Source of the DNA: a virus
IMG/VR virus record: IMGVR_UViG_3300037010_001749
Span: 1 to 64,000 of that record
Length of the DNA stretch: 64,000 bases
Direction: 5' to 3' (one strand)
The notes beneath the pieces are model-generated. The model did no database searches, had not been told where the DNA came from, and saw nothing but the letters and a program-made list of their open reading frames with translations. The position numbers and the translations under genes are program-made. Shown here piece after piece: positions 1 through 64,000 of this stretch; the stretch's first letter is position 1; the number at the start of each line of letters is the position of its first letter.

Positions 1-396
1 GCCGGGGAAAGGGCCGGGGGGATCGACGCCTACGGCTACTGGGTTGTGAAGCTAGAAGGTAAGAGCTACAAGGCCCACAGACTTGCTTGGGCCTTCATTC
101 ATCGGGCATGGCCGGCCGGAGATTTGGGCCACAAGTTCGGTTCTCGCCAAGACAACCGTGTAGCCTTTTTGCGCCCGGCCTCGCGAAAAGCCAATGCGGA
201 GAACCGCCGGCAACCCCGAGCAGGCAACACGTCCGGTTTCTTGGGGGTGTCTTGGTCGGCCAGCAAGCAGAAGTTCGCCGCACAGCTTGCCTCTGGTGGT
301 ATCAACAAGCACCTAGGGTACTTCGTCGATCCTGCTGAAGGCCACCAGGTGTACCTTGAGACCAAGCGGGTGTCACATGCTGCGTGTACCCTATGA
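1..396 (+). CDS. HNH/AP2-type homing endonuclease, 5'-partial
   Basis: The frame is open from the first base, so the true start is outside the window; the GTG at 46 lies within the conserved part. In order one sees a YKAHRLAW segment, an HNH-like segment (LGHKFG then QDNR), the AP2-like DNA-binding motif NTSGFLGVSW, and a KHLGYF segment near the end. This architecture is known from phage homing endonucleases that spread by cutting unoccupied alleles. The usual Asp before the first His is Gly, and the usual Asn of the NLR motif is Phe, so the nuclease core may be decaying. The stop at 394-396 overlaps the next ATG. Confidence 0.8.
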   Translation, partial: AGERAGGIDAYGYWVVKLEGKSYKAHRLAWAFIHRAWPAGDLGHKFGSRQDNRVAFLRPASRKANAENRRQPRAGNTSGFLGVSWSASKQKFAAQLASGGINKHLGYFVDPAEGHQVYLETKRVSHAACTL

Positions 397-815
397 GCTT
401 CGAAGCAGCCCGCTCTGACATCGTCGCGGCGGCCGAGGCGGCAAGGGCCGCCTGGGTCGGTGCACCATCCCCATTGCTCGTCGAGTACGACAATCTGCGC
501 CTGGTCGATGTCGACCAGCAGATCTCTCCGTACGTCTGCGTCGAGATCCACTTCATCGACGGTGAGCAACTGAGCTTAGGGCTTCCCCGGGTCGTGGCCG
601 ACTATGGCCAGGTCCACATCGTTGTACACACGCCGGCAGGGGCCGGAAGCCTGGTGGCCAAGAGGCTCCTCGACCACTTTCGCACATTCTTCGAACTGAA
701 GACCTTTTCTGCAGTGCGCACCCACGCAACCAAGGGTGCCTCCACCTTCTTGGCCGAAGGCTGGGAGTGCACACCGCTCATCGTGCCCTTCTGGGTACAC
801 CGCCTTGTCAGCTGA
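393..815 (+). CDS. Tail completion/terminator-like protein
   Basis: A 140-residue protein just before the tail tube gene, the usual place for the minor tail (gpU-like) terminator that caps the tail tube and joins it to the head. Size and a mixed alpha/beta pattern fit, but there is no decisive motif, so the function rests on position. ATG at 393 overlaps the upstream stop (ATGA); an in-frame GTG at 384 is an alternative. Confidence 0.5.
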   Translation: MSFEAARSDIVAAAEAARAAWVGAPSPLLVEYDNLRLVDVDQQISPYVCVEIHFIDGEQLSLGLPRVVADYGQVHIVVHTPAGAGSLVAKRLLDHFRTFFELKTFSAVRTHATKGASTFLAEGWECTPLIVPFWVHRLVS

Positions 816-860
816 CGTTCGGCAAGTGATAATCGCCGAGCCCGAACCTGGAGAAACTCC

Positions 861-2081
861 ATGACCATCGCTACTACCAGCCGTGCGCAGCTGCGCCGAA
901 TTCCCGAAACCACCTTCGGCACTACCCCCGTTATCGGCAATGGCTGGAACCTTCGGGTCACCGGCGAGTCGTTCAACTTCGACATCAAGAAGGAGATGTC
1001 GAAGGAGCTGCGTGCTGACCGGCAGATCGGCTATGCTGTGCCTGTGTCGGCTGGTGCTACAGGCGGTTTCAACTTCCATCTGAACTACGGCGAGTACGAC
1101 CCCGAGATCGAGTCGGTGTTGCAGGGCGCCTGGGCGATCTACGGCACCAACGGCGTGGGCACGACCTTCACGGCTGACTTCACCGCCACCACCATCACTG
1201 CCACCGTGGCGCCGACTGGCGCCAACGCGTTTACGACCCTGCAGAAGGGCCAATGGTTCCGACTGCTGGCCCCCAGCCACGCGAACAACGGCCTGATTTT
1301 GCGCGTTTCGCCCACCACGGCTCCGACCAGCACCGTCATCACCCTCGACGCGGCCACGCCTGCGGCCGTGGGCAGCGCTATCGCCCTGTGCGTTGTGCAA
1401 AGCGCCCGGGTGTCGAACGGCACCACGCAGACATCCTTCAGCTATGAGAAGGAGTTCCCGGACGTCGCGCAGCTGCTCGTGTTCCGCGGCATGACCCCGG
1501 GCAAGTTGACGTTGAACTTCGCATCTGCCGCGCTGACCGACGGCTCGTTTGAGTTCATGGGCAAGAACGCGGTGCGCGGCGTTACCACCTTCATGCCTGG
1601 TACAGCCGTGGCTTCCCGCACGTTCGAGATCATGAACGGCGCCAGCGGCGTTGGCCAGCTGTACGAAGCCGGCGTGGCCTTGACCACGACCTTCATCAAG
1701 AGCCTGGCTCTGACCGTTGACAACGTCCAGCGCAGCCAGGAAGCTATCGGCACCCTGGGCTACGTGGGCATCGGTTCCGGCACCGTTCAGGTCAAGGCCA
1801 CGATGGAGGTCTACTTTTCGGACGGCTCTCTGTACGACAAGTTCGTGGCCAACACCTACACCTCGCTGACCGTGGGCTCGGTGGATACAGCCGGCAACGG
1901 CTACGTGGTGAGCATGCCCCGGGTCAACATCATGTCTGGCAAGATCGTGGCCGGCAGTAAGGACACAGACCTGATGGCCAGCTTCGAAGTGATGGCCCTG
2001 GCCGATGACGCGAACGCCACCGTGGCGCTGCGCAAGACCCTCTTCATCGACCGCTTCGGTGTGGCCCTCGCTCCTCTGTAA
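861..2081 (+). CDS. Major tail tube protein
   Basis: A 406-residue virion protein with many short beta-prone Thr/Val/Gly/Ala stretches, typical of siphovirus tail tube subunits that stack in hexameric rings around the tape measure. The N-terminus (TTSRAQLRRIPETTFGTTP) is the pattern of phage tail tube proteins whose opening describes an 'LR.-E.T-G.TP' segment. A GGAGAAA ribosome-binding site lies 5 bases before ATG 861. It is followed by the intrinsic terminator at 2100-2122 and then by the chaperone pair, matching canonical order. At 406 residues it is longer than minimal tube proteins (about 200), so an added surface domain is likely. Confidence 0.8.
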   Translation: MTIATTSRAQLRRIPETTFGTTPVIGNGWNLRVTGESFNFDIKKEMSKELRADRQIGYAVPVSAGATGGFNFHLNYGEYDPEIESVLQGAWAIYGTNGVGTTFTADFTATTITATVAPTGANAFTTLQKGQWFRLLAPSHANNGLILRVSPTTAPTSTVITLDAATPAAVGSAIALCVVQSARVSNGTTQTSFSYEKEFPDVAQLLVFRGMTPGKLTLNFASAALTDGSFEFMGKNAVRGVTTFMPGTAVASRTFEIMNGASGVGQLYEAGVALTTTFIKSLALTVDNVQRSQEAIGTLGYVGIGSGTVQVKATMEVYFSDGSLYDKFVANTYTSLTVGSVDTAGNGYVVSMPRVNIMSGKIVAGSKDTDLMASFEVMALADDANATVALRKTLFIDRFGVALAPL

Positions 2082-2099
2082 GCTGGTAGCGCTGCAGCC

Positions 2100-2122
2100 A
2101 AGGGCCCTTCGGGGCCCTTTTT
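2100..2122 (+). terminator. Intrinsic terminator after tail tube gene
   Basis: AAGGGCCC (2100-2107), loop TTCG, GGGCCCTT (2112-2119), then a T run. The perfect 8-bp GC-rich stem with a UUCG-type loop and U tract is a strong Rho-independent terminator. It would make the tail tube transcript more abundant than the downstream chaperone and tape measure messages. Confidence 0.85.
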
Positions 2123-2178
2123 GTTGCGCGCTTATCTCTGCCTCTGCTAGACTCTGCCGCCTACCCTTGGAGGACCTT

Positions 2179-2604
2179 TTGGACATTTTTGCTGCATTTG
2201 CCACCGACGAGTCTGCTGAAGAAGACGGCGTCGTTCATTTCCTTTCGGCCGGAAAGACAGACCCTGCGGTCGACCCGTGGATTCGTGTGGCGCGCCTGGG
2301 CAACTCGGCCTACACGAAGAAGGTCTCCGCGGTCTACGCCCGGCTGAATGCCGAGAAGGCTGCCGAGGGCCTCAGCGAAGCTGAGGTCGAGATCCGCTCG
2401 AAGAACTCGATGACAGAGGTCTTTTCCGAGACCTTGCTCAAGGACTTCGGCAACCTGTCGTTCCAGAAGCAGCCCATCACGCCGACCCCCGAGTGGAAGA
2501 TGTCGCTCATGCGCGTCAAGGACTTCCGCGAGCGCGTCGTGGAACTGGCCGCCCAGGTCGACCACTACAAGTACAAGGACCAGCAGGCCGCTTCGGGAAA
2601 CTGA
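2179..2604 (+). CDS. Tail assembly chaperone (G-like, unshifted form)
   Basis: A 141-residue protein between tail tube and tape measure. The start is taken as TTG 2179 because GGAGG lies at 2169-2173 with 5-base spacing; there is no ATG. In siphoviruses the two overlapping products of this locus coat the tape measure during tail assembly and are absent from the virion. The last sense codons GGA AAC sit in the slippery heptamer at 2595-2601, directly before the TGA at 2602. Confidence 0.8.
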   Translation: MDIFAAFATDESAEEDGVVHFLSAGKTDPAVDPWIRVARLGNSAYTKKVSAVYARLNAEKAAEGLSEAEVEIRSKNSMTEVFSETLLKDFGNLSFQKQPITPTPEWKMSLMRVKDFRERVVELAAQVDHYKYKDQQAASGN

Positions 2605-2975
2605 AGGCCTGCCTGAAGTGGAAGCTGGAGTGGGGCCCTTCCGCGGCCTACCTTGCCGAATTACACAAGCTGACCGGCAAGGTCCCAAAAGCCCTTCAGG
2701 ACAGGCCAGCCCTTCGAGGTGAATTACAGGTCTACTGGTTGGGCTACCAACGGCTCAGCCGGGCCCGCCAATGGCACGATGGCAACCCGCAGTCCATCAC
2801 AGTATCCGAGTGCTTCGCCTACTGCGCAGCGATGCGCTGGCAGAACCCCGAGTTCTTGTCGGACTTCCTGGACATCGTCCAAGATATGGACGACACGTTC
2901 ATAGAGCACATGGCGGCCAAGTCTGCGGAGCGTGCGGCGGCCAGGTCTACAGGATCTGACGTTGTGACCCAGTAG
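2179..2975 (+). CDS. Tail assembly chaperone -1 frameshift fusion (GT-like)
   Basis: After reading 2179-2601, a -1 slip on GGGAAAC continues in the frame that ends at 2975, giving about 265 residues. The second frame has no good start of its own at the junction, and its 124-residue extension (WGPSAAYLAELHKLTG and onward) is well formed. Lambda G/GT and many siphoviruses make this fusion at a few percent, the T part contacting tail tube subunits. The extension ends 35 bases before the tape measure start. Confidence 0.85.
2595..2601 (+). promoter_or_regulatory. Programmed -1 frameshift slippery site GGGAAAC
   Basis: In the zero frame this reads G GGA AAC followed at once by TGA, the X XXY YYZ arrangement in correct phase. 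The -1 frame reads GGG AAA CTG AAG and stays open for 124 codons. Lambda uses GGGAAAG at the equivalent place. Confidence 0.9.
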
Positions 2976-3010
2976 GCCGGCGACGATAATCTCCTCGAAG
3001 AGGTGAACCA

Positions 3011-6000
3011 ATGTCCGGACCTACCCTTGGCCTGAATATCACTGGCACTGGCCAGGCGAAGATCGAAGCGACGATCAGCGCCATTGATCGCCTGGCAGCG
3101 GCGCTGCGCACGCTGCCGGCCGCGGCCGCGGAAATCGACAAGATCAACAAGGCGCTGAACAAGGCGCCCGCGGGCCCCAGCGGCTTGAAGGGCGGCGCGG
3201 CTGACCTCAAGGAACTTGTCGGCGAGTTCAAGAACCTCGGCGCCCAGCTGAACACGTCGTTCGCCTCGCTTGAGGAGACGATCAAGAAGGGCTGGGCCAA
3301 GGCCCAGAAGGCTAACGCTGAGGGCGAGGCCAGCGTAAAGAGCAGCGGAAAGGCCAAGAAGGCTCTGACCTTCACTTCCGTGGGCACGAACGGCCAGCCC
3401 GTCGAGGTTGACGCTGGCTGGTTCGCCAAGCTGCAGACCGGGGCAGAGAAGTTCCAGGTCACCCAAGCACTCGCCGCTCAGAAGGAAGCCGCTGCCATCG
3501 AAGCGGCAGCGGCCAAGAAGGCTGCTGCTCAGGAGAAGGCTGATGCCGTTCTACGCGCAGCCTTCGACAAGAAGTACGCCAAGGAAGCCGACTGGCTCCA
3601 AAAGCTGAAGAACGAGTCGGCCAAGATGGCCGAAGCGCAGCGGGAGGCCGCTGAACGGGAGGCCGCGGCCGCGGCACTTGCTGCACAGCGGAGGGAGGCC
3701 ACCATACAGGTGGCAGACGCCAGGCTGCGGGCAGCCTACGACAAGGCGAATGAGGCTGAAGCAGCCCGGATCCAGGCCCTCAAGTTGAACTCGGCCAAGA
3801 TGGCCGAAGCGCAGCGGGAGGCCGCTGAACGGGAGGCCGCGGCCGCGGCACTTGCTGCACAGCGAAAGGCAGCGCTTGAGGAAGCCCGGATCCAGGCCCT
3901 CAAGTTGAACTCGGCCAAGATGGCCGAAGCGCAGCGGGAGGCCGCTGAACGGGAGGCCGCGGCCATCTCGGCTGCAGCGGCCAAGCTTGCGGCTGCCCAG
4001 CGCGCTACAGATGCTCGCTACGCCGAGGCGACGCCGGCCCAGAAGGCCCGGACCGTGCTTGGCGCCCGTGCACTACTCGATCAGCCAGGTGCTACCCCGA
4101 GTGAGGCGGCCGGCAAGTTCGGCGGCGCTGCAGCTGCGGCCGCAGAGCAGACCACCTTCGCCAACGCCATGCAGAAGGTGCATGGTGAGATCGAGCACGG
4201 CGTGCCCAAGCTCGAGGGCTACAACCGTGCGCTCAAGGACCTGCACAATGGCCTACGCGGCGTGGCCAGTGGATTCGGGCAGATGGCTCTCACCTGGAGT
4301 GCCATCGGCCCATTGCTGGCCGGCGCGGCCATTGGCCAAAGCTTCGTCCAGAGCATCAAGATCGGCGCTTCAGTGCGCCAGGACTTGGAAGAGCTGCGCG
4401 TCCTCTCTGAGGAGTCCCAAGGCGCCGTGTCGGGACTTGAGAAGCAGCTGATCTCGCTGGGCCAGACTGGCCCCTTCGGTCCACGTGAGGTGGCTGATGC
4501 GATGAAGACCCTGTCGCTGGCCGGCCTGGATGCCCAGCAAGTCGGCCAGGCTCTGAAGCCTGCCCTGGACTTCGCCATCACCGGCGGCGTCACCATCCAG
4601 AAATCATCCGAAAGCCTTGTGGCCATCGGCACGGCCTACGGCTACCAGGCCAGTGAGTTCGGCCTTGTGGCCGATGCTGTGGCCAAAGCCGCAGCGATCT
4701 CCATGTCCAGCGTCAGCGGGATGATGGAGTCGTTCAAAGCTTCGTCGGTTGTCGCCCAGGCGTATGGCGTATCGCTAAAAGACACAGCCACTACGCTGGC
4801 CATGCTGGCCAACATCGGCATTCGAGGTTCTGCGGCCGGTACGGCCATGAGGCAGATGTACGCCGAGATCTCAGGCGCAACTGGGAGCACCCGGAAGGCG
4901 ATGAAAGACCTGGGAGTCTCGGTGGTGGAGGAGGGCGGCAAGATGCGCCCAGTGATCGACATCTTCCTCGATCTTTCGAAGGCTCTCGACAAGTACAAAG
5001 GCAAGGCCCAGATCGCCGCAATCCAAGCCATCTCCAACAACCGCGGCGAGAAGAGCGTTGTTGCCGACCTGGTCGGCATCCGCACACCGGCGAAAGCACA
5101 GATCGACCCCAACGTCGCTGCTGTGGCGCCACGAGGTATCCGCGCCGAGATGGAGGCCATCGAAGCGCAGGCGAAGCGCATGGGCCAGTCGGCTACCTCC
5201 GAACTTGAGCGGATCCGCCAGCTGATCGAGGAGTCCGCAGGCTTCAACGCCATCGCTGCTTCGGAGCTTGCCTCCACACCTGAGAACTTGATGAAGGGGG
5301 TGGTCGCCAGCCTGCAGACGTCGCTGTTCGAAGCCTTCAAAGCGCTCGAGCCGACGCTCATCGTCGCAGCCACGCAGATGCGCGACGTGTTCAATAGCCA
5401 GGGCTTCCGAGACGGCATCACCACTCTTGTGCAGCTGATGGGCGCGTTCACGGCCGCGGTCATCGACAACATCGGGTGGCTGAAGTACCTGGCCATCGGC
5501 TTCGCAGCCTTTAAGGGCCTCCAGATCTTCCAGTTGGCGCTCAGCGCTACAGCAGTTGTCCTGGGCATCGTGAGCAAGGAGCTTGTCGTGACCTCGGGCG
5601 GGATCATGGCCGCCGGTGCAGCCAGTGCTGCGGCCACGCCTGCGCTCACGGGTATGGCGCTGGCCGCCCGAGGCTTGAGCGTGGCCCTGGCTATTGCTGG
5701 CCCCTTGGCCTTGGTTTTGACCGCCGCAGCGTTTGCCTGGCAGCTCTACGGGCAGTACAAGCGGGACGCCAATGCGGACGCCGCGCAAGACCGCCAGGCC
5801 AACACGCTGGAGTCTCTTCGCAAGGAGAAGGAGCGCCTGACCGCAGTGGCTGGCGAGATGTCGAAGGGTACTGAAGCGCGCCTGGCTGAGGTGCGTGCGA
5901 TGGACGCCCAGGCGGCCGCGCAGCGGCGACTGGACTACGACAAGGGTCGTAGTCCCTACATTGACCGTCTGACAGACCTTCGAGGTCTGAAGGACAAGTA

Positions 6001-7954
6001 CGTAAAGGAAGGTCGCACCGGCCAGATTGGTGAAGTTGACCGCCAGATTGCCGGAGCCGAGCAGAACCTGGGCTACTACGACCAGTCGTTCGGCAGAAGC
6101 GAGAAGGCCATCGCCAGCGAGCGCATCCAGGTCCAGGCCCTGTCCAATGGTCTCGACATCCTTCGGCAGGCCCGGCAGAGGTCCGGCCCCACCGAAGGCA
6201 AGAACGGGAACGACCAGGAGGACGCTGTCGCGATCGGCAACTCAAAGCTTGACCTCCTGAAGAAGCAGTACACCCGTGAAGATCAGGAGTCCCAGACGGC
6301 GTACCGCCGTGAGATGGAACTGCTGGACATCCGGTACAAGGGCAAGCTGGTCTCCGAGGCGGAATACTCTACGCGCTCTGAGGAACTATCGAGCGAACTC
6401 TACAAGCGTGATATCACCAACCTTGAGCGTTATGTCACCGAGTCGGCTCGGCTGATTACCTTGCTGCAATCAGACCCGAAGAAGGCGACCAAGTCCAAGG
6501 GTGTGATTGCCGAGATCGAGGCTGAGCGCGCCGAGAAGCTGGCCCAGCTGAACTTCCTACAGTCTAAGAACGTGGCGCAGCAAGACGCCCGGGCCAACAC
6601 GCAAGGCCTGCAGTTGAAGGCGGGTCTGGACAAGCTGCGTGAGACCGTCGCGTTGCAGGAAGAAAAGTACGCGGCCGACCTGCGCACGCTGGGCATGACG
6701 CCCGGGATGATCGCAGCTGAGCAGGCCATGGCTGACGTGCGCTCGAAGGGCGCTGCGGCCATGCGGAAGACTGTCGAGATCTACGTGCAGGCTCAGCAGG
6801 AGCTGAACAAGCTTGAGTCGGCCCCTGTCCCTGACCTCGATACTGATGCCGATGCTTACCTAGCGCGCCAAGCGCGGATTGCCACGCTGCAGAAGCAACT
6901 TGCGGATCTGCGCAAGTCCCTCAACGCCGGCGCGCAGACCGTGGAGACCCAGGCAGGGAAGTCTGGCGCAGCGGCCAAAGGCTCGACTGACTTTGGCAAC
7001 GCCGCCTGGCGCAAGTGGATGGAGGAAGGGCTCAATGCCGTCACCGTCCTCGAAGGGGCGCGCAACGAGTTCATGAATGGCTGGATCAGCCAAGGCCAGA
7101 CCATGTGGGAGGCTTGGCTCAAGACTGGCAAGGTCAGCTGGAAGGCTCTCGGAGACCTTGCGATCAAGACCATTGCCGACATCAGCTACAAGCAAGGCAT
7201 CGGTCAGGTCTTTGCCAAGGCTGGCGAAGGGCTGTTCAACCGAGTTGCCCCATTGGTACAGGGCAATGTCAGCAACGAGACTCGAAAGGACATCGACGTC
7301 CTGAAGCAGAGTTCTGACGAGCTCGGGCAGTCCATGACCAAGCTGGGGGGGAGCTTCTGGCAGCTTCTGCAGGAAGCCGGCCAAGGGTTCGCCACGATGT
7401 TCCAGGAAGCTGGAGGCAGCAGCGGTGGTTTCCTATCCAGCCTCCTTAAGGGCGGAGGTGGTGGTGGGAAAGACAGCTACCAGGAATCCGACGGCTCGGG
7501 CGGCTTTACGACGGTTGACGTGACCAACGCAAGAGGCAACGCGTTCAGCGCTCAAGGGCTGATCCACGCCTTCGCCAAAGGCGGTCTGCCTACAAATAGC
7601 GTTATCGACCAGCCGCACTACTTCCGATTCGGTGGGAGCAAGCTGGGCGTCGCCGGTGAAGCCGGCCCAGAGGCGATCATGCCTTTGACCAGGGGCTCAG
7701 ACGGTACCCTGGGCGTACGCGCGCAGGGAGTCGGAGGCGGCTCGGGGTCAGTGAGTGTCGTGTCGAAGACGACCGTGGTCATCGAGAATCACGGAGGCGG
7801 TCCGGAGCCTGTGGTGCAGCAGCAAAAACAACCCAATGGTGACGAGCTGATTCGTGTGGTGATCGGAGCTGCCGCGAAAGATATCAATCGCGGCGGGGAC
7901 CTGAGGAAGAGCGTGCAAGGCGTGCAAGGCCGTAGCAACCTGCCGAGGTACTGA
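3011..7954 (+). CDS. Tail tape measure protein
   Basis: At 1,647 residues this is the longest gene here. It is the ruler that sets tail length and helps DNA entry. Residues 100-380 are Ala/Glu/Lys-rich coiled coil with tandem copies of an AKMAEAQREAAEREAAA unit. Residues about 450-690 match the TP901-type tape measure core (FGPREVADAMKTLSLAGLD, ISNNRGEKS). Residues about 825-930 hold several hydrophobic segments. The C-terminus is Gly-rich with GEAGPEAIMPL, common at tape measure ends. GAGGTGA precedes ATG 3011. Its TGA overlaps the next ATG by one base. Confidence 0.95.
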   Translation: MSGPTLGLNITGTGQAKIEATISAIDRLAAALRTLPAAAAEIDKINKALNKAPAGPSGLKGGAADLKELVGEFKNLGAQLNTSFASLEETIKKGWAKAQKANAEGEASVKSSGKAKKALTFTSVGTNGQPVEVDAGWFAKLQTGAEKFQVTQALAAQKEAAAIEAAAAKKAAAQEKADAVLRAAFDKKYAKEADWLQKLKNESAKMAEAQREAAEREAAAAALAAQRREATIQVADARLRAAYDKANEAEAARIQALKLNSAKMAEAQREAAEREAAAAALAAQRKAALEEARIQALKLNSAKMAEAQREAAEREAAAISAAAAKLAAAQRATDARYAEATPAQKARTVLGARALLDQPGATPSEAAGKFGGAAAAAAEQTTFANAMQKVHGEIEHGVPKLEGYNRALKDLHNGLRGVASGFGQMALTWSAIGPLLAGAAIGQSFVQSIKIGASVRQDLEELRVLSEESQGAVSGLEKQLISLGQTGPFGPREVADAMKTLSLAGLDAQQVGQALKPALDFAITGGVTIQKSSESLVAIGTAYGYQASEFGLVADAVAKAAAISMSSVSGMMESFKASSVVAQAYGVSLKDTATTLAMLANIGIRGSAAGTAMRQMYAEISGATGSTRKAMKDLGVSVVEEGGKMRPVIDIFLDLSKALDKYKGKAQIAAIQAISNNRGEKSVVADLVGIRTPAKAQIDPNVAAVAPRGIRAEMEAIEAQAKRMGQSATSELERIRQLIEESAGFNAIAASELASTPENLMKGVVASLQTSLFEAFKALEPTLIVAATQMRDVFNSQGFRDGITTLVQLMGAFTAAVIDNIGWLKYLAIGFAAFKGLQIFQLALSATAVVLGIVSKELVVTSGGIMAAGAASAAATPALTGMALAARGLSVALAIAGPLALVLTAAAFAWQLYGQYKRDANADAAQDRQANTLESLRKEKERLTAVAGEMSKGTEARLAEVRAMDAQAAAQRRLDYDKGRSPYIDRLTDLRGLKDKYVKEGRTGQIGEVDRQIAGAEQNLGYYDQSFGRSEKAIASERIQVQALSNGLDILRQARQRSGPTEGKNGNDQEDAVAIGNSKLDLLKKQYTREDQESQTAYRREMELLDIRYKGKLVSEAEYSTRSEELSSELYKRDITNLERYVTESARLITLLQSDPKKATKSKGVIAEIEAERAEKLAQLNFLQSKNVAQQDARANTQGLQLKAGLDKLRETVALQEEKYAADLRTLGMTPGMIAAEQAMADVRSKGAAAMRKTVEIYVQAQQELNKLESAPVPDLDTDADAYLARQARIATLQKQLADLRKSLNAGAQTVETQAGKSGAAAKGSTDFGNAAWRKWMEEGLNAVTVLEGARNEFMNGWISQGQTMWEAWLKTGKVSWKALGDLAIKTIADISYKQGIGQVFAKAGEGLFNRVAPLVQGNVSNETRKDIDVLKQSSDELGQSMTKLGGSFWQLLQEAGQGFATMFQEAGGSSGGFLSSLLKGGGGGGKDSYQESDGSGGFTTVDVTNARGNAFSAQGLIHAFAKGGLPTNSVIDQPHYFRFGGSKLGVAGEAGPEAIMPLTRGSDGTLGVRAQGVGGGSGSVSVVSKTTVVIENHGGGPEPVVQQQKQPNGDELIRVVIGAAAKDINRGGDLRKSVQGVQGRSNLPRY
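3617..3965 (+). repeat. Tandem repeats in tape measure coiled coil
   Basis: Three in-frame copies of a segment encoding AKMAEAQREAAEREAAA begin near 3617, 3791 and 3911. The second and third share 82 identical bases (3763-3844 and 3883-3964), exactly 120 bases apart. The near-identity implies recent duplication, a simple way to change tape measure and hence tail length. Confidence 0.9.
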
Positions 7955-9096
7955 TGAGCCTACCTGAAGTCCAGATGCCTGCGGAGTTCCCAGCATTCCA
8001 GGCTGGGAACCACGTGCACACGCCAGAGGCCCTGCATTTGTCGGTGCCCAGGCAGACCGGCCACGACCGAAAGCGGAAGCTTTTCACTACAGCGCCCCGC
8101 ATGGTCCAGACAGCCTTCGAGCTAACCCAGGAGCAGACAGACACGCTCCACGCTTGGTATGAGAACGCTTTGCAGGCTGGCTCCATGCCATTTGCTGCCA
8201 ACGTGGCCAAGATCGGAGCGGGCACCGAGTGGTGGAAAGCTTACATCGTAGGGGGGTACTCGGCTGACTACCAGGCCGGAGGTCTGTACCTTGTCACCTT
8301 GACCTTGCGTCTTTGCGGTCTACCGTCTGACACAGGCCCGGTACTCACGTCCATGGCTACAGAGCTAACCATCAACCTGGTGGCCAGCACTGGGCCTGAT
8401 AGTGACCAAAGCCTGGCGTCAGAATTGGACTTGGCTTTGGAGACTTCCGTAGACCTGGGACCCCGGCTGTTTACAGAGGCCTTCGTACACCTCTACAACA
8501 CTTTGGCAGGTGGGCCTGCTAACCCTTCGCTCGAGTCTGAGGTCTTCTGCCATTTGCAAACCCTGTCCATCGTGGTTCCAGGAGAACTGTTCGCCTCTGA
8601 GGCAGTTGTGCAGCTGCTCGGGGTTGCCCTAGCTGACACCGGCATAGGATCAGAGGCCTCGATCGGGCTGCTCGGCTCGATAGCCACAGGCTCAAATTAC
8701 GTGGCAACGCCTGCTGCACTTTCGGTGTACGCCTACATGGGTTACTCGCCAGGGGGGCAGGCCGCCGCGAGCGTTCGGTATGGCAACGACGGGCAGATAC
8801 TCAAGCGGCAGAACACGTCTGGATCAGTCCTGCATGACAACTGGTGGAGCCCGACCCAGCCGGCAGTGGGCTCTGGCCACTGGGTCAGAATGACGCTCCT
8901 GACGGGCACTTTCAGCTCAGGGTCTGACGCTGCCGGGGTGTGGCTAGATCTCAGCACCAGCAGGCTCTGGCAGAAAACCTTGTCCAGTACAGGTACGGCC
9001 GGGCTGACAGCCACTGCCGAAGTGGCTATGGACCCTGATGGCACGCACGTGGTGAGCACCATGGCGGTAACACTTGACGTGGAGTACGCAACCTAA
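7954..9096 (+). CDS. Distal-tail-like minor tail protein
   Basis: 380 residues directly after the tape measure, where siphoviruses place the distal tail hub protein. The first 120 residues have the pattern F-x-L-x3-Q-x3-L-x2-WY followed by GG-Y-V beta strands, resembling the N-terminal domain of the large tail protein at 14965. The remaining 260 residues are beta-rich with no recognised motif. The one-base TAATG overlap with the next gene shows tight coupling. Confidence 0.5.
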   Translation: MSLPEVQMPAEFPAFQAGNHVHTPEALHLSVPRQTGHDRKRKLFTTAPRMVQTAFELTQEQTDTLHAWYENALQAGSMPFAANVAKIGAGTEWWKAYIVGGYSADYQAGGLYLVTLTLRLCGLPSDTGPVLTSMATELTINLVASTGPDSDQSLASELDLALETSVDLGPRLFTEAFVHLYNTLAGGPANPSLESEVFCHLQTLSIVVPGELFASEAVVQLLGVALADTGIGSEASIGLLGSIATGSNYVATPAALSVYAYMGYSPGGQAAASVRYGNDGQILKRQNTSGSVLHDNWWSPTQPAVGSGHWVRMTLLTGTFSSGSDAAGVWLDLSTSRLWQKTLSSTGTAGLTATAEVAMDPDGTHVVSTMAVTLDVEYAT

Positions 9097-9632
9097 TGCC
9101 TATTTTTGGCGAACCCCTCAACGGTGTCTCTCTGAGCGACGCGCTCAAAGAGGCGGCAACGCATGCGCCGGCTGACCGCGTGATGCTTGCGACTTACGAG
9201 TTCATCCATAGCAGCTTTACTGACCGCGCCCTGGTGGTGGTCAATCACGAGGATCTCGTGGCCAAGGATGAAAATGGCGTGGAGGTGACCTACGTGGCGA
9301 TTGCTGGCCTGCGTTCAGAAGGCTTAGAGCAATCAGACAAAGCATCTTCTCCATCCATCAAGCTGGCCCTTGACGGGGTGTCTCAGGCAATTATCGAAAA
9401 GCTAGATGCTGCCCTTGAGGGGCTGCAGCCCGTGACGCTTGTGGAGAGGGTCTATGCAAGCGATGACCTGGAGGGCCCAGCTGTACTTCCGCCCACGCGG
9501 GTGATCATCCGAACAGGTTCCGTCAGCGAGACCACGGTGGCTATCGAAGCTGGGTTTGGTGACCCGGCGAATCTACCGTTTCCGCGGGAGACTTACACAC
9601 GCCTGAAGTACCCAGGACTGGCACCTCAATGA
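9096..9632 (+). CDS. DUF1833-family tail protein
   Basis: 178 residues. The opening (LSDALKEAATHAPADRVMLATYEF then a VVNHEDLVAKDENG segment) matches the DUF1833 family, which sits beside NlpC/P60 and J-type proteins in many siphovirus tail tips. It probably helps form the tip or baseplate hub, but the exact role is unknown. ATGA overlap with the following gene at 9629. Confidence 0.8.
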   Translation: MPIFGEPLNGVSLSDALKEAATHAPADRVMLATYEFIHSSFTDRALVVVNHEDLVAKDENGVEVTYVAIAGLRSEGLEQSDKASSPSIKLALDGVSQAIIEKLDAALEGLQPVTLVERVYASDDLEGPAVLPPTRVIIRTGSVSETTVAIEAGFGDPANLPFPRETYTRLKYPGLAPQ

Positions 9633-10027
9633 CCCACTGGGCTAACTCACTGGTGGGCAAGCCCTACCGCGCTGGAGCATCAGGACCTGACGCTTTCGAT
9701 TGCATCGGCCTGGTTCGTCACTGCTTCAAGAGTCTGCATGGGGTGGACCTTCCGGACTACGCCGTCCACTACGGAAGCCCGGAAGACTTGCGAAAGTTCA
9801 CCAGGGCCACAGGTTGGCGTCGCGGCGCGTTTCCCGCGGTAGACCAGGACTTGCTGGTGATGGAGGGCCTTGACGGACGACACGTGGGCATCGTTGTGGC
9901 TACCTCTGACGGACTTGGGTTGCTGCACGCAGCAGGCACAAATGACCATGGGCAGGTCGTTTGGCAACCGCTCGACACCCTGTTTGGTTACCGCAATATA
10001 GAGATCTGGAGGCGCTCGTGCACCTGA
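9629..10027 (+). CDS. NlpC/P60 tail tip peptidase
   Basis: 132 residues of the NlpC/P60 cysteine peptidase fold. The catalytic Cys is in DAFDCIGLVRHC (residue about 24) and the His in GRHVGIVVA (residue about 81), with a later LHAAG segment. The family cleaves peptidoglycan stem peptides; in tails it opens the cell wall for the tube. It lies between DUF1833 and the J-like protein as in lambda-like tails (K gene). Its end overlaps the next GTG by 10 bases. Confidence 0.88.
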   Translation: MTHWANSLVGKPYRAGASGPDAFDCIGLVRHCFKSLHGVDLPDYAVHYGSPEDLRKFTRATGWRRGAFPAVDQDLLVMEGLDGRHVGIVVATSDGLGLLHAAGTNDHGQVVWQPLDTLFGYRNIEIWRRSCT

Positions 10028-12780
10028 CCCATATAGCCGAGGCTGTAGCATCAATGCGACCCGCCCGCTGTGTCGTCCTGCGCAACGTGATGGCACCGCA
10101 TGAGGCCGAGGTCTTTGAGGTCGCGGTAGGTACTCCGGTCCGTACCCTGGATCCGCAAGGGAGATTCCCGGCCGTCTGCCGCCTGGACGGCCAGTGGATC
10201 TTGCGCAAAGACTGGGGCCACCTTCTGGCAGCAGGCCAGACCGTGGAGTTCTACGAGTACCCACAGGGAGGTGGAGGCGGCGAGAACGGTGGTGGGTCAA
10301 ACGCCGGCAGGACCATCTTGACGATTGCCGCGCTGTACCTCGCTGTCCAGTTCGGGCAGTGGTATGCCCTTGAAGGTCTGGCCGGTGGCCAGGCAGCTGG
10401 CACGGCTATAGCCAGTCTGATTCTGACCACGATTGTCAACGACCTTGTTCCGATCAACCCAGGAAACATCAACCCGGGCACGACGGATAGCCAAAACTAC
10501 AGTGCCAACTTGTCAGGCAACCAGGCCCGGCTCGAGCAGCCTATCCCAGTCCTGTACGGGCGAAACAAAACCTTCCCCGACTTCGCTGCACAGCCCTACA
10601 GCAAGTACGAGAACGACGACCAGTACTTCTATGCCCTGCTGTGTCTTGGCCAAGGTTCCTACGACATAGAGTCGATGCTCATCGACGACACCAACCTGCT
10701 CAACTTCACTGAAGTCGTCAAGAAAGTTCTCCCACCAGGCACCGCGCCGTCGACCGTTTCACCCGTGGTGGTCTCGGCACCAGAAGTGACGAACAACCCA
10801 CTCACAGAGGGCCGCTACATCGGGCCCTTTGTAGCCTGCCGCCCGCAGGAGACCGTCAAATCTATAGGCATAGACATCGGCTTCAGCCGAGGTCTGGCCA
10901 CTTACGACTCTGGCGGTGTGCCAGGTAACAAGACGGTGGGCTGGGACGTGGAATACCGGAGTGTTGACGACTTCGGCGCCGGCCTCACTCCCTGGCTCCT
11001 GCTGCACAGTGAAAGCCTGACCGCGGCCCAGACGAAACCTTTGAGAAGGTCCTTTGATTACGACTTGCCGACAGCCTGCCGGCCGCAAGTGAGGCTTGTC
11101 CGGACTACTCCCTTTGACACGAACAGTCGTGTAGCCAACACGATTGAGTGGGTGGCCATGCGTGCCACGCTGAATGCTGCAGCTCCTCTGTCAGCAACGG
11201 CCACGCACATCGAAATAAAGATGCGGGCCACAGACCAGCTGAGCGGCTTGACTCAAAGGCGCATAGGCGTCATATCCAGGCGGAAACTACGCCAATGGAC
11301 GGGCACAGCCTGGACAGCCGAAATAGCGACTCGAAACGCGGCCTGGGCTTTGGCTGACAAGTGGACGAACCAGGTGTACGGCGACAAGTATCCAGATGCC
11401 CGCTGCGATCTGAGTGGCCTTCGAACTCTGGCCTTGAGGCTGGACAGCCGGCAGGATCGTTTTGATGGCGTGTTTGACACAACCTATGACAGCTTCCAGG
11501 CTGACCAGATGATCGCTCAATCTGCTCGGTCGGCGGTTTTCCGACGGGGGGCCGTGATGACTGTCACTCGAGACGAGAAGAAGGACTTCCCGGTCACGGC
11601 GTTCACGTCCAGAAATATTGATCCGGGATCTGTGAGCATCGACTATAAGTTTGCGGATGAGAACTCAGTCGACGGCTTGATCATCGAATACTGGCATAAC
11701 CGAGTTTGGGACTGGCGAGAGGTGGTCTGCCCCATGCCTGGTATCACGGCGCCCACACACCCGCAGCGCATTCGGCTGTTCGGCGTAACCGGGCCAATTC
11801 AGGCCAGGAGAGAAGGTACCTACCAGGCGGCCAACACTTACTGGCGCCGGCGCTTTGCTTCTTTCACTACTGAGATGGAAGGGATGCTTCCGGCCTTCGG
11901 CAGCGCTGTGGCCTTTGCTCCAAGCCTGATGGGCTGGGGGGTCACAGGTGACCTGGTTGACTACGACTCAGAAGCCCTGACGCTGACCTTGAGCGAACCT
12001 GTAGCTTGGGTGGCAGGAGCCAGCCATTACCTCAGCGTGGTCGAAAGAACCGGGGGGCTGTCTACGCCAGTACTGGTTACGCCTGGGGCCAGTGACTACA
12101 CCGTCGTGCTCAGCAGCCCACTGGTAGAGACGCCGTCTATTGACCAGGCTGACGAGGACCGTACCAAGTACCTGTTCGGCGTGTCTCAGCCCTACAGCCG
12201 AGTTTTGCGGGTCTTGGGTATCCGGGATACCAAGGAAGGCGACGGCCGGGTCAAGTACTCGGTCAACGGGGTAATTGAAGACGACCGTGTCCACGCAGCG
12301 GACAACTTTCTGCTGCCCACCGATGGAATGGTGCAAGACGACGTTGATGCTCCGACCGACGATGGCTCAGGCAGCGGTGGCGCCTTGATAGTTTTCTTGG
12401 AAGATGTGTCAGTTGCTGCTGACGGGGCGCATGCCGCTGAGGCCGATGTATGGCTTCGCAATACTGGCATTGGTGAGTCCGGCATAGGCTCTGGCAGATT
12501 TACGGGCCAGTGGCTCTTGGCGTCGCCTCACCCGGCAGTGGACTGCGCCCTTTTTGAGGCCCGTGCTGATATGCTAGGAGGCACCGCTGTTGGCGGCTCG
12601 GCATTAGGCGTTTGGCTGGGCCTTGGTGTCGACCGAGGCTGGAATCTCATAGTCACTGGTGACGGAGCCTCAGCCAGCGCCACGATCCGGGTGCAGATTC
12701 GTGAGGTAGCTACTGGAAGACTGCAGGGAGCTGCCAACTGGTCGTTGAGCGCCAACACGACTGAAGTTGGTGGCGGCTGA
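10018..12780 (+). CDS. Tail tip attachment protein (J-like)
   Basis: 920 residues. GTG 10018 is chosen because GGAGG lies at 10007-10011; the frame is open further upstream but without signals. The N-terminus (LEQPIPVLYGRNKTFPDFA, ALLCLGQGSYDIESMLIDD) and centre (YDSFQADQMIAQSARSAVFR, ANTYWRRR) match the host-specificity/J family that forms the central tail tip and starts receptor contact. The last 130 residues are poorly conserved in type and may carry host range. Confidence 0.88.
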   Translation: MHLTHIAEAVASMRPARCVVLRNVMAPHEAEVFEVAVGTPVRTLDPQGRFPAVCRLDGQWILRKDWGHLLAAGQTVEFYEYPQGGGGGENGGGSNAGRTILTIAALYLAVQFGQWYALEGLAGGQAAGTAIASLILTTIVNDLVPINPGNINPGTTDSQNYSANLSGNQARLEQPIPVLYGRNKTFPDFAAQPYSKYENDDQYFYALLCLGQGSYDIESMLIDDTNLLNFTEVVKKVLPPGTAPSTVSPVVVSAPEVTNNPLTEGRYIGPFVACRPQETVKSIGIDIGFSRGLATYDSGGVPGNKTVGWDVEYRSVDDFGAGLTPWLLLHSESLTAAQTKPLRRSFDYDLPTACRPQVRLVRTTPFDTNSRVANTIEWVAMRATLNAAAPLSATATHIEIKMRATDQLSGLTQRRIGVISRRKLRQWTGTAWTAEIATRNAAWALADKWTNQVYGDKYPDARCDLSGLRTLALRLDSRQDRFDGVFDTTYDSFQADQMIAQSARSAVFRRGAVMTVTRDEKKDFPVTAFTSRNIDPGSVSIDYKFADENSVDGLIIEYWHNRVWDWREVVCPMPGITAPTHPQRIRLFGVTGPIQARREGTYQAANTYWRRRFASFTTEMEGMLPAFGSAVAFAPSLMGWGVTGDLVDYDSEALTLTLSEPVAWVAGASHYLSVVERTGGLSTPVLVTPGASDYTVVLSSPLVETPSIDQADEDRTKYLFGVSQPYSRVLRVLGIRDTKEGDGRVKYSVNGVIEDDRVHAADNFLLPTDGMVQDDVDAPTDDGSGSGGALIVFLEDVSVAADGAHAAEADVWLRNTGIGESGIGSGRFTGQWLLASPHPAVDCALFEARADMLGGTAVGGSALGVWLGLGVDRGWNLIVTGDGASASATIRVQIREVATGRLQGAANWSLSANTTEVGGG

Positions 12781-12803
12781 TCTATCTAAACCCGGGAACA
12801 ACC

Positions 12804-13670
12804 ATGTCAAAGCTTACTAATTACGCAGAGAATGCCCTCGCGGACTTCATCAGAGGCCAGGGTTTAACCCTGCCAGGCAACTGGTACTTCTCGCTGGCAT
12901 CCACAGCGGACGACACCGGGGCCACTGAGGTCACGGGTACCTCCTATGCTCGGGTCGGCGTGACCCGCTCGCTGACGGAATTCTCCGGCACTCAAGGGGC
13001 CACGACGACGGCGGCCAGCACCGGGGTGTCGCACGCGACGCGCAACAACTCCGCGATCCTCTGGCCGACTGCCGGCTCGGGAGGTTGGACGGCTGCATCG
13101 AAGCTGAGTGTCTGGGATGCCAGCACTGGCGGAAACTGCTGGTTCTACATGGACCTGCCTTCCGCGGTGACTGTGGCTAACGGTTCAGCCTACAGTCTGG
13201 CCATCTCGGCGGTTGTCTTCGAACTTGGGCTCACTGGTGGGCTGACTGACTACCTGGCCAACAAACTGATCGACCTCATCTGGCGTAACCAAGCCTACAC
13301 CTGGCCGAGCACGACGTACTTGCGCCTGGTGACCACCACGCCCACAAACGCCATCGGCGGTGTAGAAGTGACGGGAGGTAGCTACGCCCGGCAAGCTGTG
13401 GCTTCTACGCTCGCAGCCTGGAGTGGAACTCAGGCTGCTGGCAGTACGTCAGCTAGCAGTGGCAGCAGTGGGCGGATCAGCAACAACGCGGACGTAGCCT
13501 TCCCCACTCCCACGGCCAACTGGGGAACAGTGACGCACGCGGAAATGCTCGACGCTGTATCAGGAGGGAATCGATTGGTCTGGGCCCCTGTGACGCCGCC
13601 CAGAACCGTGAACTCCGGGAGTCTGCCACCCAGCTACTCGCCGAACACGTTCGGGATCACTCTGGCTTGA
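12804..13670 (+). CDS. Tail fibre protein with duplicated domain
   Basis: 288 residues made of two copies of one domain (about 1-145 and 146-288). Both have an LxxYxxNxLxDxI-like start, a VTGxSYAR segment, a SGTQ segment, and a tail with W-G-x-V and LDAVSGGN/WDASTGGN. The domain resembles small phage fibre or receptor-binding subunits. It lies between the J-like gene and endolysin, so a tip-associated fibre is likely. The ribosome-binding site is weak. Confidence 0.7.
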   Translation: MSKLTNYAENALADFIRGQGLTLPGNWYFSLASTADDTGATEVTGTSYARVGVTRSLTEFSGTQGATTTAASTGVSHATRNNSAILWPTAGSGGWTAASKLSVWDASTGGNCWFYMDLPSAVTVANGSAYSLAISAVVFELGLTGGLTDYLANKLIDLIWRNQAYTWPSTTYLRLVTTTPTNAIGGVEVTGGSYARQAVASTLAAWSGTQAAGSTSASSGSSGRISNNADVAFPTPTANWGTVTHAEMLDAVSGGNRLVWAPVTPPRTVNSGSLPPSYSPNTFGITLA

Positions 13671-13680
13671 GGGTTGACAA

Positions 13681-14472
13681 ATGCTTGAACTTTCCAAGGC
13701 AAAGGCCTCACTTGACAGAATGCTTCGGCAGAAGGAAGGAGAGAAGCTTGCTCCCTACCTCTGCAAAGCCGGCGTGCCGACAATCGGCGTAGGCGCGACG
13801 CACTACCCTGACGGCCGCAAAGTGCAGATGAGCGATCCAGCCATTTCGGCTGAACGCATGGCCGAAATGTTGTCCACCGAGATCGATCGTTATGTCGATG
13901 CTGTGCTGGGCATGGTCAACCACGTCTGCACGACTGGCCAGCTCGTGGCCTTGGTGCTATTGGGCTACAACATTGGCCTACATGGGTTGGCAGAGTCAAC
14001 TGTCGTCAAGAAGCACAACGAAGGTGATTACATCTCCGCGGCAAACGCTTTCAAACTTTGGGACAAAATCAAAGACCCACGGACGGGCAAGCTGGTCCAA
14101 GAGCCTGCCTTGTTTGCCCGGCGTACCTACGAGTCAGCCGTCTACCTGTCTGACTCCGTCAGTCAGGCGAAGGTACCTCAAGCCGTAGCTCCTGAGAGCA
14201 GCCTAGCCAAGAGCCCGATCATTCAAGCTGCCGCCACGGTAGCATCTGGCGGAGCTACGGTCCTCGCGGCAGCCCCAGAAGCTCCGAAGCTGCCGGTCGG
14301 CTTGGACCCAGCCGAAGCCTTGGCCAAGGCCAACACGCTGGCAGAGCACGCCAACGTACTGGCCGCTTCATTACACATCAACCTCTGGTGGGTACTAGGC
14401 TTTGCTCTCTGTACTTCCGGGGCTGTTTCGGCCTACTGGCGGTGGAAGCAGCGGCAAGGAGGCTACGCGTGA
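13681..14472 (+). CDS. Endolysin (GH24 muramidase) with C-terminal membrane segment
   Basis: 263 residues. The catalytic pattern E-x8-C-x5-T is visible (the Glu in RQKEGEKL, Cys in PYLCKAG, Thr in PTIGVG), the E-D/C-T triad of T4-like lysozymes that cleave the glycan between MurNAc and GlcNAc. The catalytic domain ends near residue 160. An Ala-rich linker then leads to a hydrophobic stretch WWVLGFALCTSGAVSAYW at about 236-253, probably membrane-spanning, with a basic tail. No separate holin gene was found, so the membrane tail may help export or anchoring. GTGA overlap with Rz. Confidence 0.85.
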   Translation: MLELSKAKASLDRMLRQKEGEKLAPYLCKAGVPTIGVGATHYPDGRKVQMSDPAISAERMAEMLSTEIDRYVDAVLGMVNHVCTTGQLVALVLLGYNIGLHGLAESTVVKKHNEGDYISAANAFKLWDKIKDPRTGKLVQEPALFARRTYESAVYLSDSVSQAKVPQAVAPESSLAKSPIIQAAATVASGGATVLAAAPEAPKLPVGLDPAEALAKANTLAEHANVLAASLHINLWWVLGFALCTSGAVSAYWRWKQRQGGYA

Positions 14473-14975
14473 TCCTGGCGGGCTTGAGTTTGGCTGGTAG
14501 GTTACTGGGGAGCGTACCGCTTTGGGTGTATCCCCTCGCAGCCATGGCTACAGCCTACGGCTGTTCGCAAATGGAAGCTACTCGAGCGCACCAGCAGATG
14601 ACCCGGGCTGTAATTGCCTCAGCCGAGTCTCGAGTCAAGGAGCAAGATGATGCAAGAGACACTGAGAGAGCTTGGGCAGCCCGGAGCAGCGAATTGGACA
14701 GAAAGCTGGCCCTGGGCCAAGCTGCTTCTCGCGCTCAGTCTCGCGCAAGCAGCGAGCGGCTGCGAGTCCTTGCCGAGGCTTGGTCCGCCAGTGCTGCCGG
14801 CGCAACTCCCTCAGCCACCTGCTCAAGTCTTGATGCTCCCGCCGCAGGAGTCCTTCGTCGAGAGACTCGAGAAGCTCTTGTCGTCTTCGCCGAAGACGCA
14901 GAAGCAACCAGGCTGAGCCTTCTGGCTTGCCAGGACTTCATCCGGTTGGCCAGGGAGAAGCAGAGTGGCCCTTGA
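14469..14975 (+). CDS. Rz-like inner-membrane spanin
   Basis: 168 residues from GTG 14469, overlapping the endolysin stop (GTGA). The N-terminus is hydrophobic (PLWVYPLAAMATAYG), followed by a long Ala/Glu/Arg-rich helix expected to cross the periplasm. Rz proteins join an outer-membrane lipoprotein partner and fuse the two membranes in the last step of lysis. The partner Rz1 is encoded inside it in another frame, the classic nested arrangement. Confidence 0.8.
   Translation: MILAGLSLAGRLLGSVPLWVYPLAAMATAYGCSQMEATRAHQQMTRAVIASAESRVKEQDDARDTERAWAARSSELDRKLALGQAASRAQSRASSERLRVLAEAWSASAAGATPSATCSSLDAPAAGVLRRETREALVVFAEDAEATRLSLLACQDFIRLAREKQSGP
14647..14916 (+). CDS. Rz1-like outer-membrane spanin lipoprotein, nested in Rz
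   Basis: 89 residues in the +1 frame wholly inside Rz. AAGGAG at 14637-14642 precedes ATG 14647 (ATG 14650 is an alternative). A hydrophobic segment ends in a lipobox (AQAASGC); the remaining mature part is Pro-rich, as in lambda Rz1. It is predicted to be lipidated at the Cys and anchored in the outer membrane to pair with Rz. Confidence 0.85.
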   Translation: MMQETLRELGQPGAANWTESWPWAKLLLALSLAQAASGCESLPRLGPPVLPAQLPQPPAQVLMLPPQESFVERLEKLLSSSPKTQKQPG

Positions 14976-17900
14976 AGTAGCTTACCCGTTCACACTTCCG
15001 AACCCTTCAAAGCTTTCCTGGAAAGTCAAGGACCGCGCGAGATCCGCTGGCTTGCCAGGCAGAGCTTTCTACGCAGCGCTGGAGCGCGACTTCTCTGGCA
15101 GTCTGGAAGTTGAGTTCTATCTCGACTCTGAGCAGGCAGCGATCTGGTACTCCTGGTGGCAAGTGGACCTAAAAGAGGGTGCCTACTGGTTCAGCGCCAC
15201 CTGGCCAAAGGTCATGGCAGGTCTTGGCGTCTACAGTCTGCAGGACCCTCCGGTGTTCACCCACGTTGGCGGTGGAGCCTACAGCGTAGCCTGCAAGCTC
15301 CAGGTTCGAGGCAAGTCTCGGCCTGTCTACGCTCCTCAGGGTGACATCTACTACAACTCGGTGCCTGGTGACCCCGCCATGGCTAACGTCGTACTTCTGT
15401 GCCATGCAGACGGCCAGAACCTGAGCAGCCAGATTCTGGATAGTAGCCCCCAGAACCGGAGCCTGTCAGCGGCCAACAACGCAAGAATCAGCACAGACCG
15501 TCAGGTTTTCGGTACTGGCTCACTACTTCTCGGCGGAACAAATGATTACGTCGTAGCTGCGGCCAGCTCAGACTTTGACTTTGGCACTGGTGATTTCACC
15601 ATCGAAGCCCGAGTGTTCCTCCTCGGTGATTCGCCGGTAGGTACTGGCGGAGCGCGCACAGCCTCGGTCATTTCTACGGACCCTCGTAGTACTGGCTGGG
15701 CCTTGCAGATTAACGGTAGCTCCTCGCTCACCGGTACTAACTTTACCTTTGAGACCAGTCTGGCTGGCGCGTCTGCCAACGTAGCGGCTGACGCATCAGG
15801 CATACCACAGAACACCTGGGTAAGCCTGGCAGTCACTAGGCAAGGTTCGACAGTCCGCTTGTTTTTGGACGGCGAGTTGGTGAAGACTGGGAGCATCAGC
15901 CAAGACGTATCGTCAGGTGGCAATGTCCTGACGATTGGAGCCAACAACGCTGAGTCCTCCTACTTCTACCCGCTGAACGGCCACGTAGAGGAAGTGAGGG
16001 TGACCAAGGGACTTGCTCGCTATACCGAAAGCTACTCGTTAGCCCGTGTAGCGTTCCCTGGCGTGACACCTGAGCGAACGGTCCTGTTGCTACACGGAGA
16101 TGCGTACGCTTTGGCGGGTGACCCGTACCAGGCCTATGTAGCCTCCGCGGTGCTCTTCAACGACGCCGATGGGTCAACGTCAGCTGCGCCCAGGCTGGGC
16201 CCGGCCTTCAATCGTTACGGCAACGCCCTGGTCACTAGCAGCCGCCAGCACTTCGGCAATAACACCTATGAGAACTCGACTACTGACTCGGCCAGTAGCT
16301 TCAGAACCGCCGGCGTTCTAACCATCCCGGCAGCGGCTGACTTCACCTTGGAGGGTTGGGCCTACCTGACAGGTAGCGGGGGACTTCGCCATGCCTTCCA
16401 GTTCGGTAGCGTAGTGACCAACCGCACGGCGGTGTTCGTGAGCGGTGGTGTGCTTTACGGCTACTTGGAGAGCCCTGGCGGTATTTCGTCTGTAACGTCC
16501 AGCGTGGGTTTTCCGGCAGGGACCTGGGTGCATCTAGCCATTTCAAAGGTGGGTGGCAGCCTGTACCTGTTCCAGAACGGACTGCTTGTAGGCACCGGTT
16601 CTGCGGTCAGTAACGCCCTGGCTGCCACAAGCTCTGCGATTCTTGCTGTAGGCACCCAGAACTACTCGCCGGCGGGTGGCGACGAGTGGATAGGTAGTCT
16701 CGACGACGTGCGGCTTACTGTAGGCCTTGGTAGGTACACCCCAGAGTCTTTGCCAGACCTGCTGCCTCTGCGGTTCTCCGCAGTGCTTCTCGACTCCTCG
16801 TCGGTACCTAAGAACGTCGTGTCGATTGATGACGTAGCCCAGAACTACCTGACGAAGAAGTTTGGCACGAGTTCCGTGAGCCTCAACGGCAGTACGCAGT
16901 ACCTGACGTTCAGTCCTTTGCAGGACCTTCAGACAACCTCCCGGGACTACCTGGTGGAGACCTGGGTCTACCCTACGAACTATGGGACGCAACACCGGCC
17001 CGTGTACGCGGTGAGTGGCGCCAACTCCGCAGGCTTTGCCTTCTCTGCCATCACCCTTTCAGCCTCCGGGCATTTGCTGTGCGTCCACCAACCAGACGTT
17101 TTCGGCTCGGCTGTCATCGCTGAGTCCGACACCACCGTGACTCTGAATGCCTGGACGCATATTGCCGTTGCTCGAGTAGGAGTGAACCTACTGCTATTCT
17201 TGAACGGTGAACTCTGCGGCGGGTCTTCCGGCTGGTCAGACTACCCGGTCGGCAACCTCAGCTACGCTGGGGTTGGAGCCTTGCCAAACGGCTATAGCAA
17301 TGCCACGTTCGGCCGTTTTTCCGGCTTTATCGACGACTTGCGGGTTACTCGGGGGGCTACCAGGTACCTTCAAGCGTTTCGCCCACCTGTTTCTCAGTTC
17401 AGCGCCGACGTCGCAGATGACCCAGACTTCGCCAGCGTAGTCTTACTGTGCTCATTCAACGGCCCCAACGGTTCCGAGAGCCTAGTAGACGCCAGTCAGT
17501 ACGCCCGAGTGGCCACAGTCGTCAACAACATCGCCGGCTCGGTATCCCTGGACTCGGCTAATCGTCGGTTCGGAGGCACTTCCTTGGGAGTTCACAATCT
17601 GACCTCTGGCGCCTGGTACGCCTCCTGGCCGGCAGACAGCGCGTTCAACCTGAACGATGGCGACTTCACGGTAGAGGCCTGGGCTTACAACAGCACAATC
17701 ATAGGCTCCGGCCGCTCGTTGCTGAGCCGTCGGCTGGTAGGCGCGGCATCAGGGTGGGTCATGACGACCCACAGTTTTCGAGCGAAAGTCAACGGGGTCT
17801 GGAGCGACACAGCCCTATCCTGGGCCTTGCCAAGCGATGATGTCTGGCATCACCACGCACTCGTCCGTTCTGGGTCTACGCTGACCGCATTCTTGGACGG

Positions 17901-18090
17901 CGTGATCGTGGCTTGCCGTAGTGACGTAGCGACGATAGATGACCTGAACTTGCCGCTTCGGCTGGGCCAGGCAGACAACGTAGATGAGAACCGCTTCTAC
18001 GGCTTCATCGACGACCTGCGCTGGACCAAGGGCGTGGCCAGATACCATGGGAGCTTTCAGCTACCGGTTCGAGCCTACCCTGACTACTGA
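14965..18090 (+). CDS. Large tail protein with four LamG-like repeats
   Basis: 1,041 residues, GTG start overlapping Rz. Residues 1-120 form a tail-type domain with WYSWWQVDLKEGAYWFSATWP. Four concanavalin/LamG-like repeats follow, each opening with VLLxH or VLLC and a SLxL-x-G segment, and closing with a DDLRxTxGxxRY motif (near residues 338, 583, 782 and 1020). LamG domains bind sugars or proteins, so a decoration or adhesion fibre is likely. Its place after the lysis genes is unusual. The end meets the opposing gene at 18084. Confidence 0.75.
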   Translation: MALEVAYPFTLPNPSKLSWKVKDRARSAGLPGRAFYAALERDFSGSLEVEFYLDSEQAAIWYSWWQVDLKEGAYWFSATWPKVMAGLGVYSLQDPPVFTHVGGGAYSVACKLQVRGKSRPVYAPQGDIYYNSVPGDPAMANVVLLCHADGQNLSSQILDSSPQNRSLSAANNARISTDRQVFGTGSLLLGGTNDYVVAAASSDFDFGTGDFTIEARVFLLGDSPVGTGGARTASVISTDPRSTGWALQINGSSSLTGTNFTFETSLAGASANVAADASGIPQNTWVSLAVTRQGSTVRLFLDGELVKTGSISQDVSSGGNVLTIGANNAESSYFYPLNGHVEEVRVTKGLARYTESYSLARVAFPGVTPERTVLLLHGDAYALAGDPYQAYVASAVLFNDADGSTSAAPRLGPAFNRYGNALVTSSRQHFGNNTYENSTTDSASSFRTAGVLTIPAAADFTLEGWAYLTGSGGLRHAFQFGSVVTNRTAVFVSGGVLYGYLESPGGISSVTSSVGFPAGTWVHLAISKVGGSLYLFQNGLLVGTGSAVSNALAATSSAILAVGTQNYSPAGGDEWIGSLDDVRLTVGLGRYTPESLPDLLPLRFSAVLLDSSSVPKNVVSIDDVAQNYLTKKFGTSSVSLNGSTQYLTFSPLQDLQTTSRDYLVETWVYPTNYGTQHRPVYAVSGANSAGFAFSAITLSASGHLLCVHQPDVFGSAVIAESDTTVTLNAWTHIAVARVGVNLLLFLNGELCGGSSGWSDYPVGNLSYAGVGALPNGYSNATFGRFSGFIDDLRVTRGATRYLQAFRPPVSQFSADVADDPDFASVVLLCSFNGPNGSESLVDASQYARVATVVNNIAGSVSLDSANRRFGGTSLGVHNLTSGAWYASWPADSAFNLNDGDFTVEAWAYNSTIIGSGRSLLSRRLVGAASGWVMTTHSFRAKVNGVWSDTALSWALPSDDVWHHHALVRSGSTLTAFLDGVIVACRSDVATIDDLNLPLRLGQADNVDENRFYGFIDDLRWTKGVARYHGSFQLPVRAYPDY

Positions 18091-18308
18091 TCGTCGGGCC
18101 TGCCGCGCCTGACCCAGGCGCACAGTGCCGGCAGGTCTACCCAGGTACCACCGCCCGCCGGGCGGTGATACTCAACACCCAGATTCCAGTGCTTGCGCTG
18201 GATCCGGTTGTTCACCGCGGCCTCAGTCTCGCCAGTGAGATCGAGGTAGCGCTTGAGTGGGATGCATTCGGTGAGCTTGGCGATCTCATCCGGGATGTCC
18301 GAGATCAC
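18084..18308 (-). CDS. Excisionase-like small DNA-binding protein (DUF1233-like)
   Basis: 74 residues. The pattern LKRYLDLTGET then a WNLGVEY...GGGTWVDLPALCAWV segment fits DUF1233 putative excisionases, winged-helix proteins that bend DNA. GTG 18308 overlaps the stop of the upstream nuclease gene (GTGA), so it is made with the recombination genes. No integrase is in view, so a general regulatory role is equally possible. Its 3' end overlaps the convergent tail gene by 7 bases. Confidence 0.6.
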   Translation of the reverse strand: MISDIPDEIAKLTECIPLKRYLDLTGETEAAVNNRIQRKHWNLGVEYHRPAGGGTWVDLPALCAWVRRGRPDDQ

Positions 18309-20410
18309 AGCGTCACCACCTGGTCTGCATAGCTATCAGCGACAGCTGAGTGGGTCACCAGCAGGATCTGATCGAAGTTGGCTGTGGCCAGCGTCGCCAG
18401 CATGCTGGCCTCGCGGTTGTCGTCGCAAGCAGCACCAGGCTCGTCCAGCACCATGAAGTCGTTGTTGGGTAGGAAGGTCTTGGTGAGCGCAATGCGGATG
18501 CCTAGGCCTAGGGAGTCCAGGGCCGAGCCCGACAGGCCTGTGATTGGCTTGCCGTCGACCTTGAAGCCGCCGTCATCCTTGCTGACCACCGACTGCACGC
18601 CGCGGATCTGGCTGAAGTAGTGGCTCACCGTGGAGAGGATGATCGACCACAACTTATCCGCGACCTTCGGCCGCGCAGCACGCAGCTTCTGCAGCAGCAC
18701 GTTGTTCTGCGCCATCTCGGCCATGGAAGACAAGGCCTGGTCATGCGCTTCCTTGATACGTACCTGGCCGGCCACCTGCGCCGCGTGCACCCGTTGCTTG
18801 CTGCCGATGGCCTGGCGCCAGTTTTCGGCCTCGGTGGCCAAAGCCCTGGCCTGGTCCGCATGCTGCGCGGCCGCGGCCTTCAGGTCGCTTTCATGCTGGA
18901 TGGCGTGATTGCCTTGGACCTTGGGTTCGGTGCTGCTGATGGCAGCCTGAACTGCGGCCAGTACCTCGTTGAGCCGGGCGACCTCGACCTCGAGCACTGA
19001 CTTCTGGCCCTGGTCCCGGGCGGCCCGTTGCATCTCCGATTCCGCGGTTCGCAGCGCCGGCGCCGGATCGACCGCGCTGCCGCTCAGGTCCGGTCCAGTC
19101 CACTCGAGCACGGCAGGCACGCGGGTGTCGAGCGCCTTCACGTAGGCAGAGTGCCTTGAAGCGGTCATCGCAAACTTGCGGTCGGCTTGCTCAATCACGT
19201 CCAGCGCCCGCTGGTCTTCCTGCAGATTTGCGATCTCAGTACCGGCCTCGGCCAGTGTGATGCGGACTTGAATCAGCTCCTGGTCCAGGGCCTTGTTATG
19301 GCTTGCGACCTCGGGCACGTCCTTCAGGTCCTTGCCGCAGAAGACGCAGTTCTGCTCCTTGATGATCCGGCCCACGACCTGGCTCTCAACCAGCTTGGCC
19401 TGGTTGTAGCGGAGAGTTTCCCGTTTCAGGGTTTCGGCAATCCGGGCCACCTCGGCCTTGAACGTGGCCGAAGTGCCGTCCCAGGACGGGTCAGGTTCCA
19501 CCAGCGCAAGTACCTCGCGCTGGGCGGCCAGGGCCTTGCCTCGGTCCTGGAAGGCAGCCAGGTCCGCACGCAGGGCCTCCACCTGTGCCGGAGTGGCGTT
19601 GCTGTCAGGCTTGAGCCTCGATAGCGCGTCCTGATTCCGGGCCAAGTCTGCCTGGGCCTGGGCAAGATGGGCCTTGCCGTTCTGCAGTTCCCGCAGGTGC
19701 CCGCGCAACTCATCAGCCGCCTTGGTCGCCTCAGGCACCAGGCCGGCTGTCTCCTTGCTGGCTTCGAAGGCGGCGCTGTACGCAGCCTCGGCTACCGCCA
19801 GTGACCGTTCCTCGGCCGACACGTCGAGCACGCCCGGATCGCTGGCGGCCAGTTGCTGGCTGAGGGTAGCGACCTGTTGCTCCAGGCCTTTGAGGCTGCC
19901 CACCGGCAGGTTTTCGTTGACCAGCTGGATGACCTCGTCGATCACGGAGAAGTTCGATAGCTGCTCGATCATCTGGGCCGTTGCCGTCGGGCCCTCTTCC
20001 AGCGCACCGCGCAGCGCAGCCTGGTTGGCCAGCATGAGCTTGCCGGCCATCTTGGGCGGCGCGCCCAGCAGGCTCTCGACAAAGCGGGTTACCTCCTTCT
20101 GGCCGGTAGCCACAAGCTTGCCGTCCACCTCGATCTCAGCGCCGGACTTGCCGCGGCGAATCTGAACACTGTTCTGGTTGACCTTCCAGTTGAGCACAAC
20201 CTTGAGGCTGGATTCCTTCTCGCCCCAGGTCACAACATCGGCCAGCGGCTCCCGCAAGGCTTCAGACCCGAACAGGGCGTAGGCGATGGCCTCGAGCAGC
20301 GTGGACTTGCCACTCTCGTTGGCCGCCCGGATGGCGGTCAAACCCTTATCGAACGCGACGCGGGTGTCCCGCAGCTTGCGAAAGTTGGTGGTGTATACGG
20401 ATTCAAACAC
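18305..20410 (-). CDS. SbcC/gp46-like recombination ATPase subunit
   Basis: 701 residues. Walker A is ANESGKST near residue 30, a zinc-hook CVFCG lies mid-protein between long coiled-coil arms, and Walker B is FMVLDEP near 660 followed by a VTHS segment. This is the SMC-like partner of an Mre11/SbcD nuclease, used in T4-type phages for end resection, recombination-dependent replication and host DNA breakdown. GTG start, with AAGG about 9 bases upstream; it overlaps the nuclease gene by 8 bases, forming a coupled pair. Confidence 0.92.
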   Translation of the reverse strand: MFESVYTTNFRKLRDTRVAFDKGLTAIRAANESGKSTLLEAIAYALFGSEALREPLADVVTWGEKESSLKVVLNWKVNQNSVQIRRGKSGAEIEVDGKLVATGQKEVTRFVESLLGAPPKMAGKLMLANQAALRGALEEGPTATAQMIEQLSNFSVIDEVIQLVNENLPVGSLKGLEQQVATLSQQLAASDPGVLDVSAEERSLAVAEAAYSAAFEASKETAGLVPEATKAADELRGHLRELQNGKAHLAQAQADLARNQDALSRLKPDSNATPAQVEALRADLAAFQDRGKALAAQREVLALVEPDPSWDGTSATFKAEVARIAETLKRETLRYNQAKLVESQVVGRIIKEQNCVFCGKDLKDVPEVASHNKALDQELIQVRITLAEAGTEIANLQEDQRALDVIEQADRKFAMTASRHSAYVKALDTRVPAVLEWTGPDLSGSAVDPAPALRTAESEMQRAARDQGQKSVLEVEVARLNEVLAAVQAAISSTEPKVQGNHAIQHESDLKAAAAQHADQARALATEAENWRQAIGSKQRVHAAQVAGQVRIKEAHDQALSSMAEMAQNNVLLQKLRAARPKVADKLWSIILSTVSHYFSQIRGVQSVVSKDDGGFKVDGKPITGLSGSALDSLGLGIRIALTKTFLPNNDFMVLDEPGAACDDNREASMLATLATANFDQILLVTHSAVADSYADQVVTL

Positions 20411-21443
20411 TGGCGTTTTCCTTGGCCCTGTAGAGCTTCTTCACGACCTCACGCTCATGCTCGTCCAGGCAATCGAGCAGCGCCTGGAAAACGTCGAACG
20501 TCTTGATCTCTTCGAGAGTGACTTGGATCTGCTCGCCATCGGCGGCACCTGCAACCTTGACCGCGTTGGTGATGACCAGGGCCTTGGCTTTATTCCGGAA
20601 CTTGGCGATGGCCGTGACCACCTCCGAGGCTTCCTCGGCCGAGGCCTCGCCCACGACCCGGATGAACTTCTCACCGCTGTCGGCAAGGGCGCGCCAGTCC
20701 TGCTCGGCATACTCGCCCTTGGCGAGCCAGGTGCACTCGAAGTCCAAGCCGTCCGGCGTGATGACCGCGCAGCGCTTGCTGTCGTTGCCGAGGCAGTCCG
20801 AGACCGAACTCGGGAACTGGTTGCCGACGATGACGACCTTCTCCCCCAACGCCTGCTTCTGCTGGTGCTCGTGGGCAAAGATGATGTGCTCCACCGGAGC
20901 CTTCGTCGCTTGCTCCTGGCTCATGTTGAGCGAGTGGTCGCTTTCGACGGCGAAGTGGTTGTGGTAGTTGCAGTGCACCAGCAAGTAGGCGCACTTCGGT
21001 ACCGACTCGAGAGCCACGTCGAAAAGGTACTGGTTCGCAAGGTGCGGGATCACGTAGGCATCCCACTCATCAAGCTTCATCGGCGCGTCAATCACGGTCA
21101 CGCGCTTGCCGAACTCAGCCACCAGGATCTTGCACAGAAATTGAAAGCTACTCAGCGTCGTGAGCGTCTTCTCCAAGTCATGGTTGCCAGGGACCAAGAG
21201 CAGGCGCTTGCCATCCAGCAAGTGCTTGCGCAGGATCTGCCACACGGCCAGCACGTCGGCCATGGCCACATGCCCGGTGTCGAACAGGTCGCCCAGAACC
21301 AGAAGGGCGCCATCGGCGCCCTGGACCACAGCATCGAGTTGCTCGTTGAGGTAGTTGCGCAACCCCCAGGCCGTGAACGGCGTGGTGCCAGCGGCGCGCT
21401 GGGCGCCGTTGTGGGTGTCATGAATGATGGTCAGGTTTTGCAT
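20403..21443 (-). CDS. SbcD/Mre11/gp47-like nuclease subunit
   Basis: 346 residues of the calcineurin-like metallophosphoesterase fold. Metal-binding motifs are seen in order: HDTHNG near residue 8, GDLFD near 51, GNHD near 86, HCNYHNH near 156 and HEHQ near 195. It pairs with the downstream SMC-like ATPase to make a 3'-5' exo/endonuclease for double-strand-end processing. ATG start; a 50-base gap separates it from the next gene upstream. Confidence 0.9.
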   Translation of the reverse strand: MQNLTIIHDTHNGAQRAAGTTPFTAWGLRNYLNEQLDAVVQGADGALLVLGDLFDTGHVAMADVLAVWQILRKHLLDGKRLLLVPGNHDLEKTLTTLSSFQFLCKILVAEFGKRVTVIDAPMKLDEWDAYVIPHLANQYLFDVALESVPKCAYLLVHCNYHNHFAVESDHSLNMSQEQATKAPVEHIIFAHEHQQKQALGEKVVIVGNQFPSSVSDCLGNDSKRCAVITPDGLDFECTWLAKGEYAEQDWRALADSGEKFIRVVGEASAEEASEVVTAIAKFRNKAKALVITNAVKVAGAADGEQIQVTLEEIKTFDVFQALLDCLDEHEREVVKKLYRAKENASV

Positions 21444-21492
21444 AGTTGTCAGAGTTTACCAGGGGCCATGGCCCTGTCGATAGCCCCATCCA

Positions 21493-21939
21493 TCAGGTGA
21501 ACAGCCCCAGGCTGTCTAGCGCGGCCGCGCAACTGGGGTACGTCGGCAGTGCAGAGATGTCCCAACTTTTGCCTGGGCGGTGGATGTACGGCTCGATGCT
21601 GGAGATACGCCACATCTCGTGCTTGGTGTGGTGGACCAGGACGTAGACGCGGCCTCCGGCCCACATGCGCTTGCGTAGCTTCGCCACGCCTTCGGGCTTG
21701 TAGTTCTTGAACGGCAGCGTGGCGACCGCTTCGGTCTCCTTCACTTCGATAATGCCGAAGCAGCACGGCATGTAGAACTCGAAGTCGCCGACCTGCCGCG
21801 GAAAGCGCCCGCCAGCGCTATGCGCGTCGTAGTTGCGGTGCCAGTCGAAGGCCACGGTCTTTCGGTCGTAGGCCTCGAGGTACTTCTTCACCTCGTCTTC
21901 GCTGCTTTTGCCGCGGTTGGCTTCACTCCTCGTCGCCAC
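21493..21939 (-). CDS. PD-(D/E)XK nuclease, resolvase-like
   Basis: 148 residues. The core GDFEFYMPCCFGIIEVKET shows the D...E-x-K catalytic pattern of PD-(D/E)XK nucleases, and the sequence style (conserved basic N-terminus, W-x-I segment later) resembles RecU or Hjc Holliday-junction resolvases. Its place next to SbcCD supports a recombination role. GTG 21939 has GGAG upstream and overlaps the preceding gene by 17 bases. VRR-NUC-like alternatives cannot be excluded. Confidence 0.7.
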   Translation of the reverse strand: MATRSEANRGKSSEDEVKKYLEAYDRKTVAFDWHRNYDAHSAGGRFPRQVGDFEFYMPCCFGIIEVKETEAVATLPFKNYKPEGVAKLRKRMWAGGRVYVLVHHTKHEMWRISSIEPYIHRPGKSWDISALPTYPSCAAALDSLGLFT

Positions 21940-22171
21940 GGGATTGCTCCTTGCGTTCCCGGATCGTGGCCGAGATGTTGAGATGGATATAGGTGCTCTG
22001 CAGTTCGTCCTCGCTGAGGCTCATGACCCGCTGTAGAAGGCGCGCACGCTGCAGCGTGATGACCCCGGCGAGCTCGACGCGAAAGCCCCCTTGCGTCTTG
22101 TAGGACAAGACCGCGTGGGCCTGGCCTCTCGGTGCCGAATCCTTCGGTAGCTTTGCTTTCCAGTCGCTCAT
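21923..22171 (-). CDS. Hypothetical protein in recombination operon
   Basis: 82 residues, no recognised motif; the middle reads as two beta strands (AVLSYKTQGGFRVELAGVI) and then a helix with basic residues. GAGGAA precedes the ATG. It overlaps the nuclease gene, so co-translation and an accessory role in recombination are plausible but unproven. Confidence 0.7.
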   Translation of the reverse strand: MSDWKAKLPKDSAPRGQAHAVLSYKTQGGFRVELAGVITLQRARLLQRVMSLSEDELQSTYIHLNISATIRERKEQSRGDEE

Positions 22172-22178
22172 TTGTTCC

Positions 22179-22496
22179 TCAAAAGGGGGTCGTGTCCCCT
22201 GTATGTGATTTCAGTCGCAAGCCCAGCCAGGCAACTGCGCCTTCGTCTTCCCCGGCTCGAACTGCTCTGTTGGCCTCGCCTTCAGGGTGCTGGTCACAGA
22301 GGGCTGAGCCCTTTCGGTGTGGCCCCCAGAAGTAGGCCCCGGCACACCTGCAAGGTACGCGATGGATACGCTCAAGATCGAGGTAAAAGCGGTCATAACC
22401 GCAGTCCCGGCACTTGCGTTTTCGCCTGTACCACTGCAGGGAGTGCTTGAAGGTGTTGCGTGTTCTGCATCGGCTGCAGCGGTAGATGTGGGCCAT
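22179..22496 (-). CDS. Zinc-ribbon protein
   Basis: 105 residues with metal-binding pairs CSRC near residue 8 and CRDC near 34, then CRC and a GSALC segment near 50-67. It matches small phage zinc-ribbon proteins found beside polymerase genes; a nucleic-acid-binding role is inferred. The whole gene except its last bases lies on top of the HNH frame at 22211-22714. GGAG lies about 10 bases before the ATG. Confidence 0.75.
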   Translation of the reverse strand: MAHIYRCSRCRTRNTFKHSLQWYRRKRKCRDCGYDRFYLDLERIHRVPCRCAGAYFWGPHRKGSALCDQHPEGEANRAVRAGEDEGAVAWLGLRLKSHTGDTTPF

Positions 22497-22714
22497 AGTG
22501 CGGCTTGCTCCATGAAGATATTTCCTTTGGCTAGGTTAGCCGCCATCGGCAGCACTCGCAAGTTGTAGTGAACGTGCAGGCCGCAGACCAGATCGCCTTT
22601 GAGCGGGATGATGTGATCCACGCTGTGTAGCGTGCCTGTCTCTTTGGTGAGACGCTTAGCGTCTCTGTAGAGCCTACGGATCAGGGCTTTATCGGCCCAA
22701 GGCGGTGTCGCCAT
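22211..22714 (-). CDS. HNH endonuclease with out-of-frame C-terminal overlap
   Basis: From ATG 22714 (AAGGTG upstream), the first 70 residues are a clear phage HNH domain: TPPWADKALIRRLYRDAKR, then VDHIIPLKGD, GLHVHYNLRVLP and NLAKGN. This class nicks or cuts DNA and is often a free-standing homing nuclease next to polymerase genes. After GNIFMEQ the frame continues about 95 residues that overlap the zinc ribbon in another frame and look non-native (Ser/Thr/Ala-rich). The real protein may end by frameshift, or the gene was inserted over the zinc ribbon. Confidence 0.7.
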   Translation of the reverse strand: MATPPWADKALIRRLYRDAKRLTKETGTLHSVDHIIPLKGDLVCGLHVHYNLRVLPMAANLAKGNIFMEQAALWPTSTAAADAEHATPSSTPCSGTGENASAGTAVMTAFTSILSVSIAYLAGVPGPTSGGHTERAQPSVTSTLKARPTEQFEPGKTKAQLPGWACD

Positions 22715-22808
22715 CTTCACCTTCAGCCGGTAGACTTTTCCGCGGAAGTTCCCTCGGCTGATGCGCAGTGGGCACCCAGGCCTGAATAACGGTCCTGGGT
22801 GCTGTCCA

Positions 22809-25800
22809 TCAAGCTGCAGCGATAGCTGTTCTGCTCTTGGCACGAGTCTCTTCCAGCTTTGCCATGCCGTAGGCCACAGCCTCGGCCGTGGGCTGCTCAC
22901 CGATCTCGATCTGCTCGCCGAACGACGGGCCAAAGCTGATCGACGACTCGATGGGGATGGCCATGCCGCCATACGGCTGCACCATACAAGCGTGCATCTC
23001 CTGCAGGAATGGCAGCAGATCTTTGGTCGCCACGCTCCACACGACTTCGTCGTGGATGGGACCGATGAACACGCAGTCGTACTTGAAGATCAGCCGGCGC
23101 TTCCAAGCCGCACCGTAGGCGCGCTTGGTTTGCTCTGCGGCAGACCCCTGTACCTTGAAATTCACAGCCTGGCGTTCAGCCTTGCTGGCCACATAGCCGT
23201 CGCCGCTGTTGAGCGCTGCCTGCAGGTGCCGCACCGCGCCACCCATCGTCCGCACGAAGCCCTTGTTGCTGGCTTCGCTGATGACGTCGTCCTTCCAAGC
23301 CGCAGCCACGGGGAAGGCTTCTTCCTTCGCAGCCACGAAGACTTCAGCGTCCTCCAGCGGGATCAGCAGCGTCTCGGCGACCTTCTTGGCCATTGCGCCG
23401 TACTCGGTCGTGAAGTTGACCTTCTTGCCGTAGACCCGAGAGTCCTTCGCTTCAGTATGCAGCGGGCTGGTCTTGTCTTGACGGGCGGCCTCAAAGGCCT
23501 CGTAGCTCCACTCATGCGCCGGGTACTTCCACTTCGCGATCCCGAGGCCAGTCAGCGAGTGCATGTCGCGCTTGTGCTCGCCAACGTAGCAGGCCACCAT
23601 GGCCGGGTCCTTGCTGTAGTCCGCGATGATGCGGAGTTCCTGCGAGGACTCGTCAAGTGAGGCGATGACCGCATCTGCGTGGTGGGGCACGATCACTTCC
23701 CGGAACCGGGGAAGCTGACCCTCGATCTTCGGGTGCTTTGGCAGCTGCTGCTTGTTCGGCCCGCTCTCGCTTGACCTCCGGGTATTGGCTTCGCACTGGT
23801 TCAGCGAAGAATGGAGCTTGCCAGTCTTCCAGTGCAGCAGGCCGGGGTACTTGTTGTAGTACAGGCTGCGCCGAGTCTCGACCATCTGCATCAGCTTCAT
23901 CGCATTGAGGGCCTGCTTGTCATCCTCCTTAGCGTCGAACTTCAAGGCCCAATCGATGGCCAGCACGTCGGTCTTGGCCGACCCTTCACGCTGGCCGGCG
24001 GCCTTCATCACGTCCGTTGGCTTGTTACGAATGCGGATAGGCAGGCCCATCACTTCGTACATCAACCGGGCCTTCTGCTGCGGAGACCCACCATTGAACT
24101 TCGGTTCACCCTTGAAGTGGTTCTTGACGTAGGTGTTGAACGCAACCCAGGCCTGTGTCATCGAGCCGTCGTCGTTGTAGGCCGGCAGCTTGTAGCAGTT
24201 CAGAAGCAGCGCCGCCAAGGTGTCTTCCCCTTCAGCCGCCATCAGCGCCGCGAGCTTCTCGGACTTACGCGCCTGGGTGTCCAGGACCTTGTCTGTCACC
24301 AGGCTATAGGCCAGCTTCAGATCCGACGGCGTGCTCTTGGAGTCGAACACCGGGCAGACCGAGCCCTCCCAGCCGCGCTCCATGAGGTATCCACGTAGGA
24401 TCGCCCAGGCCTCGTCGTAAGTCTTGTCGTCTTCCTTCGAAAGTTCCCGCATCTTCCCAGCCGAGAAATCAGTGCCCTGCAGGAACCCGGCGGCGCTCAT
24501 GTAGGCCGCATCGATCTCTGTCTCGAGGTAGCACTGCCATGTGTGTTCGAGTTCCATCACAAGTCGGTAGAAGACGTGCAGCGCCGCAGTGCAGATAGTG
24601 TCATCAGCGCCGTAGCTGAAGACCTCCGTTGCTGGCAACTCGTTAATCTTGTAGAGCCGAGTCACGGTGGCCGGGGTGTACGAGGCGGTCTCGCCGGCAG
24701 CGTCAAGTTCCAGCGCCTGCTCTTCGGTGATCTCGTTGTTGCCCGCGTCGTAGTAGGCCGCCGGGATGTTGACCCTGACGAGGCGGCCGCCCTTGCGCAT
24801 CTCGTCTTCCGGGCCGGTGCGGCTGCAGGTTTCCTTGTACGTTTGCTGCTTGTATCCCAGGTGGTAGTCAGAGCGGAACTTGAGCCCGTTCTTCAGGTTC
24901 TCGTCCACGTAGGACGCTTCAATCTTGGTATCGAGGCAGTTGGTCAGAAAGCCGTCGGCGCCGTTGTCCTCCTGCTGCGCGGACCACTCCTGGTACAGCA
25001 CCGTGAGTTCGAAGCTCAGGTTCTGGATCACCTTCTCGGGCTTGATCTGGGCAATCAGCTGCCGCACAGCTTCGCTGGGCACGTTGCGGGTCTCAGCGTG
25101 GTCCACACTGATGTAGACCGTGTACTGCAGGTTGTCCCCGAACGTGAGGCTCAAGCCTGTCAGCGTGCTGCCCAGGACGTCGACGCCGTCCGGGTCTGGC
25201 GGCTGCTGGTTCTGCAGCCACTCATCGGACTCGGGCGGAGTCGATGTCTCGATGTCCAGTGCCACGAACGGTGAGCGCTGGCACTGCTGCAAGCAGAAGT
25301 CGCGCTGGGCTTCCCAGTTGTCCGTAGTCACGAGCCAGGACTGGCCGGCGTAGCGCTCCAAGCGCTCGTCGGTCACGCCGCGCACGAAGGTCTTCACCTT
25401 ACCTGGGCGCCACTTCAGCTGGAAGCTCCGGCTATTGACCCACTCCGGGTGCAGCGATGCGAGCTTGAAGCTCTGCATCGTGCGCTCGGCGTTCTTGCAG
25501 ATCAGCGCGATGGCCTTGTCTTCCTCGGCCTGGGCAAACAACGGGCCCAGCGAGCCGGCCTGCATCAAGTCCAGCAGGTGCTGCAGGCCTTCGTTGTCAT
25601 ACACCAGGCGGAAGCCGTCCCAGGTCTTCTCACCGAAGCCCGGGCAGCCTGGGATGTTGTCGCTGTCATCACCCACAAGCGACTTGTAGACGGTAATGAG
25701 GTGGAAGGGAAAATCGCCGTACTTGTTGTGATTGACCTTTCCGTTGATCCACACGTGGACCTTGGCACCCTGCTCGTTCGTGCCCACCAACGCTGCCATG

Positions 25801-26240
25801 TCGTTGTCGTGGGTGGCGATCAGGATGTCACGCTCGGAGTGCTTAGCTAAGTAGGCCAGCACGTCGTCGCCTTCGACCGTGTCCTGACTCACCGCAGTGG
25901 CGCCCACGTCACGCCAGGTCTGCTCGAGCATGCCCAGCATCTTCTGGAACTCGGCGTAGGCTTCGGGCGGCCGCGCATCGCGCTTACCCTTGTACTTCGG
26001 GTCAATGGCCAGCCGGCGACGCTTGCTGTTCTGGCCTTCGAAGACCAGGATGCATTCGTGGGGCGTAGCGCCTGCCGCCTTCATCGCACCCAGCATCGAG
26101 TTCATGGTGTTCTCGTAGCCATACGGTGCGGTGTTGATGTGGACTTCTTTCTCTTCGTGGAGAACCTTGTAGCCCTCCTTGTCTTTCGAGACCAGGAGGC
26201 CATTCCAGCCGAAGCTGGACATATCAAATGCGAGTTGCAT
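22809..26240 (-). CDS. polA-like: DNA polymerase I (5' nuclease, 3'-5' exonuclease, polymerase)
   Basis: 1,143 residues with all three Pol I parts. The 5' nuclease shows GDDVLAYLA, THDND and GDDSDNIPGCPGFGEKT (residues about 120-215). The 3'-5' exonuclease starts at FVALDIETSTP near 325. The polymerase shows motif A DESSQELRIIADYSKDP, motif B RVYGKKVNFTTEYGA and motif C GPIHDEV. It is the replicative polymerase of the phage. A full 5' nuclease domain is uncommon among phage Pol I enzymes, which often split it off. It is followed downstream by an HNH gene. Confidence 0.95.
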   Translation of the reverse strand: MQLAFDMSSFGWNGLLVSKDKEGYKVLHEEKEVHINTAPYGYENTMNSMLGAMKAAGATPHECILVFEGQNSKRRRLAIDPKYKGKRDARPPEAYAEFQKMLGMLEQTWRDVGATAVSQDTVEGDDVLAYLAKHSERDILIATHDNDMAALVGTNEQGAKVHVWINGKVNHNKYGDFPFHLITVYKSLVGDDSDNIPGCPGFGEKTWDGFRLVYDNEGLQHLLDLMQAGSLGPLFAQAEEDKAIALICKNAERTMQSFKLASLHPEWVNSRSFQLKWRPGKVKTFVRGVTDERLERYAGQSWLVTTDNWEAQRDFCLQQCQRSPFVALDIETSTPPESDEWLQNQQPPDPDGVDVLGSTLTGLSLTFGDNLQYTVYISVDHAETRNVPSEAVRQLIAQIKPEKVIQNLSFELTVLYQEWSAQQEDNGADGFLTNCLDTKIEASYVDENLKNGLKFRSDYHLGYKQQTYKETCSRTGPEDEMRKGGRLVRVNIPAAYYDAGNNEITEEQALELDAAGETASYTPATVTRLYKINELPATEVFSYGADDTICTAALHVFYRLVMELEHTWQCYLETEIDAAYMSAAGFLQGTDFSAGKMRELSKEDDKTYDEAWAILRGYLMERGWEGSVCPVFDSKSTPSDLKLAYSLVTDKVLDTQARKSEKLAALMAAEGEDTLAALLLNCYKLPAYNDDGSMTQAWVAFNTYVKNHFKGEPKFNGGSPQQKARLMYEVMGLPIRIRNKPTDVMKAAGQREGSAKTDVLAIDWALKFDAKEDDKQALNAMKLMQMVETRRSLYYNKYPGLLHWKTGKLHSSLNQCEANTRRSSESGPNKQQLPKHPKIEGQLPRFREVIVPHHADAVIASLDESSQELRIIADYSKDPAMVACYVGEHKRDMHSLTGLGIAKWKYPAHEWSYEAFEAARQDKTSPLHTEAKDSRVYGKKVNFTTEYGAMAKKVAETLLIPLEDAEVFVAAKEEAFPVAAAWKDDVISEASNKGFVRTMGGAVRHLQAALNSGDGYVASKAERQAVNFKVQGSAAEQTKRAYGAAWKRRLIFKYDCVFIGPIHDEVVWSVATKDLLPFLQEMHACMVQPYGGMAIPIESSISFGPSFGEQIEIGEQPTAEAVAYGMAKLEETRAKSRTAIAAA

Positions 26241-26675
26241 TTACTTGTTGTCCTTGATCGTGTAGTGGTGCGGCTGCTTGCCCTTGTGCAGCTCGAGGAT
26301 GGCCGCCGCCTGGCTGTTCAACTCGGCAAGTTCAAAAGAGACGCCGTTCATCGGACGGTCGTCAACCATGTTCCCCTGCAGCATAGAGTCGCGCAGCACC
26401 ATGAGGCTTGCGATGGCCTTGTCCAGGTGGTGCATGCCGCTGTCAGGGTCGATGTCTTGGCCTTCCCACCATGGGACGATGTGCCGGGCGACCGTAGCGT
26501 CGAAGTAGACCGAGGCTCGAACGCCGGCGCCGCGGTAGTTGTGCCGGCCGTACTTCGCAGCGCCTTCGAGCATGGCCAGGCCTATGCGCCACAGCACACG
26601 CATAGGCAGGGTAGAGAAGGGCACCTTGGCAGTGCCAATGGCGTCCTTCGGGTTGGTCTCTTTACGCTCGCCCAT
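26241..26675 (-). CDS. dATP/dGTP diphosphohydrolase-like protein (DUF5664-like)
   Basis: 144 residues opening with NPKDAIGTAKVPFSTLP and continuing LEGAAKYGRHNYR and HLDKAIASLMVL, the pattern of the phage dATP/dGTP diphosphohydrolase N-terminal family (all-alpha NTP pyrophosphohydrolase type). Such proteins adjust purine dNTP pools. The gene sits directly upstream of the polymerase with no spacer and overlaps its own upstream neighbour by 14 bases. Substrate cannot be read from sequence alone. Confidence 0.75.
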   Translation of the reverse strand: MGERKETNPKDAIGTAKVPFSTLPMRVLWRIGLAMLEGAAKYGRHNYRGAGVRASVYFDATVARHIVPWWEGQDIDPDSGMHHLDKAIASLMVLRDSMLQGNMVDDRPMNGVSFELAELNSQAAAILELHKGKQPHHYTIKDNK

Positions 26676-27687
26676 TCTCAGCCTTGTTGATCTCGAATTT
26701 GAGTGTGTTGACGATCCGGCTTTCCACTCGGCGACTCAGCACCGCAGGCAGTATCCGACGTGGGTCGTAGACCCGTTTGGCAAAGTCTTCCAGGCGCATG
26801 TGAGTCGGCACCAGGATCTCCACGAGCATCGAGACTTTGAGGCGATCCACGTACTGCCAGTCCTCCATAACGCCCAAGGCCTCCTTGAACGCCGCCACCC
26901 GCGCCTTGCGCTTGAAGGCCTCGACTGACATGCGCTCCACCGCTTGCACAAGCTCCTTGCATAGCTGACCGTCAGACAAGATACGCAGCGTCTGCAGCGC
27001 GTAGTCCACACCTTCGAACTCTGGAAACTTCTCCAGGTTCTCGTGCAGCACGGAGCGCAGCCTGGCGATGAGGTCGTAGTGGCAAGTCATGGAGATGATG
27101 CCCCGGGGCATCTCCAGCATGCCTGCCACAGCGTTGGAGCAGTCAGCGTCCCAGGCCTCGGCGTACACCGAAGGGAAGCCGGAGACGACACCGATCTGGC
27201 CCCACTGAGTCTCAGCGTAGTAGTTGCTTGCGTCTTCGACGAAACCTATGATGCCGGCACAGGAGGTGCGGAATACCCGGGCCACTTCCATGGCAAACAT
27301 GGCGCCAGTTGCGTGCGTGCCTACCGGCCAGTCCTCGGGTAGCGGAAACGCCATCTTGCGCTCGCCAACCGGGACCTTCTGAAAGACCAGGGCCATGCCG
27401 CGGTGGCCATCCAATGTGCTGAACTCTTCCGGAGCAAAGCGAAGAAGCTCCAGGCCTCGACGGTAGAAGGCGTGGAGTTCCTCAGCGTTAAGGGGCAACG
27501 GATAGTCCAGGTACTCGTGCAGAGGTACGCCCAGAAGCATCTGCGGGGCCTTCAGCGGTGGGGCCTGCCAGGGCAGGTCCGTGATGCTGATAGGCCCCTG
27601 CAACAAGTCCGCTGGGCTATAGCCAGCGTTGCTGAAGGAGGTGGCTATGGCCTCCGACAGTACGCGGGTTCTATTGAGCCTGGCCAT
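26662..27687 (-). CDS. Hypothetical protein in replication operon
   Basis: 341 residues, unrecognised. It has no signal peptide or membrane segment; the C-terminal third is helical and basic. It lies between two nucleotide pyrophosphohydrolase-like genes and overlaps both (14 and 17 bases), so it is co-expressed with replication genes. It does not look like PurZ or another purine enzyme: no GDEGKG-type motif is present. Confidence 0.75.
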   Translation of the reverse strand: MARLNRTRVLSEAIATSFSNAGYSPADLLQGPISITDLPWQAPPLKAPQMLLGVPLHEYLDYPLPLNAEELHAFYRRGLELLRFAPEEFSTLDGHRGMALVFQKVPVGERKMAFPLPEDWPVGTHATGAMFAMEVARVFRTSCAGIIGFVEDASNYYAETQWGQIGVVSGFPSVYAEAWDADCSNAVAGMLEMPRGIISMTCHYDLIARLRSVLHENLEKFPEFEGVDYALQTLRILSDGQLCKELVQAVERMSVEAFKRKARVAAFKEALGVMEDWQYVDRLKVSMLVEILVPTHMRLEDFAKRVYDPRRILPAVLSRRVESRIVNTLKFEINKAENGRA

Positions 27688-28273
27688 TCCCCGCGCCCGC
27701 CTCCAGAACCGTCCGCTCGTTGGTCAGATCGCGGTCCAGCGTGGCCTGCAGGTCGAAGACCGCGCCACCGTTGCGCGCCGCGAGCTTGGCGTCGTTGACC
27801 ATCAAGCACTGGCGCATAGTGAAGCCATGGCGCTGCAGCAAGACAACCAGGAGCAGCATGCTCGCTTCGAGGCCTTCCAGCAGGTCGTAGTCACTGATAC
27901 CCAGTTCAGCCTGGGCTGACACAGCGGCCAGCCCGGTGTTGAGTAACTTCACCAACCGCGGGCCAGCGTATTCGGCCTCTCTGGCCTCGGCTTTCGCCAG
28001 AGACTTCATGGCCTTCTCGACCCAAGAGTCCAGCTTGCTCATGCTGATTTCTCGCTCGTCGCAGAGCAATGTGAAGTACCACAGCACGTCGCCGATCTCT
28101 TCGAGAAGGTTGACGGCGTCGAACGGCCGGCCGTAGGCCAGGCAGCGCTTGTAGATATTGGCGATCTCTCCGGACTCGGAGATGATGCCCAGTTGGGCGT
28201 GCTCGATCTGGGCGTCATGATCCAACTTTGCCGCGCGATTCCGCACAGTCACAAGGTATTCGGTGAAGTTCAT
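27671..28273 (-). CDS. MazG-like nucleotide pyrophosphohydrolase
   Basis: 200 residues. The MazG metal-binding pattern is visible as SESGEIANIYKR near residue 33 and LLEEIGDVLWYF near 58. The C-terminal half ends with KLAARNGG and TLDRDLTNER, a common MazG-like ending. The family hydrolyses NTPs or dNTPs to NMPs, and in phages may lower ppGpp or balance pools. It directly follows the exonuclease gene (adjacent stop and start). Confidence 0.85.
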   Translation of the reverse strand: MNFTEYLVTVRNRAAKLDHDAQIEHAQLGIISESGEIANIYKRCLAYGRPFDAVNLLEEIGDVLWYFTLLCDEREISMSKLDSWVEKAMKSLAKAEAREAEYAGPRLVKLLNTGLAAVSAQAELGISDYDLLEGLEASMLLLVVLLQRHGFTMRQCLMVNDAKLAARNGGAVFDLQATLDRDLTNERTVLEAGAGNGQAQ

Positions 28274-28942
28274 TCAGATCTCCGCAGCGCGAAGCTGCAT
28301 GAGTGAGTAGCGAAGGTCGTCGTCGATGCTGGCTTCCAGCAGTAGCCATGTGCGGTACTGCCTCGGCAGGCTCTCCAGTGGCCGGTCTTTGTGCTCGCCG
28401 AAGGGCATGGTATAGATCGTGTGGCGCGGCACGTTGAGCAGCGACAGCAAGTCGCGGCCGTCAAGCCTGAGCATCTGGCGCAAGCAGGCCTGCACCGTCA
28501 GCACGTCGTCCATGGCCCTGTGGGCGGATCCCGGGTCCACACCGAAATGCGTGGCCATCGTGCCCAGCCGGTGGTTCTCCAGCGCCGGCAGCAACCGGCG
28601 AACGTGCTGCAAGGTGCAGAAGGTTCGCTCGATGTTCAGTATCGGCGCGAAGAACGGCTTGTCGAACTTGACGTTGTGCGCGATGAAGGTGCAAGGATCC
28701 TCGATCCTGCCGCCCATCACGACCGAGACGTACTCTTCGATCGTCGGCTCGGTCAGCACGTGGTGGTCGTGTATCCCATGGATCTCCGTGGCCCCCGGAG
28801 AGATGGGCATCTCCGGGTCGATCAGGGATTGCCAGGACCGCAAGGTGTCCAGGCTGTAGGGGTCGATCTCAATGAAAGCGACCTCCACCGCTTTCGCTTT
28901 GTGGAGGCCGGTCGTTTCGGTATCACCGATGAAGTAGCGCAT
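28274..28942 (-). CDS. DnaQ/ExoX-like 3'-5' exonuclease
   Basis: 222 residues from ATG 28942 with GGAG 4 bases upstream. DEDD motifs: GDTETTG near residue 6, IAHNVKFD near 93 and HRAMDD near 142. A C-terminal domain with MPFGEHKDRPLESLP is typical of ExoX-like proteins. It removes 3' nucleotides from DNA or RNA and may proofread or process ends. It lies within the replication block; a second DEDD-type exonuclease is carried by the cassette array at 46904. Confidence 0.88.
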   Translation of the reverse strand: MRYFIGDTETTGLHKAKAVEVAFIEIDPYSLDTLRSWQSLIDPEMPISPGATEIHGIHDHHVLTEPTIEEYVSVVMGGRIEDPCTFIAHNVKFDKPFFAPILNIERTFCTLQHVRRLLPALENHRLGTMATHFGVDPGSAHRAMDDVLTVQACLRQMLRLDGRDLLSLLNVPRHTIYTMPFGEHKDRPLESLPRQYRTWLLLEASIDDDLRYSLMQLRAAEI

Positions 28943-28980
28943 AACGCTCCAGAAGGAGGAGCCCCGTAGGGCCCCTTGGC

Positions 28981-29799
28981 TTAGGTTGCTGCCGGGGTGC
29001 GGGTGAATACCAAGGCGGTGTAGTCCTTGTTGGCCTTCTTCTGCGTCTCGGCCGAGCAGGTGGCCCGGATGAAGCGCAGCTGGTCGAGCATCATGCGCTC
29101 CTTGGCCACGTCGAACGCCGACTGGTTCGTATAGCGCTCGAAGTTGGAGCGCGTCGTCGGCGGGACGTCGATCTGGAATAGTTCGCCCTCGTCCACGTCT
29201 GCGTCCTTGTCGCAGTCCAGCAGAGAGACCACCAGGACCATGCGCTGGCTCAGGCGCGCATCCGGGTAATCGAGCTTCTTCAGGTTGGCGATGTACTCGG
29301 AGCACAGTTCGCCGGAGCCCTTGACGTGCACACCGTCGTCGGAGTAGCGGGCCAGGTCGCGGGCTTCGTCGGTGTCCTTGCCCGGGGAGATCATCCAGTT
29401 GTCCTGGTAGGACAGCAGTTCGAAGTCGATCCAGTCACCGAAGGTGCGCTTGCCGTCAGCGGTCTTGATCTTGCCGCTGTTGAACTTCAGGCGCACCAGC
29501 GTGTCCCAGTCGACGCGCAAAGCGTCCTTGATGGAACTGATGGCGGCCTTGACCTCGGCGATGCGGGCCACTGCGCTGTTGGTCGGCATGACCAGGCCGG
29601 TGCTGGTGGGCTTCGCCACCAGGCTGGAAGCGGCGGGAGCCGCCGCCGAAGCAGGAGCGGCGGCAGGTGCCGCGGCGGGAGCGGGAGCCGAGGCTTGAGC
29701 CTCGGCCGGGGCTGAGGCCACACCAACAGCAGGGGCAGATGCGTCAGGGCTCGGCTCGAAAGGAGCGGAGGCGGCGGAGGCGCGGCGTGTGAGTGCCAT
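28981..29799 (-). CDS. Hypothetical replication-module protein, Ala/Pro-rich N-terminus
   Basis: 272 residues. Residues 1-65 are low-complexity Ala/Pro/Ser; the rest is an ordered acidic domain (FGDWIDFELLSYQDNWMISPG, LDCDKDADVDEG). Its abundance-type position upstream of the exonuclease and downstream of the primase, alone between two short gaps, would suit a single-stranded DNA-binding protein, but no OB-fold signature is recognised. The ribosome-binding site is weak. Confidence 0.65.
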   Translation of the reverse strand: MALTRRASAASAPFEPSPDASAPAVGVASAPAEAQASAPAPAAAPAAAPASAAAPAASSLVAKPTSTGLVMPTNSAVARIAEVKAAISSIKDALRVDWDTLVRLKFNSGKIKTADGKRTFGDWIDFELLSYQDNWMISPGKDTDEARDLARYSDDGVHVKGSGELCSEYIANLKKLDYPDARLSQRMVLVVSLLDCDKDADVDEGELFQIDVPPTTRSNFERYTNQSAFDVAKERMMLDQLRFIRATCSAETQKKANKDYTALVFTRTPAAT

Positions 29800-29841
29800 G
29801 TGAGTTTGCTTTCGTTACGATCAATGTTGACGTTGAGATGG

Positions 29842-29860
29842 CCTACCTGACCCAGGTAGG
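29842..29860. other. Perfect inverted repeat between primase and 272-aa gene
   Basis: CCTACCTG (29842-29849), loop ACC, CAGGTAGG (29853-29860). The 8-bp dyad lies in one of the few real intergenic gaps of the - strand operon, so it may be an operator or hairpin controlling the abundant downstream gene. There is no U tract for a terminator. Confidence 0.5.
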
Positions 29861-29877
29861 AGATTGCGATTATGTCA

Positions 29878-32832
29878 CTAAGCTTTGAAAGGTTCAACCC
29901 CCATTCTTGCAAGCTCGTCTAGGTCGAAGATGAACGCTCCGCCTGGGATGTTCAGTTCCTGGCCAGGCCCATGGGAGATGAGCGCAGGGCAGTCCTTCAA
30001 GCCATGGAGAAAGGCATGGTCGCCAGGAAAGAGCGGCCGTTCAGAGGTCGACCGGCAGTAGGCGCGGTAGCGGTGATAGATCGCCCGGGCCGACAGCTCA
30101 ATGACGGTCTTGCCGTTCACCGTTGCGTAGGCGTACTCCTGCTTCAGGCGCACCGCCATCGGCGATGAAGGGTCAAGGCTGACCGACATCGTGGCCACCT
30201 TGTTCAGCACCTTGATCCACTCAGCTTGAGTGGAGGGCAGCAGGTCGGACATGCGGTCGTAGACCGAAGCCTCCAGCTCGTCGAACTTCGCGTCGAACTC
30301 CTTGTCAAAGATGTCAGCAACCAGTTTGCGGAACCTCTGCAAGCCGAAGCGCACCACCGTGTAGTTGAACACCGTGCGCTCCTTGGCGCCCTGCTTGGCT
30401 TGCAGTTCCTGGTCCGACAGGCCGGCAACCAGGTCCTTCTCGTTGAGCATGTACTTGGCCTGGGCCGCATCGAGCAAGGCGTCGAACTCGGTGGTCAGCT
30501 TTTCGAAGCTGTAGTCGAGCACGATGTCGGAGGCCAGGTAGTGCCCAAGAGAAGACAGCACACGCTTGTGGCGCTCCGCGATATGGAAGCGGGTGCTCCA
30601 CTTCATGGCCACACTGGCCGGTGGTCTCACCACTGTGCAGAGTACCACCCGCTCCATGACCGCAGCTTCCTCTTCGGCTGCTTCGGCGATCACCACCATC
30701 GGTGCAGCAAGCTGTGTGGTGTAGAGCGCTCGGTAGTCGTCGTTGTCCCGAGTGCCACCGCCCCGGGTGACGTCCCGGCAGTTGTAGGCATCCCGCATCA
30801 TGAGCTTGAGCTTGCCGTGGATCTCAGTCGGCATCTCGTGTGGCTTGTACTCGTCGATGATGAGAGGAATCGAGGCCGATCCGGCCAAGTGCTGCTGCAG
30901 GGCGAAGAGCGTGGAGCCAGGGGTCAGTGTCTTCGCCTCCTGCTGGTAGAAGAACAAGGACATCAGCATCCTGTTCATCTCGGTCTTGCCAGCGCCTGCT
31001 GCGCCGTTGACGTGCAGAATCGGGAACTTGGTGTAGACCTTGTGGAACAGCATGCGGTAGAAGCTGGCGGTGTACCAGCCCACCAGCTTGGCGATCACGT
31101 TCGGCTGCTGGCAGCCCAGGAAGTTCTCCAGCACAACACGCAGCGTCTGCTTATTGTCTGCAGACTCTATCCAGTCGACCAGCTTGGGCGCGTCGCTGAT
31201 GTCTGTCCGGAAAGACCCACGGGGATCAGGGTAGCCCTGGAAAGAGAACTCGTAGCCCTTGGCCGCGATCCGCGGCTCGAGCACCACACCTTTGCCGTCA
31301 GCCCAGACCATGAAGGGCTCGCGCATCTCAGGGTCTGTGTGGTTGACGATGTTGATGATGTCCAAGCCCTCACGGTTCAGGACGTACAACTCCTTGCCCT
31401 CCTTGCGGCCCTTTTCTGCGACTCGCATCATCATCCCTCTCACGTGTTGATCGCTTCCCTGCAGGGCATGCGAATGGCGGCTGGCGAACTTGTTGAAAGC
31501 CTGCAGGCCGCCGAAGATGTCAAGCTCCAGGGTCTGTCGGCCTTGCGGCTTGCCGTTGATGAGCACGTCGGCCTCGTAGCAGGAGACTTGCCCCGTCTGT
31601 GGTGAGCGCAGAATGTGGACCTTGTCAAACGAGATCGCGCAAACGCGCTTCTTCCCTTCCTCGGTGTTGGCGTACAGGCCGTACTTCGTCAACTGCACAC
31701 TTGCGGCAACATCGGAGTACTCGTCCAGAGCTTCCTCTGTTGCCTGGCTGTCTGGGGCTGTGCCGTCCTCAGCCTTCTTGATATTCTCTTCGACCTCGGC
31801 CTTGCTGACCGGGATGCCATCCAAGTCCGGCGCGTCGTGGTTGAGCAAGGACTTGAGTCCACCGATCGAGAACTCGTAGCACGGGTTCCCTTCGATGTAC
31901 CGGTGCATGCGAATCAACTCAGCCCGGCGCTTCTCCGGCGTGTTGTACCGATGGCCGTCGCTGCTGTGCACGCTGCAAAGGCCCTCAGCCTTCTCTGCAA
32001 GCTGCTGCTCAGTCCAGCCCATAGCCTCGGACACGATGGCAAGCTGCAGCGCGATGGGGTGGAAGCCTGCGTCCGACTTGACTCCCCGGCCTTCCAGCAG
32101 CGCCTGCAAAGATGGCAGGTCGGTCTTCCTCAGCACTGAAGGGTCGGTGTTCTTCTTCTTCCGCTTGGCCAGCCGGTCAGCCACGTCCTGCTGCGCCTTG
32201 TCGAACATGACCATCAACTCCATGCAGAGCTTCGGAGTCTGCGCAGCAGGCAACAGCCGCGGTTCTGCGGTCAGCACGCTGTAGGACTCAACGGTGACGC
32301 CCTGCAGTTCCTCGTAGGTGATAGGCACTTTGTAGTGCCCGTTCTCCCGCTTGACACCCGGTGAACGCCACATACGGCCGCGGCCGCCGGAGTAGACCCG
32401 AAAGTCCAGGTGGTCAACGGCAAGTGCAAAGGCCAGCTGCTTGTAGACCGTGGGCAGGTACTGCACGCCCTCCTTCGGGATCTTGGCCATGAAGCAGGCC
32501 ATGGGGATCTCCAGGTGAAAGCCCCGGCCGCCCGTGGCGTACAGCTGGGCGCTGCCCATGTCGAAGCCCTTCTCCTCGAGCATCAGACAGAGCTTATGCA
32601 CGTCCTCCGAGACGGCGACCATGTCGGTCCCGTCCCAGTCGAAGTACAGCGGGCCGCTGTACTTGAGCTTGTGCCGATCTTCGCTCGGCAGTTCGTCGGC
32701 CAGCTGGCTGACTGCCAACACCGTGAAGAACGCCGGATGCTTCTCTTCGGTGAGTTGAGCCTGGTAGGCGAGCGGGCACGGCTTCCACGTTTCCTCTCCG
32801 CCCGTCTCCTGGTAGTACCTGTATTTGCTCAT
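29878..32832 (-). CDS. Primase-helicase fusion (archaeo-eukaryotic-type primase + ATPase)
   Basis: 984 residues. The N-terminal third has the AEP primase signature: YFDWDGTD (metal-binding Asp pair, near residue 68), GGRGFHLEIP near 100 and HLDFRVYSGGRGRMWRSPGVKR near 135. A C-terminal ATPase has Walker A NGAAGAGKTEMNR near 612 and Walker B LIIDEY near 650. Such fusions synthesise primers and unwind the fork in many phages and plasmids. It sits beside a second helicase and the polymerase. Confidence 0.9.
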   Translation of the reverse strand: MSKYRYYQETGGEETWKPCPLAYQAQLTEEKHPAFFTVLAVSQLADELPSEDRHKLKYSGPLYFDWDGTDMVAVSEDVHKLCLMLEEKGFDMGSAQLYATGGRGFHLEIPMACFMAKIPKEGVQYLPTVYKQLAFALAVDHLDFRVYSGGRGRMWRSPGVKRENGHYKVPITYEELQGVTVESYSVLTAEPRLLPAAQTPKLCMELMVMFDKAQQDVADRLAKRKKKNTDPSVLRKTDLPSLQALLEGRGVKSDAGFHPIALQLAIVSEAMGWTEQQLAEKAEGLCSVHSSDGHRYNTPEKRRAELIRMHRYIEGNPCYEFSIGGLKSLLNHDAPDLDGIPVSKAEVEENIKKAEDGTAPDSQATEEALDEYSDVAASVQLTKYGLYANTEEGKKRVCAISFDKVHILRSPQTGQVSCYEADVLINGKPQGRQTLELDIFGGLQAFNKFASRHSHALQGSDQHVRGMMMRVAEKGRKEGKELYVLNREGLDIINIVNHTDPEMREPFMVWADGKGVVLEPRIAAKGYEFSFQGYPDPRGSFRTDISDAPKLVDWIESADNKQTLRVVLENFLGCQQPNVIAKLVGWYTASFYRMLFHKVYTKFPILHVNGAAGAGKTEMNRMLMSLFFYQQEAKTLTPGSTLFALQQHLAGSASIPLIIDEYKPHEMPTEIHGKLKLMMRDAYNCRDVTRGGGTRDNDDYRALYTTQLAAPMVVIAEAAEEEAAVMERVVLCTVVRPPASVAMKWSTRFHIAERHKRVLSSLGHYLASDIVLDYSFEKLTTEFDALLDAAQAKYMLNEKDLVAGLSDQELQAKQGAKERTVFNYTVVRFGLQRFRKLVADIFDKEFDAKFDELEASVYDRMSDLLPSTQAEWIKVLNKVATMSVSLDPSSPMAVRLKQEYAYATVNGKTVIELSARAIYHRYRAYCRSTSERPLFPGDHAFLHGLKDCPALISHGPGQELNIPGGAFIFDLDELARMGVEPFKA

Positions 32833-32846
32833 GGTCCTTCTTGGGG

Positions 32847-34253
32847 CTAGCGGCCGTGGATCGCATCACGCAGATCTTTGAAGCCACCTTGAACTTTGTT
32901 CGCAAGGGCGTCGTTGTGCAGCAGGTTCTGGTGGAGCCTTACCTGGATGGTGTCTTGAGCGATCGCTAGCCGGATGTTGGGCACATAGAGTTGCCCATCA
33001 CGGGCCACTCGGCCCACACCTTGAACGAACGGCCAAGGAACCACGGGTTCCTCAATCCACAGAACTTCCTTGCACACGTGCTGAGGGTTCCAGCCTGCCC
33101 CACCGGACCCCGGCTGGGCGATGATGGCCCGGCATTTCGGGTCGTCGAGAAAGCGGGCGATGTTACGCGCCTGCTGCGCTCCTGACACCTCTGAGTAGCA
33201 GGCTACCGTGTCGTACTTGGCCATGAACTTCGTCACAGCGCGGCTCGTCATGATGTAGTAGGTGAAGATGATGAGCTTGCTAGCTGCGGGGTTGAGCAAG
33301 TCGATCTCGTCAGCAACTGCCTCGATCAGGTCGAAGACCGCTGGCACGCACTTCTCGTCTCCGCTGAAGTGTGACCAGTTGCAGATGATCTGCTGCGACG
33401 CGTTGTACAGACGGCCGGCTGACGTGGCGTCGATCTTGCCACCGTCCGGGAGCAACAGAAGCTGCTCGTCGACCAGCTGGTTGTATAGGCCCAGGTGCTC
33501 CGGAGCCAGGTCGTAGTGGATCGGGATGTAGTTTGGCTGCTTGAGATCCTTCAGCACATCGCCGCTCAGCCGGCGTGACGCCTGCAGCATCAGGTTGCTC
33601 TGCATCATCTCCAGGTTCTGCCACTCCTTGACGTTGCCGAAGAAGTCACGATCTGCCACGTGCAGGTTCTCAAAATGCGCCTGGCTTCGGTACACGCTCG
33701 GGGTCTTCAGCTTCACGTAGCCGTAGGCGTCACCAGGTGACGAGATGGGAGTGCCTGTCAAGACCTGCAGCTTCTCACCCTCAGAGAACTCCTTCACAGC
33801 CTTGTAGTTGGCCGTGCCTACGTTCTTGACCGAGTGGCCCTCGTCCACCGTGAGGTTTTTGCTACGCCCTTGAAGCTGGCGTTGGATGTGAGGCAAGTCG
33901 CTCTTGAACATCTGGATCGACGTGAGGATCCACTTGTACGCCTGCAGGTTGATCGCCTGCCGCTTCACAGGTGCGCCGCGGTAGGCCACGACCGCACCGA
34001 CGTCGTGCAGCGACTCGAGCCAGCGCTTCCACTGAGGCACCAGGATAGGAGGCATCAGGACGATGTTGTGGGCACAGTCCCAGGCCAGGCTCAGGACTGT
34101 GCTCGTGGCGGTCTTGCCTGTGCCCACCTCGTTGAACAGGCCGACGCGGTCGAACGGGTAAAGCTCCTCCACGTCTTCGACCTGGTCAGCGCGGAGTTCG
34201 AAAGGGATCTGGTGGTACTTGAGCAGATCTCCGAGGTTGTCAAAGTCAGGCAC
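32847..34253 (-). CDS. SF2 helicase (SNF2/DEAD-like)
   Basis: 468 residues from GTG 34253 (AAGGTG upstream; TTG 34280 is possible). Motifs: I EVGTGKTAT, II VDEGH, III LTGTP, and VI QGVGRVARDG. The family translocates on DNA and may remodel forks, load the replisome or clear proteins. It is translationally coupled: the start overlaps the upstream gene by 8 bases. Together with the primase it completes the phage replisome. Confidence 0.9.
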   Translation of the reverse strand: MPDFDNLGDLLKYHQIPFELRADQVEDVEELYPFDRVGLFNEVGTGKTATSTVLSLAWDCAHNIVLMPPILVPQWKRWLESLHDVGAVVAYRGAPVKRQAINLQAYKWILTSIQMFKSDLPHIQRQLQGRSKNLTVDEGHSVKNVGTANYKAVKEFSEGEKLQVLTGTPISSPGDAYGYVKLKTPSVYRSQAHFENLHVADRDFFGNVKEWQNLEMMQSNLMLQASRRLSGDVLKDLKQPNYIPIHYDLAPEHLGLYNQLVDEQLLLLPDGGKIDATSAGRLYNASQQIICNWSHFSGDEKCVPAVFDLIEAVADEIDLLNPAASKLIIFTYYIMTSRAVTKFMAKYDTVACYSEVSGAQQARNIARFLDDPKCRAIIAQPGSGGAGWNPQHVCKEVLWIEEPVVPWPFVQGVGRVARDGQLYVPNIRLAIAQDTIQVRLHQNLLHNDALANKVQGGFKDLRDAIHGR

Positions 34254-34593
34254 GCTTCGGCACCTTGGGTAGTGTGGCAATCACCTTGGGCTTCCAGGCC
34301 CGTCGCTTGAACTCCTCCAGGTTCACACGGAAGGCCAGGTCTGTCAGAGGCTCACCGCCAACCGTGATGTTCGGTGCGACGACGAAGGCCCACTGAGCCG
34401 TGGCGGTGTGCTGGCCGAGCGGTGGCACACCTGACGGCTCCCCGGCGGCCAGCCAGGCAAGATTGAACATGCCTGGGTGGGTGTCAATGAGGTTTGCCCA
34501 CCCACGGCCATCTTCGTCGAGGTAGCCCCAGAATGGAACGGAGGACCACCACCAACGGCGGCGGCAGTGCTGCAAAAAGTCAACGGGGGTCAT
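34246..34593 (-). CDS. Hypothetical protein upstream of helicase
   Basis: 115 residues, unrecognised, Trp-rich start (RRRWWWSSVPFWGYL) and basic C-terminus. The ATG at 34593 follows directly on a CAG repeat and has no Shine-Dalgarno; translation probably depends on readthrough coupling from the upstream gene, which ends 14 bases inside it. Confidence 0.6.
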   Translation of the reverse strand: MTPVDFLQHCRRRWWWSSVPFWGYLDEDGRGWANLIDTHPGMFNLAWLAAGEPSGVPPLGQHTATAQWAFVVAPNITVGGEPLTDLAFRVNLEEFKRRAWKPKVIATLPKVPKRA

Positions 34594-34858
34594 CTGCTGC
34601 TGCTGCTGCTGCTGCTGCTGCTACTGCTACTACTGCTCTTGCGGCGGCCAGGGCTAGCCTGCCGCTCTTGTTGATGCTCTGGTGTTCGATGATCTTGCCT
34701 GTGCTATTCTGGTACGGACTCGGGCGTCCGACCGTGTCCACAAGGCCGAGACCTTCCATGCTGCGGTTGACACCTGGGTTGAACTGGTTCCGGGGCAGTG
34801 GCCCAGGCATCAGTCTGGCCAGCGCGTCACGTACTGCCGGAGTGATCTTTGGTGGCAT
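34580..34858 (-). CDS. Small protein with poly-Ala C-terminus from a trinucleotide repeat
   Basis: 92 residues. Residues 1-70 look like a small winged-helix-type domain (ITPAVRDALARLMPGPLPRN, GLVDTVGRPS), possibly DNA-binding. The C-terminus is an Ala/Val run produced by the GCA repeat at 34594-34640. ATG 34858 overlaps the upstream gene by 32 bases; its end overlaps the next start. Confidence 0.6.
   Translation of the reverse strand: MPPKITPAVRDALARLMPGPLPRNQFNPGVNRSMEGLGLVDTVGRPSPYQNSTGKIIEHQSINKSGRLALAAARAVVAVAAAAAAAAADDPR
34594..34640 (-). repeat. CTG/CAG trinucleotide microsatellite
   Basis: Nine uninterrupted CTG units (34594-34620 on the + strand) followed by CTA/CTG variants. It encodes the Ala run of the - strand gene. 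Slippage here would change only the number of Ala residues and the distance to the next ATG. Confidence 0.95.
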
Positions 34859-35111
34859 TCAAGCGGCTCCACTTGTTGCAGGTCCCGGTACGCTTCACGG
34901 GAAAGCCTCCGAGGCCGCATCGCAGCCCCACATCCACAGCGCTGGCTTTCAGCCGCGCTGGGTCGTCAGGATACAGCTTCAGCGCCCAGTCTGGGGGCTG
35001 GCGTTGATATTGGAAGTGCCTACAGCTGGAGCAGACTTCGCGTTTCACGCGGTAGTTCTGCTCCAGCATGGCGTCATGGTGCGACGCCTTCGGCCGGCCT
35101 CGGTCAGCCAA
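34827..35111 (-). CDS. Small Cys-containing protein with RGRPK start
   Basis: 94 residues if TTG 35111 is the start; ATG 35069 gives 80. A CSSC pair (CSSCRHF) and later RCGLGG and GTCNKW Cys residues suggest a zinc site. The RGRPK N-terminus is AT-hook-like. It overlaps its neighbours on both sides. Function unknown. Confidence 0.55.
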   Translation of the reverse strand: MADRGRPKASHHDAMLEQNYRVKREVCSSCRHFQYQRQPPDWALKLYPDDPARLKASAVDVGLRCGLGGFPVKRTGTCNKWSRLNATKDHSGST

Positions 35112-35367
35112 CGTCGAACGGGACTTCCTGGACCCGGACGCAGTCGCCTTCCGGACCCACAGCAGCAAACCACACGTAGCCAGCGGCCTGCTGGTTCCTG
35201 TTCAGGCTGATGCTGATGTCTTCCAGCCGGTCACGTGACATGATGCTGGCAGCCTTCGACGCACTGCTGAGCGCCCGGCTCAGCGTACCGTCGCCGGCAA
35301 AGACCCTGACCTCGACGTCGGCGTGGCGGTCATCGACCACCATAACCAGACATTTGCCCGGACTCAC
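35104..35367 (-). CDS. Hypothetical protein
   Basis: 87 residues from GTG 35367, which overlaps the upstream stop (GTGA); ATG 35343 is an alternative. No motif recognised; the C-terminus is beta-type and acidic (GPEGDCVRVQEVPFDVG). Part of a chain of coupled small genes. Confidence 0.6.
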   Translation of the reverse strand: MSPGKCLVMVVDDRHADVEVRVFAGDGTLSRALSSASKAASIMSRDRLEDISISLNRNQQAAGYVWFAAVGPEGDCVRVQEVPFDVG

Positions 35368-35666
35368 TTGGCGTCCTTGATCGCCGCGATTGCGGCATCC
35401 TGCACCAGTTTGCGGATGCTCTCGTGGCGGTCGTATCTTTGGTTGCCGAGCACCTCGTTGAATGCTTCGTCGACCTTGCCTTTCAGCAAGCTGCGGGCCT
35501 CGCGCTCGGCGGTACCCGTCCAGTCGATGCGCTGCAGAGCCTTGCTGATGACCTCCTTGGCGTCGGCTTGAATGATCTCTCGGCTCAGCGCTGCGATGGC
35601 GGCGTCGCATTGCGACTTGACGGCGTTGCGCAGCGCTTCGTCGTTGATCTCGATGACGAGCTTCAT
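35364..35666 (-). CDS. Hypothetical helical protein
   Basis: 100 residues, almost all amphipathic helix after a short beta start (MKLVIEINDEAL). Overlaps its upstream neighbour by ATGA. Unrecognised. Confidence 0.65.
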   Translation of the reverse strand: MKLVIEINDEALRNAVKSQCDAAIAALSREIIQADAKEVISKALQRIDWTGTAEREARSLLKGKVDEAFNEVLGNQRYDRHESIRKLVQDAAIAAIKDAK

Positions 35667-36028
35667 TTGGTATCCCTTTCCAGTGCTTCTTTGGCGTCGA
35701 TGGCTTCGCGAAGCCAGTCAACATCTTGGCGGTGGATGTAACTTGTCTCGATTCTCACGCCTTTGCCGCGCAGCCTGTAAAGCTGGGCTATCAGCCGTTC
35801 CGGCTGGTCGTGAATGCAGAGGCCGTCCAGCATCGCACGGATCTCCTTGTGCTCGACGGTCAACTTCCTCGTGTTGAGCCAGCCAAACAGCTGGCCCAGA
35901 CCAAAACGGATGACCCCATACACGGAGCCCACCACGGCAACTTTGTACACCAGGTAGCCGCACAGCACCCATACCGCCAGCGTTGGTAGATTGGCCACTG
36001 CATCGATCAGAAACTTGATATCTTCCAT
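35663..36028 (-). CDS. Hypothetical membrane protein
   Basis: 121 residues with one or two hydrophobic segments between residues 13 and 50 (LAVWVLCGYLVYKVAVVGSV), then a soluble helical, charged tail. Probably an inner-membrane protein with a cytoplasmic domain; function unknown, though superinfection exclusion is a common role for such early phage genes. Confidence 0.65.
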   Translation of the reverse strand: MEDIKFLIDAVANLPTLAVWVLCGYLVYKVAVVGSVYGVIRFGLGQLFGWLNTRKLTVEHKEIRAMLDGLCIHDQPERLIAQLYRLRGKGVRIETSYIHRQDVDWLREAIDAKEALERDTK

Positions 36029-36029
36029 G

Positions 36030-36239
36030 TCACACCCTCAGGCCGAGTTCGGCCTCACGTTCCTTGTTACGGACAGGCAATGGCGCCCACCCCCAGAAGT
36101 GCTCCCCGTACGCTCCGTACCAGTAGCCCTTGACGCACACACCGTGCTTGGTCAGGAGCAAGACGGTCTTCCCCTTCGGGGCGACCTCGTATGCATAGGC
36201 ACCGCCGCCGGCGATGTACCCCTTGGCGCTCCCGGTCAC
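36030..36239 (-). CDS. Hypothetical protein
   Basis: 69 residues rich in Gly, Tyr and Trp (GYWYGAYGEHFWGWAPL). GTG 36239 overlaps the upstream stop (GTGA). Probably a small beta protein; unrecognised. Confidence 0.6.
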   Translation of the reverse strand: MTGSAKGYIAGGGAYAYEVAPKGKTVLLLTKHGVCVKGYWYGAYGEHFWGWAPLPVRNKEREAELGLRV

Positions 36240-36487
36240 GTGTCGTCCGACACGTAGACGCCCACGATGGGGTGGGTCTGCCCCACCACCTGCAGGACCA
36301 CCGGAGCACCGCGCAGGATTGCCGCGATCTCTTCGGCATCGGGCTTCCAGAAACTGGACATCACCGTCAGGCCATCTTCACCCTTGCTGATCGTCACCGG
36401 CAACGCCCCAACGTCAAGCGCCTTCTGGTCCCACCCCTTCGGGGCGCCAAAGACGTGGTTGTTGGTTTTGTGTTGGATGAACCTCAT
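36236..36487 (-). CDS. Hypothetical protein
   Basis: 83 residues, ATG 36487, coupled on both sides (ATGA upstream, GTGA downstream). It has a QHKTNNHVFGAPKGWDQ start and a beta-rich end (VVLQVVGQTHPIVGVYV). No family recognised. Confidence 0.62.
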   Translation of the reverse strand: MRFIQHKTNNHVFGAPKGWDQKALDVGALPVTISKGEDGLTVMSSFWKPDAEEIAAILRGAPVVLQVVGQTHPIVGVYVSDDT

Positions 36488-36675
36488 ACGGGAAAGGCCA
36501 CGAGCTGAAGGCTGTCAGCGAAGCCCAGAAGCCCTCTGGGCTGATCCTGATGCTCCCAGGTGTTCATGGCTCGGTTCAGCAGGCTACAAACTTCGCTGGC
36601 TGTCAGCGACACAGTGGCAACGACTTTGCCTCCATGCGTGAACTGCAGCAGACCAGGTTGTTCGTCTGTTCGCAT
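36484..36675 (-). CDS. Hypothetical protein
   Basis: 63 residues. ATG 36675 overlaps the upstream TGA by one base (TGATG); a TTG one codon earlier is less likely. One beta segment (KVVATVSLTASEVCSLLNRAM) may be a swapped-hairpin or HTH-like fold. Unrecognised. Confidence 0.6.
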   Translation of the reverse strand: MRTDEQPGLLQFTHGGKVVATVSLTASEVCSLLNRAMNTWEHQDQPRGLLGFADSLQLVAFPV

Positions 36676-37040
36676 CAATTCGCTCCTTCGGTAGAGACCA
36701 TGTCATCCGCCGCGGTGTGGATTTCGTCGTACAGGTCCTGCTCCAGGACCAGCTTGGCCACCTTGCGGAAGGCTTGGTCGAAGCTGAGCGTCGAGGCCAC
36801 TGCCCGGCGCTCAGCCTTGCGCTTGGCTAGCGCAGTCTGGATGGCCCGCAGGGCTCGATTCACGCCCAGTTGCTTCTCGACCAAGGCGTCGTACTCGGCC
36901 ACAGGCAAGTGGCCCTGACCCATGGCCACGCGCCGCCGGGCCTTGGTCATCTCAGCCTTGATCGTCTGCGACTGGCCATCCATACGGCCCTTGACCTCCA
37001 AGAGTTCCTCTCGGGTCATGTCTTCCCAGTTGCGTTTCAT
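36675..37040 (-). CDS. Hypothetical coiled-coil protein
   Basis: 121 residues, highly helical and charged (REELLEVKGRMDGQSQ, ALAKRKAERRAVA), consistent with a coiled coil. ATG 37040 overlaps the upstream stop (ATGA). Function unknown. Confidence 0.65.
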   Translation of the reverse strand: MKRNWEDMTREELLEVKGRMDGQSQTIKAEMTKARRRVAMGQGHLPVAEYDALVEKQLGVNRALRAIQTALAKRKAERRAVASTLSFDQAFRKVAKLVLEQDLYDEIHTAADDMVSTEGAN

Positions 37041-37495
37041 GCGGTGTTGGTCCGGTCAGCCAGGTATCGGAAGTAGCCGTCGGTGCACTTCGGGTCATGC
37101 TCGTCTTCGGCGTAGTAGCGCAGCACAAGGTCCCGGAGCGTAGGTTGGGGCTGCCCTTGCGGCCTGGGCGGGACTTCTGGGTCCACCAGGCGGGCCACGG
37201 ACACCGCCACGGCTTGGCTGGCGTGCATCGAGGTTGCCCGGGTAGCCCAGAGCGGATCGACCTTCCTTAGGGCTAGGGCGACGCGACGCCACCCCTGCAG
37301 TTCAGTCTTGGGCTCACTTGGCTCCTTCCAGGCAAGATGCAGGTTACGCACCAGGTGGAAAAAGCTGTCATGTGCATCATGTAGTTTGCGCTGCTGGGCC
37401 TTGCTCAAGCGTTTCAGGCTTCCCACTTCGGAGAGCATCAGTTGGAACTGCTGCGCCGCTTCCAGCGTCAGCGTTGTCTCGTCTGGGTTGAACAT
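37037..37495 (-). CDS. Hypothetical protein
   Basis: 152 residues, helical, with a basic centre (KRLSKAQQRKLHDAHDS) and a Pro-rich linker (PEVPPRPQGQPQPT). Its first 119 bases overlap the 3' part of the zinc-ribbon/HTH gene in another frame. No family recognised. Confidence 0.62.
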   Translation of the reverse strand: MFNPDETTLTLEAAQQFQLMLSEVGSLKRLSKAQQRKLHDAHDSFFHLVRNLHLAWKEPSEPKTELQGWRRVALALRKVDPLWATRATSMHASQAVAVSVARLVDPEVPPRPQGQPQPTLRDLVLRYYAEDEHDPKCTDGYFRYLADRTNTA

Positions 37496-37832
37496 ACTCG
37501 CCTCTTTCCTTGGCAGCCCGGTCTACGCAGTGCCTGGTGGTTGTGACTGGCATCTTGAACTCTCGCGCCGTCGCCGCAAGTGTGTGGCCTTGCACTACAT
37601 GGTAGATCCAGACTTTGTGATCTCGCTTGTGCCGCTCGCGGCGCTTCTCCGAGACCTTGGCCATGCGCTCGATGCGGTCCGTACCGATGCGCTTGGTCAC
37701 AGCCTCGTATACCTCGTAGGTCCTGAAGCGGTGCTCGTTGTCACAGATGCGGTCTCGCCGAGACCGCTCTAACCTGGGCTCGTCTCTAGTGGCAAGCACG
37801 CGCGACAGGGCCCCACACTTCCGGCACCTCAA
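37377..37832 (-). CDS. NrdR-like zinc ribbon plus HTH protein
   Basis: 151 residues from TTG 37832 (TTGA overlap with the upstream gene). The N-terminus MRCRKCG, a later RICDNEHRF and a YEVYEAV segment resemble the zinc-ribbon/ATP-cone start of NrdR-type regulators. A helix-turn-helix-like TLAATAREFKMPVTTTRHCVD follows at about 89-109. The last 40 residues overlap the next gene and look disordered. A small transcription regulator is likely. Confidence 0.65.
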   Translation of the reverse strand: MRCRKCGALSRVLATRDEPRLERSRRDRICDNEHRFRTYEVYEAVTKRIGTDRIERMAKVSEKRRERHKRDHKVWIYHVVQGHTLAATAREFKMPVTTTRHCVDRAAKERGEYVQPRRDNADAGSGAAVPTDALRSGKPETLEQGPAAQTT

Positions 37833-38008
37833 GGCTGCTGAACGGCCGCCAGCGCCAGGCTGCGTTGGACCAGGTCAACCATGTAGGACTTGGAGACTTC
37901 CAGGGTCTGCCACTCGTGCAGGCAGTTGACGCAGCTGTAGGTGCGCTCGCCATCGACATGGGCATCAAGAGTGATGGCGTTGCTCTCACACTTTGGGCAG
38001 TGGTGCAT
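37829..38008 (-). CDS. Small zinc-ribbon protein
   Basis: 59 residues from ATG 38008. CPKC near residue 4 and CVNC near 28 form a treble-clef/zinc-ribbon pair; the rest is a helix. Coupled to the next zinc-ribbon gene by TTGA. Likely nucleic-acid binding. Confidence 0.7.
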   Translation of the reverse strand: MHHCPKCESNAITLDAHVDGERTYSCVNCLHEWQTLEVSKSYMVDLVQRSLALAAVQQP

Positions 38009-38285
38009 TGAAGCTGCTTTCTTTGACAGCGCGTTGCCCACCGACGTGGCGGACTTCGAGGATTTTCTGGGGAGGCGTGTGCGCTCGGATGTTGCCGGCC
38101 TCGTCGACAAAGTCATCCTCGTTGACCAGGTAGAGATCGTATGGCATCTCCTTGCCGGGCTTTTTCGTCAACCTTGGGTAATTCTTGCGTGCAACCGCCA
38201 CGGCCTCGCCGGGCTTCTTGCTCCGCCCCCAGCAGTAGGGGGCGAGGCACAAGAAGATCTTGCCTTCCGGTGCCACCAGGCTCAT
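37986..38285 (-). CDS. Hypothetical protein
   Basis: 99 residues, ATG 38285 overlapping the preceding small gene (ATGA). A basic segment (VARKNYPRLTKKPGKEMPYD) and an acidic segment (NEDDFVDEAGN) are seen. No family recognised. Confidence 0.6.
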   Translation of the reverse strand: MSLVAPEGKIFLCLAPYCWGRSKKPGEAVAVARKNYPRLTKKPGKEMPYDLYLVNEDDFVDEAGNIRAHTPPQKILEVRHVGGQRAVKESSFNAPLPKV

Positions 38286-38437
38286 GCCGGCGATGTCCCG
38301 TTCAGGAGGGCCAGGAACTCCACCTCGGCCTTCAGGTAGTTCTTGCCCTTGGTAGGCTGGCCTTGAAACTTCACGCGGTCACGCCAGGCCTGCTCGACCG
38401 CCGTGCGGACGGTGACTTGCTTGTCTTCTTGGTTCAT
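38282..38437 (-). CDS. Small hypothetical protein
   Basis: 51 residues (starts MNQEDKQVTVRTAVEQAWRD, ends LLNGTSPA). Joined to both neighbours by ATGA overlaps, which strongly supports translation despite its size. Mixed helix and basic loop; unknown role. Confidence 0.7.
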   Translation of the reverse strand: MNQEDKQVTVRTAVEQAWRDRVKFQGQPTKGKNYLKAEVEFLALLNGTSPA

Positions 38438-38799
38438 GCGATGCCTAGGCCGCCAGCCCAGGCCTCCCCGTTTCCGTTGGGGACTTCAATCCTCACGACA
38501 AAGCCGCGAGGGTCGTTCTGCAGGCAGACCTTCGATCCTACCCAGGCCGCGGTGAGTTCCTCACCCATCGCAAGAAGTTCGGCCCTGGTGACTTTTCGCG
38601 CGTCCCCAAACGGAAGTCCGGAGGCCCAGGCATAGTTGCACAGGTCCTCGTCCTGCTTATGCTTGACCATGGCCACAGCGCAGATCTGCGACAGCAGCGC
38701 TATGAACTCCTCAGTCTTGGGCACTGACGGGTCGAGCCGGTGCAAGTTCGCCTGCGCCTGCCGGCCGCGGCCGGTGATCTTTCGGACCCTAGCCTTCAT
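38434..38799 (-). CDS. Hypothetical protein
   Basis: 121 residues, basic N-terminus (MKARVRKITGRGRQAQ) and a Trp/Asn-rich middle. Overlaps the gene upstream by 11 bases. Unrecognised; could bind nucleic acid by its basic head. Confidence 0.6.
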   Translation of the reverse strand: MKARVRKITGRGRQAQANLHRLDPSVPKTEEFIALLSQICAVAMVKHKQDEDLCNYAWASGLPFGDARKVTRAELLAMGEELTAAWVGSKVCLQNDPRGFVVRIEVPNGNGEAWAGGLGIA

Positions 38800-39277
38800 T
38801 GACAGCCAAGGTGTACGTCGTGCCTTCTATGCCGACGGTCTCCCCGCAGGCCAGGGCCTGGATCTTGAGGTGCTGCCCGGCGTTCATGGTGTTGTCCGGG
38901 TCCAGCTTCTCGGCCAGAAACTCACGTGCCGCATCCGCGTCGGTGAATAGCACCGCGTCCTCGGCGTCTGAAGAGAAGGCCATCCAGATTTCCTTATCGC
39001 TAAGGAAGTACTTGGCCAGTTCTTCCCAGTCGACGGTAGCCATAGCATCTTTGATGATGCCGTCCCACAGGCCGTTAACGACGGGCCTACCGTCGTTCAC
39101 GATGGTTTCGATGTCCAAAGCCAGGGCTTCGATTGCGGCATTCCGTGCTGAGGGAGCGTGCGACTCCTTATCGCAGGCAACCTCGAGTGAGTCAACGGCC
39201 TGTGCTTCGCACAGGCGGTAAAGCCTGGCGTCATTAGCCAGCCACAGCCCAATGCTGCGAGTGATGCTGTTGCTCAT
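38789..39277 (-). CDS. Acidic phage protein (ArdA-like style)
   Basis: 162 residues, strongly acidic (LFTDADAAREFLAEKLDPDN, MATVDWEELAKYFLSDKE). The DW-x-E-x-A segment recurs in the next two genes. Antirestriction proteins are often such acidic DNA mimics with W/Y-rich motifs, but homology is not established. Overlaps neighbours by ATGA and 11 bases. Confidence 0.5.
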   Translation of the reverse strand: MSNSITRSIGLWLANDARLYRLCEAQAVDSLEVACDKESHAPSARNAAIEALALDIETIVNDGRPVVNGLWDGIIKDAMATVDWEELAKYFLSDKEIWMAFSSDAEDAVLFTDADAAREFLAEKLDPDNTMNAGQHLKIQALACGETVGIEGTTYTLAVNEG

Positions 39278-39597
39278 GCGCGAACCAGGTAGTGGTCACC
39301 AAGAATGTTGACGGACCGGTAGTCTTGCCGCAGGGCCTGGGCAGCCTTATCCCAGTCGATGCAGTCGTAGGGCCAGCCGACAACCGGCCCCAACTGACGC
39401 GCGAGGTCCTCAGCGAAGCCTCCGTAGAAATAGTCTTCGCGAACGAATAGCGCAAATACGTTCCAGTAGGCCTCGTCCAACACCGACTGGAGACCTTCGG
39501 CCTCTTCCACGGCCTCAGCAACTTCCTCAAGGGTGTCATTGCTACCGATCACCTTCTTCAGGTCGAGGATCGCAGCACGGATTTCATCCGAGCTCAC
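39274..39597 (-). CDS. Acidic antirestriction-like protein
   Basis: 107 residues from GTG 39597, preceded by GGGAAAG; the longer ATG start at 39651 would overlap the upstream gene in a region reading like its shadow. The C-terminus IDWDKAAQALRQDYRSV then YLVRA is the style of phage antirestriction proteins. Net charge is strongly negative. Function inferred only from style. Confidence 0.5.
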   Translation of the reverse strand: MSSDEIRAAILDLKKVIGSNDTLEEVAEAVEEAEGLQSVLDEAYWNVFALFVREDYFYGGFAEDLARQLGPVVGWPYDCIDWDKAAQALRQDYRSVNILGDHYLVRA

Positions 39598-39610
39598 TGT
39601 CTTTCCCAGG

Positions 39611-40243
39611 TTAGCCAAAGCGCTTCCCTTCCGCGGTAAATGTGTATCCATTGGCCTCGATCGTCTCGGCCACAGCTTCGTCGGAGGTGAGGTAGTTGTA
39701 CTCAGCCTCCAACTGACGGTAGATCCATTTGGCGAACGCCCGGAAAGCCTCGGTGATTCGGGCTTCAGCCGCCACCGTCGGCAAGTCGTCCTGCTCTTCG
39801 TCCGGCAGCATCCACCAGAACTCGAAGTCCATCGAGAACTCGTGGCAGTAGTTGCCGCGCTTGGTGATGCTGGCCTGCAGGCCGTGCTTCACTGAGGCTT
39901 GAGCCTCGTCCAGGTCCTGGGCGATGCGGAGCAGGTCCTCGTCCTGCGGCGCCCAGTCCTTGACCTGGGCCAGGGCGCCCTTCGTGCCAGCGTAGCGGCC
40001 CGCAAAGCAGGCTCCATCGCCCTGGGACCCGAAGCCGCTGAAGAAGATGCCACGCTTGTGGTCCTTCGCGTCGAAGGGCTCGATGTCCAGGCCCAGGCGC
40101 TTGGCAATCTCGTAATTATCCTCGAAGCCCCACCAGTCGAAGTCGAGGTCGCCGTCGTCGCGCCACCAGCCGCGGGCCTGAGCCTTCGCGGCATCACTCA
40201 GTTCGTCGTAGTGGTAGACCGTGGTGGTGATCTGCTCAGGCAT
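39611..40243 (-). CDS. Conserved acidic phage protein
   Basis: 210 residues. It opens with a YDELSDAAKAQARGWWRDD segment, followed by DWWGFEDNYEIAKRLGLDI, a pattern seen in a widespread uncharacterised family of early phage genes. Very acidic and Trp-rich. ATG 40243 overlaps the upstream gene by 8 bases. Possible DNA mimic; unproven. Confidence 0.65.
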   Translation of the reverse strand: MPEQITTTVYHYDELSDAAKAQARGWWRDDGDLDFDWWGFEDNYEIAKRLGLDIEPFDAKDHKRGIFFSGFGSQGDGACFAGRYAGTKGALAQVKDWAPQDEDLLRIAQDLDEAQASVKHGLQASITKRGNYCHEFSMDFEFWWMLPDEEQDDLPTVAAEARITEAFRAFAKWIYRQLEAEYNYLTSDEAVAETIEANGYTFTAEGKRFG

Positions 40244-40622
40244 TGGATGCCTCCGTCAAGGTGTCGCAGAGGCTGTCCAGCATGGAGACGAGGCCGTCCA
40301 CTATGGGTTGGCGCATGCCCTTCTCGATCGCCTGCTTGGCCAGGTCGCGGGCAGATCCCAGCACGTCACTGGCCGCCTCGAGGCAGCCCAGGATCTCCTG
40401 CAGCCGGTCGTAGGTGTAGGCGCCCGGCGTGGTGTCCGCCATGGCCTCAGCGTCGTCGGCGATTGAAGAAAGGTCGACCTCGGCATCGCCGATCCGGTCA
40501 TGGAGGTCCACGCAAAAGGACTTGTCCATCTCGTTGGTAAACGTGGCCTGCAGCAAGCTGCTCATGGCCCCACACTCAGTTTCGACAGCTAGGATCTGGC
40601 CGCGGATGTCTTCGATGCTCAT
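40236..40622 (-). CDS. Hypothetical helical protein
   Basis: 128 residues, four or more amphipathic helices, acidic, no Trp. Resembles four-helix-bundle proteins in composition. Its stop overlaps the next start. Unrecognised. Confidence 0.6.
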   Translation of the reverse strand: MSIEDIRGQILAVETECGAMSSLLQATFTNEMDKSFCVDLHDRIGDAEVDLSSIADDAEAMADTTPGAYTYDRLQEILGCLEAASDVLGSARDLAKQAIEKGMRQPIVDGLVSMLDSLCDTLTEASNA

Positions 40623-40631
40623 GTAGATCCT

Positions 40632-40808
40632 TCAGTGAGCGTCGCCGCGTTCTTCGCGGCGAAGCAATTCCTTAACCTTGAGGAGGGAGTAGAGCCTGCG
40701 CCCTGGGTTGGACAGGACCAGGCTCGGTGCCAGACATCGTCTGGCCACCAGGCTCCGCAGAATCTCTGCGGGCTTGCCGACACGCTCCGCAATGTCGGCC
40801 AGGGTCAT
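40632..40808 (-). CDS. Small HTH DNA-binding protein
   Basis: 58 residues from ATG 40808. MTLADIAERVGKPAEILRSLVARR is a MerR/excisionase-like helix-turn-helix, followed by a wing-like GRRLYSLLKVKELL. Could regulate early genes. Starts earlier in the open frame lie inside the upstream gene. Confidence 0.6.
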   Translation of the reverse strand: MTLADIAERVGKPAEILRSLVARRCLAPSLVLSNPGRRLYSLLKVKELLRREERGDAH

Positions 40809-40821
40809 CTTCGGACCCGCG

Positions 40822-41043
40822 TCAACGCTTGCGGGTCTTGCTTTTGGGAGGTGGGTCACGGCGCAGCGTTTGCATGGCTTCGTATGCCCAGTCCGTGAAC
40901 CATTGGAGGTTCCATTCCTGGGCCTGCTGAAAAGTCTGGTCGTCATCGAAGACCACTTCGAAGCCCGAGACGCTCTCGAACCATTGGCACCAGGCAACCT
41001 GATCTTCTGCCAATTCTGGGTAGACCGCTTTGTAGTCGATCAT
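40822..41043 (-). CDS. Hypothetical protein
   Basis: 73 residues, Trp-rich and acidic (VAWCQWFESVSGFEVVFDDD) with a short basic tail. ATG 41043 overlaps the upstream stop (ATGA). Unrecognised. Confidence 0.6.
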   Translation of the reverse strand: MIDYKAVYPELAEDQVAWCQWFESVSGFEVVFDDDQTFQQAQEWNLQWFTDWAYEAMQTLRRDPPPKSKTRKR

Positions 41044-41249
41044 GGTGCCTCCTGGCTATTGGGGTTTTCCCTGGGCCACTGCGGAAACGAGGCCACGAGC
41101 GTGCGCTCCACGCGGTAGACCTCGATCGGGCCATCGGCCTGGTATTGCATCAAGTAGCGGCCCATCTCGGCCATGGCCTCAGGCATCGTCGGGGCTTCAA
41201 CCGCAGCAACAAGCTCCCCGTTGCAGTGCATCTCTGCTTCGTATCCCAT
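41040..41249 (-). CDS. Hypothetical protein
   Basis: 69 residues from ATG 41249 (TGATG overlap). Reads MGYEAEMHCNGELVAAVEAP then a helical MPEAMAEMGRYLMQYQ. A small alpha/beta protein, unknown. Confidence 0.6.
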   Translation of the reverse strand: MGYEAEMHCNGELVAAVEAPTMPEAMAEMGRYLMQYQADGPIEVYRVERTLVASFPQWPRENPNSQEAP

Positions 41250-41536
41250 CAGTGCACCTTCTCCACAGTCCAGCCGCCAAAGCGTTGGTCTTCTTTCACC
41301 ACGATCGGCATATCCTTGTATCGAGCGTAGGCCAGGATCACCCACAAGGTTCCGCCGGTGGCACTGAGGTAGTAGCCGTCTTTCTCGAACTGCCTGGCCA
41401 GCTTCTTCGCTGTGGCCCGGCGTAGCGGGATGGGCCGGCCCATCGTCGGCCACTCTGGCCGGGGTTCGATCACGTGGCGCCCGTCGCCCTCGACGACGTA
41501 GGCAGCATCACTTGTCTTCGAACAGCTTCTCGACAT
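41249..41536 (-). CDS. Hypothetical protein
   Basis: 95 residues with a helix containing LRRATAKKLARQFEKDGYYL and a beta segment GGTLWVILAYARYKDMPIVV. The start overlaps the upstream gene by 29 bases; no better start is visible. Unrecognised. Confidence 0.5.
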   Translation of the reverse strand: MSRSCSKTSDAAYVVEGDGRHVIEPRPEWPTMGRPIPLRRATAKKLARQFEKDGYYLSATGGTLWVILAYARYKDMPIVVKEDQRFGGWTVEKVH

Positions 41537-41729
41537 GGGTCAAATTACTCCACCGATTTTCGTCAGGCTGCCATTGCAAGCAAGAGCAGCTGAACCCGTT
41601 GAGATGCTCACGCATGACCCAGCGAAAGCCGTCGCCTGTATCCTGGTATACCGTGCGCAGGACGCGCCCAATGCTCACGGGAGCCGGAGTGCCTTCAGGC
41701 ATGCCTGGGTTCTCCAAATTCACTTCCAT
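41508..41729 (-). CDS. Hypothetical protein
   Basis: 73 residues, ATG 41729, preceded 6 bases upstream by the CTAAGGAG arm of the junction element at 41736. Contains CSCLQW and a run of acidic residues at the end. Unknown. Confidence 0.62.
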   Translation of the reverse strand: MEVNLENPGMPEGTPAPVSIGRVLRTVYQDTGDGFRWVMREHLNGFSCSCLQWQPDENRWSNLTHVEKLFEDK

Positions 41730-41731
41730 GC

Positions 41732-42481
41732 CTACTCCTTAGCCCTAGAGAAAAGCCTGGGCGCCGCAAACTTGCGCGCCTTCCGCCCGTGGACTGTGAT
41801 GACCACTGAGGCCCTATTGCTTCGGCCGTCGGCCGTGCCGTTGCATGCACCGCACGCGATGCACGTGAGGCGCTTGCCCGCCTCTTCGCTGGCCGGGCAG
41901 ACCATCTCACGCACTCCGGCCCCAGCCTTGGGCGTGCGCACACGGAAGTAACGCAGCCCCAGAGTCTGGGCCAGCGTAGCTTCAGCATCGCTGTCGACGC
42001 TGGCCATGCAGAGTTCGGTGACACCTTGCCACTGCTCCAGGGGCAAGTCTCTGTTCTGCCACTGGTGCGTGTAGCCTGTGTGGCCTGCGGCCTTGGACAC
42101 CAGGGCCTGCCAGACCCTGGCAGGCACAGCCATCGGGTCCCCATAGGAGCCCAGGCGGACCATTCGGCCCTCACCCAGCACCGAGGGGTCTTCGTGCAGA
42201 GGGTAGCCGCCGCGGCGCCACTTCTTGTAGACCACGGCAGGCCCACGGTCTACCAGCACATAGCAGGCACCGCCGCGGCTGGGGCGCCAGGCACACTCTC
42301 CGCACACAGAGACATCTGCGCCCGAGGCTACAGCCTCAGCCGGGTGCATGTCCTGGCGCAGGATGTATGTCTGCACCATGTTGCCTGTCTTCACGTTGGC
42401 GCTCGCCTTCAGGGCAATGGCCATGATGGGCGCCGCGTCAAGCAGCGACGCCCCTTGCCAGATGACGTGGCCCGTCGTCAT
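41732..42481 (-). CDS. Conserved phage protein with Cys-rich motifs
   Basis: 249 residues from ATG 42481 (ATGA overlap). The segments SANVKTGNMVQTYILR, SVCGECAWRP, GGACYV and CIACGACNGT match a widespread conserved phage family of unknown role. Cys pairs (CGEC, CIAC/CNGT) suggest metal binding. Its C-terminus reads SRAKE, encoded by the junction element. Confidence 0.75.
   Translation of the reverse strand: MTTGHVIWQGASLLDAAPIMAIALKASANVKTGNMVQTYILRQDMHPAEAVASGADVSVCGECAWRPSRGGACYVLVDRGPAVVYKKWRRGGYPLHEDPSVLGEGRMVRLGSYGDPMAVPARVWQALVSKAAGHTGYTHQWQNRDLPLEQWQGVTELCMASVDSDAEATLAQTLGLRYFRVRTPKAGAGVREMVCPASEEAGKRLTCIACGACNGTADGRSNRASVVITVHGRKARKFAAPRLFSRAKE
41736..41751 (-). repeat. Stop/SD junction element 1
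   Basis: TCCTTAG-CC-CTAGAGA on the + strand. Provides CTAAGGAG 6 bases before the start of the gene ending at 41508. Confidence 0.85.
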
Positions 42482-43062
42482 GTGGGTTCGTCGGCGAGCC
42501 AGCTTCGCGGCACGCAGTAGCATGCAACCATACCGCCTATAGTCGGCATCTCTTCGCCTTCCAAGTAGAAACCCCCATCGAGGTCAGCCGCCCCGGGCAC
42601 GTAGGGACTGCAGGCCCTGTTGGCATGACCGGCTGGCCCGGCGAACACCCACAGCAGCGGCGCACCACCCAACCAGTCAATCCGATAGTTGACGCCGTCA
42701 TAGACGCCTTCGATGATCGGCTCGCTGATATCGATGTTGTCTCGCCGGCGCTCGACGTGTTCCTCGACAAAGGCATCCTTGTCCGGCTCCTGATTCTTGA
42801 ACCCGAACCAGTTTTGCTGGAAGATCTCGGAGTCGAAGCCCACCTCTCGGTCAGCGCCGCTCTCAGCGGCGCTAATGCAGCACTCCTCCGTCAAGGCTTC
42901 GTATTCGCCCTCGGCCTCGGCCACCAGTTCAGTGACGGCCGCCTCGTAGCTGACGTCCTTGGCGTGCTGGCCATAGAACAGGTCATCCAGGCACCAGGGC
43001 TGTAACGAGTTGAAAGAGATCACGCCGTAGGCGAGACCAGTGGTGGGGTTGTAGTCGGGCAT
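42478..43062 (-). CDS. Hypothetical acidic protein
   Basis: 194 residues, acidic (VAEAEGEYEALTEECC, PDKDAFVEEHVERR), with a beta-rich C-terminal half including GAPLLWVFAGPAGHANRAC. ATG 43062 is preceded by the junction element at 43069. Unrecognised. Confidence 0.65.
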   Translation of the reverse strand: MPDYNPTTGLAYGVISFNSLQPWCLDDLFYGQHAKDVSYEAAVTELVAEAEGEYEALTEECCISAAESGADREVGFDSEIFQQNWFGFKNQEPDKDAFVEEHVERRRDNIDISEPIIEGVYDGVNYRIDWLGGAPLLWVFAGPAGHANRACSPYVPGAADLDGGFYLEGEEMPTIGGMVACYCVPRSWLADEPT

Positions 43063-43068
43063 CGTTGC

Positions 43069-43084
43069 TCCTTAGGGCTAGGTA
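43069..43084 (-). repeat. Stop/SD junction element 2
   Basis: TCCTTAG-GG-CTAGGTA. Supplies AAGGAG for the gene starting at 43062. Confidence 0.85.
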
Positions 43085-43132
43085 CGCTCACACCTCAAGC
43101 CACCACGCGGCCCGAGGCTGAGAAGAAATATG

Positions 43133-43213
43133 TCAAGCAAAACTTGTCATCTTCGAGCCGCGCAACCGCCGGATGTGCAGCCACTCGCCGTCTGTGAGAC
43201 TGCGTAGCTTCAC
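43133..43213 (-). CDS. Tiny protein, 26 residues
   Basis: GTG 43213 overlaps the upstream stop (GTGA), the only real support. Reads MKLRSLTDGEWLHIRRLRG and ends SFA. Basic; unknown. Confidence 0.35.
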   Translation of the reverse strand: MKLRSLTDGEWLHIRRLRGSKMTSFA

Positions 43214-43416
43214 AGCGTCACCCGCTCAGCCAGCGCCTGGCTGATCTCACCATTCCGGGACAAGCTGTCGACGTAGTCCGAGAAGGCGCAGCGTGTGTCG
43301 GTCACGTGCATGGTGCCGTTGCCGCTGTAGTCGGGGGTCTTTTTGCGCTCCGCGTCGGGGTGCGCTTCCCAAAAGGCAGCGCGAACCTCACGCTGCGCGG
43401 TGTAGGTAGGCTTCAC
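43210..43416 (-). CDS. Hypothetical protein
   Basis: 68 residues, GTG 43416 overlapping the upstream stop (GTGA). Contains EVRAAFWEAHPDAERKK and a HVTDTRCAFSDYVDSL segment. Unrecognised but well coupled. Confidence 0.6.
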   Translation of the reverse strand: MKPTYTAQREVRAAFWEAHPDAERKKTPDYSGNGTMHVTDTRCAFSDYVDSLSRNGEISQALAERVTL

Positions 43417-43502
43417 AGCGGGTAGCCCACCCGCTTCACGACCTTGCAGTTCACCACCTCGACCGTGTCTCCGACACGGATGACACCCTCCCGCCGGCTC
43501 AT
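43413..43502 (-). CDS. Tiny KOW/SH3-like protein, 29 residues
   Basis: Reads GVIRVGDTVEVVN then VVKRVGYPL, a compact beta-barrel start seen in small phage proteins. ATGA with the upstream gene and GTGA with the downstream one support translation. Confidence 0.6.
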   Translation of the reverse strand: MSRREGVIRVGDTVEVVNCKVVKRVGYPL

Positions 43503-43717
43503 ACCAGGTTCAAGGTAGTGACCCACCAACTGTTGCAAGCCAGGTAGGCGTCGTAATCCTGGTAGAGATCCTTGGTGCCTTCGTAGTGGCTCACGCGGAG
43601 CCGGTACAGCTGCCGCTCCGCGTGGAGGTTTGCGTTACCGTGGTCCACCAGCACAGCCGCGACGCACTCGCTGTTGTTCTTGATGACGATGACCTGTGTA
43701 GCTGCGTTGGGGCTCAT
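43499..43717 (-). CDS. Hypothetical protein
   Basis: 72 residues; beta-rich (QVIVIKNNSECVAAVLVDHG) then a helical Tyr/Asp-rich end. Overlaps both neighbours by ATGA. Unrecognised. Confidence 0.6.
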   Translation of the reverse strand: MSPNAATQVIVIKNNSECVAAVLVDHGNANLHAERQLYRLRVSHYEGTKDLYQDYDAYLACNSWWVTTLNLV

Positions 43718-44010
43718 GCTTCGAACCCCGCCTGGAAGCCGAAGTAGGCGATGTCCACGTGGCCACGGCTGCAGAAGACCATGTCGAAGTCGCAGGGATT
43801 GACGAGGCCTTCGATGTACCCCTGCGCCTTCCGGTCTTCGCGCCAGGCTTTGGCCACTTCAGCCCGCGCCTTCTTCAGTGCAGCCAAGGCCTCGGTGTAG
43901 TTGTCGCCAGCCGGCACAGACACCAGTGCCACATGGAAGGGCCAGGCGTGCACCCAGTCGGGCGGGAACCTGTAGTGGAGCACCACCGTCCAGGGCTTGC
44001 TGGCCCTCAC
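43714..44010 (-). CDS. Hypothetical protein
   Basis: 98 residues, GTG 44010 overlapping the upstream stop. Has a helix AALKKARAEVAKAWREDRKA and a final beta segment DFDMVFCSRGHVDIAYFGF. Unknown. Confidence 0.6.
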   Translation of the reverse strand: MRASKPWTVVLHYRFPPDWVHAWPFHVALVSVPAGDNYTEALAALKKARAEVAKAWREDRKAQGYIEGLVNPCDFDMVFCSRGHVDIAYFGFQAGFEA

Positions 44011-44204
44011 GACAGCGTCTCCGACTTAGCCTCTTCACCCAGGGCGCGCAACGTGGTGGCCAGCAAGGTACTGGCACGGATCGGGCTCATGCCCGAGGCG
44101 ATGAGCAGGCGCTTCGCGTCCTGCATGGCCTGCAGCCCCTGTAGATTGGTCTGGCGCACGGCACTGCTGAAGGTGCGGATGATTTCGTGTTCGATATCGT
44201 TCAA
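44007..44204 (-). CDS. Hypothetical helical protein
   Basis: 65 residues from TTG 44204, with AAGGAAG 5 bases upstream provided by the junction element. All-helical; the middle (LLIASGMSPIRASTLLATTL) may be HTH-like. Overlaps the interrupted ORF upstream by TTGA. Confidence 0.58.
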   Translation of the reverse strand: MNDIEHEIIRTFSSAVRQTNLQGLQAMQDAKRLLIASGMSPIRASTLLATTLRALGEEAKSETLS

Positions 44205-44437
44205 ACGTCTTCCTTAGGGTTGGGGAAAGGCTTGCGCTCCAAGGGGAACGAGGCTAGTCGGATCTGGCCCATGCCCTTGCGAATGTAAATATGCTGGCGG
44301 TGATCAAAACGAAAGGCCAGCATGTCACTGGCCAGGTTGGCCTTCAGGATCGCCAAGTCTTCGGTGTGATAGAACGCCCATCGGGCGGCCTTGATGGCGC
44401 GGCCAAGGTCGCGCCAGGTCTAGCGCAGCGGGGTCAC
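44201..44437 (-). pseudogene. Small gene interrup by in-frame amber codon 6
   Basis: GTG 44437 overlaps the upstream stop (GTGA), as real genes here do, and reads five codons, then TAG, then 72 sense codons (TWRDLGRAIKAARWAFYHTE onward, ending FPNPKEDV). The downstream frame has normal codon use and overlaps the next TTG. No other good start exists after the TAG. It is therefore a broken gene or an amber-read-through gene. Confidence 0.6.
44211..44226 (-). repeat. Stop/SD junction element 3
   Basis: TCCTTAG-GG-TTGGGGA. Supplies AAGGAAG for TTG 44204; it is read as PNPKE by the interrupted ORF. Confidence 0.85.
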
Positions 44438-44595
44438 CCCACCACCGCCATGTCGCGCTCGCAAGTATTGAACTCCAGCCCGTGCTCCACGGCTAGGTCT
44501 TCGGCCTTCTGCAGAGCATCCTGCTCCGACTCGGCTTCGATTTCCACCATCGTGGCGTACGTCTCCGTGACGGCCACTTTGTACATTTTGGTCAT
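44434..44595 (-). CDS. Small conserved phage protein
   Basis: 53 residues (MTKMYKVAVTETYATMVEIE, then SEQDALQKAEDLA). The beta-strand plus VEIEAESEQDAL pattern is a common small phage fold that recurs in type at 54423. It is the last phage gene before the cassette array; its upstream region is now attC half-site DNA with only a weak ribosome-binding site. Confidence 0.7.
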   Translation of the reverse strand: MTKMYKVAVTETYATMVEIEAESEQDALQKAEDLAVEHGLEFNTCERDMAVVG

Positions 44596-44610
44596 GCTAT
44601 TGTCTCTAGA

Positions 44611-44628
44611 TTAGCTCGAACGTTATGC
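44611..44628 (+). repeat. attC-type half-site, left edge of cassette array
   Basis: TTAGCTCGAAC followed by R' box GTTATGC (44622-44628), the same as the 3' half of site D at 46911-46931. Cassette 1 begins at the TTATGC. The matching 5' half is absent, so this marks the array boundary. Confidence 0.8.
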
Positions 44629-44744
44629 GCCTGTCTCGGAATGGGTGAGCTTCACCGCATGCCAAGTGCCTAAAACCTCGTCTGCCGCCGTCAGCCAGTC
44701 TTGCGGCAGCGGGTGCGCTTCAGCAGGGCCAGCGCAGCGGCACC
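44623..44744 (-). pseudogene. Gene remnant at the start of cassette 1
   Basis: An open frame without a good start reads LPQDWLTAADEVLGTWHAV then LTHSETGA and ends in TAA formed by the TTA of the core site GTTATGC. It looks like the C-terminus of a real protein whose head was lost. Confidence 0.35.
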
Positions 44745-45458
44745 CTACTCCACCGGGTTCACTGCGCTTCGCGCAATCTCAATGAGCAAGTCTCGGAACT
44801 CAGGCGGTGTACCGTTGCGGATCGCAGTCTTATCCTTGCCGCCCACCATCGCCATCATTCCAATGCGCCGCGCTTTCGCGTATCCGGGCAACTCCACGGC
44901 GCGCGGGTGTAGCCGCTGCGGTGTCTTGCCCCAGCGCAGTTCGGGCAGCAGGCGCTTTTGCACGCCAGCCACAAGCAGCCATGTTCCTTTGCCGGCAAGG
45001 TGCCCGTAGTGGCCTTGGTACACGCAGCACGTCCACAAGCCTGGCGCGGCCTCAACCCACCCACCTTTGCGCGGCGGCTTCTTCAGCCTGAAGTACGCCC
45101 ACGCATGCGAGTCCATCGGGTGTTCAAGCACGCCACCGTTCAGACGCAGCGCCGCCAGTGCGGTAGCAAAACACCCATCGTCGGCGCCCAGCTTGTACTG
45201 GTGCGGCTTGCGCGTGCTGCCGTGCCAGAACCTGCCCCAGCGCTGGCAGGGCAGGTGCGCCACTACCGGGTGCGGGCCTGCATAGGTACGGGCATCGCGG
45301 GCTTGGTCCCACGGGTCAACGCCCGGCACGCCTACATAGCAGCCCTTCGGCTCAACGTAGAGGGCCGCCACCGTACGGAAGCTCTCCACCTGGCGCATAA
45401 CCCCTCGCACAAGCTGAGAGCCAACGGCGGGTGTAATGGGTGCTTCAGGTTTGGTCAT
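44745..45458 (-). CDS. Cassette 1: conserved PCxRWG phage protein with attC-encoded N-terminus
   Basis: 237 residues. Residues 1-21 (MTKPEAPITPAVGSQLVRGV...) are encoded by attC A. The body has VEPKGCYVGVPGVDPWDQARDARTY (split here as VEPKG, VPGVDPWD, RDAR), then VAHLPCQRWGRF and VLEHPMDSHAW, a conserved phage family with a PC-x-RW motif. The motif recalls the catalytic PC of cytosine methyltransferases, but no SAM site is recognised. ATG 45458 overlaps the stop of the previous cassette's HTH gene (ATGA), so translation is coupled across the attC. Confidence 0.75.
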   Translation of the reverse strand: MTKPEAPITPAVGSQLVRGVMRQVESFRTVAALYVEPKGCYVGVPGVDPWDQARDARTYAGPHPVVAHLPCQRWGRFWHGSTRKPHQYKLGADDGCFATALAALRLNGGVLEHPMDSHAWAYFRLKKPPRKGGWVEAAPGLWTCCVYQGHYGHLAGKGTWLLVAGVQKRLLPELRWGKTPQRLHPRAVELPGYAKARRIGMMAMVGGKDKTAIRNGTPPEFRDLLIEIARSAVNPVE

Positions 45459-45491
45459 GCCGTTGGTTCCAGCTTTGCTTGGTCATTAGGC
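45395..45491 (+). repeat. attC site A (97 bp)
   Basis: R'' GCATAAC 45395-45401; R' ATTAGGC 45485-45491. The R' has A in place of the G at the recombination point. Inner repeats GCCAACGGC and GCCGTTGG. It carries, on the - strand, the end of the HTH gene (KLEPTA stop) and the start of the next gene. Confidence 0.85.
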
Positions 45492-45679
45492 GGCTTGCGC
45501 AACTCGAACATCACAACCCGCCGCAGACCCAGGCGCCGCAGGTAGTCGGCGCTCGGGTTCACCTTCTCGCCATCACGCAGCCGCGACAGGTAGCCGCAGT
45601 CAATCTCGGTCACGCGGGCCACGGCGCGCAGGCTGCCGTGCTGCGAGACGAGTTGGTCAATGCGCTCTGCCAGCGTCAT
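45455..45679 (-). CDS. Cassette 2b: XRE-type HTH regulator
   Basis: 74 residues. MTLAERIDQLVSQHGSLRAVA, then DCGYLSRLRDGEKVNPSADY is a Cro/CI-type helix-turn-helix. ATG 45679 overlaps the upstream gene (ATGA), giving a two-gene cassette. The last residues KLEPTA are encoded by attC A. It likely represses a promoter on the phage or host genome. Confidence 0.8.
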   Translation of the reverse strand: MTLAERIDQLVSQHGSLRAVARVTEIDCGYLSRLRDGEKVNPSADYLRRLGLRRVVMFELRKPPNDQAKLEPTA

Positions 45680-46020
45680 GACTGATACCCGGCCAGCGCG
45701 TTGGCTAGCGCGGCATCCGCTTCGCCGAGAAAATCGTCCGGCACAATGAACGACACCCACGCGGGAGCGTTCGGCGTTGCTGGATGCCTCGCGTATTGCA
45801 AGAGCGTCGCAAGCAGCACGGCACAGCGCTTCGGCGCAGCCCGCACCAGCACTGCAAACCGCTCCAGGTGCTCCTGCGTCACGCCGTGGCAGCCTTCGCT
45901 GTACACGCACGAACCGCTGCCGTGGTTCAGCACGTTCACCATTCCAGCAGCCTCCACCAGCGGGCCTAACCCCTCTGTCGAGCCGAGTGCCAACGGCTGG
46001 CTGGTTTTGGTAGTGTTCAT
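45676..46020 (-). CDS. Cassette 2a: hypothetical protein with attC-encoded N-terminus
   Basis: 114 residues. Residues 1-19 (MNTTKTSQPLALGSTEGLG) come from attC B, including its own AAGGAG ribosome-binding site. The body reads VLNHGSGSCVYSEGC, EHLERFAVLVRAAPKRC and a VPDDFLGEADAALANALAG end. Unrecognised. Coupled to the HTH gene, so possibly a toxin/antitoxin-like or operon partner, which is speculation. Confidence 0.7.
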   Translation of the reverse strand: MNTTKTSQPLALGSTEGLGPLVEAAGMVNVLNHGSGSCVYSEGCHGVTQEHLERFAVLVRAAPKRCAVLLATLLQYARHPATPNAPAWVSFIVPDDFLGEADAALANALAGYQS

Positions 46021-46068
46021 CGTTGCTTCTCCTTGGCCGTTGTCACCGGCTCAACTCCAACGTTAGGC
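45964..46068 (+). repeat. attC site B (105 bp)
   Basis: R'' GCCTAAC 45964-45970; R' GTTAGGC 46062-46068; inner arms GCCAACGGC and GCCGTTG. On the - strand it holds AAGGAG plus ATG 46020. Nearly identical to site H over its first 89 bases. Confidence 0.9.
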
Positions 46069-46069
46069 C

Positions 46070-46363
46070 TCACACCAGCCACGATGCAGCGGCAGCTTGG
46101 CGAGAGGCTGTGTCGCGTGCCTTGATGCCCGCCAACAAGTCGGCGGCCAGCAGCGGGTATTCGGCGGCGCACGATTCTACGTATGCGCGCAGGGCCGCCG
46201 CAGCGTGCTTATCATGCGTCAGGTCCAGCACAAAGTAAACGCAGCCGCAGTGCTTGCCGCCCGGCGCGCTACTGCCGTCCGTTCGCGTCACGTTGAATCT
46301 GCTGTACAGCCCACGATTCCTGTCACAGGGCATTGGCTCGCCGCACAGTTCACACTTGCTCAT
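46070..46363 (-). CDS. Cassette 3: Cys-rich zinc-binding-like protein
   Basis: 97 residues from ATG 46363 (GAGGAAAAGC upstream). CELCGEPMPC near residue 3 and HCGCVYF near 38 suggest a metal site; a long helix follows. A GTG at 46444 inside attC C would add an attC-encoded head. The stop TGA is next to the R' box of site B. Unknown role. Confidence 0.7.
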   Translation of the reverse strand: MSKCELCGEPMPCDRNRGLYSRFNVTRTDGSSAPGGKHCGCVYFVLDLTHDKHAAAALRAYVESCAAEYPLLAADLLAGIKARDTASRQAAAASWLV

Positions 46364-46386
46364 GCTTTTCCTCGCTCCGGCACCAG

Positions 46387-46487
46387 GCCGAACCATTCGC
46401 ACAAGCTGCGCCCCAACGGCGGGGCACAGCAACTCGGTAGGCACCGCCTGCGCGGCCGTTGGTGCCAGCTTTCCTCAATCGTTAGCC
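46387..46487 (+). repeat. attC site C (101 bp)
   Basis: R'' GCCGAAC 46387-46393 (one mismatch to the GCCTAAC expected for its cassette); R' GTTAGCC 46481-46487; inner arms CCCCAACGGC and GCCGTTGG. Confidence 0.8.
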
Positions 46488-46500
46488 AGCGCCAAAACCA

Positions 46501-46821
46501 TCACGCCGGCTCGTAGGTGGCTGCGAAGATGTCCGGTTTGCATGGATAGTGCTCGCCGGCCACGCCGCGAATGATCCAGTCGCCTGGGCTAGCGACATGC
46601 TGGCCTTCAAGCGTCGGAACCATGATGTTGTTGTTGTGCCATTGCGCCAGCTCGCGCCCGATGGCGTGCTGTCCCTCGTTGATCCAGAGAATCAGCGCAT
46701 AGCTACTTCCGTCGTTGCGGAACTGGCGTGCTTCAATCACGATAGGTTTCTTCCTGAAGCGCGTTGTCTGTTCGGTTGTTGCCGCGTCCAGCTCATGGCC
46801 GGCGCTGAGAAATGTTTGCAT
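46501..46821 (-). CDS. Cassette 4: conserved phage protein
   Basis: 106 residues. The segment FRKKPIVIEARQF near 22 and ASPGDWIIRGVAGEHYPCKP near 75 match a very common small phage protein family of unknown function. AAGGAA precedes ATG 46821. Finding this typical phage gene as a cassette links the array to phage gene exchange. Confidence 0.8.
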   Translation of the reverse strand: MQTFLSAGHELDAATTEQTTRFRKKPIVIEARQFRNDGSSYALILWINEGQHAIGRELAQWHNNNIMVPTLEGQHVASPGDWIIRGVAGEHYPCKPDIFAATYEPA

Positions 46822-46861
46822 GACGGTTCCTTCTGTGTTGTGCCAGCATGGGTCGGGCGCT

Positions 46862-46931
46862 GGCTAACCCCTCGCTCAAGCGGATTTGCCACGGAGTACC
46901 ATGTCAAACGCGCTTAGCTCGAACGTTATGC
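46862..46931 (+). repeat. attC site D (70 bp)
   Basis: R'' GGCTAAC 46862-46868, exact complement of the GTTAGCC that opens its cassette; R' GTTATGC 46925-46931. Same type as site K. Confidence 0.88.
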
Positions 46932-47530
46932 GCCTTGAGGCACGCCACCATTTGCCGCGCCGACTGTCTCGCGTCCATCAACGGGTGGTGCGCCGGTAGT
47001 TCGTCCGGCAAGCGCTCGGTCAGTTCCAGCGCGTTGCCGCCCAGCGCCAGGATCACGCTTGCCAAGTCGTGCAGCGGGTACGGGCCTTGCCACTCGCGCT
47101 CGGCGTGGTTCAGCTTCACGCACGCGCTCAGAAAGTTGGCTTCCACCGGCCAAGCGCAGTCAGCCACCAGCACCGCGCCCTGGTCGGCCCAGCTTCGCCA
47201 CTCATGCCAAAAGTGGTTCCGCAGGTGCTGCTTCGTTGGGCTTGTCACCGGCAGCGCCGGCACATGCTCGCCCACCCACAGCCGGCTTTCGGCGGTGCCG
47301 GTGCAGTCGGCGGGGTCGCAAGCAATGCAGCCTTCGTCCAGCCGCTCGCCTTCTCGGTTCACCACTACCCAGGCCACTGCAAAGCCCTCGCCATGCAGGC
47401 CAATGCTTTCCACGTCAAACACCATAAATTTGTCCATCACCATCCTCTCGTTTCTCGCTGCAGGCGCCGTAACACCTCGCACAAGCTGAGAGCCAACGGC
47501 GGGTGTAGTGGGTGCTTCAGGTTTGGTCAT
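46904..47530 (-). CDS. Cassette 5: DEDD-type 3'-5' exonuclease-like protein
   Basis: 208 residues if started at the attC E ATG 47530 (MTKPEAPTTPAVGSQLVRGV), or about 177 from MDKFMVFDVES near 47437. Motifs VFDVESIG (DxE), VLVADCAWPVEANF and HPLMDARQSA (H-x4-D) fit the DnaQ/RNase T fold. The last residues are encoded by attC D. It parallels the core exonuclease at 28274 in function class only. Confidence 0.75.
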   Translation of the reverse strand: MTKPEAPTTPAVGSQLVRGVTAPAARNERMVMDKFMVFDVESIGLHGEGFAVAWVVVNREGERLDEGCIACDPADCTGTAESRLWVGEHVPALPVTSPTKQHLRNHFWHEWRSWADQGAVLVADCAWPVEANFLSACVKLNHAEREWQGPYPLHDLASVILALGGNALELTERLPDELPAHHPLMDARQSARQMVACLKAHNVRAKRV

Positions 47531-47563
47531 GCCGTTGGCTCCAGCTTTGCTCGATCGTTAGGC
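47467..47563 (+). repeat. attC site E (97 bp)
   Basis: R'' CCGTAAC 47467-47473; R' GTTAGGC 47557-47563; same type as site A. Contains ATG 47530 on the - strand; its TTA at 47558-47560 is the stop codon of cassette 6. Confidence 0.88.
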
Positions 47564-47863
47564 GCTTACCGCAGGGCCAGCAGGCAGCGGCATCCAGTGC
47601 GTCACACGTCTCACCAGCGCTGGCGGCAGCGGCCAGTTGTGCTGGTCCACCTCCCACCGAGGGCCCTCACCAGTAAGCCGGAACTTCGTGATGTGCGCGT
47701 GTCCAGGAGTCAGCCGGTCAAAGACCCCGCGGCGCCACACCAGCACGGTGGCGTTGTGACTGGGCAAGCGCTCGCCAGTCGGCACCCACGCGCATAACCC
47801 CTCACTGCAACCGAGCCCCAACGGCTGGCCCGTGCTGCTGTCATCGGTAGTTTCAGTGGTCAT
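47558..47863 (-). CDS. Cassette 6: DUF551-like protein with attC-encoded N-terminus
   Basis: 101 residues. Residues 1-24 come from attC F (MTTETTDDSSTGQPLGLGCS...), with AGAGGAAA before the ATG also inside the site. The body WVPTGERLPSHNATVLVW and the end THWMPLPAGP match DUF551, a frequent short phage domain. The TAA stop is the core site itself. Confidence 0.82.
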   Translation of the reverse strand: MTTETTDDSSTGQPLGLGCSEGLCAWVPTGERLPSHNATVLVWRRGVFDRLTPGHAHITKFRLTGEGPRWEVDQHNWPLPPALVRRVTHWMPLPAGPAVSA

Positions 47864-47911
47864 CGTGTTTCCTCTCGTGCCGTTGTGTCCGGCTCACCTC
47901 GAACGTTAGGG
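47792..47911 (+). repeat. attC site F (120 bp)
   Basis: R'' GCATAAC 47792-47798; R' GTTAGGG 47905-47911; inner arms CCCCAACGGC and GCCGTTG. Holds a complete - strand ribosome-binding site and start codon. Confidence 0.85.
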
Positions 47912-48079
47912 CGCAGGGCCACGCTTGCGGTTCTCGCGGCGCTGCAACTTCGCTTCCAGCGCCCTGACCTCTGGCACGTACTCCGGGCGCACATGCACTG
48001 TCACCGCAGTGCGCCCGGATTCCTTGTGGCGCTGCCGCTCGTCGGCCTTGCGCTCTGCTGCTGTTTTCGCTGGGCTCAT
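47906..48079 (-). CDS. Cassette 7b: small basic protein
   Basis: 57 residues (MSPAKTAAERKADERQRHKE, then ending NRKRGPAP), strongly basic and helical; the VHVRPEYVPEVRALEAKLQ segment may be a ribbon-helix-helix-type fold. ATG 48079 overlaps the upstream gene (ATGA). The stop TAA is the TTA of the core GTTAGGG. Confidence 0.75.
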   Translation of the reverse strand: MSPAKTAAERKADERQRHKESGRTAVTVHVRPEYVPEVRALEAKLQRRENRKRGPAP

Positions 48080-48369
48080 GCCAGCGTGGCGCCGGCCGCT
48101 AGGTAGTGCGCCAGCTCGCTGTCCGGGATCGAAACGAACCTGTAGCCCATGCGGTGCGCAGTGGAGCCATCAGGAATGGTCACAACGCTGAACGGCTCAC
48201 CCTTCATTTCGGCAATCTGCTTTGCGTAGGCACGCACTGGCTCGGCCTGCGAGTGGATCGGTTCCACTTGCAGGGCTGCGCGCTGGCGCTTCAGTGTCTT
48301 GGTCATCTCAGCTTGCATCTCTTGCTCCTTCTGCTGCACTGTAGCCGCAGTGGCTACAGTATCGCTCAT
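48076..48369 (-). CDS. Cassette 7a: hypothetical protein
   Basis: 97 residues: a long helix (VQQKEQEMQAEMTKTLKRQR) and a beta-rich end (GYRFVSIPDSELAHYL). First gene of a two-gene cassette; no clear ribosome-binding site. Unknown; the two-gene coupling resembles toxin-antitoxin layouts but there is no family match. Confidence 0.68.
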   Translation of the reverse strand: MSDTVATAATVQQKEQEMQAEMTKTLKRQRAALQVEPIHSQAEPVRAYAKQIAEMKGEPFSVVTIPDGSTAHRMGYRFVSIPDSELAHYLAAGATLA

Positions 48370-48401
48370 CGTGACACGTCACGCAAGCATTCTCGCGTGC
48401 G

Positions 48402-48507
48402 CCCTAACCCCTCGTTGCAACCGAGCCCCAACAGGCTGCGGTCAGTTGTGGCCTTTCGGCCTGCTTATGCACGGCCTGTTGGGGCCGGCTGAACTCGAAC
48501 GTTAGGC
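48402..48507 (+). repeat. attC site G (106 bp)
   Basis: R'' CCCTAAC 48402-48408, exact complement of its cassette start GTTAGGG; R' GTTAGGC 48501-48507; arms CCCCAACAGGC and GCCTGTTGGGG. Almost identical to site I. Confidence 0.9.
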
Positions 48508-48806
48508 CCTTCAATGCCGCGAGCAATCTTGCTGGCGGCATTCCGCGCGTTCACCGTCACGCCGTCAGCGTGCGTCTCGCCCCAGCGGCGGGCAATGGCG
48601 GCGCAGCGTGCGCGCTCGGCGGCCACGGCCTTGTCAATGCGCCACTGCACATGCGCCGGGCTTGACCAATGGCCGCACTCGGCGGGGTCATCGTTTGTGC
48701 CGCAGATTGTCATGGTCAGGTATTGGCCCTCGCGCTGCGGTGGCAGCGGGCCTAACCCCTCTGTCGAGCCGAGTGCCAACGGCTGGCTGGTTTTGGTAGT
48801 GTTCAT
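48465..48806 (-). CDS. Cassette 8: hypothetical protein with attC-encoded head and tail
   Basis: 113 residues. The first 19 residues (same as cassette 2a) come from site H with its AAGGAG, and the last about 14 (VRVQPAPTGRA end) from site G, so both termini are attC-encoded. The body QYLTMTICGTNDDPAECGHW, then AVAAERARCAAIARRW is unrecognised. Confidence 0.7.
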   Translation of the reverse strand: MNTTKTSQPLALGSTEGLGPLPPQREGQYLTMTICGTNDDPAECGHWSSPAHVQWRIDKAVAAERARCAAIARRWGETHADGVTVNARNAASKIARGIEGPNVRVQPAPTGRA

Positions 48807-48854
48807 CGTTGCTTCTCCTTGGCCGTTGTCACCGGCTCACATCGATCGTTCGGT
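48750..48854 (+). repeat. attC site H (105 bp)
   Basis: R'' GCCTAAC 48750-48756; R' GTTCGGT 48848-48854. Identical to site B from R'' to CCGGCTCA. Confidence 0.88.
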
Positions 48855-48861
48855 GTGTTGC

Positions 48862-49092
48862 TCACCGCGAGCAACCCAAATGCTTGCCGTCGCTCGTCAT
48901 GCGTGGCGTGAGTCCGCCGGCCGAAGTGCGCAGATACTGGCACCCGGTCAGCGCGTCGGTGCTGGGCACCAAGCCGCTGCGGGCGCCCCACGCGCCGGGG
49001 TCCGTGTCATCGCGCCCAATGGGCAGCAGGCCCACAACCAGCATCATGGCCACGCCAATCAGCAGGTACTTCCCGCACCAGCGGGCGAACAT
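48862..49092 (-). CDS. Cassette 9: small membrane-anchored protein
   Basis: 76 residues from ATG 49092; a TTG at 49143 inside site I would add 17. A hydrophobic segment YLLIGVAMMLVVGLLPI near residues 9-25 is followed by a polar part ending PRMTSDGKHLGC. Probably an inner-membrane protein with a periplasmic tail. Unknown role. Confidence 0.65.
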   Translation of the reverse strand: MFARWCGKYLLIGVAMMLVVGLLPIGRDDTDPGAWGARSGLVPSTDALTGCQYLRTSAGGLTPRMTSDGKHLGCSR

Positions 49093-49113
49093 TTTTGCTT
49101 CTATCAACGACAC

Positions 49114-49219
49114 GCCTAACCCCTCGTTGCAACCGAGCCCCAACAGGCTGCGGTCAGTTGTGGCCTTTCGGCCTGCTTATGCACGGCCTGTTGGGGCCGG
49201 CTGAACTCGAACGTTCGGC
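49114..49219 (+). repeat. attC site I (106 bp)
   Basis: R'' GCCTAAC 49114-49120; R' GTTCGGC 49213-49219; duplicate of site G between CTAAC and AACGTT. Confidence 0.9.
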
Positions 49220-49220
49220 A

Positions 49221-49523
49221 TCAATACCGGCTTTCGAGTTTCGCCAGCGCCGCTTTGATGATCGACTGCATCACCTCATCGGTCATGTGCTTGGCCATTG
49301 CGTCCTTGATGCCGGTTTCCAGCAGCGGCGCGTAGGTGGCCAGCACTTCCTTTTCGATCAGTTCGCGCACGTACCGCTTGACGACATCATCGAATGGGTT
49401 GTTGTAGCTCTTGGACAGTTCAGCGATGCTGCGCTGAACGGCACCCTTCACTACTTCACCGATCTGGCTGTCCATCACAGTCTTGGCGATGAACTCGTTA
49501 ATTTGCTGCGGGGTCAGTTCCAT
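49221..49523 (-). CDS. Cassette 10: hypothetical helical protein
   Basis: 100 residues, all helical (QQINEFIAKTVMDSQIGEVV, YVRELIEKEVLATYAPLLE). AGAAGGAAA precedes ATG 49523. Composition resembles small phage or plasmid accessory helical proteins; no family match. Confidence 0.7.
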   Translation of the reverse strand: MELTPQQINEFIAKTVMDSQIGEVVKGAVQRSIAELSKSYNNPFDDVVKRYVRELIEKEVLATYAPLLETGIKDAMAKHMTDEVMQSIIKAALAKLESRY

Positions 49524-49546
49524 GTCGTTTCCTTCTGTGCGTTGAT

Positions 49547-49651
49547 GCCGAACTGGCAGTTCAAGCAGAGCCCCAACGGCGGCCTGCTTTTGTGGTTAAA
49601 AACTCCGGCGTCCGTGGCGCCGTTGGTACCTGCTTAACCTAAACGTCAGCC
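49547..49651 (+). repeat. attC site J (105 bp)
   Basis: R'' GCCGAAC 49547-49553, exact complement of its cassette start GTTCGGC; R' GTCAGCC 49645-49651 (T to C at position 3); arms CCCCAACGGC and GCCGTTGG. Confidence 0.82.
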
Positions 49652-49687
49652 GGCACCAATACCCTCGGTGCCGGCATACTCGTGTTG

Positions 49688-49966
49688 TCAGAACGTGGTG
49701 GGCTGCGCAATGCCGCGAATCAACTTCATGAAGCCCACTTGCAGGTCAGTGGCTCCCATGCTGACCCACCGCTGGTCAAGGTCCAGTGACAGCGGCCTGC
49801 CATCGGCCACAGGCGTATCGGTGCGCGTGATGTCAGGGTGTTGACGCAGTTTCGCCACAAAAGCGCCGCACTGCTCGGCCAGCGCCTTGCCCTCGTTCAT
49901 CAGCGCTACTTCAGCACCGCTCAGTTGACGGTAGCCCGTCACTTTCGGTTGAATCATCGTTTCCAT
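49688..49966 (-). CDS. acb2-like: Cassette 11: Acb2/Tad1-type cyclic-nucleotide sponge (anti-CBASS) candidate
   Basis: 92 residues. The pattern GYRQLSGAEVALMNEGKAL near the start and DQRWVSMGATDLQVGFMKL then AQPTTF at the end matches the helical-hairpin family of phage Acb2 proteins. Known members form hexamers that sequester cGAMP and related signals, blocking CBASS and Thoeris immunity. AAGGAA precedes ATG 49966. Recognition is from memory of the family pattern, not a search. An anti-defence gene as an integron cassette in a phage is notable. Confidence 0.75.
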   Translation of the reverse strand: METMIQPKVTGYRQLSGAEVALMNEGKALAEQCGAFVAKLRQHPDITRTDTPVADGRPLSLDLDQRWVSMGATDLQVGFMKLIRGIAQPTTF

Positions 49967-50006
49967 GTGGTTCCTTAAGTTGCATGCCAGCGTTGGTGCG
50001 GGTGCT

Positions 50007-50076
50007 GGCTAACCCATCGCTCAAGCGGATTTGCCACGGAGTACCAAGTCAAACGCGCTTAGCTTGAACGTTCGGT
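50007..50076 (+). repeat. attC site K (70 bp)
   Basis: R'' GGCTAAC 50007-50013; R' GTTCGGT 50070-50076; same type as site D. The - strand TAA at 50059-50061 ends cassette 12. Confidence 0.85.
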
Positions 50077-50310
50077 CCGTTCATTCGCCACCGCCACTGC
50101 ATCAAGCACACCCGGCTTCATCGCCAGTTCCAGCAGGCTGCCCATCATGCGCTTGCCGTGCGCCCGGTTGGCATCCAGTAGATCGATGTACTTCTTGCGA
50201 TACTGGTGAAGTTCTTCGTTTTCCTCGCGCAGCCGCTCTAGTTCGTGATGCATGTCCAGCACGTCGGCGGCCATCTGCACAGCCAGGGGCACTTTGTAGT
50301 CTCGCCTCAT
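50059..50310 (-). CDS. Cassette 12: hypothetical coiled-coil protein
   Basis: 83 residues with a heptad-like ELERLREENEELHQYRKKY segment at about 23-41. ATG 50310 overlaps the leader ORF stop (ATGA). The end is encoded by site K. Unknown. Confidence 0.68.
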   Translation of the reverse strand: MRRDYKVPLAVQMAADVLDMHHELERLREENEELHQYRKKYIDLLDANRAHGKRMMGSLLELAMKPGVLDAVAVANERTERSS

Positions 50311-50381
50311 CTCGTTTCTCCACCAACGGGCCTAACCCGTCGCTCAAGTTGAGAGCCAACGGCGCCAGCAGGCACCGTCAT
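50307..50381 (-). CDS. attC-encoded leader ORF, 24 residues
   Basis: ATG 50381 overlaps the stop of the upstream phage gene (ATGA) and uses the junction-element AAGGAGG. It reads MTVPAGAVGSQLERRV then RPVGGETR, homologous in style to the attC-encoded heads PAVGSQLVRGV. Its TGA overlaps the ATG of cassette 12, so it passes ribosomes from the phage operon into the array. Confidence 0.6.
   Translation of the reverse strand: MTVPAGAVGSQLERRVRPVGGETR
50330..50366 (+). repeat. attC half-site L, right edge of cassette array
   Basis: R'' GCCTAAC 50330-50336 and the left inner arm GAGAGCCAACGGCG are present; the right half with R' is missing. The phage gene at 50378 follows. This marks the right boundary of the array. 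Confidence 0.75.
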
Positions 50382-51289
50382 GCCGCCTCCTTAGCCTTGA
50401 GGAGGCCCAGTTGGTGGGCGATACCTTCGATCTCATCGAAGGCGATGTCATGGCAGCCGACCACGATATTGCCGTTGGTGCAGATCTTCGTCAACTCGTA
50501 GTGACCCAAGGTCATGCCTACCTCGTAGTCCTTCTTGCCCTTCATGACGCGCTGGATGACCGGCCAGAGCTTCTTCGCGTCTTCGACGGGGATGCTGGCG
50601 TGGCGGCTGGTCTGGATCATGAACGACGGCAAGTCCAGCCGCAGCATCGTCGGAAGATCCCGGCTGAGCGCTGGGCTCCCACTCCGCCGCCAGGCTGTAA
50701 TGGCGACGGCCTGCAGCCTCCGAAAGGCCTTGGCCTGCGACACTGCGCGGCGTTTCTCCGAGACGGCTTTCTTGGCCAGGTGCTCGCGGTGCTGCTCCGG
50801 GCTCCACGTCGCCGCATCGATCGGCTTGATACGGGCCTTGTGCTTCAGCAGCTTCGCAAACTGGTTGAAGTCGGCGGTGATCTGCGCCGCTTGGCTGAGG
50901 TAGACAGGCCGATTGCCGTCGGCCTTGGCGCGTAGGGCCTTGGCCAGCAGGTTGTCGACGAGGGCCTGAGTGCCTTCCGTGTCCGGCGCGTCGTGCTCCG
51001 GGTTCAGCACGGACACCTGCTTCAGGTGCCTGGTGGCGTGTCGTGCCTCCCAGACGTGCCTGTTTGTCGTGGAAGAATTCTTCTCCAGGTTGATGGCCAC
51101 CCAGCCGCCGGGTAAGTGGCGACCGATGCAGTAGTGCTTGCCGTAGCTGTAGAAGTAGTCGCCTTCGACGAAGGCCTGGATGACGCGGCCGCCGTTCATG
51201 CCGGGACGCTCGGGCATCCGAGCTTCAGCCTGCCGTTTGTGGGCCCAGATGTGGGCCAGTTCTTCCGAGTGGTTGTACACCGTCTTCAT
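50378..51289 (-). CDS. Conserved phage protein (DUF8033-like)
   Basis: 303 residues from ATG 51289 (ATGA). The N-terminal segment FVEGDYFYSYGKHYCIGRHL then SSTTNRHV matches a family seen in many phages, of unknown role. The C-terminal half is helical and basic. The last residues LLKAKEAA are encoded by the junction element at 50388. It is the phage gene interrupted from its old neighbour by the cassette array. Confidence 0.68.
   Translation of the reverse strand: MKTVYNHSEELAHIWAHKRQAEARMPERPGMNGGRVIQAFVEGDYFYSYGKHYCIGRHLPGGWVAINLEKNSSTTNRHVWEARHATRHLKQVSVLNPEHDAPDTEGTQALVDNLLAKALRAKADGNRPVYLSQAAQITADFNQFAKLLKHKARIKPIDAATWSPEQHREHLAKKAVSEKRRAVSQAKAFRRLQAVAITAWRRSGSPALSRDLPTMLRLDLPSFMIQTSRHASIPVEDAKKLWPVIQRVMKGKKDYEVGMTLGHYELTKICTNGNIVVGCHDIAFDEIEGIAHQLGLLKAKEAA
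50388..50403 (-). repeat. Stop/SD junction element 4, array entry
   Basis: TCCTTAG-CC-TTGAGGA, extended to CCTCC/GGAGG arms. It drives ATG 50381, now the attC leader ORF rather than a phage gene. Confidence 0.85.
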
Positions 51290-51540
51290 GCGATGAGTCC
51301 TCGTTGTCTTGCGTACTCGACCAGATGGGGTTGCCACTCAGCTTCGCTGTTGGCTGACCGACTATTGAAGCCGGCGAGGCGTGGAGCGGTCAGGTAACCC
51401 GACTCGATCTCCTCGTTGATGGCCTCGACATCAAGGCTGAAAATCTCGCGCCCCCTCGGGGTGCTGAGGCTGGCGTATCCGTCGCCTCGTTCAAACCACA
51501 CGCTGGCCACGTACTCGTGGTCAGCGATCTTCTTTGCCAT
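51286..51540 (-). CDS. Hypothetical protein
   Basis: 84 residues, alpha/beta (VASVWFERGDGYASLSTP, INEEIESGYLTAPRL). ATG 51540 is 6-7 bases after the CTAAGGAG of the element at 51547. Unknown. Confidence 0.65.
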   Translation of the reverse strand: MAKKIADHEYVASVWFERGDGYASLSTPRGREIFSLDVEAINEEIESGYLTAPRLAGFNSRSANSEAEWQPHLVEYARQRGLIA

Positions 51541-51546
51541 GGCGGC

Positions 51547-51562
51547 TCCTTAGGGCTAGAGA
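51547..51562 (-). repeat. Stop/SD junction element 5
   Basis: TCCTTAG-GG-CTAGAGA; AAGGAG for the gene starting at 51540. Confidence 0.85.
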
Positions 51563-51604
51563 ACCCGGCCGATGCGGTCCTGGCCTTTGATCTTGATGGC
51601 CATG

Positions 51605-51880
51605 TCAGTACAGGTTCTCGCTGTACAGCGTCCCATCGTTGGCATCGTCGCCACCGCAGCGGCGGACGATCTGGCCTGCCGCTTCGGCAACCTTCCAGGC
51701 CACCGTCCGAGACATGAACACACCGTGCTGGTCGATGAAGCCCTGCTCCTCTTTCGGGTCATGCGGAGTGAAGGCCTGCACGAGTCGCCACTGGTCGCGC
51801 ATCACCAGGTCCCAGTGCCGGGCGCCGACCAGCATGTGGTAGTCGCCGATCTTGGTGGCCGCGCAAACGACGCGTCTCAT
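51605..51880 (-). CDS. Hypothetical protein
   Basis: 91 residues from ATG 51880 (ATGA). Segments HMLVGARHWDLVMRDQWRLV and DQHGVFMSRTVAWKVAEAAGQ match a small conserved phage family in style. Cys at the start and CGGDDANDGTLYSENLY at the end. Unknown role. Confidence 0.65.
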   Translation of the reverse strand: MRRVVCAATKIGDYHMLVGARHWDLVMRDQWRLVQAFTPHDPKEEQGFIDQHGVFMSRTVAWKVAEAAGQIVRRCGGDDANDGTLYSENLY

Positions 51881-52092
51881 CGCACACCTGACAGGTTCTC
51901 GTACTCTTCGACGCCCATGATGACGCACTCGATGACAGCCAGGCCGTCTCGAAGCCACATCGGGCACTCGCGCTTGGCCTGCTGCCCGTCTTCCTCCGTC
52001 AGGTGGAACTGGTTCGCACCCTTCTCGAAGCCCAGCGGCTTGCCGGCGCGATCCTTCTGCATGGCCACCCACACTTGAGTCGGCGCCGTCAC
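51877..52092 (-). CDS. Hypothetical protein
   Basis: 71 residues, GTG 52092 overlapping the upstream stop (GTGA). Has VWVAMQKDRAGKPLGFEKG and an ending IECVIMGVEEYENL. Unknown. Confidence 0.62.
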   Translation of the reverse strand: MTAPTQVWVAMQKDRAGKPLGFEKGANQFHLTEEDGQQAKRECPMWLRDGLAVIECVIMGVEEYENLSGVR

Positions 52093-52271
52093 TTCAGCAC
52101 ACCTGCAATCTTGGCGTACTTCTCGAGCAGTTCCGGGAACGCATCTTCGATGCGCCGGATGCTGTCGTCGTCAGCCACGAGGTAGGCCTCGGCCAACTTG
52201 GCGGCGAACCCTCCGCCGTAGGCTCGCATCACCCGGATGATGTCCAGGCGGTCGTTCAGTTCGTAGTGCAT
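52089..52271 (-). CDS. Small helical protein
   Basis: 60 residues, helical and acidic (KLAEAYLVADDDSIRRIEDA). ATG 52271, 6-7 bases after the element at 52278. Unknown. Confidence 0.65.
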   Translation of the reverse strand: MHYELNDRLDIIRVMRAYGGGFAAKLAEAYLVADDDSIRRIEDAFPELLEKYAKIAGVLK

Positions 52272-52277
52272 GACGCC

Positions 52278-52293
52278 TCCTTAGCGCTGAGGA
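52278..52293 (-). repeat. Stop/SD junction element 6
   Basis: TCCTTAG-CG-CTGAGGA. Its TAA (52281-52283) stops the upstream gene (LAPQR end) and AAGGAGG drives ATG 52271. Confidence 0.9.
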
Positions 52294-52544
52294 GCCAAGG
52301 TATAGAAGCGGACCGCCGCATCGCGGCGCCAGGCATCCAGCAGTTCACCGTCAGCGCCGGGATACTTCTGGACCTTGTCGCCCACCCAGGCCCGCTGCAG
52401 GTTCTCCTTCAGACGTTCCGCCTGAACTGGGTCAGCAAAGCGCGACACCGTGAGCAACTCGTTGGGCGGGTCGCACACGACGGTGTACAGCGTCGGGTGG
52501 TAGAGCGGCGGGATACCCGCCTTCTGCTGATGCCACGTGCTCAA
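52281..52544 (-). CDS. Hypothetical protein
   Basis: 87 residues from TTG 52544 (AAGGAGG 7 bases upstream). Beta-rich middle (TLYTVVCDPPNELLTVSRF), then a QAERLKENLQRAW helix; ends APQR at the element stop. Unknown. Confidence 0.6.
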   Translation of the reverse strand: MSTWHQQKAGIPPLYHPTLYTVVCDPPNELLTVSRFADPVQAERLKENLQRAWVGDKVQKYPGADGELLDAWRRDAAVRFYTLAPQR

Positions 52545-52753
52545 GCTCGATCCTCCTTAGCGTTGAGGGCGTTGGCGATAACCTGGGCCTGCCCCATGCC
52601 GGAGCACTCGCAGACGACCTGGTTTCCGTACCAGTCGTCGCCTGCCTCTCGTGCGTACGGCGGCGGGTCGATGTTCGTGTCCACCACTGAGGCATCAAAG
52701 CAGCAGGCATGGCCGAGGATGCTGCGCTCCACAGCCTTGTACCGCGGCGTCAT
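52541..52753 (-). CDS. Hypothetical protein
   Basis: 70 residues. Contains CCFDASVVDTNIDPPPYARE and ends IANALNAKEDRA, where LNAKE is the translated junction element. ATG 52753 overlaps the upstream stop (ATGA). Unknown. Confidence 0.62.
   Translation of the reverse strand: MTPRYKAVERSILGHACCFDASVVDTNIDPPPYAREAGDDWYGNQVVCECSGMGQAQVIANALNAKEDRA
52554..52569 (-). repeat. Stop/SD junction element 7
   Basis: TCCTTAG-CG-TTGAGGG; AAGGAGG for TTG 52544. Confidence 0.85.
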
Positions 52754-53124
52754 GTCACCTCCCGCAAGGTGGCCTTGTCGCGCAAGTCAGCACGCCACTG
52801 CTCGGCCCAGCTGGTCAAGTCTGGGATGTGCTCACGGACAAGCTCGCACACCATGTCCGCGAAGTAGCCTGCGGCGCAGCGCTGCCAGAACTCATCGGCG
52901 TTGCCGTAGCAACACGCGCCCAGGCTTTCCTCGCCCAGCATCTCGCCACGGTGCCATAGGCTCACGTCGGCGTTGAACCAGGCGAAGTCCTCGATCTCGC
53001 GGTACTGCTGCGGCGTCCACCCGCACTCCTTCACGAAATGCCGGTGCATGCTGACCGACTCTTCCGGAGGAGCATCGAAGCAAATCATGTAGTCGGTGCC
53101 AGGGATCACAAGCACTGGTTTCAT
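52750..53124 (-). CDS. Hypothetical protein
   Basis: 124 residues, beta start (MKPVLVIPGTDYMICFDAP) and many aromatic and acidic residues. ATG 53124 overlaps the upstream stop (ATGA). Unknown. Confidence 0.62.
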   Translation of the reverse strand: MKPVLVIPGTDYMICFDAPPEESVSMHRHFVKECGWTPQQYREIEDFAWFNADVSLWHRGEMLGEESLGACCYGNADEFWQRCAAGYFADMVCELVREHIPDLTSWAEQWRADLRDKATLREVT

Positions 53125-53372
53125 TTCTGCCTTTCAGCGAGGCCAGAGGCTGCGGCGGCTTCCGCATGCTCCAGCGAACCCAGGTAGCTGCGGCCTTCAA
53201 TGGCGCGCAGTTCGGTCAGGCGGTCGCCCAACTCCTTAGCCCTGAGGAATTCGTCCCCGGCCAGCCGGCTGCCCAGCGCCTTCAGGATCAGCAGTGTGTC
53301 GAACTTGTTGAGTTCGAAGATCCAGTTGGGCTTGAGGTGCAGTTGCGGCTTGTCGATTCGTTCACCGTTCAT
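53121..53372 (-). CDS. Hypothetical protein
   Basis: 83 residues, mostly helical (DTLLILKALGSRLAGDEFL, LGDRLTELRAIE). A junction element lies inside the coding region (53233), read as FLRAKEL, perhaps marking an old fusion of two genes. Unknown. Confidence 0.6.
   Translation of the reverse strand: MNGERIDKPQLHLKPNWIFELNKFDTLLILKALGSRLAGDEFLRAKELGDRLTELRAIEGRSYLGSLEHAEAAAASGLAERQK
53233..53248 (-). repeat. Stop/SD junction element 8, internal
   Basis: TCCTTAG-CC-CTGAGGA within a coding region, in a frame without a stop. A TTG follows the AAGGAG directly; no obvious restart gene. Confidence 0.6.
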
Positions 53373-53713
53373 CGGCTATCCCTCATCTTGTCCACGTTGA
53401 AGCGCTTGATCCAGCGCTCGATGATCGTGTCGCACACGCCCAGGCCATCCAGCAGCCCATCGAGGTCTTCCGCACGCAGGCATAGGCTGACGTGCCCGTA
53501 ACTCTCGTGGCTTTCGATACCCCGCTCCGGATCACCCTTGAACGCCTCGTCGAGCATGTCAATCAGCTGAGTGACGTAGTAGCCACCTGGCTGCTGATTG
53601 CGCTCTTCGGCGTCACGCAGCACAAACTCCAGCCGGTGCCCATGCCAGGTCTTGACGTTGAGCCAGCCGTCGACGTGGGTCAGCTCAGCATAGATGTCGT
53701 CGTCGTCGCTCAC
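53369..53713 (-). CDS. Hypothetical acidic protein
   Basis: 114 residues, GTG 53713 (GTGA overlap). Segments HGHRLEFVLRDAEERNQQPG and VCDTIIERWIKRFNVDKM; acidic ends. Unknown. Confidence 0.62.
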   Translation of the reverse strand: MSDDDDIYAELTHVDGWLNVKTWHGHRLEFVLRDAEERNQQPGGYYVTQLIDMLDEAFKGDPERGIESHESYGHVSLCLRAEDLDGLLDGLGVCDTIIERWIKRFNVDKMRDSR

Positions 53714-53916
53714 AGCTTCTCCGCCACCAAGCCAGCGAGCATCGTGCGCATGGCCTGGGTGTAGCCCATCAGGTAGAGATCGCCGTTCTCCTTAGCGTTG
53801 AGTATGATGTTGTCCAGGCCCTGGAACATCGATTCGATGCGGTAGTCATCGACTAGCCGGTTGCGCCGTCGGCGGTCAGGCCGCTCGATCCCTTGATTGT
53901 CGGTGTAGTAGTCCAT
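53710..53916 (-). CDS. Small protein with Arg-rich patch
   Basis: 68 residues from ATG 53916. A basic run RPDRRRRNRL near residue 12 and an internal junction element (53789) read as LNAKE. Possible nucleic-acid binding; unknown. Confidence 0.6.
   Translation of the reverse strand: MDYYTDNQGIERPDRRRRNRLVDDYRIESMFQGLDNIILNAKENGDLYLMGYTQAMRTMLAGLVAEKL
53789..53804 (-). repeat. Stop/SD junction element 9, internal
   Basis: TCCTTAG-CG-TTGAGTA inside the coding region, encoding LNAKE; weak right arm on the + strand. Confidence 0.5.
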
Positions 53917-53917
53917 G

Positions 53918-54172
53918 TCAGGTCTCCACGATTCGTGCGTCCCAGCCGTAGGCGATACTCTCGCCTCCCTTGGACAGCATGTTGAACATCTGCTTGATGT
54001 CATCGAGCACGTCATTTGGGTCACGCAGCATCTCGCCTTCCTCGGACGGGAGAAGCGTGACCATGATGTGCACGGGCTTCGCCCGCGGCTCGCCATCATC
54101 GGGGCCATCGGCCCCGGCACGCTCGAAAGGCTCGTGGCTGTCGCAGCCGTCGTCGTACTCTTCAGGGAGCAT
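53918..54172 (-). CDS. Hypothetical acidic protein
   Basis: 84 residues, acidic start (MLPEEYDDGCDSHEPFERAG) and a VHIMVTLLPSEEGEML strand. ATG 54172 overlaps the upstream stop by one base. Unknown. Confidence 0.62.
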   Translation of the reverse strand: MLPEEYDDGCDSHEPFERAGADGPDDGEPRAKPVHIMVTLLPSEEGEMLRDPNDVLDDIKQMFNMLSKGGESIAYGWDARIVET

Positions 54173-54426
54173 CAGCTTTCCTCGGGTGCAGCGTAGAGCT
54201 GCTCAACGACAAGGTCCTGGGGCCGGGCCAGCGGCGGTTGGGTGTAACGCCAATGTTGCGACTCATCGGAGTTCTTCCAGAACCAGCGCGTGCCTGCGTA
54301 ATACGTCAAGGGGCTCGCCTGAAAGGCGGCCTGCAGCATTGCTCCATAACCATCTTCTTCAACCGCCTCCATGGCGTCGAGCATCGCTCGTGTCGCCACG
54401 GTGGGCACCAGCTTCCAGTGGGTCAC
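54172..54426 (-). CDS. Hypothetical protein
   Basis: 84 residues from GTG 54426 (GTGA). MTHWKLVPTVATRAMLDAME, then YYAGTRWFWKN; Trp-rich and acidic. Matches the style of small conserved phage proteins beginning 'W.LVP'. Unknown. Confidence 0.65.
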   Translation of the reverse strand: MTHWKLVPTVATRAMLDAMEAVEEDGYGAMLQAAFQASPLTYYAGTRWFWKNSDESQHWRYTQPPLARPQDLVVEQLYAAPEES

Positions 54427-54659
54427 AGGTCCACCTCGCGCCCATCGGGCATGATCAGCGTGGTCTCGGTGCTGATACCGAGCACCGCGTCGAGGATCTT
54501 GAGGCTGTAGCTGGGCAGGGCCGGCGCCACGAGATTTTCGAGCGTCTCGTGCAGGGTTTCCACGTGGTCGTCCTGGTTGGGGTCGAAGTCGTCGGGCACT
54601 TCGACCTCGAACGTCTCGCGCTCCCAGACGGCCTGGTCGCGTTGGATTCGGATCTTCAT
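54423..54659 (-). CDS. Small beta-rich phage protein
   Basis: 78 residues, IRIQRDQAVWERETFEVEVP then an acidic loop and TTLIMPDGREVDL. Style similar to the 53-residue protein at 44434. Coupled on both sides. Unknown. Confidence 0.65.
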   Translation of the reverse strand: MKIRIQRDQAVWERETFEVEVPDDFDPNQDDHVETLHETLENLVAPALPSYSLKILDAVLGISTETTLIMPDGREVDL

Positions 54660-54770
54660 TCAATGCCTCCAAACAAAGCCGTCTTCGGTGAGGAAGCCGC
54701 CGCCGATGCCACGTTCGGTGTAGGCGCCTTGCAGGGCGTACTCGAGGACGTCAAGCTGGGTGAGTCTCAC
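54660..54770 (-). CDS. Small hypothetical protein, 36 residues
   Basis: GTG 54770, overlapping the upstream gene by 20 bases; the stop directly abuts the next ATG. Reads MRLTQLDVLEYALQGAYTER and ends GFVWRH. Looks like a real small phage domain; start uncertain. Confidence 0.55.
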   Translation of the reverse strand: MRLTQLDVLEYALQGAYTERGIGGGFLTEDGFVWRH

Positions 54771-54957
54771 CGCCCGGCTCCTTCGCGTCCTGGTACATCG
54801 GGCACGACGGCGTCAGGCCGTCACAGTTTTCGCGAATCAGACGCCGACGGACTTCCGCGTAGCCGTCGCTCATGGCGCAATAGCTGTCGCCGTCCTGATC
54901 TGCGTCTCGGTAGGGGCATCGCCCGCACTCGGTCACAAAGAAGCTGAAGCCCTTCAC
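54751..54957 (-). CDS. Cys-rich small protein
   Basis: 68 residues, GTG 54957 (GTGA). Five Cys (TECGRCPYRD, SYCAMS, NCDGLTPSCPMY) suggest a zinc site. Unknown. Confidence 0.62.
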   Translation of the reverse strand: MKGFSFFVTECGRCPYRDADQDGDSYCAMSDGYAEVRRRLIRENCDGLTPSCPMYQDAKEPGGETHPA

Positions 54958-55175
54958 AGCAGCCTCGCTACTTCAAGGCGAAACTGGTCAATCATCCTGG
55001 TAACGTGCCAGGTGATCGGTAGCACGTCATCGACGCGCCACCATGAGCCGGCCCTGATCTTCTTCGGCGTGAAGCCCCAGGCCTCGATGTCCTGCGCCTT
55101 CATCACGAAGGGCAGGGCCGCGTTGAGTTCGGCGGTGCTCACGTAGAGCACACCGTCGATCATTTCAGTCTTCAA
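54954..55175 (-). CDS. Hypothetical protein
   Basis: 73 residues from TTG 55175 with AAGGAGG 4 bases upstream from the element at 55182. LYVSTAELNAALPFVMKAQ then a GSWWRVDDVL segment reads like a small HTH/Xis-type domain. Unknown. Confidence 0.6.
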   Translation of the reverse strand: MKTEMIDGVLYVSTAELNAALPFVMKAQDIEAWGFTPKKIRAGSWWRVDDVLPITWHVTRMIDQFRLEVARLL

Positions 55176-55181
55176 AGGACC

Positions 55182-55197
55182 TCCTTAGGGCTGAGGA
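55182..55197 (-). repeat. Stop/SD junction element 10
   Basis: TCCTTAG-GG-CTGAGGA; AAGGAGG for TTG 55175. Confidence 0.88.
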
Positions 55198-55368
55198 TCA
55201 GGCAAAGCGCTGGGCGCTCTCTCGGTACCAGACATACTCTTCTTGGGCCCAGATCCAGTCTGGGTAGCCAAGGCACTTGACGGCTTGCCAGATTTCCTCG
55301 CAAGCCCCGGCCTGGCCTTCAGCGTAGGCCTTGACGTATTCGGCGTACACCTCCTCGGGTACGTCCAT
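55198..55368 (-). CDS. Hypothetical protein
   Basis: 56 residues from ATG 55368 (TGATG overlap). Helical and acidic (EEVYAEYVKAYAEGQAGACE), Trp/Tyr-rich end. Unknown. Confidence 0.6.
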   Translation of the reverse strand: MDVPEEVYAEYVKAYAEGQAGACEEIWQAVKCLGYPDWIWAQEEYVWYRESAQRFA

Positions 55369-55574
55369 CACTGCAGTTTCGCCAACTGTTGCTTGCCCAG
55401 CGTAGTCAACCACAGCTTGCCCGCTGAGTCCACCGTGATGTACCTCAGGTCATCGAAGTAGGTGGCCCACAGCCGCGGGCCCACCGGATCGAAATCGTCG
55501 AAGAAGATGACCTTGGTGGCACCGCCACCAGTGTTGTGCACGTACTGCAGCACCTGCTTTTGGAATGTGCTCAT
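55368..55574 (-). CDS. Hypothetical protein
   Basis: 68 residues; beta-rich (TKVIFFDDFDPVG, RYITVDSAGKLWLT). ATG 55574 follows the element at 55581. Unknown. Confidence 0.62.
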   Translation of the reverse strand: MSTFQKQVLQYVHNTGGGATKVIFFDDFDPVGPRLWATYFDDLRYITVDSAGKLWLTTLGKQQLAKLQ

Positions 55575-55810
55575 CCCGCCTCCTTAGCGTTAGGGAGCCG
55601 CCGGTGCTCCTGCCGGTCGTCTTTCAGCCGCTTCTCGACCCGGTCACCAGTCCCGCCGTTGACGGCGATGTGCACAAGGCCGTCGACCCAGGGCTCGCAG
55701 TAGAAGCTGACCGTGTTGGCCACCAGGATGGCGGCCAGGCGTTGGGCCGTGGCCTCATGCATCTCGAAGATGGCGACCCCATCGGGACCACCCTTGATGA
55801 GCAGGGCCAC
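55571..55810 (-). CDS. Hypothetical protein
   Basis: 79 residues from GTG 55810, just after the upstream TGA. DGVAIFEMHEATAQRLAAIL is a strand-helix unit; it ends LPNAKEAG, with NAKE read from the element. Unknown. Confidence 0.6.
   Translation of the reverse strand: MALLIKGGPDGVAIFEMHEATAQRLAAILVANTVSFYCEPWVDGLVHIAVNGGTGDRVEKRLKDDRQEHRRLPNAKEAG
55581..55596 (-). repeat. Stop/SD junction element 11
   Basis: TCCTTAG-CG-TTAGGGA; AAGGAGG for ATG 55574. Confidence 0.88.
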
Positions 55811-55811
55811 G

Positions 55812-56252
55812 TCAGTCCCCCGGCGTGTCGCTGCTGGGCGCGTCGTAGCTGGCGTCGGCACCACCGCCGCCGAAGTCACCACCGCCGCCGGACTCAATTC
55901 CGTCGGTGCCGCCGAAGCCCACGGTCGGACGGCCTGTGCCCTCGGGAATCTCGGGGCTGTCCTGGATCGCATCGACGATCAAGCTGCCCACAGCCATGGC
56001 CTCGGTAGGCAGTGCGCCGACTGCCGGCGGCGCCCAGTGAAGCTCCAGCGCCTCGGGGTAGAAGGTTCTGCCATAGCATTCGGCATAGTGCGTCACGTAA
56101 ACACGGCCCGAACTGCTGGCGTTGTTCGGCGCGCTGGCGTCGTCCAGGCGCCAGACGTCACCCCACTTGTCAGTGATCCGCTGGCCGGCCACAACAGGCT
56201 TGAACCACTTGTCCAGCAGCGTATAAGTGCCGTTGTACCCTTGCTTTTCCAT
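55812..56252 (-). CDS. Hypothetical protein with Gly/Asp-rich tail
   Basis: 146 residues. The N-terminal domain has YTLLDKWFKPVVAGQRITDK, then GDVWRL; the last 35 residues are Gly/Asp/Ser-rich and probably disordered. ATG 56252 is preceded by the element at 56262. Unknown. Confidence 0.62.
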   Translation of the reverse strand: MEKQGYNGTYTLLDKWFKPVVAGQRITDKWGDVWRLDDASAPNNASSSGRVYVTHYAECYGRTFYPEALELHWAPPAVGALPTEAMAVGSLIVDAIQDSPEIPEGTGRPTVGFGGTDGIESGGGGDFGGGGADASYDAPSSDTPGD

Positions 56253-56261
56253 GTCTGACTC

Positions 56262-56277
56262 TCCTTAGTCCTGGGGA
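56262..56277 (-). repeat. Stop/SD junction element 12
   Basis: TCCTTAG-TC-CTGGGGA. TAA (56265-56267) ends the frameshifted gene upstream; AAGGAG drives ATG 56252. Confidence 0.9.
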
Positions 56278-56419
56278 ACGTAATTCTTGAAAAAGACCCG
56301 GCCATAGCTCTGACTCGGGACCTCATCGGGAAACGCGCTGCGGCTTCCGCAGCGATCTTGGTTGGGTAGAGCACGTCGCGCAAGTCTTGCACGCGCCAAA
56401 GATCCACGACATCAGGCAT
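56265..56419 (-). pseudogene. Small gene with apparent one-base frameshift
   Basis: From ATG 56419 the frame reads MPDVVDLWRVQDLRDVLYPT then KIAAEAAAR, after which the natural continuation (FPDEVPSQSYGRVFFKNYVP, QD, stop) is in another frame and ends exactly at the TAA of the junction element. One extra base near 56335 would join them. A perfect 7-bp hairpin, GCTGCGG-AAG-CCGCAGC on the coding strand, lies immediately upstream of the shift point. Either a disabling indel or recoding. Confidence 0.6.
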
Positions 56420-56443
56420 CGCCTACGTGGCGCAAGTAATCAG

Positions 56444-56641
56444 TCACTTGGTTTCCTTTGCCAGTGAGCGGGCCACACGTGCCCGCAGCTTCTCAAACTG
56501 CACCATCTCATCGGTAATCTCGTCGAGCACCTCGTCGTAATAGTTGACATCGGGGCAGGTGGCGATCTGGTTGTGCAATTCCGCGATGGCCAGGCCCAGG
56601 CCCTCGTGGACCATCTTCAGGTTCTTGCCTGTGAAGATCAC
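56444..56641 (-). CDS. Hypothetical helical protein
   Basis: 65 residues from GTG 56641 (GTGA overlap); GTG 56650 is possible. Long helices (GLAIAELHNQIATCPDVNYY, EMVQFEKLRARVARSL). Unknown. Confidence 0.6.
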   Translation of the reverse strand: MIFTGKNLKMVHEGLGLAIAELHNQIATCPDVNYYDEVLDEITDEMVQFEKLRARVARSLAKETK

Positions 56642-56823
56642 GGAGCGCACCCCATGATCTGCTTGCGCACCCAGACATCCTGCTCGCGCCGGTCGATCAG
56701 TTCCTTCAGCGCGTCAGCCAGATCCTGGCTGTCCACGTGCTCGAAGTCTCCAGTGGGTAAACGCGCTCCGCGGTTGGCTGACAGGCCCCCCTCGTGGCGC
56801 ATGCGGCGCAGCTTGCTGTGCAT
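56638..56823 (-). CDS. Hypothetical protein
   Basis: 61 residues from ATG 56823, with GAGGAG about 9 bases upstream; the open frame extends further but into the previous gene. Reads MHSKLRRMRHEGGLSANRGA then a helical, charged C-terminus. Unknown. Confidence 0.58.
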   Translation of the reverse strand: MHSKLRRMRHEGGLSANRGARLPTGDFEHVDSQDLADALKELIDRREQDVWVRKQIMGCAP

Positions 56824-56849
56824 CGTGTGCAACTCCTCAAGGCTAAGGT

Positions 56850-57338
56850 TCAGTACGGTCCCCAGTCGTATGAGTAGGGCACGTCGAACCAGGCCTGCTG
56901 CGGCGACATGCCTGCTTCGAAGCGGCTCTTCCATGCCTGGCGTTCTTCCAGCGGGCCGGACTCCGCGTCATAGTGCGCCAGCTTCTTCTCGGCGGCGATG
57001 CGCTTGAGTTCGGCAAACCACACAGCCTTGTCCCAAGGCAGGCCCACCAGGTGCTTGTGGCGGTTCACCACGTTGAAGTAGATGCCGTCCTCGTCACTGG
57101 CGAAGTAGCCGACGATGCGCTTGCCTTTGTGCTCGGTCACGGCCGGCACGCTGAAGTAGGTGTCAGCGTAGCCGCTGGCGTAGCAGGTGAGTCTCAGCTG
57201 CGTGCCGGCGATGGGGCAGTTGCGGACCTTGGCGTAGGGGCCGAGGCAGTCGAACGAGCCGCCGGGTCGGTGACCCACCGCACCGTTGGGCCAGGTGAAC
57301 GTGTCGGTCGGATGTGCGTAGAACTTCTGTCCTGCCAT
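56850..57338 (-). CDS. Hypothetical protein
   Basis: 162 residues; PTDTFTWPNGAVGHRPGGSF, YADTYFSVPAVTEHKGKRIV and a basic helical segment. ATG 57338 follows the element at 57345. Looks like a small beta-sandwich plus helix; unknown. Confidence 0.65.
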   Translation of the reverse strand: MAGQKFYAHPTDTFTWPNGAVGHRPGGSFDCLGPYAKVRNCPIAGTQLRLTCYASGYADTYFSVPAVTEHKGKRIVGYFASDEDGIYFNVVNRHKHLVGLPWDKAVWFAELKRIAAEKKLAHYDAESGPLEERQAWKSRFEAGMSPQQAWFDVPYSYDWGPY

Positions 57339-57344
57339 GACCTC

Positions 57345-57361
57345 TCCCTAGCGGCTAAGGA
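57345..57361 (-). repeat. Stop/SD junction element 13
   Basis: TCCCTAG-CGG-CTAAGGA, a variant with roles of arms exchanged: the TAG (57348-57350) stops the upstream gene; a GGGAGAGG stretch is the Shine-Dalgarno for ATG 57338. Confidence 0.75.
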
Positions 57362-57587
57362 ACCGCGGCTTCTTCTTGCCGATGAAGTTGGCCAGGCGTT
57401 CCACCTGGTCAGTGACAGGGACAGGAACCGGCTTGGGCATCGGCGCCGGCGGCTTGGCCAGCAATGCTGCCTGCACTGCGTCCGCGCCCTCGCCCTGCTT
57501 GGGCAAGGCCGGGCGGATAGCGCTGCCAATACGGGTCGGGCTCCAGTCCTTCTGCAGCGTCACAAGGCTGCCAGTGCGCTCCAGCAT
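57348..57587 (-). CDS. Hypothetical protein, Pro/Val-rich centre
   Basis: 79 residues; KPPAPMPKPVPVPVTDQVER is a Pro-rich linker and the end GKKKPRFLSR is basic. ATG 57587 abuts the next gene by one base. Unknown. Confidence 0.55.
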   Translation of the reverse strand: MLERTGSLVTLQKDWSPTRIGSAIRPALPKQGEGADAVQAALLAKPPAPMPKPVPVPVTDQVERLANFIGKKKPRFLSR

Positions 57588-57832
57588 CAGTCGTACTGCG
57601 CGCCGCTGGGGCGCAGCCGGCCGTGCTCAATCAGAACCTGGATGATGAGGTTCATCTCGGCCCGGCTCGGGATGCCGAACTGTTCGTTGCGCCAGCCCTG
57701 CGCACCGTAGACGAAACGACGGACCGCGCTGCGGTGCAGCAGCTTGTCCAGCCAGTTCAGTTCATACTCGACCACGACTTCTTCGTAGCCGGAAGGACCC
57801 TTCGACCAGAAGGTAACGGAGCGGACTTGCAT
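57587..57832 (-). CDS. Hypothetical protein
   Basis: 81 residues from ATG 57832 (TGATG). MQVRSVTFWSKGPSGYEEVV strand pair, then helices with RAEMNLIIQVLIEHGRL. Unknown. Confidence 0.62.
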   Translation of the reverse strand: MQVRSVTFWSKGPSGYEEVVVEYELNWLDKLLHRSAVRRFVYGAQGWRNEQFGIPSRAEMNLIIQVLIEHGRLRPSGAQYD

Positions 57833-58050
57833 CAGGAGTTGTCCATTTCTTTGAAAGCCGCAGCAAGAAAGTCGACGGCGTCGGCCACGGCCTGGTCGTA
57901 GGTGTCGAGAACCGGACCGACCACGCACTCTTTGGCAAGTTGCCACCAGTGGCCGCCGTTGAGATCATCCTGGCGGAACTCGAAGCCTGCAGCCTGCAGG
58001 TGATGCACCGGAATCATGGCCACGGTGCGGACGATGGGTAGGTCTTGCAT
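57832..58050 (-). CDS. Hypothetical protein
   Basis: 72 residues; LQAAGFEFRQDDLNGGHWWQ then a helical acidic end. ATG 58050 follows the element at 58057. Unknown. Confidence 0.64.
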   Translation of the reverse strand: MQDLPIVRTVAMIPVHHLQAAGFEFRQDDLNGGHWWQLAKECVVGPVLDTYDQAVADAVDFLAAAFKEMDNS

Positions 58051-58056
58051 GCCTTC

Positions 58057-58072
58057 TCCTTAGTCCTGAGGA
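58057..58072 (-). repeat. Stop/SD junction element 14
   Basis: TCCTTAG-TC-CTGAGGA. TAA (58060-58062) ends the upstream gene as IPQD; AAGGAG drives ATG 58050. Confidence 0.92.
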
Positions 58073-58479
58073 ATCACGCAGTTGGCCACGTACAGGTCCA
58101 GCTGCGGGTTGAGGTAGTGCGCCCCTTGTGCCTCGGTCATGGCGATCTGCATGAGCAGGCCGCCGATGGAGTCTTCGATATAGGTCGACAGGAACCACGG
58201 TGTGCGCAGGCGCTCGCATTGCGCCTCGGCCTTGGCCACCCCGTCCTTGATAGCCGGGTCTCCGAAAGTGACGTGGCCTTCGGCGACCTCACGCAGCAGG
58301 CCCTGATAGTGCCACTGCCTGGCGTAATCCCGCTGTTTGGGCGACAGCTGGTCGTAGGTCAGCAGAGCCTGGTCCAGGCCGGCGTTGAAGGCCTTGCGAG
58401 AGAACGTCGCAGGCGTCACCAACAATTCCCGGTCCCGTGTTGAAGGCTCGAGGCTTTCGTACCACGCGTCAAAGTCCAT
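58060..58479 (-). CDS. Hypothetical protein
   Basis: 139 residues from ATG 58479 (TGATG). Opens MDFDAWYESLEPSTRDRELL, helical and acidic; ends ANCVIPQD at the element stop. Unknown. Confidence 0.65.
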   Translation of the reverse strand: MDFDAWYESLEPSTRDRELLVTPATFSRKAFNAGLDQALLTYDQLSPKQRDYARQWHYQGLLREVAEGHVTFGDPAIKDGVAKAEAQCERLRTPWFLSTYIEDSIGGLLMQIAMTEAQGAHYLNPQLDLYVANCVIPQD

Positions 58480-58640
58480 CACTTTTCCTTCCAGTTGGCG
58501 CAGCAGCGCTGCGAGATCCAGTAGTCCGCTGAGGTGTCGCAGATCAGGTACTCCTGCAGCGCCTTTCGGGCTTCAGCCCGAGTCTCGAACTCGTCGACCG
58601 TTTCGGTGTGGCCCTGGCCACGTCGGTTGATGTAGGTCAT
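58479..58640 (-). CDS. Small conserved phage protein
   Basis: 53 residues (TETVDEFETRAEARKALQEY, then DYWISQRCCANW). The ETVDEF-xTR-xEAR pattern recurs in many phages. ATG 58640 lies at the element 58641 with GGGA as ribosome-binding site. Overlaps the next gene by TGATG. Confidence 0.75.
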   Translation of the reverse strand: MTYINRRGQGHTETVDEFETRAEARKALQEYLICDTSADYWISQRCCANWKEK

Positions 58641-58656
58641 TCCCTAGCCCTGGGGA
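58641..58656 (-). repeat. Stop/SD junction element 15, variant
   Basis: TCCCTAG-CC-CTGGGGA. TAG (58644-58646) stops the upstream gene as EIPQG; ATG 58640 touches the element. Confidence 0.8.
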
Positions 58657-58823
58657 ATTTCGGCAACCGAGGCAAACCAGCACTCGGTCAATGACTCGTC
58701 GTCGTTGAAGGTCTCGAACAGGTACTCGCAAGCGGCTTCGCCGATGCCCTGCGCCGTGAACGCGTTCTCCGCCTGGACGGCGATCTTGACTGTCACGACA
58801 AACTCTCCCGGTTTCGTAGCCAT
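58644..58823 (-). CDS. Hypothetical protein
   Basis: 59 residues from ATG 58823 (GGAG 9 bases upstream). VVTVKIAVQAENAFTAQGIG then CWFASVAEIPQG; an alpha/beta small phage fold. Unknown. Confidence 0.65.
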   Translation of the reverse strand: MATKPGEFVVTVKIAVQAENAFTAQGIGEAACEYLFETFNDDESLTECWFASVAEIPQG

Positions 58824-59167
58824 GCTTTGGTTCTCCAATCGTTGGGCAAGCGCTGCACGCGCTGCAGCCGCACCCGCGGCTCAACGCTGGCGCAGAACGC
58901 TTCGTACTGCTTGAACAAGGTCTCAGCCTGCTTGGCGTAGGCGTGCGGGGGCTTGGTGCCCCAGTAGAACTCCAGCGAAGCCTCGCTGTGCCCTTCGCTC
59001 GGGTGCCAGCAAGCGATGTAGCCGCGGTTCACCTCGTCGTAGGGCAGGAACAGTTCCAGCTCGCGCCCCTCGGGCAGACTGCGCTCCTTCAGCGTCTTGG
59101 GCGGGATGCACCGGATCAGGACCGGCACCGTGATGAGCCAGTCGGTGATGGCGTAGCGCGGTCTCAC
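58793..59167 (-). CDS. Hypothetical protein
   Basis: 124 residues, GTG 59167 (GTGA). Beta-rich start (AITDWLITVPVLIRCIPPK), then a basic helical end (RVRLQRVQRLPNDWRTK). Overlaps the next gene by 31 bases. Unknown. Confidence 0.62.
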   Translation of the reverse strand: MRPRYAITDWLITVPVLIRCIPPKTLKERSLPEGRELELFLPYDEVNRGYIACWHPSEGHSEASLEFYWGTKPPHAYAKQAETLFKQYEAFCASVEPRVRLQRVQRLPNDWRTKAWLRNRESLS

Positions 59168-59403
59168 TTCAGCCGCTCCGCACGGCGCGCCATCTTCGCC
59201 GCCAGCTTCTCGCGCTTGGCCGCTTCGACCTCGCGGTTGTGCTTGGCGATTTCCATCTGGAGGAGAGCCTGCTGCGCCCTGTTGGCGGTGCTGTTGCTGC
59301 GGTTCGGCCGACCAGTCTTTGACGCCTTCATGCCGCTGCTCGCGGCAGCTGCCATGAGCATAGCGCTGAGGCTAAGGCTGAATTTCTTGAGTCCGTTGAA
59401 CAT
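59164..59403 (-). CDS. Small basic protein with signal-like start
   Basis: 79 residues; LKKFSLSLSAMLMAAAASSG is a signal-peptide- or anchor-like head, the rest a basic coiled coil (ALLQMEIAKHNREVEAAKRE). ATG 59403 follows the element at 59411. May act in the envelope; unproven. Confidence 0.62.
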   Translation of the reverse strand: MFNGLKKFSLSLSAMLMAAAASSGMKASKTGRPNRSNSTANRAQQALLQMEIAKHNREVEAAKREKLAAKMARRAERLK

Positions 59404-59410
59404 GGAGTTC

Positions 59411-59426
59411 TCCTTAGGGTTGGGGA
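59411..59426 (-). repeat. Stop/SD junction element 16
   Basis: TCCTTAG-GG-TTGGGGA. TAA (59414-59416) ends the upstream gene as APQP; AAGGAG drives ATG 59403. Confidence 0.92.
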
Positions 59427-59626
59427 GCCGCGTAGTGCCGCGCAGCTTCCAGTTCGACAAGTGCTGTGATGGTGCGGTGCTTCTCGGTTTCTGCCACATC
59501 AATCTCGAAGAGCGTGTCTCCCGCTTTGCCGCACTGCACGACGTAGGCGTCACGCCAGGCCTCGGAGTAGAACCACTGCGTCTTTGGGTTTGTCGGGCTG
59601 TTGAGCGCGACGACGTAGATCTTCAT
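59414..59626 (-). CDS. Hypothetical protein
   Basis: 70 residues from ATG 59626, six bases after AAGGAG. KIYVVALNSPTNPKTQWFYS, then a GDTLFEIDVAETEKHRTI strand; ends PQP. Unknown. Confidence 0.65.
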   Translation of the reverse strand: MKIYVVALNSPTNPKTQWFYSEAWRDAYVVQCGKAGDTLFEIDVAETEKHRTITALVELEAARHYAAPQP

Positions 59627-59632
59627 GGTCAC

Positions 59633-59648
59633 TCCTTAGGGTTAGGCA
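59633..59648 (-). repeat. Stop/SD junction element 17
   Basis: TCCTTAG-GG-TTAGGCA. Its second arm's TTA (59642-59644) is the upstream TAA stop; AAGGAG drives ATG 59626. Confidence 0.88.
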
Positions 59649-59875
59649 AAAGGTAGGTTCAGCATGGCGCCAGCGCCGTGCAGGATGCTGATGATCTTCT
59701 CGCCGGCGCTTCGCGTCGGCAAGGGGCCGGATATATGCTGCTGGCCGTCCACGTCGAAGACGTAGAAGGGCGGATATCGCCCTTCGGTCTCGTTCGTAGA
59801 CTGCACGCCGCTGCCATCTGGTGTGTCTTCGCCATCAATGGCAAGCCACCTGCGTGTCAGGTCGGGAGTGGTCAT
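59642..59875 (-). CDS. Hypothetical protein
   Basis: 77 residues from ATG 59875 (TGATG). TTPDLTRRWLAIDGEDTPDG then YPPFYVFDVDGQQHISGPLP. Beta-rich; ends LNLPFA. Unknown. Confidence 0.62.
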   Translation of the reverse strand: MTTPDLTRRWLAIDGEDTPDGSGVQSTNETEGRYPPFYVFDVDGQQHISGPLPTRSAGEKIISILHGAGAMLNLPFA

Positions 59876-60390
59876 CACGCCCCCACCAGGTGGGCACGCT
59901 TTTCCAGCTCGAACAGGTGGCGATCACGGCCAGGCTCCAGCACCACGCCGCGGGCACGCTCCCGGGCCCGGTCGGCTTCCAGCGTCGTGTCGCCAGTCTT
60001 CGGGCCGCTGGCCAGCGCCGCGGCCGCAGCCACACGCTCAGCCGCCTTGGCCTTGCGCTCCATGCGCCTGGTGTAGTCCAAGCCACGAATGATCTCGTCG
60101 CCCCAGGCTTCAGCATCAGCTGCGCCCAGGAACTCGACATCGAAGCCGCCCATACGGGCTGTGGCAAGTGTGTAGCGGCTGGCCCGGTCGATGATTTCCT
60201 GGCCGTGCCGGAACTGGTCCAGGTACTGGGCTGGGCAGACGAAGATCTGCTGCACAGGGCTGGCGCCGAGGGCAATGGCCGTGATGTCGTTCAGGGTGGC
60301 GCCTTCGATGATGGCGTCGACCGTGTCAGGGTGCCGCAGCACGACCGTGAACAGGTTCGGGGGCAGGTAACCGGTTTGCTGGTTCATCAT
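59875..60390 (-). CDS. Hypothetical protein
   Basis: 171 residues from ATG 60390. A beta/alpha N-terminal part (PNLFTVVLRHPDTVDAIIEG) and a helical, Ala/Arg-rich C-terminus. The element at 60395 gives the ribosome-binding site. Unknown. Confidence 0.65.
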   Translation of the reverse strand: MMNQQTGYLPPNLFTVVLRHPDTVDAIIEGATLNDITAIALGASPVQQIFVCPAQYLDQFRHGQEIIDRASRYTLATARMGGFDVEFLGAADAEAWGDEIIRGLDYTRRMERKAKAAERVAAAAALASGPKTGDTTLEADRARERARGVVLEPGRDRHLFELEKRAHLVGA

Positions 60391-60394
60391 GAAC

Positions 60395-60411
60395 TCCTTA
60401 GTCCCTAGGGA
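60395..60411 (-). repeat. Stop/SD junction element 18
   Basis: TCCTTAG-TCC-CTAGGGA, the most symmetrical copy (6 canonical pairs plus 1 wobble); AAGGAG for ATG 60390. Confidence 0.9.
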
Positions 60412-60423
60412 CCGCTTGGTTGA

Positions 60424-60445
60424 CGGCTGGGGCACTCCCCAGCCG
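60424..60445. other. Strong GC hairpin in intergenic gap
   Basis: CGGCTGGGG (60424-60432), loop CACT, CCCCAGCCG (60437-60445). Nine perfect pairs in a 62-base gap; no U tract on the coding strand. Possibly a transcription pause or attenuation site. Confidence 0.6.
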
Positions 60446-60452
60446 GGTTGTT

Positions 60453-60635
60453 TCACCGGCCGTCGGCCGGTGTCTTCTCGCCGCGGATGTCCACAAGGCC
60501 GAGAGCCTCGCCGTACGTCCAATGGGCTCTGACTTCGTGTACCAGGAAGCCCTGGTCTCGCGCCTGGTAGATCAGGTCCACCATCTTGCGCTGGATGTCT
60601 TTCAGCGCGAGCGGCAGAGGGGTGTAACTGGTCAT
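60453..60635 (-). CDS. Hypothetical protein
   Basis: 60 residues, ATG 60635 (ATGA). PLPLALKDIQRKMVDLIYQA and GEALGLVDIRGE; helical. Unknown. Confidence 0.62.
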   Translation of the reverse strand: MTSYTPLPLALKDIQRKMVDLIYQARDQGFLVHEVRAHWTYGEALGLVDIRGEKTPADGR

Positions 60636-60787
60636 GGGTGTTTCCGCGGCTGGGGCAGGTCGCCTTCTTTGGGCAAAGCATTCCAGGCCTTGCGCTCGGC
60701 GTAGCCGCCGAGAAGGTAGCCAACAGCGAAGAGGGCGAGACCGAGAGCCACGAAGATGCCGGCCGACAGAGCGATGAACATGTCCAT
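60632..60787 (-). CDS. Small membrane protein, 51 residues
   Basis: One transmembrane segment (FIALSAGIFVALGLALFAVG, residues about 4-23), then a short basic, Pro-containing cytoplasmic tail. ATG 60787 follows the element at 60794; ATGA overlap downstream. A holin-like or superinfection role is possible but unproven. Confidence 0.7.
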   Translation of the reverse strand: MDMFIALSAGIFVALGLALFAVGYLLGGYAERKAWNALPKEGDLPQPRKHP

Positions 60788-60793
60788 GTGGGC

Positions 60794-60809
60794 TCCTTAG
60801 GGTTGGGGA
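60794..60809 (-). repeat. Stop/SD junction element 19
   Basis: TCCTTAG-GG-TTGGGGA. TAA (60797-60799) ends the upstream gene as LPQP; AAGGAG drives ATG 60787. Confidence 0.92.
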
Positions 60810-61003
60810 AGGTCGAGCTTGAAGACGGCGTGCTGCGTGGCAAGACACGCAAGGTGCCCGGCGTCCACGCTGGCCCGGCAAGCGTGGTACGGCTGCGCCC
60901 GTTCGTCGAAGAACAGGCACTGGCAACAGTGCGGATTGCCTGGGTGTTCCTCGGGGTGTGCAGGAACAACGACAAGTCGAACAGGAAAGCCCAGGACGTT
61001 CAT
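60797..61003 (-). CDS. Cys-rich hypothetical protein
   Basis: 68 residues with HCCQCLFFDERAQPYHACRA and a later Cys: a likely metal site. Ends LDLPQP. ATGA with the tiny upstream gene. Unknown. Confidence 0.62.
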   Translation of the reverse strand: MNVLGFPVRLVVVPAHPEEHPGNPHCCQCLFFDERAQPYHACRASVDAGHLACLATQHAVFKLDLPQP

Positions 61004-61083
61004 AGCACGCGCTCCAAGAGGTGTTTGCGCTCCCGGTCGGCGTAAGCGATCAGCTGCGCCATCTTCGAGAGCTTGTCGGCCAT
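61000..61083 (-). CDS. Tiny helical protein, 27 residues
   Basis: MADKLSKMAQLIAYADRERK then HLLERVL. One-base TGATG overlap upstream and ATGA overlap downstream support translation. Confidence 0.5.
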   Translation of the reverse strand: MADKLSKMAQLIAYADRERKHLLERVL

Positions 61084-61238
61084 CAAAAACCTCCAGTGAT
61101 TGAAAGAGCCACTTGTCGGCCCCATCGGTAGGCAGTCGGGCTGCCCTGCGGGTCCCGCAAGTTGTCGACGATGTAGTCGACGAAGCCCAAGCAGAAGTAT
61201 TTCACAGCTTGCCAGGTTTGCAAAATGTGATCAGTCAC
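61083..61238 (-). CDS. Small hypothetical protein, 51 residues
   Basis: GTG 61238 lies inside the end of the upstream gene (8-base overlap). QTWQAVKYFCLGFVDYIVDN may be an amphipathic or membrane-associated helix. Unknown. Confidence 0.58.
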   Translation of the reverse strand: MTDHILQTWQAVKYFCLGFVDYIVDNLRDPQGSPTAYRWGRQVALSITGGF

Positions 61239-61677
61239 CGTAGGCCTCCTTAGCATTGAGGAGCCAGAGGATCATCGGCTCGGGGTCCGGCGGATTGCCG
61301 TTGGTTCCCTTGGAGTAGGGGCTGTGGTGCTCGCCGCTCATGAGGCGGTCACAAGCCGTGTTGCCGCGCACCTCGTGCAGCGGGCACTCCTCGCACTCCG
61401 GAGTGCCGGACCAATCCGGGTCGTCCACTTCACGCTCCTCCGCGTCGGTGTCGTAATGCTTCGCGCACAGCGCGCAGCTTTTGGCATCGATTCTGAGGGC
61501 AGATTCGCGTCCCTCCCCGGTAACAACGCCATCTGTGAAGCTGACGCCGTGCTTGGCCAGATTCTCGGGCCGCAGGCCGATCCACTTCTGCAGGCTGTGC
61601 GCCGTGGGCTTGGCCCTGGCCTCAGGCGAGTCGGCACAGCAGGGGTAGAACTCCTTTGACCAGGTTTTATAGCTCAT
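61231..61677 (-). CDS. Hypothetical Cys-containing protein
   Basis: 148 residues. Cys pairs (FYPCCAD, SCALCAKHYD, PECEECPLHE) suggest metal binding. Ends WLLNAKEAYGD, with LNAKE encoded by the junction element. ATG 61677 follows the element at 61687. Unknown. Confidence 0.65.
   Translation of the reverse strand: MSYKTWSKEFYPCCADSPEARAKPTAHSLQKWIGLRPENLAKHGVSFTDGVVTGEGRESALRIDAKSCALCAKHYDTDAEEREVDDPDWSGTPECEECPLHEVRGNTACDRLMSGEHHSPYSKGTNGNPPDPEPMILWLLNAKEAYGD
61247..61262 (-). repeat. Stop/SD junction element 20
   Basis: TCCTTAG-CA-TTGAGGA; read through as LNAKE; AAGGAGG lies 8 bases before GTG 61238. Confidence 0.85.
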
Positions 61678-61686
61678 TTCAAGCTC

Positions 61687-61702
61687 TCCTTAGCGTTGAG
61701 GA
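61687..61702 (-). repeat. Stop/SD junction element 21
   Basis: TCCTTAG-CG-TTGAGGA. TAA (61690-61692) ends the upstream gene as RPQR; AAGGAG drives ATG 61677. Confidence 0.92.
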
Positions 61703-62244
61703 CGGGCGTTCTTGCCCTTGGTGGTGATAGCGCCCTGGGCGTTGAGATAGCCCAGGGCGATAAGGGAGCGCTTCGCAAGCGCGAAGCGCTCGGTCGAGAT
61801 GCCGCGGCGCCGCAGTTCGTCGGCCCGTGCGAAGCTCTTCAGCCCACACGTCACGTCAAGCACCTGCAGTTCGTCGGCCGACAGAGTCGGGCCCGGCGCC
61901 GGCAGCAAAGGCGCCGCGTTGTCCGGATGAACGTAGACCGTCGGGTCCATGTACTTGCCGCAGAAGCAGCACGACTCAACGATGGCGAAGCCTGGCTTCA
62001 GGTGGATGTTCTTGTCCTTGCGACAGCTGAACCAGGGCGGGCTCCACGCATCGGTGACGCTGGCCATGCGGCCCGTGGCCAGTTCCAATGCGTCGTACTG
62101 GTAGCGAGTGCCACCGTCCCACACGCCAGCGTATGCCGGGATGTGCACTTCCGTGGTGGCGTGCAACTTGACAGACTTTCGTCCTGTGATGCCGCGCAAG
62201 TGCAGCGGCAGTTCCTTGGTGTCAACGTGAATGGCTTGGCTCAT
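61690..62244 (-). CDS. Hypothetical protein
   Basis: 184 residues. Beta-rich first half (VHIPAYAGVWDGGTRYQYDA), a CCFCGKY Cys cluster near 92, and a helical C-terminus with a SADELQVLDVTCGLKSF segment. AAAGGAG precedes ATG 62244 without a junction element. Unknown. Confidence 0.65.
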   Translation of the reverse strand: MSQAIHVDTKELPLHLRGITGRKSVKLHATTEVHIPAYAGVWDGGTRYQYDALELATGRMASVTDAWSPPWFSCRKDKNIHLKPGFAIVESCCFCGKYMDPTVYVHPDNAAPLLPAPGPTLSADELQVLDVTCGLKSFARADELRRRGISTERFALAKRSLIALGYLNAQGAITTKGKNARPQR

Positions 62245-62277
62245 GGCTAACTTCTCCTTTGACTGACCACTATGGCC

Positions 62278-62303
62278 AGTGGCAAGCGTTGGCGCTTGCC
62301 ACT
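62278..62303. other. Perfect 11-bp hairpin in 85-base intergenic gap
   Basis: AGTGGCAAGCG (62278-62288), loop TTGG, CGCTTGCCACT (62293-62303). No U tract follows on either strand; it may stabilise mRNA ends, pause transcription or bind protein. Confidence 0.7.
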
Positions 62304-62329
62304 ACCCACGAGGGATAGCGGTGCGTGCT

Positions 62330-62725
62330 TTACTCCGCAAGGTTCGTGGCGGGCATCTCCTTAGTACTAGGGACCGGAGCAGGCAGCACTCGCCGCGCCA
62401 GGTCATCGATGAGTTGGGCCACGACCGTCGGCACGCTGTCAAGGGTCTGGTCGTCGTCCAGGCGCCTGAGCCTGCGGTCGCGCTTGATGGCGATGGTGTG
62501 CTTGGCTACCGTTGTCGTGCCGTTCGCGTACACCTTAACGGTCATGGGGCGGCCGCTCAGGCTCTGTACGATCCAGGAAGGGTGCTTCAGGGCTCGGCTG
62601 TTGGCCCGGCCAGCCAGAAGCCTTGGGTCTGCTCCGGCCTTGGGGCGGTCAAGCACCAGGACGACAGCTCCGGCGTCATTCCCGGAAATAACAAGGGCTT
62701 TGCAGCCCGGTTCGATCGGTTTCAT
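62330..62725 (-). CDS. Hypothetical phage protein
   Basis: 131 residues. CKALVISGNDAGAVVLVLD then a SLSGRPMTVKVYANGTT segment and basic KRDRRLRRLDD; matches in style a small conserved phage protein. Its C-terminus PSTKEMPATNLAE runs through a junction element. ATG 62725 follows the element at 62732. Confidence 0.66.
   Translation of the reverse strand: MKPIEPGCKALVISGNDAGAVVLVLDRPKAGADPRLLAGRANSRALKHPSWIVQSLSGRPMTVKVYANGTTTVAKHTIAIKRDRRLRRLDDDQTLDSVPTVVAQLIDDLARRVLPAPVPSTKEMPATNLAE
62358..62373 (-). repeat. Stop/SD junction element 22
   Basis: TCCTTAG-TA-CTAGGGA near the end of the coding region, followed after AAGGAG by an in-frame ATG that gives only eight residues; no separate gene follows. 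Confidence 0.75.
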
Positions 62726-62731
62726 GCTGGC

Positions 62732-62747
62732 TCCTTAGGGTTAGGGA
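62732..62747 (-). repeat. Stop/SD junction element 23
   Basis: TCCTTAG-GG-TTAGGGA. The second arm's TTA (62741-62743) is the upstream TAA stop; AAGGAG drives ATG 62725. Confidence 0.92.
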
Positions 62748-63124
62748 GTCAGGCTGCGCCGCTTGGCGCAGCCACGTGCGTACTCGGTGCCGGCCGCGTC
62801 CGTGGCCAGCGTGATGAGACCGTGGGCCATCTGGTTGTGGTCGAACCAGAGGAATAGCCAGGCACGCTGGCCGTACACCACGCAGGCCTCACCATCGGCC
62901 GGCGTCTCGCTCCGGCACAGCTCCGTGTAGAGGACAGGGCGGCAGCCGTGCGGCATCTCGCCCAGGTCGTGAGCCGTCAGCGGGTCGCGGCAAGCCACAA
63001 GGTCGGGGGCCTGGGCCATGCCTGCGCAGGCCGCTACTGCGCGCTCGGCCTCAGCGTGGAAGTAGACGCCAGACCAGAAGCAGTCGGCCATGGTGGCATG
63101 GGCATGGCCAAAGAAGTTGTGCAT
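62741..63124 (-). CDS. Hypothetical protein
   Basis: 127 residues. NFFGHAHATMADCFWSGVYF then CVVYGQRAWLFLWFDHNQMA; aromatic-rich. ATG 63124 follows the element at 63131. Unknown. Confidence 0.65.
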   Translation of the reverse strand: MHNFFGHAHATMADCFWSGVYFHAEAERAVAACAGMAQAPDLVACRDPLTAHDLGEMPHGCRPVLYTELCRSETPADGEACVVYGQRAWLFLWFDHNQMAHGLITLATDAAGTEYARGCAKRRSLTP

Positions 63125-63130
63125 GGCGGC

Positions 63131-63147
63131 TCCTTAGGCGTTAAGGA
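63131..63147 (-). repeat. Stop/SD junction element 24
   Basis: TCCTTAG-GCG-TTAAGGA, with perfect CTCCTTA/TAAGGAG arms. TAA (63134-63136) ends the upstream gene as LLNA; AAGGAG drives ATG 63124. Confidence 0.93.
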
Positions 63148-63595
63148 GAAAGGAGAGGACAGCGACCATCTCCCGGGCCTGGTCGGGCATCACGTAGTCG
63201 ATGCCCGACTCACCGGGCCTGACGTCGGCCATGAGGTCGATCGACACCCGCTCGAAGGCAAGCAGGCGCAGATGGCTGCGTATGGCCGACTCGTTCCGGG
63301 CGGTCACCCACATAGGTGGCGCGCTCGGGCTGTCGTCGATGGTCAGCTGATAGACCTTGGGGCTCCGCTGGGCCCGGTCCTCGGGCCAGCCGAAAACCTT
63401 GGCCGCCTCGTGGGCCAGCCAGCATTCGAAATCGCTGCAGCTGCCGTCCAGGGTCTTGCGGCCCTCCAGGTAGGCCCAGACAACCTCGAGGGTGCGGGCA
63501 GCGAAGTCGCGGGGGTCGGGGCAGAAGTTGGGCTCGCGGTCCATGCGCTCTGCGCAGGCACCGCGGACGAACATGCGGAGATGGTTGAGTTCCAT
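63134..63595 (-). CDS. Hypothetical protein
   Basis: 153 residues from ATG 63595. Helical first half with FCPDPRDFAARTLEVVWAYL and an acidic middle; ends MVAVLSFLLNA. The element at 63604 provides AAGGAG. Unknown. Confidence 0.66.
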   Translation of the reverse strand: MELNHLRMFVRGACAERMDREPNFCPDPRDFAARTLEVVWAYLEGRKTLDGSCSDFECWLAHEAAKVFGWPEDRAQRSPKVYQLTIDDSPSAPPMWVTARNESAIRSHLRLLAFERVSIDLMADVRPGESGIDYVMPDQAREMVAVLSFLLNA

Positions 63596-63603
63596 GTAGA
63601 TGC

Positions 63604-63619
63604 TCCTTAGGGTTGGGGA
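63604..63619 (-). repeat. Stop/SD junction element 25
   Basis: TCCTTAG-GG-TTGGGGA; AAGGAG for ATG 63595. The upstream gene stops just before it (TGA 63624). Confidence 0.9.
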
Positions 63620-63623
63620 AGGG

Positions 63624-63860
63624 TCAGCGCAGGTTGATGTAGCCGGGCATGCCCACAGCTCGGGCGAACAGGTTTGCGTCGTGCCTGTTCGCAAGGTGTT
63701 GGATCAGGTACTTGGACAGGCTCACGGCTTCGTCGCTGAGCCGGCGTGCCTCGATGAACTGCTCCATGGTGACCTGGTCAAAGTGACCGGTCATCGGCAC
63801 GTGCTTGCCTATACGTGCTCTGAGCGGACGCGCCATGCGGCAGATCGTTTTTGGGTGCAA
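63624..63860 (-). CDS. Hypothetical protein
   Basis: 78 residues from TTG 63860, six bases after AAGGAG of the element at 63868. GHFDQVTMEQFIEARRLSDE, then a helical end. First clearly coding gene at the right edge. Unknown. Confidence 0.62.
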   Translation of the reverse strand: MHPKTICRMARPLRARIGKHVPMTGHFDQVTMEQFIEARRLSDEAVSLSKYLIQHLANRHDANLFARAVGMPGYINLR

Positions 63861-63867
63861 GGTTCTC

Positions 63868-63884
63868 TCCTTAGGGGCTAGGGA
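63868..63884 (-). repeat. Stop/SD junction element 26
   Basis: TCCTTAG-GGG-CTAGGGA; AAGGAG for TTG 63860. Confidence 0.9.
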
Positions 63885-63928
63885 AGGGGCTGGTTCGGTG
63901 GGTCTACGTGTTGCTGGTCGTAGGAGTC

Positions 63929-63944
63929 TCCTTAGGGTTGGGGA
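63929..63944 (-). repeat. Stop/SD junction element 27
   Basis: TCCTTAG-GG-TTGGGGA. No ATG, GTG or TTG follows at usable distance, and element 26 lies 45 bases on; a gene seems to be missing between them. The remaining bases to 64000 show no gene that can be supported. Confidence 0.85.
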
Positions 63945-64000
63945 AGTAACTTAGTTACGGGGTTGGGCGAAACTGCGGAACAGAGGCGGTTACAACTGCG

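Follow-up and report, generated by a model that had tools for sequence, protein, structure and literature searches.

Integrons are best known from bacteria, in which they capture genes and a promoter adjacent to attI drives reading of the cassettes. Repeated attC-like sites in the middle of a phage operon raise the question of whether they form an integron array and, if so, how its cassettes are read and moved. The window analyzed here covers 64 kb of a contig from a tailed phage; the whole contig is 85.9 kb long. The contig encodes terminase, portal, tape measure, DNA polymerase, primase, and helicase, which identify it as a real phage. End repeats are absent, and the contig may be incomplete. 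Our computational analysis indicates that these sites and their inserts are very likely an integron cassette array, without a neighboring integrase, made up of mirror-image cassettes within a leftward phage operon.

The attC array

Covariance model R1 was trained on 28 attC sites from bacteria, all lacking the window's own attC motif. R1 recovers all 11 full sites with E values from 5.8e-13 to 1.2e-4, every one on the + strand, and apart from these sites and the right edge there was no match with E<5 in the 64-kb window. An independent arm-alignment detector (threshold 8) found 9 of the 11 sites at a spurious rate of 1 per 64-kb shuffle, and the left-arm motif is present in 7 copies in the window versus 0 in 100 shuffles. 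Each of the 11 sites has R''/R' boxes (RYYYAAC / GTTRRRY) around imperfect inverted L''/L' arms. The extrahelical bases define the strand polarity of the sites: the left (R''-L'') arm of the + strand is richer in 8 of the 9 detected sites, with 1 undecided.

The 12 inserts between the sites are bounded by G|TTRRRY crossovers. By reading, the closing R'' and the opening R' are exactly complementary in about half of the cassettes, exemplified by GTTAGCC at 46481 with GGCTAAC at 46862 and GTTCGGC at 49213 with GCCGAAC at 49547; the remaining cassettes are mismatched at one or more bases. The sites at 48402-48507 and 49114-49219 are near-identical. Both ends of the array are half-sites, so the outermost units may have lost mobility. 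The preliminary description had read this locus as an integron-type array of eleven full attC sites and two edge half-sites, with about twelve inserts and exact R''/R' complementarity in several cassettes. That reading stands, and covariance model R1, a type of test it named as able to refute it, accepts the sites as attC.

Table 1. Coordinates of the attC sites and cassette genes in the window
Feature	Position	Strand	Remarks
Left edge half-site	44605..44628	+	L'-R' arm only (CTCGAACGTTATGC); R' GTTATGC; same arm as R' side of 46862..46931
attC	45395..45491	+	E 3.6e-7; loop holds ATG of 44745..45458 gene
attC with start module	45964..46068	+	E 1.1e-11
attC	46387..46487	+	E 4.6e-7
attC	46862..46931	+	E 2.3e-12
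attC	47466..47563	+	E 2.1e-8; loop GGAG + ATG in frame into 46904..47530 gene
attC	47792..47911	+	E 1.2e-4; loop with RBS-like GAGAGG + ATG
attC	48402..48507	+	E 5.8e-13
attC with start module	48750..48854	+	E 9.2e-11; same start module as 45964..46068
attC	49114..49219	+	E 7.1e-13
attC	49547..49651	+	E 2e-6
attC	50007..50076	+	E 6.5e-11
Right edge	about 50330..50406	+	E 0.0027; R''-L'' arm present, R' absent (decayed or truncated attC)
Cassette gene, 237 aa	44745..45458	-	phrog_12600 family (E 1e-60); putative start codon inside attC 45395..45491
Small second ORF of cassette	45455..45682	-	MTLAERIDQLVSQHGSLRAVARV..., helix-turn-helix-like by eye; TGA overlaps attC-loop ATG (ATGA)
Cassette gene, 114 aa	45676..46020	-	SD (AAGGAG) + ATG inside attC 45964..46068, in frame through R''
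Cassette gene	46070..46363	-	phrog_9572, E 4e-20
Cassette gene, 106 aa	46501..46821	-	phrog_419, E 1e-29
Cassette gene	46904..47530	-	Conserved part 178 aa, 46904..47440
Cassette gene, 101 aa	47558..47863	-	DUF551 (above Pfam cut-off); putative start codon in attC 47792..47911
Cassette gene, 97 aa	48076..48369	-	Followed by small ORF ending in R' box of attC 47792..47911
Cassette gene, 113 aa	48465..48806	-	Putative start in attC 48750..48854
Cassette gene, at most 93 aa	48862..49143	-	phrog_14094, E 5e-12
Cassette gene, 100 aa	49221..49523	-	
Cassette gene, 92 aa	49688..49966	-	phrog_717, E 6e-14
Cassette gene, 83 aa	50059..50310	-	

With at least two attC sites and no nearby integrase, the array is a CALIN. 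No match to an integron integrase was found anywhere in the 85.9-kb record, and the complete arrangement of intI next to the array is seen in relatives only. The edge at 44622, compared by eye, is unlike the attI found 5' of phage intI. Rfam and tRNA scans of the 64-kb window detected nothing, no PADLOC family matched any window cassette protein tested, and DNA similarity searches of the array against known phages and plasmids gave short matches to single genes only. A likeness by eye of the 46904-47440 protein to a DnaQ-type exonuclease gained no support from Pfam, PHROG, or PDB.

Gene direction and the proposed attC leader

The covariance model and the extrahelical bases place attC polarity on the + strand, whereas the cassette genes are all on the - strand, a placement backed by PHROG and Pfam matches. 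The co-direction of ORF and attC that is usual for cassettes is absent from the window. The genes are antisense to attC in 7 of 7 window cassettes and in 34 of 35 from other phage contigs with the same attC type. Direction calls for small ORFs in GC-rich DNA rest partly on codon scores, and the start is ambiguous in many cassettes. The same attC motif occurs in Burkholderiales genomes, including Rubrivivax, and 11 of 15 carry IntI. In contrast to the phages, bacterial arrays with this motif are sense in 152 of 202 cases (39 sense versus 5 among clear calls), although bacterial calls are noisy. Gene direction around intI in the bacterial control was called with per-locus codon tables; tables trained on GC-rich DNA gave muddled direction. 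The sites of the published phage TJE1 have sense polarity by the same detector. Contig G016 has two gene blocks of opposite direction, and the attCs of each block oppose its own genes, showing that polarity follows operon direction within this contig.

Read in the gene direction, each attC comes before its own gene. A recombining unit cut at G|TTRRRY would have the order attC, ORF, boundary in that direction, and attC would therefore form a 5' leader for the gene of its unit. A start module, consisting of a Shine-Dalgarno motif and an ATG in the loop that reads into the gene, is present in 21 of 74 long phage attCs. Shuffles of the long viral attCs gave a mean of 1.5 and a maximum of 5, and the opposite direction gave 0 of 74. 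Bacterial attCs had 10 of 253 against 4.2 expected. These counts suggest that some attCs provide the ribosome-binding site and putative start codon for the gene they precede, with translation predicted to begin within the attC.

IntI and probable cassette exchange in related phages

The antisense ORFs and the start codons carried by some attCs go beyond the preliminary description, as does the presence of IntI in related phages. IntI is encoded by the Rubrivivax prophage G033 (440 bits versus the TIGR02249 cut-off of 265) and at 24 viral loci that are 57-80% identical, with a few fragments higher. The protein aligns over residues 42-350 to VchIntIA (2A3V), including the IntI-specific extra segment. 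These data identify it as an integron integrase. The phage IntIs form a clade, grouped at 99/94, mostly adjoin mirrored arrays, and have attI 5' of intI. The attCs upstream of IntI have opposed polarity and the genes face IntI (29 versus 2 clear calls). The IntI of contig L294 clusters with chromosomal IntIs, yet the L294 array is also mirrored. Integration of the prophage through its IntI was considered and set aside, since a distinct phage integrase gene lies next to intI in phages such as L202 and L204. The preliminary description held that integron arrays in phages appear rare. This needs qualifying: in limited scanning, attC arrays or IntI were present in about 45 viral records, among them some duplicates, and Qi et al. 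2023 (PMC9892861) reported 21 phages with integron parts.

The whole 46904-47530 cassette is shared at 86% identity with the otherwise unrelated phage G001, and the shared segment stops no more than 12 bp from the crossovers. Single-cassette sharing bounded by crossovers is also found between L210 and L212 and between G033 and L200. Phages L202 and L217 are ~96% identical and differ by a whole array; the two diverge exactly at the attC and attI crossovers, and nothing between those points is homologous. These sequence comparisons strongly indicate the exchange of cassettes between phages. No relatives were found via the upstream flank gene (50378-51337), and TerL retrieved only a near-identical fragment. 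Because these searches yielded no close relative of the window's phage carrying another array, the evidence for turnover comes from other phages. The gain and loss of cassettes proposed in the preliminary description is supported by array comparison in relatives but not in the window's phage itself.

Mechanism, alternatives, and known systems

We propose that the phage operon promoter, located at the far end, drives cassette transcription in place of an integron Pc promoter, and that an integron integrase would excise and insert the cassettes. Some related phages and prophages carry IntI at the operon's 3' end, adjoining attI. The window's phage would have to borrow an IntI because its own contig lacks intI, and a co-resident prophage, a coinfecting phage, or a host chromosomal integron could provide catalysis in trans. 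Phages would thereby trade small accessory genes, such as a DNA methyltransferase in relatives, and may benefit from their expression.

The broader reading is that Burkholderiales phages keep their own integron system, which we regard as probable. It would comprise an IntI clade with its attI and a mirror-image cassette pool, with attC as a portable leader bearing the ribosome-binding site and start codon. The pool would be common to unrelated phages, and those without intI would use the system in trans. Reversed polarity would separate the phage and bacterial pools because a phage cassette in a host integron would be antisense to the promoter, and vice versa. The same system could be mirrored through an accident of one phage IntI lineage and its private cassette pool, without a selective basis. 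The single IntI clade, pools that may be common by descent, and TJE1 as a sense phage array are consistent with this idea. We consider it unlikely, since the L294 array is mirrored under an IntI of the chromosomal group, phages that lack intI and differ in backbone have mirrored arrays as well, and polarity tracks operon direction in G016.

The frequency of start modules in long sites, and near-identical repeats such as 48402-48507 and 49114-49219 that could recombine, would fit a primary role of the attC-like sites as RNA leaders (translation signals or operon hairpins), spread through homologous recombination between repeats, with integron recombination only historical. This is improbable: the sites still conform to the attC model in both arms, R boxes, and extrahelical bases, R''/R' complementarity is retained in about half of the cassettes, intact IntI and attI adjoin such arrays in phages, and L202 and L217 break at crossovers without homology inside. 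Least probable of all is an ordinary CALIN, a chance-acquired and now inert piece of a host chromosomal integron with genes reversed by insertion direction, which would fit the missing intI, the half-sites at both ends, and an attC type common to Rubrivivax and other Burkholderiales integrons, but is already contradicted because the gene/attC relation is internal to each unit, where reverse insertion cannot flip it, and is reversed in nearly all phage cassettes. In addition, the cassette genes have matches in phage families, and the homology that unrelated phages share stops at crossovers.

Integron recombination chemistry appears rebuilt here for phages, with cassettes read from the other end and attC as gene leader. 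This would explain how small accessory genes in phages turn over rapidly and in a site-specific manner, and would give phages and host integrons a route to meet. Active phage use of integron recombination and cassette orientation as a separator of phage and bacterial pools become testable.

The available text of Qi et al. 2023 (PMC9892861) describes phage CALINs and integrons, such as that of Tetrasphaera phage TJE1, that are likewise attC arrays in phage genomes, and reports that attCs of isolated virulent phages recombine with IntI1 and attI1. The TJE1 and PH101 cassettes there have the usual orientation, and mirrored cassettes, a start codon in attC, or a phage IntI clade were not found in that text. 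The sedentary chromosomal integrons of Rubrivivax and other Burkholderiales share the attC arm motif, IntI, and the intI-attI-attC topology; their cassette genes run with attC and away from intI, whereas the phage genes run against attC and toward intI. The ORF-11 leader of attI1 in class 1 integrons likewise places a translation start within a recombination site, ahead of a cassette gene. That start lies in attI1, outside the cassette, whereas the phage start would be located in the cassette's own attC and travel with the gene. Treponema-type integrons (PMC3607928) have an atypical intI direction, and their intI and cassette genes are transcribed in one direction, a feature they share with the phage system. 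In the Treponema type intI itself is flipped and faces attI, whereas in the phages intI and attI are standard and the ORFs are flipped within the cassettes.

Identity and extent of the attC array

The window covers positions 1–64,000 of an 85,895-base virus record. Its genes for tape measure, baseplate, terminase large subunit, portal, head protease, SbcC-like nuclease, DNA polymerase, primase and helicase identify a tailed phage. The preliminary description claimed 11 full attC sites, 2 edge half-sites and about 12 inserts, and these counts were borne out: 12 small inserts separate the sites. A covariance model was trained on 28 attC sites from bacterial arrays, leaving out all sites that matched the window-derived motif. 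The model recovered all eleven full sites, at E-values from 5.8e-13 to 1.2e-4, as well as the right edge of the array (E 0.0027), and a search of the 64-kb window gave no further match up to E=5. Rejection of the sites by covariance models, the outcome that the earlier description had named as refuting, therefore did not occur. The same model recovered 2 of the 3 detector-marked sites in Tetrasphaera phage TJE1, whose attC cluster is published with sites tested against IntI1 (PMC9892861). The window array ends in a half-site on either side, which would lock its terminal cassettes in position. Neither IntI nor attI was found for the window's phage.

Polarity of attC sites and cassette genes

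Every covariance-model match in the window is on the + strand, and two-arm alignment of each site places the extra bases in the left arm of that strand. Classical attC top strands show this same placement of their extrahelical bases. It is the - strand, however, that carries the cassette genes, and there the products of 6 of the 12 inserts match phage or Pfam families; therefore, the genes run against the attC sites. The cassettes scored in the window are antisense (7/7). The motif TAACCCNTCNNNNNARNNGAGNSCCAACRG was used to scan viral and bacterial collections. Bacterial matches were mainly arrays of Rubrivivax and other Burkholderiales, and 11 of the 15 genomes tested among them had an IntI above the curated cut-off. 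Cassettes on viral contigs, which are metagenomic, scored antisense in 34 of 35 cases (clear calls, 10 antisense versus 0) compared to 152 of 202 bacterial cassettes scoring sense (clear calls, 39 sense versus 5). This contrast is statistical; single calls are uncertain for small ORFs in GC-rich DNA. Phage contig G004 (35.9 kb; terminase and portal genes) is probably complete because it has 123-bp end repeats, and it carries about 14 attC sites of the window's type. Phage contig G016 has two oppositely directed gene blocks, and the attC sites of each oppose their own genes. Mirroring is common in this sample, most of which was reached through a single attC motif and a single family of IntI, but it is not universal because the attC sites of TJE1 run in the same direction as its genes. 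Inverted-repeat elements of ~127 bp with mixed polarity mimic attC ends in Rubrivivax rivuli (L050 and L117), and they are probably an unrelated repeat family.

Integron integrase in prophage and viral relatives

A prophage in a Rubrivivax genome bin has terminase and tape-measure genes and encodes an IntI directly preceded by three mirrored attC sites. This IntI aligns with IntI4 of V. cholerae (2A3V) over residues 42–350, a stretch that covers the segment characteristic of integron integrases. Its relatives are encoded at 24 viral loci, some of them duplicates, and are 57–80% identical except for two fragments. Several loci have no attC in the sequence examined around intI. Nearly all attC sites near viral intI are 5' of the gene and oppose it in polarity, an arrangement shared with normal integrons, but the cassette genes face intI (clear calls for the same direction, 29 versus 2). 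Chromosomal control loci are opposite to the phage pattern (25 versus 10 calls), and 6 of the 10 exceptional calls come from L254 and L269, whose IntIs lie within the phage clade (support 99/94). The IntI of L294 groups with chromosomal IntIs, its array is mirrored nonetheless, and the locus carries phage-type recombination genes. A separate phage-type integrase is the next gene after intI in L202, L204, L206 and L200. The ORF overlapping the end of the prophage intI has a 72%-identical homolog in the cassette region of another phage; no family match was found for this protein.

Coordinates of arrays, cassettes, candidate start sites in attCs and prophage features
Feature	Location	Detail
attC array	window 44.6–50.4 kb
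Half attC sites	window 44605–44628 and 50330–50406	array ends
Cassette similar to one in phage contig G001	window 46904–47530
attCs with start module	window 45964, 47467, 48750
attCs with ATG	window 45395, 47792	Shine-Dalgarno weaker or absent
ATGA overlap	window 45455–45460	inside attC loop
Arrays of opposite polarity	G016 (IMGVR_UViG_3300047545_000653) 4470–4823 and 11369–12768
Prophage with IntI at end of early operon	JAIXZR010000237 (G033:C246) 33.7–67.7 kb; L199:6266–7327
ORF overlapping end of prophage intI	L199:7324–7728	134 aa
Homolog of this ORF	G018:31893–32279

Putative gene starts in attC loops and probable cassette exchange

IntI cuts between G and TTRRRY in R', so a mirrored cassette reads attC, ORF, boundary in the gene direction, and the attC belongs to the downstream gene. 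A start module was scored when the loop contained a Shine-Dalgarno motif and an ATG whose open frame passed the R'' box and continued for at least 30 more codons. Of 74 different long viral attCs, 21 had a start module in the gene direction, whereas loop shuffling gave 1.5 on average and never more than 5; in the other direction none had one (0/74). Bacterial attC sites had 10 in 253 (4.2 expected). Just two of the three frames are represented; the third never is, as expected because GTTAGGC has TAG there. Three window attCs pass this test, and two others have the ATG. From the sequence of these loops, we infer that translation begins at the attC-loop starts. In the window, the stop of a small ORF and the start that follows it share the sequence ATGA, suggesting that translation is coupled across a cassette boundary.

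The phages at L202 and L217 are 94–97% identical around the array. Their homology ends between GAGGCCTRA and C and restarts just before intI between TAA and CGTYAATTCGACCGCAGGAACCGCGGCGTAACACCG, and the 2.3 and 3.4 kb between these breakpoints have no sequence in common. The TAA/CGTYAATTCGACCGCAGGAACCGCGGCGTAACACCG junction is presumed to be attI. The window and G001 cassettes are 86% identical over 657 bp, with both ends of the similarity ≤12 bp from crossovers, and the backbones of the two phages are unrelated. The gene of this cassette also occurs in other phages without an attC. Single whole cassettes are common to L210 and L212, and also to the prophage (G033) and L200. Among the cassette genes of relatives are those for a methyltransferase (L206) and an SNF2-type helicase (L219).

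Both attC arrays and integrons have been described in phages before (PMC9892861). A search for phage-encoded or mirrored integrons, covering mainly open-access journal articles, brought up nothing closer. Treponema integrons differ in that intI is flipped, whereas the cassette genes are not (PMC3607928).
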